A stretch of 32,682 bases of DNA. Source: an uncultured Clostridium sp. GTDB lineage: Bacteria > Bacillota > Clostridia > Clostridiales > Clostridiaceae. The translations under genes and the position numbers were made by a program. The notes under the pieces were generated by a model. The model ran no database searches. It saw only the letters and a program-made list of their open reading frames with translations, and was not told where the DNA came from. The stretch is taken from NCBI GenBank assembly GCA_902785295.1, contig CACZYK010000014.1, forward strand, positions 1 through 32,682, given 5' to 3'. Position 1 is the first letter of the stretch. Each line of letters opens with the position of its first letter. Below are positions 1-32,682 of this stretch, piece after piece.

Positions 1-80
1 AAGGACAATGCACTAGAAATAACTATTACTTTGATGAAGAAGGCAATCTTCAATCAATAGGGGGGCATATAGAAGAATAG
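1..80 (+). CDS. HNH endonuclease, 3' end duplicated across the join (partial)
   Basis: The reading frame entering the window ends in GGHIEE and a TAG stop at 78-80. It is identical to the C-terminus of the HNH protein at 32307-32663. This is the same gene seen twice because of the circular join, not a second broken copy. Confidence 0.93.
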   Translation, partial: GQCTRNNYYFDEEGNLQSIGGHIEE

Positions 81-99
81 GCGAGCATAGGGGAACCGA
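1..99. repeat. Terminal direct repeat, left copy (99 bp)
   Basis: The first 99 bases match the last 99 bases of the window (32584-32682) exactly. The repeat covers the 3' end of the HNH nuclease gene plus 19 bases beyond its stop. An odd length of 99 is typical of a de Bruijn assembler overlapping a circular path by one k-mer, so it most likely shows that the genome is complete and circular or concatemeric (unit length about 32,583 bp). A real terminal redundancy is possible but less likely at this exact size. Confidence 0.95.
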
Positions 100-189
100 T
101 GAGGAGGACCTACATTTTTTGTGCGAATTAGTGCAAGGGGGTGTGGTATTTCAAAGAAAATAAAAGTTTTTGAGAAAAGGAAGAAGAAA
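81..189 (+). other. Untranslated G-rich stretch between HNH and methyltransferase; candidate cos region
   Basis: About 110 bases lie between the HNH stop and the methyltransferase start. The stretch is unusually rich in G runs (a GGGG run near 90, GAGGAGGACC around 102-112, GGGGG at 137-141) compared with the AT-rich surroundings, and it has a T run at 115-120. In many HK97-type siphoviruses of Gram-positive bacteria the cos site lies beside an HNH nuclease and upstream of the terminase. That context is the only ground for calling a packaging site; the cut positions cannot be read from the sequence. A reading frame open from a GTG at 121 exists but looks like chance extension of the next gene. 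Confidence 0.35.
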
Positions 190-1494
190 ATGAAGAAATT
201 AGAGATAGAGTATGTGGACATAAATAGCATTAAGCCATATAAAAACAATGCTAAGAAACATCCACAGGAACAAATAGAACAAATAAAGAGGTCAATAGAG
301 CAATTTGGAATGGACGATCCCATAGGTGTATGGAATAATGAGATAGTTGAAGGACACGGAAGATTAATTGCATGTAAAGAGTTAGGATACGATGAAATAC
401 CAATCATTAGATTGGATCATCTAACTGATGAAGAAAGAAAAGCATATACACTTGCCCATAACAAGTTAACAATGAACAGTGACTTCGATATAGACATACT
501 AAATGAAGAATTAGCATCATTAGAAACAATCGACATGGGAGATTTTGGATTTGAGTTTGAATTTGAAGACAATAACGAAATAGAAGTAGTGCAAGATGAA
601 GTGCCAGAAGTACCAGAAGAACCAAAAACAAAACCAGGAGATGTATACCAATTAGGAAATCATAGATTAATGTGTGGAGATAGCACAAGAGAAGAAGATG
701 TAGATAAATTAATTGAGAGTGGGGAAGAAATAATAGATACAGTGTTTACTGATCCACCATATAATGTAGACTTAGGATATATTAATAAACAAAAAGTTAG
801 ATGGGCGATGGGTAGATATAAAGGTGCAAATACAAGCTCAATAAAAAATGATTCAATGGATGATGAAGATTTTGTAATATTTTTAACTAATGCATTTTAT
901 AATATGAATAAATACTTAAAACCAGGAAGAGCATTTTATATCTGGCATTCATGTACACATTCATTTCAATTTCAAGAAGCAATGCAAAATGTTGGTTGGC
1001 AATTTAGGCAGGAACTAATATGGAATAAAAATTCATTATCATTAGGAATGAGCGACTATCAATGGAAGCATGAACCTTGTTTTTATGGTTGGAAAGAAGG
1101 AGCAAGCCATTATTTTACAAATGATAGAAAACAAAGCACAGTATATGAAGACAATATAGATATAAATAAATTAAAAAAAGAAGATATGAAAAAATTACTA
1201 GAAGAAATATTTGCCGATAAAGTTCCAACAACAGTAATAAATGAAAACAAACCAACAAAAGCAGATTTACATCCTACAATGAAACCAATAAAATTATGTG
1301 CTAGATTAATAATAAACAGCACCAAAGAAAATGAGAATGTAATGGATTTATTCGGAGGATCAGGAAGCACATTAATAGCTTGCGAGCAATTAAACAGAAA
1401 TTGCTACATGATGGAATATGATCCACATTATGTAGATGTAATAGTTGAAAGATGGGAAAACTTTACAGGTAAAAAAGCAGAATTGCTTAAGTAG
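190..1494 (+). CDS. ParB-domain DNA methyltransferase, beta class (N6-adenine or N4-cytosine)
   Basis: A 434-residue protein that would transfer a methyl group from SAM to an exocyclic amine of DNA. The N-terminal 90 or so residues form a ParB/Srx-like domain (GHGR at 55-58). An acidic linker (about 115-145) follows. The methyltransferase domain has DPPY at 188-191 (motif IV) and FGGSGST from residue 388 (SAM-binding motif I). This IV-before-I order marks a beta-class amino-methyltransferase. The start at ATG 190 is chosen for its AAGGAAG site and the conserved-looking MKKLEIEYVDINSIKPYKNN beginning; an upstream GTG at 121 has no good ribosome binding site. No partner restriction gene is nearby, so it is probably an orphan methyltransferase protecting phage DNA from host restriction. 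SAM synthetase follows after 17 bases, which suggests linked function. Target sequence is not predictable here. Confidence 0.88.
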   Translation: MKKLEIEYVDINSIKPYKNNAKKHPQEQIEQIKRSIEQFGMDDPIGVWNNEIVEGHGRLIACKELGYDEIPIIRLDHLTDEERKAYTLAHNKLTMNSDFDIDILNEELASLETIDMGDFGFEFEFEDNNEIEVVQDEVPEVPEEPKTKPGDVYQLGNHRLMCGDSTREEDVDKLIESGEEIIDTVFTDPPYNVDLGYINKQKVRWAMGRYKGANTSSIKNDSMDDEDFVIFLTNAFYNMNKYLKPGRAFYIWHSCTHSFQFQEAMQNVGWQFRQELIWNKNSLSLGMSDYQWKHEPCFYGWKEGASHYFTNDRKQSTVYEDNIDINKLKKEDMKKLLEEIFADKVPTTVINENKPTKADLHPTMKPIKLCARLIINSTKENENVMDLFGGSGSTLIACEQLNRNCYMMEYDPHYVDVIVERWENFTGKKAELLK

Positions 1495-1511
1495 AAAGGA
1501 AGAAGAAAAAA

Positions 1512-2309
1512 ATGATAGAGAAAGTTAATCCAAGCCATCCTGATAAAGTGGCTGATAGAATAGCAGGAGCAATAGTAGATTTAGGATATAAAAAACAAGA
1601 GAATCCTAAGATAGCAGTAGAAGTGTTAATAGGACACGGTAGAGCAACAATAATAATAGAAACAAGTGTTGATTATAAACCAGAAGAAATAAGCGAGATA
1701 GTAGAAAGAATTGCAGGAACAGATATGGATATGGCATTGAAAGTAGTTCCACAAGACAGACACCTAGCAAATAATCAAGAAAAAGAAATAAGATGTGGAG
1801 ATAATGGAATATTCAAAGGTGTACCATTAACAGATAATGAGAAAGACATATCACAAATAGCAAGATACATATACAGTGAATTTCCAACAGATGGGAAATA
1901 TATAGTAACAGATGACAAACTAATTATTTGCCAAAGCAATGCAACTGAAGAACAAATAAGAAATCTATTTCCAAACTGTGATAGAGAACTAATTATAAAT
2001 CCACTAGGAGAATGGACAGGTGGAACTGATGTAGACAGTGGTGCAACAAACAGAAAGTTAGGATCAGATATGGCTCAATCAGTAACAGGTGGAGGACTAC
2101 ACGGAAAAGACTTATCAAAAGCAGATGTGTCAGTTAATATATATGCATTCCTAAAAGCCCAAGAAACAGGTAAAACTGTAGAATTGTGTTGTGCAATAGG
2201 CGATGACACAATTGATGGAAAACCATATAGCGAAATAGTAGAAATTGCCAAAAACTATATAAAGAAAATTGGTGGATTTGAAAAGTTCGCTGAATGGGGA
2301 TTATATTAA
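1512..2309 (+). CDS. metK: S-adenosylmethionine synthetase, compact phage form
   Basis: A 265-residue protein related to MetK, which makes SAM from methionine and ATP. Recognisable blocks in family order are SHPDKVADRI near the N-terminus (the HPDK substrate loop), CGDNGIFKG (counterpart of GAGDQG), DSGATNRKLGSDM (counterpart of D-G-x-T-G-R-K) and GGGLHGKDLSKADVS (counterpart of GGGAFSGKDPSKVDRS). Cellular MetK is about 380-400 residues, so this form is much shorter. It lacks the first dozen residues before HPDK and seems trimmed in the middle and C-terminal parts. It sits between a DNA methyltransferase and the small terminase, overlapping the latter by one base (TAATG). It probably supplies SAM for phage DNA methylation. 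Catalytic activity of the trimmed form is inferred, not shown. Confidence 0.88.
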   Translation: MIEKVNPSHPDKVADRIAGAIVDLGYKKQENPKIAVEVLIGHGRATIIIETSVDYKPEEISEIVERIAGTDMDMALKVVPQDRHLANNQEKEIRCGDNGIFKGVPLTDNEKDISQIARYIYSEFPTDGKYIVTDDKLIICQSNATEEQIRNLFPNCDRELIINPLGEWTGGTDVDSGATNRKLGSDMAQSVTGGGLHGKDLSKADVSVNIYAFLKAQETGKTVELCCAIGDDTIDGKPYSEIVEIAKNYIKKIGGFEKFAEWGLY

Positions 2310-2836
2310 TGAACATTACATTAACCGAAAAGCAAAAGGAACAATTAAGGCAATTAGGATTTAAAGAAGAAGAAATGACACCTGATACACTTGTAAATAT
2401 TAAGTTGTATCAACAGGCACTAAACGGAAATGTTAGTGCAGCAAATTCAATAAAAGCAATATTGAATAGCAATGAATCAGAAGCAAAAGAAGATGTCGAG
2501 GATCTAACTAAAGAAGTTGAAAAAGAAGAAAAGAAAATAATAAAACAACTTGAAGGTCTATCAAAAGAAATACTAAATATCAACCAGGAATTGATACACA
2601 ATGTAGCATTCCAATCAGTACAACTAAGACACCTATCAAACTACATTGCAGTTCATGGTGTTAAAGAAAAATATAAAAATGGGAATAACCAATGGGGTTA
2701 TAAAGACAGAACAGAAGTAAAAACATACAATAATATGATGAAAAGCTATCAAAGTTGCATGAAACAACTAAATGAATTAATAGCAAATAATTTCATTGGC
2801 AGTGGAAGTTTCGATGATGATGATTTGAGTGATTAA
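2309..2836 (+). CDS. terS: Terminase small subunit (P27-like)
   Basis: A 175-residue protein, largely helical, with a Lys/Glu-rich coiled-coil stretch at about 60-90. Its C-terminal half (LSNYIAVHGVKEKYKNG, then GYKDRTEVKTYNNMMKSYQS) has the pattern of P27-family small terminases. It would recognise the packaging site and load the large subunit. The start at ATG 2309 overlaps the metK stop as TAATG; an alternative ATG at 2294 is less natural. The acidic tail (FDDDDLSD) and immediate spacing to the large terminase support the call. Confidence 0.8.
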   Translation: MNITLTEKQKEQLRQLGFKEEEMTPDTLVNIKLYQQALNGNVSAANSIKAILNSNESEAKEDVEDLTKEVEKEEKKIIKQLEGLSKEILNINQELIHNVAFQSVQLRHLSNYIAVHGVKEKYKNGNNQWGYKDRTEVKTYNNMMKSYQSCMKQLNELIANNFIGSGSFDDDDLSD

Positions 2837-2837
2837 C

Positions 2838-4532
2838 ATGTCCTACATAGAAGAATATTACAAATGGATCCTTGAGAATCCAAATAAAGTATGTAATAAA
2901 ATAAAAAAGCAGTATGAAAGACTAGCAAATGATATACATAAAGAACAAAAAGTTACATTTCTAAATAAAACAACAAATGAAGAAGAAACACATGTATATG
3001 TATACGATGAATATAAAGGACATAGGATCATAAACTTCATTGAAAAGTATTGTAAGCAATCAAAAGGAAGATGGGCAGGTAAACCCCTAAAATTAGAGTT
3101 ATTCCAAAAGGCAATGTTAGAAGCATTGTATGGCTTTGTAGATAAAGAAACAGGGCTTAGGAAATATAAAAAAGTTATTTTTTTTGTGGCAAGAAAAAAT
3201 GGCAAATCAGTACTAGATAGTGCAATAGCCACATATATGCTAACAAAAGATAATGAAGGTGGTGCTGAAATTTATTCAGTAGCAACCAAAAGAGAACAAT
3301 CAAAGATAGTATGGGAAGAATCAAAAAGAATGATTAAGAAAAGCCCAATACTAGCAGGAAGAATCAGATGTTTAATCGGTGGAATCTATTATGATGCAAA
3401 TGATAGTTATTTCAGAGCATTAGCAAGTGATAGCAACTCGCTAGATGGTTTGAATGCTCACCTAGTAATAGCTGATGAAGTACATGCATGGAAGGATAAA
3501 AATCTTCTTGATGTTATGTACGATTCAATGAGTGCTAGAACTCAGCCAATACTACTAGAAACATCTACAATGGGAACTATAAGACAAAATGTATTTGACA
3601 TTGAATATGAATATGCAAGTCAAGTAATTGATGGAACAGTACAAGATGAAACATTACTACCAATCATTTATGAATTAGATGATGAAAAAGAATGGACTAA
3701 CGAGGAATGCTGGTATAAAGCCAATCCAGCATTAGGTAATATTAAATCGCTAAAAGACTTAAGGGAAAAAGTCGAAAGAGCAAAAGCTAATCCAATAGAA
3801 CTTGTTAATTTACTATGTAAAGACTTTAACATAAGACAAAACACAGTAAATGCTTGGTTAACTTTTGATGATTTAAATAATGAAAAGATATACAATGACT
3901 GGAAGGATACATACTGCATCGCAGGTGTCGACCTTTCAAGTACAACCGACTTAACAGCAGCAACATTGCTTGGAGTTAAAAACGGAGAAATAAGAGTAAA
4001 GCAAATGTACTGGATACCAACTAATTCACTAGAAAAGAAAGTAAAAGATGATAGAATCCCATACGATAAATGGTTAAAGGCAGGATGGCTGAGATTAAGT
4101 GGTGACTCAAAAATAGATTATCATGATGTGACACAATGGTTCTTAGATGAAGTAAGAGAAAATGACTTAAGACCTTTATGGGTTTCTTACGATTCGTGGA
4201 ATGCCGAATACTGGAAAACAGAAATGGCAGGACTAGGTTTCAACATGGTTGAGTGCCGCCAGGGAAGTCGTACGATGTCAGCTCCGATGAAAATAATGAA
4301 AGCTGACTTGATGGATAAAAAGATAAATTATAATAATAATCCAATACTAAAGTGGTGCTTAAGCAATACCACAATAAAAATGGACTCAAATGAGAATATT
4401 CAACCAGATAAAGAAAAATCAAGACAGCGAATCGATGGTGCAGTAAGCTTAATAGATGCTTATTGTATTTTTGTTGAAAAACAACAGGAATACTTAAATT
4501 ATATAAATGAGGAGGTAGGAAATGGAACTTAG
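2838..4532 (+). CDS. terL: Terminase large subunit
   Basis: A 564-residue packaging motor and headful/cos nuclease of the HK97-type Terminase_1 family. Visible features: an ATPase P-loop ARKNGKS at 118-124, a Walker B block LVIADEVH with the catalytic acid pair at 213-214, and a RNase H-like nuclease opening at GVDLSSTTD (first metal-binding Asp about 365). Length is normal for the family. ATG 2838 is preferred to a GTG at 2829 because it lies one base after the small-subunit stop and gives the typical MSYIEEYYKWILENP start. The last 11 bases overlap the portal gene. Confidence 0.95.
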   Translation: MSYIEEYYKWILENPNKVCNKIKKQYERLANDIHKEQKVTFLNKTTNEEETHVYVYDEYKGHRIINFIEKYCKQSKGRWAGKPLKLELFQKAMLEALYGFVDKETGLRKYKKVIFFVARKNGKSVLDSAIATYMLTKDNEGGAEIYSVATKREQSKIVWEESKRMIKKSPILAGRIRCLIGGIYYDANDSYFRALASDSNSLDGLNAHLVIADEVHAWKDKNLLDVMYDSMSARTQPILLETSTMGTIRQNVFDIEYEYASQVIDGTVQDETLLPIIYELDDEKEWTNEECWYKANPALGNIKSLKDLREKVERAKANPIELVNLLCKDFNIRQNTVNAWLTFDDLNNEKIYNDWKDTYCIAGVDLSSTTDLTAATLLGVKNGEIRVKQMYWIPTNSLEKKVKDDRIPYDKWLKAGWLRLSGDSKIDYHDVTQWFLDEVRENDLRPLWVSYDSWNAEYWKTEMAGLGFNMVECRQGSRTMSAPMKIMKADLMDKKINYNNNPILKWCLSNTTIKMDSNENIQPDKEKSRQRIDGAVSLIDAYCIFVEKQQEYLNYINEEVGNGT

Positions 4533-5718
4533 AAGTTTGTTCAGTAGAATATTTGGTAATGAAAAGGACACAAAAGCACCAGATACAGCTACATCATTTA
4601 AATTGCTAGATAATTATAAAAGTGTTTTTACACGATATAATGGCAAATTTGAAGATGATATAGATGTTAGGACATGTGTGGATGCAATAGCTCGAAATGC
4701 TGCTAAAATGCACCCTAAACACATTCGTAAAAGCGATGAAAAACTAGAAATACTAAATGATAATCTTTATAGAATCATAGCAAAAAAGCCAAATGAATTA
4801 CAAAATGCATATCAGTTCTATTATCAAGTTATTACTGATTTAGAACTATACAACAATGCCTACATATATGTACAAAGGGATGAAGATTATAAAGTAACAG
4901 GATTATATCCATTAAGTTATAAAACAATCCAATTATATGAATATCAAGGCAATATGTATATTCAATTTAAATTTGGAAATAGTAAAGCTAGATTTGTGGC
5001 ATATAACAACTGTATTCACTTAACTAGATTTACTAGCGATGATGGTTTATTCGGAGGATCAACAGAACCAATAATAAAAACATTATCAATAAAGCATGTA
5101 CTGGATGAAGGAATAGTAAATGCAATTAAAACCACATCATCTATCAAAGGTGTAGTAAAAAGTACACAGGCAATGCTAAAACCAGAAGATGTAAAAAAGA
5201 TGAGGGATCAATTCGTTCAAGATTTTATAGATCATAGCGATAATAGTGGAATTGGTGGACTAGATGCAACTACAACATTCACACCAGTAAACATTGATCC
5301 AAAAACAGCTGATGAAAATCAAATAAAAATATATGACAATAAAGTGCTTGGATACTTTGGAATCAATGAAAACATAATTCAAAGCAAATACAATGAAGAT
5401 GAATGGAATGCATTCTATGAAAGTGTACTAGAGCCAATAGGACTACAAATGAGTCTAGAGTTTTCAAATAAAATATTTACTCCAACTGAAAGATACTTCG
5501 GTAATGAAATAATATTTGAAAGCAATAGATTACAATATGCATCAAACAAAACAAAAATAGAACTTGTAAGATATGCAAGTAATATTATGAGTGTTAATGA
5601 ACTTCGTGAAGTATTTAATCTAACACCAATAGAAGGTGGAGAACAAATACTAATCGACCAGAATCATACAAGCACATTAGAAGATATAGGAGGTAATAGT
5701 GATGAAGAAGGAAATTAG
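4522..5718 (+). CDS. Portal protein (HK97 family)
   Basis: A 398-residue protein forming the dodecameric ring through which DNA enters the head. The N-terminal region DVRTCVDAIARNAAKMHPKHI, the central region with INENIIQSKYNEDEWNAFYE, and the size are typical of HK97-type portals. GAGGAGG lies just upstream of ATG 4522. It follows the large terminase and precedes the protease, the standard order of this module. Confidence 0.93.
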   Translation: MELRSLFSRIFGNEKDTKAPDTATSFKLLDNYKSVFTRYNGKFEDDIDVRTCVDAIARNAAKMHPKHIRKSDEKLEILNDNLYRIIAKKPNELQNAYQFYYQVITDLELYNNAYIYVQRDEDYKVTGLYPLSYKTIQLYEYQGNMYIQFKFGNSKARFVAYNNCIHLTRFTSDDGLFGGSTEPIIKTLSIKHVLDEGIVNAIKTTSSIKGVVKSTQAMLKPEDVKKMRDQFVQDFIDHSDNSGIGGLDATTTFTPVNIDPKTADENQIKIYDNKVLGYFGINENIIQSKYNEDEWNAFYESVLEPIGLQMSLEFSNKIFTPTERYFGNEIIFESNRLQYASNKTKIELVRYASNIMSVNELREVFNLTPIEGGEQILIDQNHTSTLEDIGGNSDEEGN

Positions 5719-6289
5719 AAAGTTAGACTTACAATTCAGAGCTGAAGATACTGAAGATGGAAAAATGGAAATTAAAGGATATGCAGCAGTATTTAATAGC
5801 CCTGAAACATACGGATATACTGAAGTAATTAGTGACACAGCATTTGATGAAGCTGACATGAGTGATGTTGTGCTAAGATATAATCACAATGATAGTTTTA
5901 TGGTACTTGCTAGAACTAGAAATAAAAGTCTAGAACTAAATGTAGATGAAAAAGGATTATTTATTGATGCAACATTACAAGATGACATTACAGATCATAA
6001 GAATATATTTAATGCTATAAAGAGTGGACTAATTGATAAGCAATCATTTGCATTTGTAGTAGATGAAGATGAATATGACTACGATACTGATACTAGAACT
6101 ATTACAAAAATAGGAAAAGTATTTGATGTATCAGTTGTGGATCAACCATTCTACAATGCAACAGATGTAAGTGTAGCAAGAAATCAAAACGATGAATTCA
6201 TGGAAAAGAGAAATCAATTAAGAAAAGAACATGAAGATAAAGTTTTACTAGAAGAAAAGAAAAAAGCATTACTAGAGAAATTAGGTTAA
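5702..6289 (+). CDS. Prohead (capsid maturation) protease, HK97 family
   Basis: A 195-residue serine protease of the U35/HK97 prohead protease family that would trim the capsid protein during head maturation. The start of the fold (MEIKGYAAVFNSPE), the catalytic His context RYNHN, and the catalytic Ser context KQSFAFVV in the middle of the protein are visible. ATG 5702 is 7 bases from AGGAGG; the GTG at 5699 would be too close. A Lys/Glu-rich tail ends the protein. It overlaps the portal end by 17 bases. Confidence 0.92.
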   Translation: MKKEIRKLDLQFRAEDTEDGKMEIKGYAAVFNSPETYGYTEVISDTAFDEADMSDVVLRYNHNDSFMVLARTRNKSLELNVDEKGLFIDATLQDDITDHKNIFNAIKSGLIDKQSFAFVVDEDEYDYDTDTRTITKIGKVFDVSVVDQPFYNATDVSVARNQNDEFMEKRNQLRKEHEDKVLLEEKKKALLEKLG

Positions 6290-6299
6290 TACAATGATG

Positions 6300-6346
6300 A
6301 AAAGCAACTTGGAATGGGCTGCTTTTTGTTTACTGGAATAGTAAAC
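6300..6346 (+). promoter_or_regulatory. Two hairpins between protease and capsid genes
   Basis: The 140-base gap before the capsid gene holds two inverted repeats. The first is a 7-bp stem (6300-6306 with 6320-6326, 13-base loop) running into five Ts, like a weak terminator. The second is a perfect 7-bp stem (6328-6334 with 6340-6346, GTTTACT/AGTAAAC, 5-base loop). They could partly stop transcription or protect and process the capsid mRNA so that capsid protein is made in excess. The function is inferred. Confidence 0.5.
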
Positions 6347-6429
6347 TAAATTGTTTAATAAATCCTGGAATAGGAATAATGGGAAATGAATCAGCCCTAA
6401 AGAGAACAAATAAAAATAAGGAGGTCACA

Positions 6430-7602
6430 ATGACAAGACTAGAAGAAATCGAAGCTCGTAAAGTTGAAATCAAATCAGAAATTGAAGCAACTGAAAATGA
6501 AACTGAATTAGAAGAACTAAATAAAGAAGTAGATGCTTTAAAAGAAGAAGAAGATGCAATTAAAGAGCAAGAAGAAACTGAAGAAGAAGTTAAATCTCTA
6601 GAAAAGAATTTAACTAAAGCAAATAAAATTGAAAGAGAGGAAAAGAAAATGGAAGAAAAAAGATTTGATTTATCAAGCAAGGAATATCGTTCAGCTTGGG
6701 CAAAAAAAGTAATGGGCTTATCAGAAGATAAGTTTACAGAAGATGAAATTAGAGCATTAGGAGATGCAGTAACTACTACAGCAACTACATTCGTAGCTAG
6801 CGATGCAAATACTCAAGGAATTAATAATGGTGGTTTATTTATTCCTACAAGTGTAAGAGAAGAATTATTAGAATTAATTTCTAAAGAATCACCAATATTT
6901 AGAGATATCAGAAAGTTAGCAGTTCAAGGAAATGTTGACTTACCATATCTATTCGCAGCTGATGATGCAGCATGGTATGCTGAATTAACTGATACTAAAA
7001 ATGAAGGTATCGAATTTAAGAATTTACAATTAACAGGATGGGAATTAGCTAAAGATATAGTTATTACATGGAAGTTAGAAGAAATGGCAGTAGACTCATT
7101 TATCGACTTCATTGTAGATGAATTATATAACAAAATGGGTAAAGCTCTTATCAATGCAGTTATCTATGGTGATGGAAGTTCAAAACCTACAGGTATCACA
7201 AATGGTTTAACTCCAGTAACAACAGGAAATAATGGAATTGAAAGAGTAATTAACACTTATGCATCATTAAGTGAAGATGCAAGAATCGGTGCTAAAGTAT
7301 ATATCTCAACTGAAACTAACTTAGACATAATTTCATATAAAGATGGAAATAACAATTATCCATATTTAAGTGGAATTCCTGCAGTAAGTGGATTTACAGT
7401 AGAAGTTGATCCATATCTACAAAATAAAGATATCGTAGCAGGAAATTTAAGATACTATATCTTAAATGAAAATACACCAGTAAGATTAGACAGAGAATCT
7501 TCAGTTAAAGGTAGAAAAGTAACTTATGGTGCTTATGCTATTTATGATGGTAAAGGAAAACCAGGGGCATTTGCTTTAGGTAGACCTGCAGCATCAGTAT
7601 AA
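6430..7602 (+). CDS. Major capsid protein (HK97 fold) with N-terminal delta/scaffold domain
   Basis: A 390-residue protein. Residues 1-75 are a Glu/Lys-rich coiled coil, as in the delta (scaffold) domain that the prohead protease removes. The body then shows the HK97-fold features GGLFIPTSVREELLELI, an internal E-loop/P-domain region, and NTYASLSEDARIGAKVYIS near the A-domain. Start ATG 6430 has an ideal AAGGAGG site; an upstream ATG at 6379 has none. Codon use shifts toward more T-ending codons than in the neighbours, fitting high expression. Confidence 0.94.
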   Translation: MTRLEEIEARKVEIKSEIEATENETELEELNKEVDALKEEEDAIKEQEETEEEVKSLEKNLTKANKIEREEKKMEEKRFDLSSKEYRSAWAKKVMGLSEDKFTEDEIRALGDAVTTTATTFVASDANTQGINNGGLFIPTSVREELLELISKESPIFRDIRKLAVQGNVDLPYLFAADDAAWYAELTDTKNEGIEFKNLQLTGWELAKDIVITWKLEEMAVDSFIDFIVDELYNKMGKALINAVIYGDGSSKPTGITNGLTPVTTGNNGIERVINTYASLSEDARIGAKVYISTETNLDIISYKDGNNNYPYLSGIPAVSGFTVEVDPYLQNKDIVAGNLRYYILNENTPVRLDRESSVKGRKVTYGAYAIYDGKGKPGAFALGRPAASV

Positions 7603-7625
7603 TAAAATAAGAAAGAAGGTGGACT

Positions 7626-7895
7626 ATGCTAGATGAAATAAAAAAAATACAAGGAATTAATCATACTGAATTTGACACTATGATTAATACTTGGATAGAA
7701 TCTGCAAAGTTAGATTTAAAAAGTATTGGCATAGTCAGTACTTTAGTAGATGTTCCTGATAGTCTAGTTCAAACAGCTATCATTACATATGTTTTAAGTT
7801 TTATAGATGTACCAAATTCCGAAATGTATGCTAGGAGTTATTCTTTACAAAAAGATGTCTTAAGACATTTACAAGAATACACTCGGGGTGCATAG
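7626..7895 (+). CDS. Head-tail connector (gp6-like adaptor)
   Basis: An 89-residue helical protein directly after the capsid gene, with the pattern of HK97 gp6/phage DNA-packaging adaptors: an N-terminal helix pair and the YVLSFIDVPNSEMYARSY region. It would dock beneath the portal ring. A GAAGGTGG site lies before ATG 7626. The next gene starts at the base after its stop. Confidence 0.75.
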   Translation: MLDEIKKIQGINHTEFDTMINTWIESAKLDLKSIGIVSTLVDVPDSLVQTAIITYVLSFIDVPNSEMYARSYSLQKDVLRHLQEYTRGA

Positions 7896-8207
7896 ATGGA
7901 ATATAGTGAAATAATTTACTTAATTCAAGAAGTTACCGGGGCAGATGACATTGGTAATCAAGTCACTGCCCTGTCTTCTTCCAATAAGTCTTATGCTAAG
8001 GTACAAAGTGTTAGGACAAATGAATTCTATGGAGCTGTAGAGGTAGGACTTTCACCATCAATTGAATTCGTAATTAAGAAACTTAATTATCATGGAGAAC
8101 ATGAAATCGAGTGGAACGGAATAAGATATGAAGTAATAAGAGTAGTGGATCCTAAAAATAAATTTGACATTGTATTAGTATGTTCAAAGAAAATTGGTGT
8201 TAACTAA
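7896..8207 (+). CDS. Head closure / head-tail joining protein
   Basis: A 103-residue, mostly beta protein in the position of SPP1 gp16-type head-closure proteins. The WNGIRYEVIRVVDPKNKFDIVLVCSKKI end resembles the small beta-barrel of this group. It overlaps the next gene by one base (TAATG). The call rests on size, fold pattern and gene order. Confidence 0.65.
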   Translation: MEYSEIIYLIQEVTGADDIGNQVTALSSSNKSYAKVQSVRTNEFYGAVEVGLSPSIEFVIKKLNYHGEHEIEWNGIRYEVIRVVDPKNKFDIVLVCSKKIGVN

Positions 8208-8590
8208 TGGCTAAATATAATAGTCTAATAGACATTAATACAATATTGAATGAATACTCAAGAGATATTCAGGAAGGTATAACTGAAGCAGCATATAAAG
8301 TTGCCGAAGATGGGAAAAACAAATTAAGAGTTACATCGCCAAAAAGAACTGGATCATATAGAAAAGGTTGGCGAGTTGATAAAAGAAAAGGCAATGGATT
8401 TGTTCATGCAACTATTTATAATTCAACAAATTGGCAATTAACTCATTTATTAGAAAAACCACATGTTATAAGAAATCAATATGGAAAATGGGGAACATCA
8501 AAACCTCAAGTGCATATTGAACCAGTAGAATCCGAGTGCATTCAAACATACCAAAGAAATGTTGAACAAATAATACAAAACGGAGGTTAA
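8207..8590 (+). CDS. HK97 gp10-like tail-joining protein
   Basis: A 127-residue basic protein with the family signature SPKRTGSYRKGWRVDKRKG around residues 43-62 and a following beta-rich section with HLLEKPHVIRNQYGKWG. HK97 gp10-like proteins attach the tail tube or regulate its completion. Gene order agrees. Confidence 0.82.
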   Translation: MAKYNSLIDINTILNEYSRDIQEGITEAAYKVAEDGKNKLRVTSPKRTGSYRKGWRVDKRKGNGFVHATIYNSTNWQLTHLLEKPHVIRNQYGKWGTSKPQVHIEPVESECIQTYQRNVEQIIQNGG

Positions 8591-8591
8591 T

Positions 8592-8909
8592 ATGGTACAA
8601 CATAAAGAACTATATGATTTATTAAGAACACTAAATATACCTGTTGCTTATGACCATTTTGATAGTGATAAGAATGTCACAATACCATTTATAGTATATA
8701 GAGAAACAAGCCCTGCAACATTTAAAGCTGATGGAATCACATATCATCAGTTTTTTAATTTTGAAATAGAACTTATAACAGAAAAAAAAGAATTAACAAT
8801 TGAACGACAATTAGAAACATTGTTAACAATAAACAAAATACCATATGACAAGAATGATGAAGTATGGGATGAAGATGAAAAAATATATCATAATTTTTAT
8901 GAAATATAG
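8592..8909 (+). CDS. Tail completion/terminator protein
   Basis: A 105-residue protein in the slot just before the tail tube gene. IPVAYDHFDSDKNVTIPFIVYRET followed by beta strands and LTIERQLETLLTINKIPYDKND fits the SPP1 gp17/lambda gpU-like terminator fold. It has an ACGGAGG site before ATG 8592. The assignment depends on position and pattern. Confidence 0.65.
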   Translation: MVQHKELYDLLRTLNIPVAYDHFDSDKNVTIPFIVYRETSPATFKADGITYHQFFNFEIELITEKKELTIERQLETLLTINKIPYDKNDEVWDEDEKIYHNFYEI

Positions 8910-8923
8910 GAGGTATATAAATT

Positions 8924-9496
8924 ATGGCAAATAATAAAGTAAAATTTGGATTATCAAATTGTGTTATAGCACCAATAACTGAAGGTGCAGGAGGCACAAT
9001 CACTTATGGAAATCCAATAGCTGTACCAGGTGCAGTAAACTTATCATTAGAACCACAAGGTGATACTAATGACTTTTATGCTGACAATTACATTTATTTT
9101 AGTTCAACAGCAAATCAAGGTTATGAAGGTGACTTAGAAATTGCTATGATACCAGATGCAATTAGAACAGCAATAATGGGTGAAACAGTTGACTCAAATG
9201 GTGCTTATATCGAAACTTCAAATGATGCATTTAAAAACTTTGCATTCGGATTTCAAATCGAAGGCGATGTAAAAGCTAGAAGATTTTGGTATTACAATTG
9301 TAGTCTAACAAGACCTACAAATGCAGGAGCAACAATAGAAGATAGTAAAGAGCCACAAACTGATACTTTAACAATTAAAGCAATGCCAAGAAGCACTGAC
9401 TTAAAAGTTAGAGTATTCATTGAAAAAACTGAAGATAATGTATCAGTATATAATGGTTTCTTTACTCAAGTATATGAAACACCAGCATCTGTTTAA
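8924..9496 (+). CDS. Major tail (tube) protein
   Basis: A 190-residue protein of the phi13-type tail tube family. It shows the typical N-terminal KFGLSNCVIAPITEG, the PGAVNLSLEPQGD segment, and DNYIYFSSTANQGYEGDLEIA with its aromatic and Gly pattern. AGGAGG lies 9-14 bases before ATG 8924. A terminator follows at 9511, so much of its transcription may stop before the tape measure gene. Confidence 0.9.
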   Translation: MANNKVKFGLSNCVIAPITEGAGGTITYGNPIAVPGAVNLSLEPQGDTNDFYADNYIYFSSTANQGYEGDLEIAMIPDAIRTAIMGETVDSNGAYIETSNDAFKNFAFGFQIEGDVKARRFWYYNCSLTRPTNAGATIEDSKEPQTDTLTIKAMPRSTDLKVRVFIEKTEDNVSVYNGFFTQVYETPASV

Positions 9497-9510
9497 TAGA
9501 TAGTAGAAAG

Positions 9511-9536
9511 AACCTAGCATAGTCTAGGTTTTTTTT
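9511..9536 (+). terminator. Rho-independent terminator between tail tube and tape measure
   Basis: A perfect 7-bp stem (AACCTAG 9511-9517, CTAGGTT 9524-9530, 6-base loop) runs into eight Ts. It lies in the 67-base gap where a tail assembly chaperone gene pair would normally sit. It probably works as a partial terminator to reduce tape measure expression relative to head and tube proteins. Confidence 0.85.
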
Positions 9537-9563
9537 AATATTTATTAAAGAAAGGAGTATATT

Positions 9564-11738
9564 ATGGCAAAAAGAATTCAAGGTATTACTATTGAAATAG
9601 ATGGTAGTACTACAAAATTGAATGATGCATTGAAAGACACACAAAGTGTTATTAGTTCAACTAATTCCGAACTTAAGAATCTTAATCAAGCATTAAAACT
9701 AGATCCTACTAATACAGAACTATTAATACAAAAACAAGATGTGTTAAAAAATAACATTCAAGCAACAAAAGAAAAACTAGACACTTTAAAAGAAGCACAA
9801 AGACAAATGGGGGATTATAACTCACTTACTGAAGATCAAAAAGAAAACTATAGAGCATTAAGTGTCGAAATCGCTAAAAGTGAAAGTGCCTTAAAGAATA
9901 TGAATCAAGAACTTAAAGGCATGAACAAAATTGACTTATCTAAAGTTAGAGATACTCTTAAAAAAGTTGGAGATGTTGCATTACAAGTTGTTAAAAAAGT
10001 TGGACAAGTAACTGCTGCAGTTGGTGGTGCTTTATTAGGAATTACAACAGCAGGTGTTAAATCATATGCACAATTGGAACAAAATATTGGTGGTGTTGAA
10101 ACATTATTTGGAAAATCAGCACAAAAAGTAATAAAGAATGCTCAACAAGCATATAAAACAGCAGGTGTTAGTGCAAATGAGTATATGGCAGGCGTAACTT
10201 CATTTAGTGCATCATTATTACAATCATTAAGTGGTGACACTAATAAAGCAGCAAAAATAGCTGATATGGCATTTAGAGATATGTCAGACAATGCTAATAA
10301 GTTTGGTACAGATATGAGTTCAATTCAATCAGCTTATCAAGGATTTGCTAAACAGAATTACACAATGCTTGATAACTTAAAACTTGGTTATGGTGGTACT
10401 AAAACTGAAATGGAAAGACTGCTAAAAGATGCACAAAAAATTAGTGGTGTTAAGTATAACATTAAAAATTTGAGTGATGTATACTCTGCAATACATGTTA
10501 TTCAAAATGAATTAGGAGTTACAGGCACAACGGCTGAAGAAGCTACAAAGACAATAAGTGGATCAATAACATCAATGAAGGCTGCATTTGATAACTTTTT
10601 AAATGGTAGTGGTAGTCCAGAAGCATTAACTGAAACAATAACAAATGTATTAATAAATGTAGGAACAGCATTTCAAAAATTACTTCCTAGTATAGTTAGT
10701 GGATTAGGTGATGTAATAACTTCTTTAGTCCCAATATTGACTGATTTATTATGGGAATTATTGCCAACAATATTAGATACATTAGGCAAATTTATTAAAT
10801 CTATATATAAAAATATTGGGAAAGATACAACATCACTTAAAGAAACAGTTACAATGCTAATAAATGAATTTGTAAAATTTATTACTGAAAACTTACCTTT
10901 AATTATAGAAATGGGATTAACTTTGGTGTTGGCATTAGCAACAGGAATTGCAGATAGTCTACCAGAATTAATTCCAGCAGTAGTTGAATGTATCTTTAAG
11001 ATAGTAGATGTTTTACTAGATAATTTGGACAAAATAATATATGCAGCAATAGATATAATTCTTGCACTAGCAATGGGATTAATTGATGCATTGCCAAAAT
11101 TACTTGCAAAAATACCAGAAATAATATTAAAAATACAAGCAACTTTAACAAAACCAGAAATGTTAGCAAAACTAATTAAAGCAGCATTACAATTAATACT
11201 TGCATTAGCTGAAGGATTGGTAAAAGCATTACCTGAACTTGTATTAGCAATTCCAAAATTAATTACAGGAATGGTTAAAAACTTCAAACAAGTAATAAAA
11301 GAAACTGATTGGCTACAATTAGGTAAAAATATATTAAAAGGAATCTTAAATGGTATGTTAGACTTTGGAACACTTGTCAAAGATACAATTAAGAAAGTAG
11401 GAAATAAAATCACTAATTCAATTAAAGACTTCTTTGGAATAAAATCTCCATCAAGGTTGATGGCAAATGAAGTAGGAAATCAACTAACAGCAGGAATTGC
11501 AATGGGATTTGAAAAAGGAATACCAGATACTATAAGACAAGTAAATGGTGCTATGGTTGATTTAAATAATGGAATACAAAGTAGCTTGAATCCAGTAATA
11601 AATCCAACAGCTAACTCAAACCCATTAATCATTCAAATAGAAAACTTTAATAATACAAGAAATCAAGATGTTCAAGCATTAGCAGAAGAACTTGAATTTT
11701 ATAGAAAGAACAGTGCATTAGCGAGAGGTGGTAACTAA
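9564..11738 (+). CDS. Tail tape measure protein
   Basis: A 724-residue protein that sets tail length and reaches the host membrane during DNA entry. Residues 1-135 are coiled coil (KDTQSVISSTNSELKNLNQA and following). A Gly/Ala-rich hydrophobic segment is near 150-170, and a series of hydrophobic stretches lies between about 360 and 560. The C-terminal FFGIKSPSRLMANEVGNQL motif is typical of tape measure proteins. By the usual scaling it would give a tail of roughly 100 nm. An AAAGGAG site precedes ATG 9564. Confidence 0.95.
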   Translation: MAKRIQGITIEIDGSTTKLNDALKDTQSVISSTNSELKNLNQALKLDPTNTELLIQKQDVLKNNIQATKEKLDTLKEAQRQMGDYNSLTEDQKENYRALSVEIAKSESALKNMNQELKGMNKIDLSKVRDTLKKVGDVALQVVKKVGQVTAAVGGALLGITTAGVKSYAQLEQNIGGVETLFGKSAQKVIKNAQQAYKTAGVSANEYMAGVTSFSASLLQSLSGDTNKAAKIADMAFRDMSDNANKFGTDMSSIQSAYQGFAKQNYTMLDNLKLGYGGTKTEMERLLKDAQKISGVKYNIKNLSDVYSAIHVIQNELGVTGTTAEEATKTISGSITSMKAAFDNFLNGSGSPEALTETITNVLINVGTAFQKLLPSIVSGLGDVITSLVPILTDLLWELLPTILDTLGKFIKSIYKNIGKDTTSLKETVTMLINEFVKFITENLPLIIEMGLTLVLALATGIADSLPELIPAVVECIFKIVDVLLDNLDKIIYAAIDIILALAMGLIDALPKLLAKIPEIILKIQATLTKPEMLAKLIKAALQLILALAEGLVKALPELVLAIPKLITGMVKNFKQVIKETDWLQLGKNILKGILNGMLDFGTLVKDTIKKVGNKITNSIKDFFGIKSPSRLMANEVGNQLTAGIAMGFEKGIPDTIRQVNGAMVDLNNGIQSSLNPVINPTANSNPLIIQIENFNNTRNQDVQALAEELEFYRKNSALARGGN

Positions 11739-12403
11739 TGGTCAAATGGAATAATATAGATTTTAAAAATAAAGGAATAGTAGTTGAAAAAACACCTACT
11801 ATATCAAAAGCAAAAAAAAGAATAGAAACATATACAGTTGAAGGTAGAAATGGGTTCTTAAGTATTGATAGAGGTACTTATGAACCTTTTTCAGTTCAAG
11901 TTGAATGTCATGCAAAAGAGAATGCTGACTTTGATGAAATAAAAGCATTTTTAGATGGATATGGCACTCTTTCATTTGATGGGGTACGAGAATACACTGC
12001 AATAGTAAACAATGCTATACCATTTGAAAAAGTGCAAATGTTCAAGTCTTTTGTTGTTCAATTTATGGTTAATCCAATAGCACATGATATAACACCAACT
12101 ACAATAACAATAAATAATAACTTTACAATCACAGGTGCAACTGCTGAAATGAATCCAACATTAACATTAGTAGCAGCAGCAGGTGGTGCGAATGTAGTAA
12201 TAAATGGTGTAGAGTTTTCTACATTAAATGAAACATCAGCAACATATATATTAGATTGTGAAAATAAAGTAATAACTAGAAATGGATTAAATGCTTCTAA
12301 TGAAATGAGTGGAAAATTTCCATTTTTTGTAAATGGAACAAATACATATCAAGGAACAGGAGTTACTAATTTGACAGCAAGTTATAAGAAAGCATATTTG
12401 TAG
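11738..12403 (+). CDS. Distal tail protein (Dit-like)
   Basis: A 221-residue protein after the tape measure gene. The N-terminal half (TPTISKAKKRIETYTVEGRN, then LSIDRGTYEPFSVQVECHAK) matches the Dit/Sipho-tail pattern, and the C-terminal half is a beta-sandwich-like domain. Dit forms the hub of the tail tip. It starts with a one-base TAATG overlap. Confidence 0.85.
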   Translation: MVKWNNIDFKNKGIVVEKTPTISKAKKRIETYTVEGRNGFLSIDRGTYEPFSVQVECHAKENADFDEIKAFLDGYGTLSFDGVREYTAIVNNAIPFEKVQMFKSFVVQFMVNPIAHDITPTTITINNNFTITGATAEMNPTLTLVAAAGGANVVINGVEFSTLNETSATYILDCENKVITRNGLNASNEMSGKFPFFVNGTNTYQGTGVTNLTASYKKAYL

Positions 12404-12412
12404 GTGGTTTAA

Positions 12413-14026
12413 ATGAGAATATATTCAAGTGATACAACAGATTTTACAAATAATGGTTATGGATATCTAACTGATGTTTTAGATGGATATGTAATAGAAG
12501 AATTAAATGGAGATTATTATTTATCATTTACATATGTGTTGAATGGGGCATTGAGTGAATACTTAGTACAAGATAACATAGTTCAATGCAAGGTAGATGG
12601 AGGATCATATCAACCATTTAGAATAAAAAAGGTTACAAAAGACTTTACTAAGATAGAAGTATATGCTCAACATATATTTTATGACTTATTGAATAACTTT
12701 TTATTAGATACATCTCCAACAAATTTAACTTGCCAAAGCTTCGGAAATTGGATACTTTCAAAAACAAACTTTGAAACTGAATTCACATATTATAGTGATA
12801 TAAGTGAAAGTGCAAGTGCAAGATATGTTAGAAGGAATCCTATTGAAGCAATAATGGGAAATATTGAAAGCTCAATGTTGAACTTATTTGGTGGAGATAT
12901 TGAAAGAGATGGATTTACTATAAAACAATTGTCAAAAAGAGGATCAAACAATGCTGAACGATTAGTTATAGGCAAAAACATTAACGAGATAAAAATAACA
13001 ATTGATAATTCAAGTGTAGTAACAAGAATCCTACCTTTAGGATTTGATGGGTTAATGCTACCTGAAATATATGTTGATAGTATAAATATAGGTGATTACT
13101 TAACTCCAAGAATTACTAAAGTAGAATTCCAAAATATTAAATATGATCCAGAAAGTGAAGAAGAAGGTGTCTACACTAATATAGAAGATGCATATACAGC
13201 ATTAAGAGAAGCAGTACAGCAATTATACGATACAGGTGTAGATGAACCTCAAGTTAATGTAAAAATAGACTGGATAGAATTATCAAAAACAGATCAATAC
13301 AAACAATATCAAGCATTAGAAAGATTACACTTGGGAGATAGTGTAATAGCTGAAATATTAGGAGAAAACTATTCAACTAGAATAGTTAAAATAATATACA
13401 ATGTATTAACAGATAGCATTGATAAATTTGAAATAGGAACTATTCAAAAAACTATTGGAACATCAATTAATTTGAATACACAAAAGGTTGAACAAATTAA
13501 TCCTACATCAATATTACAAAGTGCAAGAGATAATGCAACTGCTCAAATAAATAGTGCAATGGGTGGTTATGTAGTTAAAACTCAAACTGATTTATACATT
13601 ATGGACACACCTGACACATCAACTGCACAAAAAGTATGGAGATGGAATCTTAATGGATTAGGGTTCAGTTCTACAGGTATAAATGGAACTTATCAAACAG
13701 CAATGACTGCTGATGGTCAAATAGTTGCTGATAGAATTACAACAGGAACTATGAGTGCTGATAGAATTACAGGATTGAGTGATATTATACTTAATGAATA
13801 TGGTGCATATATTCATGTTAATAAAGATGAGGGAACTATTGAGTTTGGACAACAGGATGCACAATATAAATTAGTAGTAGATAATGATGAAGTAACTATA
13901 TACAATGGTTCAACTCCAATATCATATTGGAAGCAAGATGAGTTTACTGCTACAAAATTAAATCTAGGAAACTTTGCATTTATTCCTAGAGAAAATGGTT
14001 CATTAGGTTTTAGAAAAGTTAGGTAG
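12413..14026 (+). CDS. Tail endopeptidase-like / tail-associated lysin (Tal) structural protein
   Basis: A 537-residue protein in the Tal/gp27-like slot. The first 360 or so residues (for example LDGYVIEELNGDYYLSFTYV and FRIKKVTKDFTKIEVYAQHI) match the prophage tail endopeptidase fold, which plugs the tail tip. The C-terminal part (from about 380) is beta-rich with repeats of the form ADRITTGTMSADRITGLS, seen in tail-fibre attachment regions. No separate catalytic peptidoglycan-cleaving motif is visible. TAGGTGG precedes ATG 12413. Confidence 0.8.
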   Translation: MRIYSSDTTDFTNNGYGYLTDVLDGYVIEELNGDYYLSFTYVLNGALSEYLVQDNIVQCKVDGGSYQPFRIKKVTKDFTKIEVYAQHIFYDLLNNFLLDTSPTNLTCQSFGNWILSKTNFETEFTYYSDISESASARYVRRNPIEAIMGNIESSMLNLFGGDIERDGFTIKQLSKRGSNNAERLVIGKNINEIKITIDNSSVVTRILPLGFDGLMLPEIYVDSINIGDYLTPRITKVEFQNIKYDPESEEEGVYTNIEDAYTALREAVQQLYDTGVDEPQVNVKIDWIELSKTDQYKQYQALERLHLGDSVIAEILGENYSTRIVKIIYNVLTDSIDKFEIGTIQKTIGTSINLNTQKVEQINPTSILQSARDNATAQINSAMGGYVVKTQTDLYIMDTPDTSTAQKVWRWNLNGLGFSSTGINGTYQTAMTADGQIVADRITTGTMSADRITGLSDIILNEYGAYIHVNKDEGTIEFGQQDAQYKLVVDNDEVTIYNGSTPISYWKQDEFTATKLNLGNFAFIPRENGSLGFRKVR

Positions 14027-14035
14027 GTGAATTAT

Positions 14036-16405
14036 ATGGCAACATTCAAAAAAACAATGAGTGGTGATGATAGGTATTCAATCACCTTATCAGTTTCAGA
14101 AGTACATGATAGTGTTAATATTACTGATAATACAAGTCAAATAACTTATACATTAACAGCAACAAAATCAAGTGGTAGTGGTTATTATACATCTAACTCA
14201 AACAACCCATATAAGGTAACAATAGATGGTGTTGTAGTTAAAGATTCAACTAGAGCATATGATTTTACAGGAAGCACACCAAAAACAATAACACTAGCAA
14301 GTGGAACAAGAACAATTGAACACAATACTGATGGAAGTAAAACAATATCATGTAGTGGTTATTTTAAAGATGCAAATAACTCATTAGGAAAAGCAACAGC
14401 AAGTGGAGATTTAAAATTAAGTGATATACCTAGAGCATCAAAAATATCATATTCAGGCACTTTAATATTAGGAACAGCAAAAACAATAGACTTCACAAGA
14501 TACGACCAAAGTTTCAAACACACATTATCATATAAGTTTGAATCACAAAGTGCTTACACAACTATTGCAACAAATCTTCAAACTGACACATATTCATGGG
14601 CACCACCAATTACACTAGCACAATTAATACCTGCTAGTACAAGTGGAAGAATGGATTTAAAGTGTGATACTTATAAATCAGATGGCACGACATTGGTTGG
14701 TACATATTTGTATTCAGTAATGGCATCAATACCATCAACATTAGTTCCTAGTGCTAGTATTGGTAATCCAACAATAGGTGGTGATGCACCATCAAGTTGG
14801 GGATTATTTGTAAAAGGAAAATCAACTGCAACTTATACTGTTACAGGAACAGGAAATCAAGGATCAACAATGGTTGCATATAAATCATGGGTTGATGGTT
14901 ATACATATGATACAGCATCAGTTACAACAAACAAATTAACTACTGCAGGAACAAATATCATTACTGCATATGTAATTGATAGTAGAGCCAAACAATCAAC
15001 TAATGTTCAAAAAACATTTAATGTTGTTGATTATACTAATCCAACAATATCAGTTGCTCAAGTTCAAAGATGTGATTCCAATGGCAATATAAATAATAAT
15101 GGAGAATATGTTTATGTGTCATTTAATGGTTCAGTTACATCATTAAATAATTACAATTCAAATGCATCAACATATTCAATAAAATATAAGGTAAGTAGTG
15201 CATCAACCTATTCAAATACAATACCTGTTGCATCAGCAACACAAAGTATTACAAAATCAGGGATGCTATATACTGATGGAATATATGCAGCAAATAGGGG
15301 AAGTGGAACAAAGGTTCAATTATCAACAACCAACACTTATAATCTTCAATTTGTTATAAGTGATTATTTTACTACAACAACAAATGTACAAACACTAGAC
15401 ACAGGATTTGATTTGTTAAACTTCAATGCAAGTGGAAAATCAATGGCAATAGGTAAAGTAAGTCAAGCTACTGCTAGTCAAGAATTGTTAGAGGTGGGAT
15501 TACAAAGTAATTTTGAAGAAAATATAAATGCTAGTAAAGATGTCACTTCTTCTGCAACTATTACTGCAAAAAGATTTAAAACTTTATATTTAACAGGTGG
15601 AGATGGCAATACAACTGGATACAGAAAAATTGCAACATTTCCTTTAGGTATTTGGACAAATAGAAGGGTTACTTTCTCTGTTGCATCTAGACATTCAGGA
15701 TGTGGAATTTTATGTGTATCTTGTGGTAATAATACAGGTACTGTTAGTGCAGCAAATGTATATGGAAGAATTAATTATTATGGAAGTGATAGTGTTGGAG
15801 GTGTTATTAGTGATACATCATACTCACTACAAAGAAATAGTGATGGTACTGAAGTTTATTTATATTGGAAATATAGTGATAATGATATTGCTATGATTAC
15901 AGTATTAGGAACTACTGATTGTGATAAAAACCATCCTGGTTACTATGAAATAAATGATGGTGAGTGGACAACTTCTATTCCTGCAAGTCTAACACAAGTT
16001 GCAGGAACAAGAATTAATTTTGCTGGAAATGCTGAGAGAGATTTGAGTGGTAATGTAATTACATCAACATATCAAACAAAACTATCTACTTCAACTGGCT
16101 CATTATCAATAACAAAAACAAGTGGTAATTCAACTTGCACAGGTACTTATGCTAGATATGGAAATGCAGTTGCTTTAAGTTTAGCATTTACAACTACAGG
16201 AACAGTCAATGGTGGTGCTGATGTATTTGTGGGGAAAATAACATCATTTACACCAAAAGTACCAGGTGAACTTATGGGTTATTATGGTAATAGACCTATG
16301 ATAGCAGGATATGGTACAGACCAAGTAATTACATTAAGAAATGCAAGTGATAGTAGTCTAAGTAGTGGTAATACAATAAATATAAGAGGAATAATTATTG
16401 TTTAG
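14036..16405 (+). CDS. DUF859-like minor structural protein, probable receptor-binding or baseplate fibre
   Basis: A 789-residue Ser/Thr/Asn-rich, nearly all-beta protein. The N-terminal 140 residues (SVSEVHDSVNITDNTSQITY, TIEHNTDGSKTI) resemble DUF859 siphovirus structural proteins. Ig-like repeats follow, and a C-terminal domain (about 500-789) ends in RGIIIV as tip-exposed fibres often do. It would contact the host surface. ATG 14036 is chosen over an in-frame GTG at 14027, which overlaps the ribosome binding site. Confidence 0.78.
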   Translation: MATFKKTMSGDDRYSITLSVSEVHDSVNITDNTSQITYTLTATKSSGSGYYTSNSNNPYKVTIDGVVVKDSTRAYDFTGSTPKTITLASGTRTIEHNTDGSKTISCSGYFKDANNSLGKATASGDLKLSDIPRASKISYSGTLILGTAKTIDFTRYDQSFKHTLSYKFESQSAYTTIATNLQTDTYSWAPPITLAQLIPASTSGRMDLKCDTYKSDGTTLVGTYLYSVMASIPSTLVPSASIGNPTIGGDAPSSWGLFVKGKSTATYTVTGTGNQGSTMVAYKSWVDGYTYDTASVTTNKLTTAGTNIITAYVIDSRAKQSTNVQKTFNVVDYTNPTISVAQVQRCDSNGNINNNGEYVYVSFNGSVTSLNNYNSNASTYSIKYKVSSASTYSNTIPVASATQSITKSGMLYTDGIYAANRGSGTKVQLSTTNTYNLQFVISDYFTTTTNVQTLDTGFDLLNFNASGKSMAIGKVSQATASQELLEVGLQSNFEENINASKDVTSSATITAKRFKTLYLTGGDGNTTGYRKIATFPLGIWTNRRVTFSVASRHSGCGILCVSCGNNTGTVSAANVYGRINYYGSDSVGGVISDTSYSLQRNSDGTEVYLYWKYSDNDIAMITVLGTTDCDKNHPGYYEINDGEWTTSIPASLTQVAGTRINFAGNAERDLSGNVITSTYQTKLSTSTGSLSITKTSGNSTCTGTYARYGNAVALSLAFTTTGTVNGGADVFVGKITSFTPKVPGELMGYYGNRPMIAGYGTDQVITLRNASDSSLSSGNTINIRGIIIV

Positions 16406-16413
16406 GAGGTTTT

Positions 16414-16500
16414 ATGGATTTTTTATTTGGATTAATGTTAGGGGGATTTTTTGGTTTAATAATTATGTGTTTAATCATAATGAGTAAGGAGGATAAATAA
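16414..16500 (+). CDS. Small membrane protein (28 aa), lysis-cassette ORF
   Basis: A short ORF with a strong AGGAGG site 5 bases upstream, between the fibre gene and the holin. It encodes one hydrophobic helix with a Gly-rich face (LFGLMLGGFFGLIIMCLII) and a charged MSKEDK end. Its position suggests an accessory holin, antiholin or holin chaperone, but the sequence only shows a single-pass membrane peptide. Confidence 0.6.
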   Translation: MDFLFGLMLGGFFGLIIMCLIIMSKEDK

Positions 16501-16502
16501 TT

Positions 16503-16745
16503 ATGAAAGAATGGATTAAAGCAGCAGGCATCAGAGCAATAAAAACTGTATGTCAAACTGCAATTGCAACAATAGGAACAACAACAATGTTTAGTGAAGT
16601 AGATTGGAGAGTAGTAGCATCTGCAAGTTTATTAGCAGGTATATTAAGTTTACTAACAAGTTTAGCAGGTCTACCTGAACTAGAAGAAAAACAAACAAAT
16701 TTTAATACTGAAGATTTAGAAAGTATTGATACAGAAGGTGAGTAA
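16503..16745 (+). CDS. Holin (r1t-like)
   Basis: An 80-residue protein with the r1t holin pattern: an N-terminal amphipathic stretch (WIKAAGIRAIKTVCQTAIAT), two membrane segments (about 17-30 and 37-57), and an acidic C-terminal tail. It would form the membrane lesion that releases the endolysin. It follows the 28-residue peptide by two bases and leads directly into the endolysin gene. Confidence 0.85.
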   Translation: MKEWIKAAGIRAIKTVCQTAIATIGTTTMFSEVDWRVVASASLLAGILSLLTSLAGLPELEEKQTNFNTEDLESIDTEGE

Positions 16746-16746
16746 T

Positions 16747-17379
16747 ATGGAATTTAAACCAAGAACAAAAGCACCAAGTGAAACAAATAAGTTTTATATA
16801 AAAGCAGGAAAGGGTGGGTACGACAGAGCAAAGGAAATCAACAAAAAAACTCACTCTTGCCTTTTTAATTGCTGTGGATTAGTTCACGGTCGATTTCTTG
16901 AATCACAAAACCAAACTAATTATAAAAAGTATGATAAGTTATGCACAGGAAATGCTGAAAGTTATTATGGATATAAGAAAGATGGATATAAAAGAAGCAA
17001 AACACCAAAAGTAGGTGCAATTGTATGTTGGAAAGGTAAAGGCAAATTAGCTGGTCATGTTGCTTTTATTGAAAAAGTATATTCTAATAATGATATATTA
17101 ACTTCTAATAGTGCTTACAAACATAGTAGATTTTATATGAAGAAATATCTTAAATCTAAAAAGTATTATTTAGGTGATAATTATGAATGGCAGGGATTTA
17201 TATTAAATCCATGTGATTTTAGTATAAAAACTGGCAAAGAATACTATATAGTTAAAAAGGGTGATACCCTTACTAAAATAGCAAGAAAATTTAAAACAAC
17301 AATTGTTCAACTTGCTAAATGGAACAAAATTAAAGATGCAGATAAAATTTATGCAGGGCAAAAATTAAGAGTAAAATAG
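16747..17379 (+). CDS. Endolysin: CHAP-like peptidase/amidase with C-terminal LysM
   Basis: A 210-residue cell wall hydrolase. The catalytic part has Cys42 in FNCCGLVHG and His104 in GHVAFIEKV, the Cys-His arrangement of NlpC/P60- and CHAP-type papain-fold enzymes; NlpC/P60 is a real alternative given the CCGLV context. Residues 166-210 (YYIVKKGDTLTKIARKF to YAGQKLRVK) are one LysM peptidoglycan-binding repeat. No signal peptide is seen, fitting holin-dependent release. ATG 16747 sits beside GAAGGTGAG; the longer frame from 16726 has no good site. Confidence 0.9.
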   Translation: MEFKPRTKAPSETNKFYIKAGKGGYDRAKEINKKTHSCLFNCCGLVHGRFLESQNQTNYKKYDKLCTGNAESYYGYKKDGYKRSKTPKVGAIVCWKGKGKLAGHVAFIEKVYSNNDILTSNSAYKHSRFYMKKYLKSKKYYLGDNYEWQGFILNPCDFSIKTGKEYYIVKKGDTLTKIARKFKTTIVQLAKWNKIKDADKIYAGQKLRVK

Positions 17380-17387
17380 GAGGAAAA

Positions 17388-17681
17388 ATGACAGAACAAA
17401 TTATAATCTCTTTAATAACAGTTGCAATTCCTTCTTTAACTACAATAATAACTTCAATAATAGCAAAAAGATATAATTATATGCATAATGCTAAACAATC
17501 AATTCTTCAATTAATAGTAGAAGATAAAATAAGAGTTATAGAAGGTGGAATACCAGAAAATAAACAAAATATACTTAAAGAATCTGATGTATACTTTAGT
17601 AATAATGGAAATAGTTATGTGCATGAAAAGGTAGATAATTATTTAAAATGGTATTCATCAATAATGAAAAGTAAAAAATAA
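17388..17681 (+). CDS. Small membrane-anchored protein downstream of endolysin
   Basis: A 97-residue protein with one N-terminal membrane segment (IIISLITVAIPSLTTIITSIIA) and a soluble, charged C-terminal domain. An AGGAGG site precedes ATG 17388. It is cotranscribed with the lysis genes, so a role in lysis timing is possible, but I do not recognise a family. Confidence 0.7.
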   Translation: MTEQIIISLITVAIPSLTTIITSIIAKRYNYMHNAKQSILQLIVEDKIRVIEGGIPENKQNILKESDVYFSNNGNSYVHEKVDNYLKWYSSIMKSKK

Positions 17682-17763
17682 TAGTTTAGATCATAAAATA
17701 TATAATAAGTTAAAAGAATAAAAAGGTGTTGATAAAACATTTTTTACAGGGGGAACTAATTAT

Positions 17764-18957
17764 ATGTTTAAAGATTATCACAAATATTTATCTACAAGTC
17801 TTAAAGTGTATCTATTTGTATTACTAATAACATTTATACTAAAATTAGTAGGATTAAATTATTTTGGAATTAATGCAAATGATTTATTGATGAAGATATA
17901 TTTTTATATATCAAAATACACCATAGATTATTTCATACAATATTTTTTGTTATATGTAAACTTTCATTTAATTAAAAGTATAACATTACAAAAATATAAA
18001 ATTGATTTTGAAACAGTTTTAATACCTACAATTAATATAATAATAACAATTTTAATGTTTTTATTTAATTGCCAACAATTTTATCAAATCTTTAATATGT
18101 TGTTATTATTTGTTTATTTTTTAATTAAAAAAGTAAAAATTACTAGAATAATTAAAGTATTTGTTATTAATATTATTATTCAATTTTTAAGTAGTATAGT
18201 AAGAGATTATGATATACAAAATTATAAGATTTTATATAATCTAATAATGAATATAGATTACTATATTATGTTAATAATATGGTACAAAATAGAGAAACAA
18301 GGAGGTGTAGAAAAATGGGTGAATTTCCAGGAAGTTGGTTCTTATTTGCAGATGAAAGCAAACTTAAAGAACTTGCCGATAAAATTGCAGAAAAGCTTGC
18401 ATAGTTTCAAACAACTCGATAAGAAAAGCAAAATAAGTATAAGTCTTTATTTTGCTTTTAGTTTGATATGGAATGTATCAACCGTTTTATTAGTATTATT
18501 TGTAGCAAGAATGAATCATACATTAATTGAATGTATTTTTATATTAACTTCTTTTTGGTTATCTAAAAAAGCATTTGGTAGACCATTTCATTTAAAAAAT
18601 ATGGCACATTGTTTTGTTGTATCTAATATTACATATTATGTATTAAATAGAATAACATTACCATTACATATAAGTATATTTGTGCCAATATTATTAGGTG
18701 TAGGATTATCATATGTAACTTCTAAATTGGTAAAGAAAATGTATAAACCATTATATAGAGGAATGCCAAAAGATTTATTTGATGAAACTATACTTAAAGT
18801 AGAAGATAAAAATAGTTTGAAATATAATATATGTTATGAATATTATATAGAAAAGAAAATGGCTATTAATTTATCAATTAAATATCATTATAGTGAAGCT
18901 GGTATAAGAAAAATATTAAAAATTGTAAATAAAAAGATAAAGGAACTCAATAAATGA
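17764..18957 (+). CDS. Two-part membrane protein: unknown multi-pass half plus AgrB-like half with C-terminal HTH-like segment
   Basis: A 397-residue ORF, apparently two proteins joined. Residues 1-178 contain about five membrane segments and are Ile/Phe/Tyr-rich; I cannot assign them. Residues 179-215 are a hydrophilic linker overlapping a peptide ORF in another frame. Residues 216-330 look like AgrB, the membrane cysteine peptidase that trims AgrD pheromone precursors: His276 and Cys283 in RPFHLKNMAHC keep the H-x6-C spacing of the S. aureus AgrB catalytic pair, inside a similar membrane topology. Residues 340-397 (YRGMPKDLFDE to the end) are cytosolic and basic, with a pattern like a sigma-4/HTH helix pair (LSIKYHYSEAGIRKILKIV). 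The second half could instead begin at ATG 18352, which has no ribosome binding site of its own and might be coupled to the peptide ORF. A strong terminator follows immediately. Confidence 0.6.
   Translation: MFKDYHKYLSTSLKVYLFVLLITFILKLVGLNYFGINANDLLMKIYFYISKYTIDYFIQYFLLYVNFHLIKSITLQKYKIDFETVLIPTINIIITILMFLFNCQQFYQIFNMLLLFVYFLIKKVKITRIIKVFVINIIIQFLSSIVRDYDIQNYKILYNLIMNIDYYIMLIIWYKIEKQGGVEKWVNFQEVGSYLQMKANLKNLPIKLQKSLHSFKQLDKKSKISISLYFAFSLIWNVSTVLLVLFVARMNHTLIECIFILTSFWLSKKAFGRPFHLKNMAHCFVVSNITYYVLNRITLPLHISIFVPILLGVGLSYVTSKLVKKMYKPLYRGMPKDLFDETILKVEDKNSLKYNICYEYYIEKKMAINLSIKYHYSEAGIRKILKIVNKKIKELNK
18315..18404 (+). CDS. Nested 29-aa peptide ORF, candidate AgrD-like precursor
   Basis: An ORF in a different frame inside the membrane-protein gene. 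It has an ideal AAGGAGGTG site 7 bases before ATG 18315 and ends at TAG 18402-18404. The product starts MGEFPGSWFLF and continues as ADESKLKELADKIAEKLA, an amphipathic, charged helix. AgrD precursors have a Cys or Ser followed by four mostly hydrophobic residues, then a charged tail cut off by AgrB. Here Ser7-Trp-Phe-Leu-Phe11 followed by Ala-Asp-Glu fits that plan, giving a possible five-residue lactone ring (some staphylococcal pheromones use Ser). Unlike usual AgrD it lacks a long N-terminal amphipathic leader. It could also be an unrelated small helical protein. Confidence 0.55.
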   Translation: MGEFPGSWFLFADESKLKELADKIAEKLA

Positions 18958-18973
18958 GTTCCTCTTTTTTTTT
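18941..18973 (+). terminator. Rho-independent terminator after the AgrB-like ORF
   Basis: A perfect 9-bp stem (AGGAACTCA 18941-18949, TGAGTTCCT 18955-18963, 5-base loop) followed by C and nine Ts. The upstream arm overlaps the last codons of the AgrB-like ORF. It insulates the lysis and membrane-protein genes from the accessory block that follows. Confidence 0.93.
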
Positions 18974-19042
18974 GCTTTAAAAAGTGTATCAATTAGTATC
19001 TATTTTAATTAGTAATATTAAATTACAAAGGAGGAATAATAG

Positions 19043-19120
19043 ATGAAAAAATCACAAAAAGGCAATGAGCCAATTGTTAGTGTAAATACACATTATCTAT
19101 TATTACTCCTTTTATTTTAG
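19043..19120 (+). CDS. 25-aa hydrophobic-tailed peptide
   Basis: A short ORF with AAAGGAGGA 8 bases upstream of ATG 19043. It has a basic N-terminus (MKKSQKGNEPIVSV) and a run of six leucines at the C-terminus (HYLLLLLLF). Its stop overlaps the ribosome binding site of the next gene, so the two are probably translationally linked. It is too short for a family call; it may be a leader peptide or small membrane peptide. Confidence 0.5.
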   Translation: MKKSQKGNEPIVSVNTHYLLLLLLF

Positions 19121-19128
19121 GAGGAAAT

Positions 19129-19641
19129 ATGTATAACACACAGTATTATAACAATCAAGCTAACCTAGACAGGGTAAACAATCAAATTGCAGAACTAGAA
19201 AGAATCAAGATGCAAATGCAACAACCAATATCGCAGCCAACAAATCTAACACAAAACTTCCAACTAGCACCAACCAATAGAGATTTAATTAAATATGCTA
19301 GTTCAATAGAAGATGTGCAAAAAGAAATGGTAGTAGGGGATACTCCATACTTTAGTAAAGACATGAGTGTGGTATGGATCAAGAACACAAAAGGGGAAAT
19401 AAAAACATATGAACTAAATGAAATAGTTCCAAAAGATGCTAAAGACATACAAATAGAACTATTACAAAATGAAATTAATGAATTAAAGAAAGAGATGAAA
19501 AAGTATGATGAACATATTACAAATGTTGTTGAATCAGAAGATACAACAAATACCAAATGGTATGATGAAACAACTGGAGAACCAATTAAAGAGAATAAGC
19601 CCACAGGCATTCAAAGAATATCAAGAAGCAAAACAAAATAA
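19129..19641 (+). CDS. Accessory protein with Gln/Asn-rich N-terminus and coiled coil
   Basis: A 170-residue protein starting at an ideal TTTAGGAGGAAAT-ATG. Residues 1-60 are Gln/Asn-rich and probably flexible. A folded middle (KEMVVGDTPYFSKDMSVVWI, KGEIKTYELNEIV) follows, then a coiled coil at 105-130. I do not recognise an assigned function. Its last 137 bases overlap the next ORF in another frame. The position after the lysis genes, in a block of similar small proteins, suggests an accessory virion or host-interaction role. Confidence 0.7.
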   Translation: MYNTQYYNNQANLDRVNNQIAELERIKMQMQQPISQPTNLTQNFQLAPTNRDLIKYASSIEDVQKEMVVGDTPYFSKDMSVVWIKNTKGEIKTYELNEIVPKDAKDIQIELLQNEINELKKEMKKYDEHITNVVESEDTTNTKWYDETTGEPIKENKPTGIQRISRSKTK

Positions 19642-19747
19642 AATGGATCCTAATGAATATCTAAACAAAATAACAAGTGGTTTTAATCCACAAATGAAGC
19701 AACAATGGGATTCTATGATGGGTGGTATTAATTCTCAAAAGAATTGA
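19505..19747 (+). CDS. Small Gln/Met-rich protein overlapping the previous gene
   Basis: An 80-residue ORF, two ATGs at 19505 and 19508, running 137 bases in the alternative frame of the preceding gene and 106 bases beyond it. The composition (Q, N, M, K) and the smooth pattern across the boundary (LENQLKRISPQAFKEYQEAK, DPNEYLNKITSGFNPQMKQQ) look like a real, single helical protein. Its ribosome binding site is weak (AAGAG), so it may be made by coupling. An internal start at 19562-19565 is an alternative. Confidence 0.6.
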   Translation: MMNILQMLLNQKIQQIPNGMMKQLENQLKRISPQAFKEYQEAKQNKMDPNEYLNKITSGFNPQMKQQWDSMMGGINSQKN

Positions 19748-19773
19748 TATAAATATTATGAAAGGAGGAATTT

Positions 19774-20661
19774 ATGAACGGAAATTCAACAGGAATAGTT
19801 CCAACAATAGACTTAGCCACTAATAATGGTGGAGGGTTTGCATATCCATATCCAGTAATGGGTGGATTTGGTGGAACAGGATTTGGTGGATTTGGTGGAG
19901 ATTCGGCAATATGGCTAATCGTGCTATTAGCATTGATATGGGGGAACAATGGTAATGGCAATGGATTCTTCGGTGGTAATGGTGGATTCGATAACGGATA
20001 TGCTTGGTTAAGTAATGGACAAAAAGACATTATGAGTCAAACAAGTGATGGATTTAATTCATTACATTTAAGCAATAACATTGAGGGAATAAGAGATTCA
20101 GTAAATAGTTTATCAAATCAACTTTGTTCATGCTGTGGTGATATAACAAGTGCTATTAATACTACTGCATATAATGCTGAAATAGCAGCAGCTAATAGAC
20201 AAATGGCAAATATGAATCAAAACTTTGCATTAAGCCAACAATTAGCAAATTGTTGTTGTGAAAATAGATTAGCAACAGCTAACCTAACAGCAACTGTACT
20301 TGCAGAAAATTGTGCTGATAGAGCAGCATTAGCTGATTCAACTCAAAGAATTATTACAAATGCAACTGATAATACAAGAGCTGTGTTAGACAAACTTTGT
20401 CAATTAGAACTAGATCAAAAGAATGAAAAAATTGTAGATTTACAAAGAGAAGTCTTAATGAAAGATTTAGCTGCAAGTCAAGTAGCACAAACAGCAGAAT
20501 TAAGAGCTAACAATGCTACAACTGCTAATCAATTAATAGCTGAACTTCGTGCATGCCCAATCCCAGCTCAAGCAGTATATGGAAATACACCTGTATTTCA
20601 ATGCCAACCAAGTTATGGTTGTGGTTGCAATGGAAACTTCGCAACAAATCAATTATTTTAA
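19774..20661 (+). CDS. Gly-rich, single-membrane-segment accessory protein with Cys clusters
   Basis: A 295-residue protein with AAAGGAGGAA before ATG 19774. Residues 20-45 and 57-75 are Gly/Phe/Asn-rich and flank one strong hydrophobic segment (SAIWLIVLLALIWG, about 44-57). The rest (about 80-260) is an Ala/Asn/Gln-rich helical region with Cys pairs (CSCCG, NCCCE), and the end is again Cys/Gly-rich (YGCGCNGN). This architecture is familiar from phages of gut Bacillota, but I know of no assigned function. It may be membrane- or virion-associated. Confidence 0.75.
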   Translation: MNGNSTGIVPTIDLATNNGGGFAYPYPVMGGFGGTGFGGFGGDSAIWLIVLLALIWGNNGNGNGFFGGNGGFDNGYAWLSNGQKDIMSQTSDGFNSLHLSNNIEGIRDSVNSLSNQLCSCCGDITSAINTTAYNAEIAAANRQMANMNQNFALSQQLANCCCENRLATANLTATVLAENCADRAALADSTQRIITNATDNTRAVLDKLCQLELDQKNEKIVDLQREVLMKDLAASQVAQTAELRANNATTANQLIAELRACPIPAQAVYGNTPVFQCQPSYGCGCNGNFATNQLF

Positions 20662-20741
20662 TAGCATAAAGTAGATCACTACTAACCTGATTACAGGAAC
20701 TTGCAATTATAAGTCGAATTTTAATAAAAAAGCGACTCATG

Positions 20742-20770
20742 GAGAATAAGCAAGTCTTATTCTCTTTTTT
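20742..20770 (+). terminator. Rho-independent terminator in the 20662-20786 gap
   Basis: A perfect 9-bp stem (GAGAATAAG 20742-20750, CTTATTCTC 20756-20764, 5-base loop) followed by six Ts. It separates the Gly-rich protein gene from the next gene. An apparent longer ORF from ATG 20739 would start inside this hairpin, which is why the start at 20787 was chosen for the next gene. Confidence 0.92.
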
Positions 20771-20786
20771 AGAAAGGAGAAACATA

Positions 20787-21260
20787 ATGATACAAACAAT
20801 AATAAATGAACCAACACCATTAGTAAGTAATAAAAGCCCTATAGTATTTGATGATACAGATATAAGAACAAGATGTGCATTTTGTTGCAATGGGGGATGG
20901 CTTGACTATCAAGATGGCAATCCTATATTCAAAATATTTGGTAACGGATACACAGGATACTATAATGTGAACTTTAGTGCCAGTGTAAGCTCAGCAACAG
21001 CAGGAGTGGTGGCAATTGGACTATACGAAGATGGAATACTAATACCAGATACAGTAAGAGCAGTAACACTAGCAGCAGCAGATGACTATGAAACAATTTC
21101 ATTCAATAAAAAGTTGAGAATTTGTCCTCGTGGAACATCTAGCATAACAGTAGCAAGTGTTCCAGCAGTTCCAACTCCATCGACACCAGCAACTCCAATT
21201 GAAACTGAAATACCTATTATTACTAATGCAACATTTAACATATCAAGAAGTAATAGTTAA
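20787..21260 (+). CDS. Probable beta-sandwich (jelly-roll-like) accessory protein
   Basis: A 157-residue protein with AAAGGAG before ATG 20787. After a short N-terminal part with Cys residues (CAFCCNGGWLDY) it shows an all-beta region: FKIFGNGYTGYYNVNFSASV, VVAIGLYEDGILIPDT and a long strand before ICPRG. This resembles C1q/TNF/BclA-type jelly rolls used in surface or virion decoration. A Pro/Thr-rich loop (VPAVPTPSTPATPIETE) interrupts the fold near the C-terminus. The fold is inferred from pattern only. Confidence 0.65.
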   Translation: MIQTIINEPTPLVSNKSPIVFDDTDIRTRCAFCCNGGWLDYQDGNPIFKIFGNGYTGYYNVNFSASVSSATAGVVAIGLYEDGILIPDTVRAVTLAAADDYETISFNKKLRICPRGTSSITVASVPAVPTPSTPATPIETEIPIITNATFNISRSNS

Positions 21261-21451
21261 TGAATAATATATATGACAAATTAGGTTTATTATTACAAGC
21301 CCTAAGTTTGCAAATATTATTTCAAGATTACAATAACAAAGATTTAATGGAAGAATTACAAAAACAAGATAAAGAATACTTTGAAAAAATAATAATTCAA
21401 AATGAAGAAATACTTAACCTTTTAAGGAAGGAGGTAAATAATGGAAAATAG
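21260..21451 (+). CDS. Small helical protein of unknown function
   Basis: A 63-residue, highly charged helical protein (LQKQDKEYFEKIIIQNEEIL). It starts one base within the previous stop (TAATG) and overlaps the next gene by 11 bases, so it is translationally coupled on both sides. No family recognised. Confidence 0.65.
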   Translation: MNNIYDKLGLLLQALSLQILFQDYNNKDLMEELQKQDKEYFEKIIIQNEEILNLLRKEVNNGK

Positions 21452-21917
21452 AGTTACAGAAAAGATGACTGAAAGTATTAACAAAATACTAGATGAAGGA
21501 TTAAATACACAAAATGTAGAACTTTTATATAAACTGGTAGATATATACAAAGATGTAAAGGAGGTAAAAAGCATGAATCAAGGAGAATATGGAAGAAGGG
21601 CAGGATATGACTCTTACGGTAGAGAAATGTATAGAAACTATGGTGATGGATCATACGAAGAATACGGTAGAGGTAGATACGGTAGACAAGGATATGATAC
21701 AAAATACAGGGGTGAAGATGAACTAGATAGAATGGCTGGAGAATATGGAAGATATCAAGAAACTAGAAATAGATACGGACATGGAGAAGAATCAGAAAAG
21801 TCATTCCACTATATGATAAAATCACTAGAAGATTTTATAAAAGTATTATATGAAGAAGCCGAAACACCACAACAAAAGCAAGAGTTAATGACAGCACTTC
21901 AAAACTCAATGAGATAA
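21441..21917 (+). CDS. Tyr/Gly/Arg-rich accessory protein with internal strong start
   Basis: A 158-residue protein beginning at ATG 21441 after AAGGAGG. Residues 1-44 form a helical domain (LNTQNVELLYKLVDIYKDVK). Residues 45-115 are a low-complexity Tyr/Gly/Arg repeat region (YGRGRYGRQGYD), and the C-terminal 45 residues are helical again (YMIKSLEDFIKVLYEEAETP). A perfect AAAGGAGGT site lies 6 bases before an in-frame ATG at 21573, which could give a second, 114-residue form. This type is common in gut phages; function unknown. Tyr/Arg-rich stretches can drive condensation or bind nucleic acid, which is speculation. Confidence 0.72.
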   Translation: MENRVTEKMTESINKILDEGLNTQNVELLYKLVDIYKDVKEVKSMNQGEYGRRAGYDSYGREMYRNYGDGSYEEYGRGRYGRQGYDTKYRGEDELDRMAGEYGRYQETRNRYGHGEESEKSFHYMIKSLEDFIKVLYEEAETPQQKQELMTALQNSMR

Positions 21918-22273
21918 TGTATGATTTTTACAATGCGAATCCGTTGGGATTAAATGAAGATGACTGTGTAATTAGGGCAATATCGTGTGCAACAAATAGA
22001 AGCTGGGATGCAGTTTATGATGAACTGAGCGACCTTGCACAGGCAAAAGGAACACTACTTGATAAGAAAGACTTCGTTAGGGGCTATTTAAACACCCATT
22101 TTAGGCGAGTTTATGATTTCCCCTATAAAGTATACCAAGTGGCACAAAAATACAAAAATAACACGGTTATTTGTGCTTTATTCAACCATTTGGTATGTAT
22201 AAAGAACGGAAGAATACTAGATACATTTGATTGTAGCGATAGAGTAGTGGAAGATTTATGGATAGTAAAATAA
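21917..22273 (+). CDS. Papain-like cysteine peptidase-fold protein
   Basis: A 118-residue protein. Cys17 in EDDCVIRAIS at the start of a helix, His91 in FNHLVCIKNGRI, and Asp102 or Asp105 (LDTFDC) suggest the Cys-His-Asp order of small papain-fold enzymes. It might cut or transfer on a protein or peptide substrate, in the virion or in the host. The catalytic call is inferred from the motif order. It is the last gene before the bidirectional terminator and overlaps the previous stop by one base. Confidence 0.6.
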   Translation: MYDFYNANPLGLNEDDCVIRAISCATNRSWDAVYDELSDLAQAKGTLLDKKDFVRGYLNTHFRRVYDFPYKVYQVAQKYKNNTVICALFNHLVCIKNGRILDTFDCSDRVVEDLWIVK

Positions 22274-22299
22274 AAAAAGAACTTTAATTAGTTCTTTTT
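22274..22299. terminator. Bidirectional terminator between convergent genes
   Basis: A 10-bp perfect inverted repeat (AAAAAGAACT 22274-22283, AGTTCTTTTT 22290-22299, 6-base loop). It lies directly after the + strand gene ending at 22273 and touches the stop of the minus-strand gene at 22298. Because both arms have A/T runs it can end transcripts from either side. Confidence 0.9.
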
Positions 22300-22600
22300 A
22301 AATATAATTTTTATGAAAAATAGACAGGAAATCAACATCAGGATAGACTTCCTTAAACTTTAACTGACACATTTGCTTCAATAGATCATCAAGTGCTGGA
22401 ACATTATGTACACCGTCAGAACCAGTATGATGATTAAAGCATAAGGGAACACAGCAACCCCACTTCATAGAGTTAACACGGTTTTTGCCAAAGTATATCT
22501 CATGAATCGAATGTTTGGTTGATCCACAAATAAAGCAATGGCTTAGATCATCAGTTAGAATAGAGAATCTCATCTTCTCAAGTCTATGTATTTTACTCAT
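22298..22600 (-). CDS. Zinc-binding HNH-like protein (DUF968/NinG-like pattern)
   Basis: A 100-residue protein and the only convincing gene on the minus strand. It has Cys22-x2-Cys25, HEI at 33-35, and Cys54 with NHH at 56-58 (LCFNHHTGSDGVH), the layout of small zinc/HNH nucleases found near phage recombination genes. The start at 22600 is supported by an AAGGTGG site on the minus strand; a longer frame starting with TTG at 22627 is less likely. It sits between the late and early blocks, diverging from the early promoter. It could be a nuclease or a DNA-binding control protein. Confidence 0.75.
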   Translation of the reverse strand: MSKIHRLEKMRFSILTDDLSHCFICGSTKHSIHEIYFGKNRVNSMKWGCCVPLCFNHHTGSDGVHNVPALDDLLKQMCQLKFKEVYPDVDFLSIFHKNYI

Positions 22601-22642
22601 AAACACCACCTTCACACATAGTGACAAATTGACAAAATTAAG

Positions 22643-22671
22643 TTGATTTTTTGAAAAACCTATAGTACAAT
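22643..22671 (+). promoter_or_regulatory. Early promoter, sigma-A type
   Basis: TTGATT (22643-22648), a 17-base spacer and TACAAT (22666-22671) give a good sigma-A promoter reading into the early region; transcription would begin near 22678. A direct repeat TGACAAAT/TGACAAAA (22622-22637) lies just upstream and also in front of the divergent minus-strand gene, so it could be an operator. That role is inferred. Confidence 0.65.
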
Positions 22672-22782
22672 GGATTTAGTAGGTTAGAGAAAAACCTAAA
22701 AAATCAATGTATGCAACAAAAAGTTGCTATTCTGAAGTCCTAGAAGTAGTTCCGATAATATATGTTATGTATAATAGGATAT

Positions 22783-22808
22783 AAACTAGGATAAAACCTA
22801 GTTTTTTT
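22783..22808 (+). terminator. Terminator T1 of the early leader
   Basis: An 8-bp stem (22783-22790 with 22797-22804; core ACTAGG/CCTAGT, 6-base loop) runs into seven Ts. It lies only 110 bases from the early promoter start. Confidence 0.85.
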
Positions 22809-22814
22809 AATAGG

Positions 22815-22842
22815 ATCAGAGTAGCAAATACTCTGATTTTTT
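22815..22842 (+). terminator. Terminator T2 of the early leader
   Basis: A perfect 9-bp stem (ATCAGAGTA 22815-22823, TACTCTGAT 22829-22837, 5-base loop) runs into six Ts. It is seven bases after T1, and no second promoter was seen between T2 and the first early gene at 22890. Confidence 0.92.
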
Positions 22843-22889
22843 ATATCTCAGAACCTACAAAAAGTATATCACAAAGGAGGTGCAAAAAC

Positions 22890-23099
22890 ATGCAAATGTT
22901 CAAAGTGAAATGGGAAAACATCATGACAATAGTGCTACTAGTCGAAACAGTATACACATGGATAGCATACTTCAAATACTCAACTGAAGTAAGAATGCTA
23001 GCCATAGCAACCTTAACAACATTCGCCTTAGTAATAGTACTAATAAGCTACAAAGAAATCAAAGCATTTAGAGAAGATGCAATAAGACAATGGAAATAA
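22890..23099 (+). CDS. Small two-pass membrane protein, first early gene
   Basis: A 69-residue protein with an AAAGGAGG site before ATG 22890. Two hydrophobic segments (IMTIVLLVETVYTWIAY and LAIATLTTFALVIVLISY) are followed by a charged tail (YKEIKAFREDAIRQWK). First early genes of this kind may act on the host membrane or exclude other phages, but no family is recognised. Confidence 0.7.
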   Translation: MQMFKVKWENIMTIVLLVETVYTWIAYFKYSTEVRMLAIATLTTFALVIVLISYKEIKAFREDAIRQWK

Positions 23100-23104
23100 A
23101 AAAA

Positions 23105-23128
23105 GAAAAGTTCATAAGCAAACTTTTC
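23105..23128 (+). promoter_or_regulatory. Intergenic hairpin after the first early gene
   Basis: An 8-bp inverted repeat (GAAAAGTT 23105-23112, AACTTTTC 23121-23128, 8-base loop) in the 90-base gap between two early genes. There is no T run after it, so it is more likely an mRNA-stability element or weak pause than a full terminator. Confidence 0.4.
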
Positions 23129-23189
23129 ATATAAGAATTATATCAAATGAGAATTAAAAAATCAATAGGGGTTTGGTAGAAAGGAATAT

Positions 23190-23396
23190 ATGAAAGAAAG
23201 AGTTTTAAAGTATATTAGGGATTTTGGTTCAATAACAACTTTTGAAGCATTCACCGAATTAGGATGTACAAGACTAAGCGAATACATAAGACAATTAAGA
23301 ATCGAATACCATATCCTGGATGAATGGATATCAACAGTAAATAGATATGGAGAAAAGGTTCAATATAAAAAATACTGGTTGAAAGAAGGAGAATAA
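23190..23396 (+). CDS. Helix-turn-helix protein
   Basis: A 68-residue protein with a winged-helix pattern: VLKYIRDFGSITTFEAFTEL, then CTRLSEYIRQLR as the recognition helix and a beta wing ending in YWLKEGE. Similar small HTH proteins precede replication genes in many Gram-positive phages. It probably binds DNA; whether it regulates or helps replication is not shown. AAAGGAA precedes ATG 23190. It abuts the initiator gene. Confidence 0.75.
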   Translation: MKERVLKYIRDFGSITTFEAFTELGCTRLSEYIRQLRIEYHILDEWISTVNRYGEKVQYKKYWLKEGE

Positions 23397-23876
23397 ATGG
23401 CACAAAGAAGAATGTTCAATAAGCAAATAACAAACAGTGATGACTTTTTAGAAATGCCAATGAGCTCACAATGCCTATACTTTCACTTATCAATGAATGC
23501 CGATGATGATGGATTTATAAATAACTGGAAATCAATAATGAAATTAGCAGGTGCTAAAGAAGATGACTTGAAAGTTCTAGCAGCAAAACAATACATTATA
23601 CCATTTGATACAGGAGTCATAGTAATAAAGCACTGGAAGCTAAACAACTACTTGCAAAAAGATAGAATGACACCTACGAATTACCAAAAAGAACTATCAC
23701 AATTATCACTAGAAAATGGCAATGTATACAACTTGGATACAAAATGTATACACAGTATAGATAAGTATAGTATAGATAAGAATAGATTAGATAAGAATAG
23801 TAAAGATAAGAGTATGAGAGAAGGAAAACAATTCAACGATGAACTAAAGGAGATATTCGGTGATGAAAATGTATGA
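23397..23876 (+). CDS. Replication initiator, N-terminal DnaD/replisome-organiser domain
   Basis: A 159-residue protein. Residues 1-95 match the N-terminal domain of phage replisome organisers (ARRRMF-type opening: MAQRRMFNKQITNSDDFLEM, then SQCLYFHLSMNADDDGFINN), which binds the origin. The later part (from about 115) is a Lys/Asp-rich repeat (SIDKYSIDKNRLDKNSKDKS) coded by four 15-base iterons. The DnaD-like C-terminal domain is missing here and is found in the next gene, so the usual single protein appears split in two. Confidence 0.85.
   Translation: MAQRRMFNKQITNSDDFLEMPMSSQCLYFHLSMNADDDGFINNWKSIMKLAGAKEDDLKVLAAKQYIIPFDTGVIVIKHWKLNNYLQKDRMTPTNYQKELSQLSLENGNVYNLDTKCIHSIDKYSIDKNRLDKNSKDKSMREGKQFNDELKEIFGDENV
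23751..23810. repeat. Four 15-bp iterons inside the initiator gene; candidate replication origin
   Basis: Four tandem 15-base units end in GATAAG: CACAGTATAGATAAG, TATAGTATAGATAAG, AATAGATTAGATAAG and AATAGTAAAGATAAG. Just upstream there are two copies of AATGTATACA (near 23721 and 23744). Iterons inside the initiator gene are a common origin layout in phages of Gram-positive bacteria. The repeat also codes for the low-complexity linker, so coding constraint alone cannot be excluded. Confidence 0.6.
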
Positions 23877-24153
23877 TGAAATCCAAAAAATAATAGCACC
23901 AAATATGCTAACATCATTCGAATATACAAAACTAGAAGAATTACTAAAAACAAATACTGAAGAAGAAATAATAAATGCATATAAAAATGTAGGTTATAAA
24001 CCAATAGGATATATAACTAAAATCTTATCTAAAAAGAAACCAATAAAAGCAGAATGGTTAAAAAAAGAAATAGTCAATGATCCAGTAGATGAAGAAACAA
24101 AAAAAGAATTTAAAGACTTCCAAGATTTTATCAAAGAATTTAGGGAGAACTAA
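23863..24153 (+). CDS. DnaD/DnaB_2-like C-terminal replication domain protein
   Basis: A 96-residue protein that overlaps the initiator gene by 14 bases. IIAPNMLTSFEYTKLEELLK and INAYKNVGYKPIGYITKILS follow the DnaD/DnaB_2 pattern, the domain that contacts DNA and the helicase loader. It is probably the missing half of the initiator. A GTG at 23860 is an alternative start, nearer to the AAAGGAG site. Confidence 0.75.
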   Translation: MKMYDEIQKIIAPNMLTSFEYTKLEELLKTNTEEEIINAYKNVGYKPIGYITKILSKKKPIKAEWLKKEIVNDPVDEETKKEFKDFQDFIKEFREN

Positions 24154-24154
24154 A

Positions 24155-24370
24155 ATGATAAAAGATGAAATGGAGTGGCTACATTCAAACAAGTGTAGAT
24201 ACTGTGGAAATGAGCTGCCATTTATAACTACATCTGAAAGACTCATATGCAGGATATGTGGCAGGATTAACTACAAAAACAAAAAAGTAAAGTTCCATAA
24301 TGAACTAAAAAAGAAATTAATAAGAGAAAAGAGGAAGAAGAATGTTAAATCAAATAGTAATAGCAGGTAG
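24155..24370 (+). CDS. Small zinc-ribbon protein
   Basis: A 71-residue basic protein with CRYC at 14-17 and CRIC at about 32-35, the two knuckles of a zinc ribbon, and a Lys/Arg-rich tail. It begins one base after the previous stop at ATG 24155; a longer frame starting inside the previous gene lacks support. A nucleic-acid-binding role is likely. It overlaps the next gene by 29 bases. Confidence 0.65.
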   Translation: MIKDEMEWLHSNKCRYCGNELPFITTSERLICRICGRINYKNKKVKFHNELKKKLIREKRKKNVKSNSNSR

Positions 24371-24680
24371 GTTGCTAGAAGAACCTATAAAAGAAAAAAC
24401 TGAAGATGGAAAAACAATAACTACAATAACAGTAATTGTACCTAGACCATACAAAAATATAGATGGAATATATGAAAACGATTATATTAAATGCATTCTA
24501 TGGAACGGAATCGCAGATGCAACAGCTGACTACTGTCATAAAGGTGACATAGTAGGAGTCAAAGGAAGATTACAAACAAATGAGATAGAAAATGAAGATG
24601 GCACAAAGACATACAAAATGGATGTGGTAGCAGAAAAAATGTCATTTCTATCAAGCAAAAGAAAGGAAGATGAAGAATAA
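24342..24680 (+). CDS. ssb: Single-stranded DNA-binding protein 1, without acidic tip
   Basis: A 112-residue OB-fold protein of the SSB family: MLNQIVIAGRLLEEPIKEK, TITTITVIVPRPYKN, and DIVGVKGRLQTNEIENEDGT. It ends KRKEDEE and lacks the DDLPF-type tip that recruits partner proteins. It overlaps the zinc-ribbon gene and abuts the annealing protein gene (TAATG), so it may serve recombination rather than general replication. Confidence 0.88.
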   Translation: MLNQIVIAGRLLEEPIKEKTEDGKTITTITVIVPRPYKNIDGIYENDYIKCILWNGIADATADYCHKGDIVGVKGRLQTNEIENEDGTKTYKMDVVAEKMSFLSSKRKEDEE

Positions 24681-25357
24681 TGAACGATAAAAAATTCAGA
24701 AAACTAAAAGCAAATGAAATAGACTGTAGAATTAATACAATAAGTGAAAAAGGATTAACACTACTTTTATACAAAGATGCAAGAGTAGATCAAAGCATTT
24801 TAGATGAAACAGTAGGTCCTATGAACTGGCAGCGAAAACATACTAGAGATAATGCTAACTGCATAGTATCAATATGGGATAGCAATAAAAGCCAATGGGT
24901 AGAAAAAGAAGATACAGGAACTGAAAGCTTCAGTGAATCCGAAAAAGGACTAGCAAGCGATAGCTTCAAAAGAGCATGTTTCAACTGGGGAATAGGTAGA
25001 GAATTATACACATCACCATTTATATGGATAGACAGCAAGGGTGCAAATATAGAAAAGAATGATAAAGATAAATGGACATGCTATGACAGATTTGAAGTAG
25101 TAGAAATTGAATATAACGATAATGGAGAAATAAACAAACTAAAGATAAAGAACAACAAAAAAAGAATGGTTGTATTTGAATACGATGAAACTAAAACAAA
25201 CAAAACTGATACAAAAGATATAGCACTAAAGATAAAGCAACTAATAAGCGAAAAGAATATACTACCAAATGAAGTATCAGAACATTTTGGTAAACCATCA
25301 TCAAAGATGACATTTGAAGAACTAGAACAAGTAGTCAAATGGTTGGAGGAGAAATAA
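24680..25357 (+). CDS. Rad52-like single-strand annealing protein
   Basis: A 225-residue protein. The segment SESEKGLASDSFKRACFNWG followed by IGRELYTSPFIWI is the characteristic motif of the phage Rad52/22-type annealing family. It would anneal complementary DNA strands during recombination and replication. Its position after an SSB gene fits. The C-terminal 60 residues form a small helical domain (EVSEHFGKPSSKMTFEELEQ). Confidence 0.85.
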   Translation: MNDKKFRKLKANEIDCRINTISEKGLTLLLYKDARVDQSILDETVGPMNWQRKHTRDNANCIVSIWDSNKSQWVEKEDTGTESFSESEKGLASDSFKRACFNWGIGRELYTSPFIWIDSKGANIEKNDKDKWTCYDRFEVVEIEYNDNGEINKLKIKNNKKRMVVFEYDETKTNKTDTKDIALKIKQLISEKNILPNEVSEHFGKPSSKMTFEELEQVVKWLEEK

Positions 25358-25581
25358 TGAATGAAGTACTTGTAGACTTAAGAAATTATGACTTATCCAA
25401 TAGGTTAGAAAAAGACATGATAAGTGTAGAAACATTAACAAGAATACTAGAAGATACACTAGATAAAGTAGACATGCTAGAAGAAGAAATAAAAGTTTTA
25501 AAACAAAAACCAGATGAAGATGATCCAGATGCATATGATAGATGGCGAGAATTATATTGTGAACACTATGAGGAAATATGA
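25357..25581 (+). CDS. Small acidic helical protein
   Basis: A 74-residue protein beginning at ATG 25357 (TAATG overlap, GGAGGA upstream). It has a coiled-coil helix (RILEDTLDKVDMLEEEIKVL) and an acidic C-terminal segment with aromatic residues (DPDAYDRWRELYCEHYEE). No family recognised. It lies within the recombination gene set and overlaps the next gene by four bases (ATGA). Confidence 0.65.
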   Translation: MNEVLVDLRNYDLSNRLEKDMISVETLTRILEDTLDKVDMLEEEIKVLKQKPDEDDPDAYDRWRELYCEHYEEI

Positions 25582-26015
25582 CAGGGAATCCACTTCAAAT
25601 AATCCAATGGTTATACAATCAAGAAAAAGATAAGATATTTGAAATAAAAGAATATAAACAAAAAAGGTCGCTTAGCCAAAATGCATATGCATGGAAGCTG
25701 ATAAATGAACTAGCAAATAAGATGGGGATATCAAAAGAAGAAATGTATATGAAAATGCTAAAGGCATATGGACAAAGCGAAATAATAAGTATGCTATCAA
25801 CGATAAATCCTAAAGGATACTTCAAATACTTTGAAGCAATAGGAACAGGGATAGTAAACAACAAAGAATTTACACACTATAAAATTTATAAAGGATCAAG
25901 TGAATATGACACACTAGAAATGAAGTATTTACTAGATGGAATAATACAAGAATGCGAGAATGTGGGAATACCAACATTAACTCAAAGCGAAATAGAAAGG
26001 ATGAAATTAGTATGA
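25578..26015 (+). CDS. NinB-like recombination protein
   Basis: A 145-residue protein. KRSLSQNAYAWKLINELANK and the end IPTLTQSEIERMKLV fit the NinB-like group of phage recombination accessory proteins, which bind single-stranded DNA. It lies between the annealing protein and a second SSB. The family call comes from the N-terminal motif and context. Confidence 0.65.
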   Translation: MTGNPLQIIQWLYNQEKDKIFEIKEYKQKRSLSQNAYAWKLINELANKMGISKEEMYMKMLKAYGQSEIISMLSTINPKGYFKYFEAIGTGIVNNKEFTHYKIYKGSSEYDTLEMKYLLDGIIQECENVGIPTLTQSEIERMKLV

Positions 26016-26440
26016 ATAAAATAATAGTAGCAGGAAGATTAACAAAGGATGGAGAAACAAGAAGCACTGACACTGGAAAACAAGTGTATTCAGGATCAGT
26101 AGCAGTAAATAGAAAATTTAAGAACAAAGATGGAGAATACGATACCGACTTCTTCAACTTTGTATACTGGAATATAAACGATAACTTCAGTAAATATTTA
26201 AAGAAAGGAAAAGCAGTTATTATAGAAGGAAGTCTACAAAATAGAACATACGATGACAAAGATGGGAATAAAAGACATGTAACTGAAATAATAGTTGAAA
26301 GAATTGAACTAACAGGCGAGGTAAAAAAAGAAGAAAAAACTGAAGAACCAACAGCATCAGAACCAATACAAGATATCAAACATACAACTGACTATGAAGA
26401 AAAAGACATAGTACTAACTGATGCCGACTTACCATTTTAA
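26012..26440 (+). CDS. ssb: Single-stranded DNA-binding protein 2, canonical with DLPF tip
   Basis: A 142-residue SSB: MNKIIVAGRLTKDGETRSTD, FNFVYWNINDNFSKYLKKGK and AVIIEGSLQNRTYDDKDG form the OB fold. A flexible acidic tail ends DADLPF, the tip that binds replication and repair proteins. ATG 26012 overlaps the previous stop as ATGA; an upstream in-frame start at 25952 would add unrelated residues. This is the likely replication SSB, with the other copy specialised. Confidence 0.92.
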   Translation: MNKIIVAGRLTKDGETRSTDTGKQVYSGSVAVNRKFKNKDGEYDTDFFNFVYWNINDNFSKYLKKGKAVIIEGSLQNRTYDDKDGNKRHVTEIIVERIELTGEVKKEEKTEEPTASEPIQDIKHTTDYEEKDIVLTDADLPF

Positions 26441-26455
26441 ATAACCATATAGAAA

Positions 26456-26522
26456 AAAAGACTTAATCACTCTGACTTAAACCTTCTATCTACGGTTGGA
26501 TGCTATTTTTCATAAGTCTTTT
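26456..26522. promoter_or_regulatory. Structured intergenic element with long closing stem
   Basis: The 124-base gap after SSB 2 contains a perfect 10-bp inverted repeat, AAAAGACTTA (26456-26465) and TAAGTCTTTT (26513-26522), closing a 47-base interior. The interior has smaller pairs (AACC/GGTT), and TGCTA/TAGCA (around 26501 and 26524) offers an alternative fold. On the minus strand the element ends in seven or more Ts like a terminator. It does not fit a tRNA. It could be a leader switch for the next gene or a minus-strand RNA; I do not recognise it. Confidence 0.45.
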
Positions 26523-26564
26523 GGTAGCACTCCAGCCACACATATTATGAAAGGAAAATGAAAA

Positions 26565-27080
26565 ATGAAAAAACTAAAAGTAATATGGGGGAATTGGGTA
26601 AAGAAGATAAAAAAATGGGAAATAGTTAAAATGCTTAACTACAAAGAAGAAATAAACAGGTTAAACATAGAAATAGAAAAATCAAAAAGGGAGATAAAAG
26701 ATTTAACCGATTTGAGCAACATTTATAAAAGAGATAGGAATAGACTAGAAAGACAGTTAGAAAAAACAAAGATAAGGATCGTAGCTCAAGAAGAAATAGT
26801 AGATGCATCAGATAAAACGATAAAACAGTATTTAAATAAAATAAAGGAACTAGATGAAGCAAATGATGTATTACTAGATAAAGCATTTAACTTAGAATTA
26901 GAAAACAAATCTAAGCAAATACAAATTGAAGAATATGAAGCACAAATAAAAGATTTAAAAAGCGATAGATATTTAGTAAGAAAACTACCAGCAGGAAAAA
27001 TGAAAAGTACAATTAAAACTAAGATATCAAAACCAATGAGTGCTAGAGTAACAAAGTATATGCGAGGAGAACACGAATAA
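26565..27080 (+). CDS. Coiled-coil protein of unknown function
   Basis: A 171-residue protein. Residues 25-140 are an almost continuous charged coiled coil (EEINRLNIEIEKSKREIKDL and later KIKELDEANDVLLDKAF). The C-terminal 30 residues are basic (KSTIKTKISKPMSARVTKYM). It has an AAAGGA site before ATG 26565; another ATG at 26558 is out of frame. No family recognised; a DNA-binding scaffold is possible. Confidence 0.7.
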   Translation: MKKLKVIWGNWVKKIKKWEIVKMLNYKEEINRLNIEIEKSKREIKDLTDLSNIYKRDRNRLERQLEKTKIRIVAQEEIVDASDKTIKQYLNKIKELDEANDVLLDKAFNLELENKSKQIQIEEYEAQIKDLKSDRYLVRKLPAGKMKSTIKTKISKPMSARVTKYMRGEHE

Positions 27081-27083
27081 GTA

Positions 27084-27135
27084 ATAAAGGGGCAAGAAAG
27101 GAGTTAAAGAACCTCACCTTAAATAGCCCCTTTAT
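27084..27135 (+). promoter_or_regulatory. Long-stem leader hairpin upstream of the C5 methyltransferase
   Basis: In the 70-base gap, ATAAAGGGGC (27084-27093) pairs perfectly with GCCCCTTTAT (27126-27135) around a 32-base interior. The interior contains an extra Shine-Dalgarno-like AAAGGAG (27097-27103) and the near-complement CTCACCTT. The structure ends just before the methyltransferase ribosome binding site (AAAGGGAG). It may control translation or stability of that mRNA. The role is inferred. Confidence 0.5.
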
Positions 27136-27150
27136 ATAAAAGGGAGAAAT

Positions 27151-28551
27151 ATGAAAAAAATAAAGATATTAGAACTATTCGGTGGAATAGGTGCTTGCAG
27201 TAAAGCACTAGAAAGACTAGGGATAGACTACGAGATAGCTGACTATGTAGAAATAGATAAATATGCAGTAGCAAGTTTCAATGCGATGCATGGAACAAAC
27301 TTTGAACCACAGGACATATGCGAATGGGATAAAGACATCGATGTGGATTTAATAATGCACGGAAGCCCATGTCAGGACTTCTCACTAGCAGGACTTCAAG
27401 CAGGTGGAGATGAAGGATCAGGAACCAGATCATCACTAATGTATGAAACAATACGAATAGTAGAGAAACTAAAACCAAAATATGTAATATGGGAAAATGT
27501 AAAAAATGTTATATCAAAGAAACATAAACATAACTATGATAACTATTGCAATAAAATGACTGAATTAGGATATACAAACTATGGTCAAGTGCTAAATGCA
27601 AAAGACTATGGAATACCACAAAATAGAGAAAGAGTATTCACAATATCAATAAGAAAAGATTTAAATCAGACATTTGAGTTCCCACAAAAGCAAGAACTAA
27701 AACTAAAACTAAAAGATATGCTAGAGGATCAAGTAGATGAAAAATACTATTTAAGCGACAAAATGGTTAAATGCTTTATGAGTGATGGCACAGGAACATA
27801 CCCAAGAAGGGAAAGATTTTTGCAAAACATAAACAAAGAGAATAAAGATGTAGCAAATATGATAATAACAACTGAAGGTAATAAAGCAACATGCAACTTT
27901 ATAAAAGACACTAGAAACATGAAAGAACAACTATGCGATAAGCTTATAGAAGAAAATCGAGTAAAAGAAAATGATGTAATAAGACATAGTTATTCATCTA
28001 GCAGAATGAAAGAGTGGGAAAATCGAAACATAGAAACAAACAACATATCTCCAACTCTAGATACAAGATGTGATTGTCTGGGAGTCGTGACAAAAGATAC
28101 AGATAACTACATAGAATGGGAAAATGGTAAAGATATCCAGATGAATTGTAGAGCATGGAAGGATGACAAACTAGTAGGATCATTAAATACTGGAAGTGAA
28201 GTAAAGGTTTTAATAAAGAATAATACCAAAAAAGGATACCTAGAAGCAGAACCAGGAGATGGAATAGACATATCAAGTAGAATGAAATACCATCGTGGAA
28301 ATGTACAAAAAGAATCCATACAGACATTAGACTGTACTGGTGGCGAAGGGCATGGAGTAGTAATGAATGATTTAAGAATAAGAAAGCTAACACCAAAAGA
28401 GTGCTGGAGATTAATGGGATTTGATGATGAAGATTTTGAAAAGGCACAAAAGGTAAACTCAAATGCACAGTTATACAAACAAGCAGGGAATAGCATAGTA
28501 GTAAATGTGCTAGAAGAAATACTAAAGAATTTAATAGGTGATAATGAATGA
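27151..28551 (+). CDS. C5-cytosine DNA methyltransferase
   Basis: A 466-residue enzyme that would methylate carbon 5 of cytosine using SAM. The ordered motifs are LELFGGIGACSKAL (motif I), GSPCQDFS with catalytic Cys74 (IV), ENV at 115-117 (VI) and QNRERVF at 157-163 (VIII). A long target-recognition region runs from about 175 to 410, and the C-terminal block LTPKECWRLMGFDDEDF and AGNSIVVNVLEEI carries motifs IX-X. No cognate restriction gene is nearby, so it is an orphan, likely anti-restriction. A hairpin leader precedes it. The recognition site is not predictable. Confidence 0.95.
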   Translation: MKKIKILELFGGIGACSKALERLGIDYEIADYVEIDKYAVASFNAMHGTNFEPQDICEWDKDIDVDLIMHGSPCQDFSLAGLQAGGDEGSGTRSSLMYETIRIVEKLKPKYVIWENVKNVISKKHKHNYDNYCNKMTELGYTNYGQVLNAKDYGIPQNRERVFTISIRKDLNQTFEFPQKQELKLKLKDMLEDQVDEKYYLSDKMVKCFMSDGTGTYPRRERFLQNINKENKDVANMIITTEGNKATCNFIKDTRNMKEQLCDKLIEENRVKENDVIRHSYSSSRMKEWENRNIETNNISPTLDTRCDCLGVVTKDTDNYIEWENGKDIQMNCRAWKDDKLVGSLNTGSEVKVLIKNNTKKGYLEAEPGDGIDISSRMKYHRGNVQKESIQTLDCTGGEGHGVVMNDLRIRKLTPKECWRLMGFDDEDFEKAQKVNSNAQLYKQAGNSIVVNVLEEILKNLIGDNE

Positions 28552-28826
28552 ATAAAGAAGAATTAGATAAACACAGAAGAATGCTAATAGAATTGAATAA
28601 AGAACTACAACAAGAAAACAAACAACTAAAACAAGATTTAAAAGATGCTTGTTATGTAATAAAAAAACTAAAAGAAGATAAAAAGAAAGCAAGAGAATTT
28701 ATATATAGATATTGGATTACTTATGATGAAAGTAAAAATTTTACTGAATTTAATGAAGAAATGAACATATTAATAAAAGACATAAAAAAACTTTTAGAAT
28801 TATTAGGAGATGATAAAAATGTGTGA
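28548..28826 (+). CDS. Small coiled-coil protein
   Basis: A 92-residue protein, coiled coil over residues 1-50 (IELNKELQQENKQLKQDLKD), then a short folded end. It overlaps the methyltransferase by 4 bases (ATGA) and the next gene by 8. No family recognised. Confidence 0.65.
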   Translation: MNKEELDKHRRMLIELNKELQQENKQLKQDLKDACYVIKKLKEDKKKAREFIYRYWITYDESKNFTEFNEEMNILIKDIKKLLELLGDDKNV

Positions 28827-29025
28827 TGAAGATTGGTTAGGTTTAAATAGTAATTTTAAAGTAGGAGATTTAATTTATATAGAAGAATTAAAAGATTGGT
28901 ATAAAGTGGAAACAAATGGAATCACAAAAGGAGTATGGGTTGCTGATACATTTTGCTATTATCCTGAAATATTTCAATTAAATAATTGGCATATAACAAA
29001 AATATTAGGAGATAAAGAATGCTAA
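28819..29025 (+). CDS. Small beta-rich protein of unknown function
   Basis: A 68-residue protein with an SH3-like look (FKVGDLIYIEELKDWYKVET, GVWVADTFCYYPEI). ATG 28819 is chosen for its spacing of 9 bases to GGAG; an in-frame ATG at 28810 is too close. It overlaps the PP-loop gene by 7 bases, so the three genes from 28548 are translationally coupled. Confidence 0.6.
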   Translation: MCDEDWLGLNSNFKVGDLIYIEELKDWYKVETNGITKGVWVADTFCYYPEIFQLNNWHITKILGDKEC

Positions 29026-29975
29026 CTTTAAAACAACTTCAAAGTCTAAACAGCAGCAAAATCGACATAGATAAAAAAATGGAACTATTAAAGAATACCG
29101 ATGAAGTAGATAATTATTTGATAAAGCTAATACAAAGGTTTAAAGAAAAGATAGACTTTGATGAATACTATTTATCATATTCAGGAGGTAAAGACAGCCA
29201 TTTGATATACTGGTTAATTAAAGAAGTGTTCCAAGATAATAAAATACAAATAGTTGGAATTAACACATTTATGGAACATCACGAAATAAGAGATAGAATA
29301 CTTAAGAATAGCGATGTAGTACTAATGCCACTATTAAAGCCAATGGAAATTAAAGAGAAATATGGATCGCCATGTTTTAGTAAAATTCAAGATGAATACA
29401 TAGATCGTTATCAAAAAGGAGCAAGAACAAAAAGTTTAATGCAAAAGATATATGGTCATACTTTTATTGGAAGGGATGGAAAAGAACATAATACATCATT
29501 CAAATTAAATAAGACAGCTAGAGAACTGTTATTAACTGGAAGATTACATAGAGTCAGCAACAAATGTTGCTATTACTTAAAAAAAGAAGTAGCACATAGA
29601 TATGAAAAAGAAAACCATAGAAAACCAATATTAGGAATAAGAAGTGCTGAAAGCATCATGAGAAAAAGCCAGTATCAAACATGTCTACAAAAAAAAGGAA
29701 CTTTCACACCTATATTTGATATGAACGATGAAATAGAAAATGAAATATACAAAAGATACAATATAGAAATACCAGAAGTATACAAACATATTGAAAGAAC
29801 AGGATGTATGGGATGCCCATACGGACATTATAAAGGTGATACACAAAAGGAATTAGAATTAATAAGTGAAAGTCAAAGGAAGTTTGTATGCAAATATTTT
29901 AAAGAAAGCTATGAAGTGCTAGGAATTGAAACCAGTATACAAACTACAATATTTGATTTTATAGAGAATGAATAG
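29019..29975 (+). CDS. PP-loop / PAPS-reductase-like protein
   Basis: A 318-residue protein of the adenine nucleotide alpha-hydrolase superfamily. The PP-loop SGGKDS is at residues 55-60. Later Cys pairs (NKCCYY near 185, Cys263-x2-Cys266 in GCMGCPYG) could hold an Fe-S or zinc site. Relatives include PAPS reductase (CysH) and DndC, which acts in DNA phosphorothioation; no other Dnd genes are in the genome. The substrate cannot be told from sequence. Such proteins recur in phages of Gram-positive bacteria. Confidence 0.8.
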   Translation: MLTLKQLQSLNSSKIDIDKKMELLKNTDEVDNYLIKLIQRFKEKIDFDEYYLSYSGGKDSHLIYWLIKEVFQDNKIQIVGINTFMEHHEIRDRILKNSDVVLMPLLKPMEIKEKYGSPCFSKIQDEYIDRYQKGARTKSLMQKIYGHTFIGRDGKEHNTSFKLNKTARELLLTGRLHRVSNKCCYYLKKEVAHRYEKENHRKPILGIRSAESIMRKSQYQTCLQKKGTFTPIFDMNDEIENEIYKRYNIEIPEVYKHIERTGCMGCPYGHYKGDTQKELELISESQRKFVCKYFKESYEVLGIETSIQTTIFDFIENE

Positions 29976-29983
29976 GAGGTATA

Positions 29984-30385
29984 ATGGAACATTTAAATAT
30001 AAGTAAAGCTAAAATACAAAGGGAACAACTTGTAAATGAATTAGAGTTATATCTAGAACAAAAAGAAATCAATTTTATTAGAACTCAACCAAAAAGCCCA
30101 ATAATGAAGGAAGTAATAGAAGGCAAAAGCGATGGATTCAGAATAAGCGATAAATACACACACTATATAATCAAGGATCAAAAGTTCGATGAAAAGATAT
30201 TTGCACTTCAAAAAGAAATCAATGCATTAGAAAAATACATAATAAATGAGATGGAAAGAATCAATAGAGCAGGTGGAGATTATCTAGTGAGATACTATAG
30301 AGATGTAGAAAGATACTCATGGGAGAAAATAGCAAGATTAACCCACTATTCGATAAGACAATGTCATAACCTATACAAAAAATAA
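29984..30385 (+). CDS. ArpU/RinA-like late transcription regulator
   Basis: A 133-residue protein ending in RYYRDVERYSWEKIARLTHY and SIRQCHNLYKK, a sigma-4-like HTH (about 103-133) as in ArpU, RinA and related late activators. The middle is helical with IFALQKEINALEKYI. An ideal AGGAGG site precedes ATG 29984. It is the last early gene, and a promoter starts 4 bases after its stop, so it most likely turns on the late genes from 30389 onward, through the join into the packaging and structural genes. Confidence 0.8.
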   Translation: MEHLNISKAKIQREQLVNELELYLEQKEINFIRTQPKSPIMKEVIEGKSDGFRISDKYTHYIIKDQKFDEKIFALQKEINALEKYIINEMERINRAGGDYLVRYYRDVERYSWEKIARLTHYSIRQCHNLYKK

Positions 30386-30388
30386 AGA

Positions 30389-30421
30389 TTGCACAAAATT
30401 GCACATTTTATATGTTATAAT
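30389..30421 (+). promoter_or_regulatory. Probable late promoter with extended -10
   Basis: TATAAT at 30416-30421 is preceded by a TG at 30413-30414 (extended -10). Two direct copies of TTGCAC lie at 30389-30394 and 30399-30404; neither has ideal -35 spacing (21 and 11 bases), so they may be the activator's binding sites rather than a classic -35. Transcription would begin near 30428. Confidence 0.65.
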
Positions 30422-30427
30422 TACTAT

Positions 30428-30490
30428 GATGGAAAAAAGCCATCCTAGGACTATGGGAGTATTAGAAATCGGAAGCTAATGCTCTTTTTT
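30428..30490 (+). ncRNA. Candidate 63-nt terminated RNA at the late promoter
   Basis: Starting about 7 bases after the -10, GATGG (30428-30432) pairs with CCATC (30440-30444). After a palindromic CCTAGG comes a terminator hairpin, GAGTATTAG (30457-30465) with CTAATGCTC (30476-30484, one G-U), followed by six Ts (30485-30490). The promoter, stem and terminator fit a small, self-contained RNA. Alternatively it is an attenuator that the late regulator must overcome to transcribe the late genes. Confidence 0.55.
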
Positions 30491-30572
30491 ATTGGGTAGT
30501 TATTAATGGGAAATGTGGGAACTCAATTATTACATTTGGAGGGTTTGATTATGAGTTCAGGAGGAAGAAGAA

Positions 30573-30926
30573 ATGGAAAAGATAATAAGAATATCTAACA
30601 AAGATTACAGAATGAAAGCGAGTGCTTTAACACAATTCAGTTATAGAGATGAAACAGGAAGAAGTTTCTTAACGGATTTACAAAAACTAACTGAATTAAA
30701 AGACATAGGAGAAGATATAACTAAAAGCATTGATGCATTAGACAATGTAAGCGAATTATTACTAAAGATGGCTTATATAATGGCAAGAGAAGCCGATAAA
30801 AATCAAGCATCAAAATATGAAGAATTCCTAAGTGGAATCGAAAGCATATATGATGACACAAAATGGATTCAAGAAGTATTAGAATTAGCATGTTCACCCT
30901 TATCAAGGCAATTACAAAACAATTAA
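30573..30926 (+). CDS. Tail assembly chaperone, short form (gpG-like)
   Basis: A 117-residue protein with the pattern of siphovirus tail assembly chaperones: MEKIIRISNKDYRMKASALT, QFSYRDETGRSFLTDLQKL, and the end DDTKWIQEVLELACSPLSRQ. These chaperones coat the tape measure during tail assembly. It is oddly far from the tail genes: in usual order it would sit between the tube gene (ending 9496) and the tape measure (9564). A frameshifted extension lies downstream. A 15-codon ORF from 30551 (after GGAGGG) overlaps its ribosome binding site and might be a leader. Confidence 0.78.
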   Translation: MEKIIRISNKDYRMKASALTQFSYRDETGRSFLTDLQKLTELKDIGEDITKSIDALDNVSELLLKMAYIMAREADKNQASKYEEFLSGIESIYDDTKWIQEVLELACSPLSRQLQNN

Positions 30927-31113
30927 GACTAGAACAAACAATAATGAGCCAGTAGATGAATTTGAAGTAGTTGCCTTAGCAAAAAGATTAAATATATCAA
31001 TGGAAGATATGTCAAAAATGAGCTTTGTAAGTTTAATCAATATTTTATTATCAAATGTTGAAGAACATGAGCAAAAAGCGACACAGGATGACATAAATAA
31101 GTACTTCGGTTAA
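30901..31113 (+). CDS. Frameshift extension of the tail assembly chaperone (T-domain-like)
   Basis: A frame open from 30889 to the stop at 31111-31113, +1 relative to the chaperone, with no good start codon. It codes NNEPVDEFEVVALAKRLNIS and later MSFVSLINILLSNVEEHEQK, which resembles the T part of gpGT-type chaperone fusions. A +1 slip at CCC-T (30897-30900) would join residue Pro109 to 70 further residues, giving about 179 residues. A short stretch in the -1 frame (LIKAITKQLRLEQ) also looks protein-like, so the exact recoding path, or a one-base sequencing error, is open. Confidence 0.6.
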   Translation, partial: YQGNYKTIKTRTNNNEPVDEFEVVALAKRLNISMEDMSKMSFVSLINILLSNVEEHEQKATQDDINKYFG

Positions 31114-31128
31114 AAAAGGAGAAATACT

Positions 31129-32304
31129 ATGTATAGCAACATATTTTATTTCAAGAAAATATGCAAAATAGGTGGAACAGAACAATTCCTATATGAAATA
31201 GCTAAGAAATATAAGGATTACGATATAACTGTATTTTTTGATGAAGCAGATCAGCAGCAGCTGAAAAGATTAAGACAATATGTAAGATGTTTAAAAAGAA
31301 AACCTGGAGAAATAGTAAAATGCAAAAAAGCATTTTTTAATTTTAATATAGACATGATAAATGATATAGAAGCTGAAGAATACATATTCGTGTCACATGC
31401 GAATTATGAAGAAATAGGATATAAACCACCTATTGAGAATCCTAAATTAACAGGATTTATAGGTGTAAGCCAATTCTCAGCAAATAAGCTAGATGAATAT
31501 GGCAAGAAACTAGGACTAAACATAAAAACAAGGAAGTGCTATAATCCACTAACACTAGAACCAGTAAAGAAAGTACCAATAATAGTAAGTGCATGTAGAC
31601 TGGATGATAAAGTAAAAGGTGGAGAAAGAACAAAGAAACTAATAGAAGCACTAGACAAATATTGTGAGAAACATGATAGGCAATATCTATGGTTAATATT
31701 TACTAACAAAACAAACATAGCATTAAACTCACCTAATGCAGTATATATGAAACCTAGAGTAGATGTAAGACCATACATAGCAATGGCTGACTGGGTAGCA
31801 CAGTTAAGTAATGACATGGAAACATATTGCTATACAACAAATGAAGCAAATGGATATGGTGTACCAATAATAACAACACCATTGAGTGTATATAAAGAAA
31901 TGCCAGTAACAGATAATGAAAGAATCGTGTTGGACTGGAATTGCGAGAATGTAGATGAAATAGCAAGACTTATCTTCGAAAAGAAGGTGGATCCATTTGA
32001 ATACACTCCACCAAAAGATGAATGGGATAAGATACTTGTTAATAATAAAAGCACATATGAGGAGGATAAGAAAATGAAAGTAAAAGTAGAAGCACTAGAC
32101 ACATACGAAAAGTATAATGTAACAGACAATGTACTAAAAAGAATACCAAAAGCAGGAGAACAATTCATAGTAACTCAAGAAAGACTACATGTACTACTAG
32201 GAGATAACGATGCTAATAGAGTATATGTAAAGGTAATCGAACCAATAAAAGAAGAAGAAAAAGCAATAGCTCCTACAAACAAAGTAACAAAAAGAAAGAA
32301 ATAA
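31129..32304 (+). CDS. Glycosyltransferase, GT4-like
   Basis: A 391-residue protein with a GT-B fold pattern: an N-terminal domain with KICKIGGTEQFLYEIAKKY, then ACRLDDKVKGGERTKKLIEA at the start of the C-terminal domain, and WVAQLSNDMETYCYTTNEAN to GYGVPIITT (the acidic-residue donor-binding region). The last 90 residues are a separate Lys-rich tail with a small beta domain. It may add sugars to DNA, virion proteins or host surface polymers; the acceptor is unknown. It lies between the chaperone and HNH genes, a frequent place for it in gut phages. Confidence 0.85.
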   Translation: MYSNIFYFKKICKIGGTEQFLYEIAKKYKDYDITVFFDEADQQQLKRLRQYVRCLKRKPGEIVKCKKAFFNFNIDMINDIEAEEYIFVSHANYEEIGYKPPIENPKLTGFIGVSQFSANKLDEYGKKLGLNIKTRKCYNPLTLEPVKKVPIIVSACRLDDKVKGGERTKKLIEALDKYCEKHDRQYLWLIFTNKTNIALNSPNAVYMKPRVDVRPYIAMADWVAQLSNDMETYCYTTNEANGYGVPIITTPLSVYKEMPVTDNERIVLDWNCENVDEIARLIFEKKVDPFEYTPPKDEWDKILVNNKSTYEEDKKMKVKVEALDTYEKYNVTDNVLKRIPKAGEQFIVTQERLHVLLGDNDANRVYVKVIEPIKEEEKAIAPTNKVTKRKK

Positions 32305-32306
32305 GA

Positions 32307-32663
32307 ATGAGCTACGGCATAAGAAAAGACTTCTACAATAGCAAGGCATGGCAGGATGTAAGAAAGACAATATGGTTAAAGCAAAACCTACTATGTAATA
32401 GATGTCATAGACCTGTATATGTAGATGGTATATCAAAATACATTCCTAAAGGTCAAAGAAGAACAGGAATAGTACATCATAAGATATATCTAAATGAATC
32501 AAACATAAATGACAAGAACATAACACTAGGTGAAGATAATCTTGAAGGTTTATGTAAAGAATGTCATGAGAAAGAACACACTAAAGGACAATGCACTAGA
32601 AATAACTATTACTTTGATGAAGAAGGCAATCTTCAATCAATAGGGGGGCATATAGAAGAATAG
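32307..32663 (+). CDS. HNH endonuclease
   Basis: A 118-residue enzyme with Cys30-x2-Cys33, HH at 57-58 (VHHKI), Asn78 and Cys83-x2-Cys86-His87 with His91, the full zinc-stabilised HNH layout. HNH proteins beside the terminase genes of HK97-type phages help the terminase cut at cos. Here it lies just before the join, upstream of the packaging genes but separated from them by the methyltransferase and SAM synthetase genes. The gene lies complete here; its last 80 bases reappear at the window start. Confidence 0.95.
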   Translation: MSYGIRKDFYNSKAWQDVRKTIWLKQNLLCNRCHRPVYVDGISKYIPKGQRRTGIVHHKIYLNESNINDKNITLGEDNLEGLCKECHEKEHTKGQCTRNNYYFDEEGNLQSIGGHIEE

Positions 32664-32682
32664 GCGAGCATAGGGGAACCGA
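32584..32682. repeat. Terminal direct repeat, right copy (99 bp)
   Basis: Identical to bases 1-99. Together the two copies close the map into a circle; one copy should be removed when coordinates of the unit genome are used. Confidence 0.95.

What the first reader, a model, noticed from the sequence alone, without database searches (positions are those of the whole stretch)
18315..18404. Peptide ORF nested out of frame, shaped like an AgrD precursor
A perfect ribosome binding site 7 bases from ATG drives a 29-codon ORF inside the membrane-protein gene. Ser7 followed by Trp-Phe-Leu-Phe and then an acidic, helical tail matches the ring-plus-tail plan of AgrD, with a lactone instead of a thiolactone. 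It sits exactly at the seam between the two halves of the overlapping ORF, where the other frame reads as unstructured linker. Peptide and likely processing enzyme in one locus suggests a signalling system between infected cells, or one that interferes with the host's own agr.
Basis: partly seen in the sequence, partly recalled or inferred. Interest (0 to 1): 0.85.

Follow-up and report, generated by a model that had tools for sequence, protein, structure and literature searches.

The report
Phage pheromone gene nested in receptor–protease
A gut-bacterium virus carries a tiny gene for a probable chemical signal, hidden in a second reading frame inside the gene for a membrane protein that appears to make and perhaps also sense that signal; the double-coded arrangement is kept in dozens of relatives, so it looks like a compact quorum-sensing device packed into one stretch of DNA.

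Summary
The finding is real. ORF 17764-18957 (397 aa) joins a hydrophobic membrane half, an AgrB processing enzyme (Pfam match over cut-off; His276 and Cys283 present) and a weakly HTH-like tail. The 29-codon ORF 18315-18404 lies out of frame at the seam. In 35 of 36 fused loci (25 phage, 10 of 11 chromosomal) the same frame encodes M-x(1-7)-S-x-x-x-F-[A/G]-helical tail; the third frame is open in none of the 35. Both coding frames are conserved beyond synonymous-shuffle nulls. The one locus without the peptide has also lost both catalytic residues. Six chromosomal relatives have the same parts unfused and in the same order, with a Cys or Ser ring. The membrane half varies with the pheromone end of the peptide, AgrB with its tail. 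AgrC-type kinases follow 6 of 11 chromosomal fused genes; I saw none beside the phage genes. Best reading: an agr-type lactone pheromone with its own enzyme and likely receptor, carried by rumen phages, mostly without detected integrases, in the lysis region. Peptide plus enzyme is well supported; receptor role, HTH output and purpose are inferred. Nothing was tested experimentally.

The parts
17764..18957 (+). Fused ORF, 397 aa: membrane half + AgrB + C-terminal tail
   Evidence: one open frame in 35 of 36 fused loci over the part held (L030 has one in-frame TGA; 5 of the 36 are cut by a contig end)
17764..18303 (+). N-terminal half, hypervariable after about residue 36; proposed pheromone receptor
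   Evidence: six hydropathy peaks, several barely over the threshold used; profile match to separate genes in unfused relatives, hhalign 95.0%, E 3.9e-8; varies with the pheromone end of the peptide; no convincing Pfam family
18300..18307 (+). Shine-Dalgarno AGGAGGTG of the nested peptide
   Evidence: SD pattern before the nested start in 32 of 35 loci
18315..18404 (+). Nested AgrD-like precursor, 29 aa, frame +2
18315..18332 (+). Leader / exocyclic part MGEFPG
   Evidence: 2-8 residues with Met in 35 loci; no long amphipathic leader
18333..18347 (+). Presumed lactone ring Ser-Trp-Phe-Leu-Phe
   Evidence: S-x-x-x-F-[A/G] in 35 of 35 loci
18348..18401 (+). C-terminal amphipathic tail of the precursor, presumably cut off by AgrB
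   Evidence: helical moment and correlation with AgrB
18409..18756 (+). AgrB domain
   Evidence: PF04647 25.1 bits, gathering 23; 25 of 26 aligned members match at E up to 0.1, best 5.7e-10
18589..18591 (+). His276 codon, catalytic position of AgrB
   Evidence: H in 35 of 36 fused loci; catalytic role recalled from AgrB
18610..18612 (+). Cys283 codon, catalytic position of AgrB (His-x6-Cys)
   Evidence: C in 35 of 36; the exception L069 lacks His, Cys and the peptide
18757..18957 (+). C-terminal tail, sigma-region-4-like HTH (weak); proposed output
   Evidence: Mor 9, Mga HTH 7, antitermination Q 4 of 24 members, all below cut-off, beside unrelated families such as Tri3 in 6; no shuffled control was run
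18941..18963 (+). Intrinsic terminator over the stop codon of the fused ORF
   Evidence: 2 found (the two strands of one hairpin), 0.1 expected
16503..17681 (+). Upstream lysis region: r1t-type holin 16503-16745, CHAP+LysM endolysin 16726-17379, small ORF 17388-17681 with one hydrophobic stretch
   Evidence: similar small genes upstream in other phages by my reading

Best explanation
The locus is a compact agr-type peptide signalling gene. One mRNA encodes (i) a membrane protein whose C-terminal part is an AgrB enzyme and (ii), from an internal ribosome site in another frame, a 29-residue AgrD-like precursor. AgrB would remove the helical tail after Phe11 and close an ester between Ser7 and Phe11, giving a five-residue lactone (SWFLF in the window) with a short N-terminal part that may need no second protease. 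The N-terminal half is most likely the receptor: a hypervariable hydrophobic protein that in relatives without the fusion is a separate gene next to agrD and that varies with the leader-ring end of the peptide. In bacterial chromosomes the signal probably reaches an adjacent AgrC-type kinase and/or LytTR regulator where these are present. In the phage loci I saw neither beside the gene; there the HTH-like tail of the same protein is the best candidate output, acting on phage late or lysis genes, so that infected cells could time lysis by pheromone level. SHOWN by sequence: both frames conserved beyond the nulls, AgrB identity, unfused relatives with matching parts, a kinase or regulator beside some chromosomal copies, lysis-region placement. 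INFERRED: cyclisation, export, receptor role, HTH output, lysis timing. My probabilities: nested AgrD-like pheromone processed by the fused AgrB 0.92; N-half is its receptor 0.65; phage output through the HTH tail 0.4; lysis timing as the purpose 0.3.
For: AgrB half. Nested peptide in 35 of 36 fused loci. Peptide-frame core identity 0.628 in 27 loci against 0.304 (sd 0.014, highest of 300: 0.351) when the fused protein is kept and synonymous codons are redrawn; fused frame 0.531 against 0.348 (sd 0.013, highest 0.387) when the peptide is kept, and only 7% of such redraws leave the fused frame open. L069: peptide, His and Cys lost together. Unfused relatives L070 and L101-L105 with agrD between the membrane-protein gene (only its end seen in L101) and agrB, and an HTH-like ORF overlapping the end of agrB; homology of the membrane proteins. 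Kinase HATPase_c_5 6.6e-17 after the fused gene in L014, LytTR 7.8e-12 in L013. Mantel tests on 32 loci: N-half with leader+ring r 0.289, p 0.0002; N-half with AgrB r -0.052; AgrB with precursor tail r 0.718, p 0.0002. Five-residue rings, Ser lactones and a three-part AgrD are known for agr (PMC12312760, passages).
Against: No transcription, translation or mass-spectrometry data. No AgrD family model matches any of 10 peptides tried. The N-half shows no similarity to the membrane part of one full-length AgrC, from L065, or to Brevibacillus phage gp44, each a single-sequence comparison. L065 and L066 have a full AgrC-like protein with its own membrane part beside the fused gene, so the N-half need not be the receptor. 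The ring alone correlates only weakly with the N-half (r 0.089, p 0.055); the signal is in the leader. Neighbouring DNA is inherited together, so the Mantel pattern could come from recombination near the ring rather than from binding. The codon nulls ignore shared descent. HTH matches are all below curated cut-offs, mixed with unrelated families, absent from NCBIfam as a pattern, without a shuffled control, and hhalign against the unfused HTH ORFs is weak (4%). In L067, L068 and L069 I saw no kinase or regulator beside the gene.
Confidence: 0.78

Rival explanations
1. The phage makes the pheromone to manipulate bacteria (its host or neighbours) that carry the chromosomal version, either triggering or blocking their agr response; the phage protein needs no output of its own.
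For: Chromosomal loci of Bacilli MAGs and their relatives carry the same system, some with an AgrC-type kinase or LytTR regulator; N-half types are interleaved between phage and chromosome (7 changes of the label on the tree, at least 3 forced; shuffled mean 9.5, 24 of 500 shuffles as low), so phage and bacteria may share specificities; I saw no kinase or regulator beside the phage genes.
Against: The phages keep the hypervariable N-half and the HTH-like tail, which a pure sender would not need. The window's own assembly has no second AgrB over the cut-off. True hosts are unknown.
Confidence: 0.25
2. The membrane half is not a receptor but a partner for export, immunity or substrate handling; sensing is done elsewhere.
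For: Full AgrC-like proteins with their own membrane part sit beside the fused gene in L065 and L066; no sequence link of the N-half to the L065 AgrC.
Against: In L014, L064, L080 and L081 the neighbouring kinase-like ORF starts with a single short hydrophobic segment by my reading, leaving the N-half as the obvious sensor; it is hypervariable and its divergence is unrelated to that of AgrB.
Confidence: 0.25
3. The SD at 18300 starts a separate AgrB from GTG 18319 and the peptide frame is incidental.
For: GTG 18319 is in the AgrB frame, 11 nt after AGGAGGTG.
Against: An in-frame start codon 4-10 nt after the peptide's ATG exists in 7 of 27 loci only, while the peptide start is kept; peptide frame conserved beyond the null and open in 35 of 35.
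Confidence: 0.04
4. The cyclic peptide is an antimicrobial or toxin rather than a signal.
For: Hydrophobic aromatic ring and net positive amphipathic tail in 33 of 35 loci.
Against: The tail should be cut off; variation is coupled to a membrane protein; some chromosomal relatives sit with an agr-type kinase or regulator.
Confidence: 0.06

Closest known systems
agr quorum sensing (agrBDCA)
   Same: AgrB with His-x6-Cys, precursor with a five-residue ring between a short exocyclic part and a charged tail, variable pheromone; GHKL kinase and LytTR regulator beside some chromosomal relatives (agr features from PMC12312760, passages)
   Different: agrD is nested out of frame inside a fused membrane-protein/AgrB/HTH-like gene; leader of 2-8 residues instead of 24-25; no kinase or regulator seen beside the phage genes
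Enterococcus fsr (fsrABDC, GBAP)
   Same: Ser lactone; pheromone gene fsrD shares the fsrB region. PMC7028047 (passages; [quoted passage not shown] the review PMC3673130 (passages) says it lies within fsrB in a different frame; the primary 2006 paper is not held
   Different: Here the overlap is out of frame, upstream of the AgrB domain, with a receptor-like half and HTH-like tail fused; ring of five, not nine
phiCDHM1 agr3 cassette and phages Abouo, Davies, Emery (PMC3901668, passages, where they are called Paenibacillus phages; the Abouo record says Brevibacillus)
   Same: agr genes in a phage; the phiCDHM1 cassette lies near the endolysin gene; Abouo gp44-gp45-gp46 is membrane protein, AgrB, small peptide
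   Different: Separate genes in phages with integrases; gp44 shows no profile match to our N-half, gp45 only the region of the AgrB motif
Arbitrium and VP882 phage signalling (PMC7790227, passages)
   Same: Phage-borne receptor for a peptide or small-molecule signal
   Different: Transcription-factor receptors and a lysis-lysogeny decision; here a membrane processing enzyme and phages mostly without detected integrases

Membership tests
AgrB (PF04647) | Match to curated family model over cut-off | tested here: met
   Window half 25.1 bits, cut-off 23; 25 of 26 aligned members at E up to 0.1. The whole 397-aa query gave no match; I take this to be HMMER's filters
AgrB (PF04647) | His and Cys seven residues apart | tested here: met
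   35 of 36 fused loci, window included; catalytic role recalled
AgrD | Match to an AgrD family model | tested here: not met
   No AgrD model matches the window or nine relatives in Pfam or NCBIfam
AgrD | Ring of five starting with Cys or Ser | tested here: met
   Ser in 35 of 35 fused loci with the peptide; Cys or Ser in 6 unfused loci; that a ring forms is inferred
AgrD | N-terminal amphipathic leader of about 24 residues | tested here: not met
   Leader 2-8 residues including Met
AgrD | Charged C-terminal tail recognised by AgrB | tested here: inconclusive
   Charged amphipathic tail that varies with AgrB; recognition itself not testable here
agr system | AgrC-type kinase and AgrA-type regulator | tested here: inconclusive
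   None seen by reading ORFs beside the window gene and phage relatives (no family search was run there). Chromosomal: Pfam confirms a kinase beside L014 and L065 and a LytTR regulator beside L013; by reading, kinase-like ORFs beside L064, L066, L080, L081 and regulator-like ORFs beside L065, L066; L079 not resolved; none seen beside L067-L069
agr system | Cyclic peptide made and sensed | not testable with these tools
   needs mass spectrometry and reporters
AgrC sensor domain | Sequence kinship of the N-half to AgrC | tested here: inconclusive
   No match to one AgrC from L065; no convincing Pfam family
Sigma-70 region 4 HTH | Match over curated cut-off | tested here: not met
   Sigma70_r4 16.1 bits, cut-off 24.1, on the L070 ORF; other HTH families below cut-off; profile hits a sigma factor (by reading) at E 1.9e-4 and 1.4e-5

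The most novel reading that the evidence does not exclude
A one-gene quorum-sensing machine: a single polypeptide is receptor, pheromone-making protease and DNA-binding (sigma-4-like) output, and its cognate pheromone is written in another reading frame of the same codons at the joint between receptor and protease. Phages without integrases use it to set lysis by the density of infected cells, and swap receptor-pheromone modules with bacterial chromosomes.
Probability: 0.3. Interest if true: 0.96.

Novelty: new variant of a known kind. Interest (0 to 1): 0.86.

Why it matters
It would be an agr-type pheromone encoded out of frame inside the gene of its own processing enzyme, with unfused, overlapping and fused states all visible among relatives, so the origin of an overlapping gene pair can be followed. 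It puts peptide signalling into phages that mostly lack detected integrases, where the question becomes lysis timing or host manipulation rather than lysogeny. In the listings of ten full-text searches (for example 25 of 99 papers shown) and the passages I read, I saw no report of it; subscription papers are mostly outside that library.

Tried and rejected
Separate AgrB from GTG 18319: rejected. N-half as a duplicated AgrB: hhalign 0.1%. N-half as homologue of Abouo gp44: 0.1%. Named phages: no match in INPHARED for the window AgrB half or the L031 fused protein; the L031 tail gave one hit at E 8, taken as chance. PDB: nothing better than E 0.47. Rfam: no match at gathering score in the window. 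Tail against the window's own late-regulator-like ORF 29984-30385: no match by hhalign. Weak matches in other genomes of the window's neighbourhood: L007 and L008 (E 3.5e-4, 3.9e-4), of which L007 covers permease-like ORFs by my reading and L008 was not resolved; L052 and L053 (E 0.007, 0.008), not followed. The second AgrB match in the assembly (C11, 19.9 bits, below cut-off, 71-codon frame) was not followed.

Rows dropped before counts: duplicate loci of the same contigs (L015, L016, L018, L019, L035, L036, L039, L041, L042, L045); L038, identical to L037 in the fused protein; L106, the same locus as L013; L027, L029, L033, L034, L048, L049, which do not cover the seam. still list L038; one search did not show the peptide of L028, L030 and L046, which one search found. 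Mantel tests leave out L017, L022 and L025 (5' end missing). L079-L081 are not in A10 or A13. In one search identity, a stop facing a stop counts as identical.

Full report
OBSERVATION. The downstream half of the long ORF is AgrB: Pfam PF04647 25.1 bits against a cut-off of 23; 25 of 26 aligned members match, best 5.7e-10; it has the His-x6-Cys pair (His276, Cys283).

RELATIVES. The window's AgrB half has no match in the INPHARED phages. Four scans of IMG/VR contigs and one of GTDB genomes gave, after removal of duplicates and fragments, 26 further loci that cover the seam. All 27, window included, have the fused frame through the seam and the nested peptide in the same frame. In one, L030, the fused frame carries a TGA directly before the Cys codon. 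Two of the 27, L013 and L014, lie in bacterial chromosomes by my reading of their neighbours. Searches of 243 genomes of the L014 family, 385 of its order and 12 of its genus had matches in 8, 8 and 5, overlapping sets; from these I fetched nine more chromosomal fused loci, L064-L069 and L079-L081, of which eight keep the peptide. Total: 36 fused loci, 35 with the peptide; 25 phage or viral-contig, 11 chromosomal. Searches in the window's own taxonomic neighbourhood (147, 118 and 291 genomes, different profiles) gave only weak matches outside the window's assembly.

SELECTION ON BOTH FRAMES. In 27 loci the 23-codon core of the peptide has mean pairwise identity 0.628; with the fused protein held fixed and synonymous codons redrawn it is 0.304 (sd 0.014, highest of 300 draws 0.351). 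In reverse, with the peptide fixed, the fused frame is 0.348 (sd 0.013, highest 0.387) against 0.531 observed, and stays open in 7% of redraws. These nulls do not model shared descent; the third frame, which shares descent, is open in 0 of 35 loci and has identity 0.378, against 0.557 (peptide) and 0.448 (fused) in the same 35. In L069 the AgrB His and Cys are replaced and the nested peptide is gone.

THE PRECURSOR. In 35 loci: leader of 2-8 residues with Met, ring S-x-x-x-F (SWFIF 7, SWFFF 5, SWFLF 3, SWLIF 3 and 14 further forms), then Ala (33) or Gly (2) and an amphipathic tail, net positive in 33, 0 in one and -1 in the window. It differs from AgrD in lacking the long amphipathic leader and matches no AgrD model in 10 peptides tried. 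Passages of PMC12312760 give the AgrD plan (leader 24-25, AIP 7-9, charged tail 14-15) and known Ser lactones.

UNFUSED RELATIVES. A search of 338 genomes of the G430 family with the L070 AgrB had matches in 12. L070 and five more loci, L101-L105, have separate genes: membrane protein (L101 is cut at the contig start, so only its end is seen), agrD, agrB, and a small HTH-like ORF overlapping the end of agrB; a LytTR-like regulator follows in L070, L101 and L102 by my reading. Rings: CWLWF, SWLWF, CLFWF, SFLWW, CWLWW, SLLWW. In L104 and L105 the membrane-protein frame runs on over much of agrD, an overlapping state between separate and fused. The separate membrane protein is homologous to our N-half (hhalign 95.0%, E 3.9e-8, 171 columns). 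I read flanking chromosomal genes as wecA/mraY-like, cspA-like, hpf-like and secA-like from their sequences; these names come from no search. The direction separate-to-fused is an inference; the AgrB tree puts chromosomal rows near the chosen outgroup L069, whose long branch makes rooting unsure.

OUTPUT. L014 has a GHKL kinase (HATPase_c_5 6.6e-17) and L013 a LytTR regulator (7.8e-12) directly after the fused gene; L065 has a full AgrC (1.5e-13). L064, L066, L080 and L081 show kinase-like ORFs by my reading, so 6 of 11 chromosomal fused genes have a kinase beside them; L079 was not resolved and in L067-L069 I saw neither kinase nor regulator. In the phage loci I saw neither, by reading; no kinase family search was run on them. 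The tail of about 66 residues is HTH-like at sub-threshold level: Mor 9, Mga 7, antitermination Q 4 of 24 members in Pfam, beside unrelated families (Tri3 6, DUF7668 3, Rad10 2); in PHROGs an unannotated family in 10 (6.4e-6), a late activator in 4 and a Q-like family in 2; NCBIfam showed no such pattern. The A10 profile hits the last part of what I read as a sigma factor in G861 (E 1.9e-4, 12 genomes searched) and a lone 85-residue gene in G476 (E 2.5e-4, 385 genomes searched, so about 0.1 expected by chance). A tail-only profile gives 1.4e-5 and 4.7e-8 for these among 4181 ORFs of the fetched loci, which were fetched because of those hits. The G476 gene lies in a phage-like region upstream of a homologue of window ORF 19774-20661 (E 1.4e-7), as the fused gene does.

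RECEPTOR. On 32 loci N-half divergence is unrelated to AgrB divergence (r -0.052), related to leader+ring (r 0.289, p 0.0002; last three leader residues 0.32, ring alone 0.089, p 0.055), while AgrB is related to the precursor tail (r 0.718, p 0.0002) and not clearly to leader+ring (0.135, p 0.096). On trees the phage/chromosome label needs 3 changes for the AgrB half (shuffled mean 9.6, 0 of 500 as low) and 7 for the N-half (shuffled mean 9.5 for the phage label, 24 of 500 as low), at least 3 of them forced by well supported branches. This is what swapping of receptor-pheromone modules would give; because leader codons adjoin the N-half and tail codons adjoin AgrB, plain recombination near the ring could give it too.

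THE PHAGE. The window is G000:C14:1-32682, with a 99-bp direct terminal repeat and 30.4% GC; four sampled stretches of the assembly have 25.5-30.9%. No tyrosine recombinase match lies on contig 14, and 1 of 13 viral records tested has one (L001's); no serine recombinase match on contig 14 or in 12 viral records. These are part of the viral contigs found, records may be fragments, and repressors were not sought. The fused gene follows holin and endolysin genes and ends in a terminator. The next gene downstream (homologue of window ORF 19129-19641 or its L004 counterpart, function unknown) is found in all 22 phage loci with at least 500 nt of downstream sequence, window included; 3 of 25 end within 50 nt. 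That the samples are from rumen is recalled for the IMG/VR contigs; only the titles of L011 (yak omasum) and L014 (dairy cattle duodenum) name a ruminant source.

LITERATURE. phiCDHM1 and three further phages carry separate agr genes (PMC3901668, passages; Abouo annotation). In Enterococcus fsr the pheromone gene shares the fsrB region; two papers disagree on the frame (passages) and the primary paper is not held. In passages of PMC5454873 the frame is not mentioned. Reviews PMC7790227, PMC12988980 and PMC13389391 (passages) mention no such arrangement in what I saw. I therefore file this as a new variant of the agr kind, not a new kind.

Noticed in passing
L030, just before the AgrB Cys codon, near 5220 (same contig as L041): In-frame TGA directly before the AgrB Cys codon although the nested peptide and the rest of the fused frame are open; error, decay or recoding not decided.
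   Followed up: partly
L069 (G440:C5): Fused relative that kept membrane half and HTH-like tail but lost AgrB His, Cys and the peptide: a possible receiver-only form.
   Followed up: partly
L083 reverse strand, 4621-4878 of the reversed sequence (G476:C2): Lone 85-residue sigma-4-like HTH gene in a phage-like region, upstream of a homologue of window ORF 19774-20661, at the place where other phages have the fused gene.
   Followed up: partly
L105, reversed sequence 2754-4276 and 4954-6476: Tandem near-identical duplication of the unfused membrane protein-agrD-agrB-HTH set.
   Followed up: no
L065 and L066: Besides the fused gene, a full AgrC-like ORF and a second, canonical-looking AgrB-like ORF on the other strand (by reading).
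   Followed up: no
window 1512-2309: ORF resembling S-adenosylmethionine synthetase by reading (PHROG 1569, no function given), next to a methylase-like ORF.
   Followed up: no
window 1-99 and 32584-32682: 99-bp direct terminal repeat: the contig is probably a complete circular or circularly permuted phage genome.
   Followed up: partly
L070:1952-2047: The Cys-ring AgrD-like peptide weakly matches the EAGR box model (0.0027 and 0.0045, below cut-off), probably by aromatic/glycine composition.
   Followed up: no
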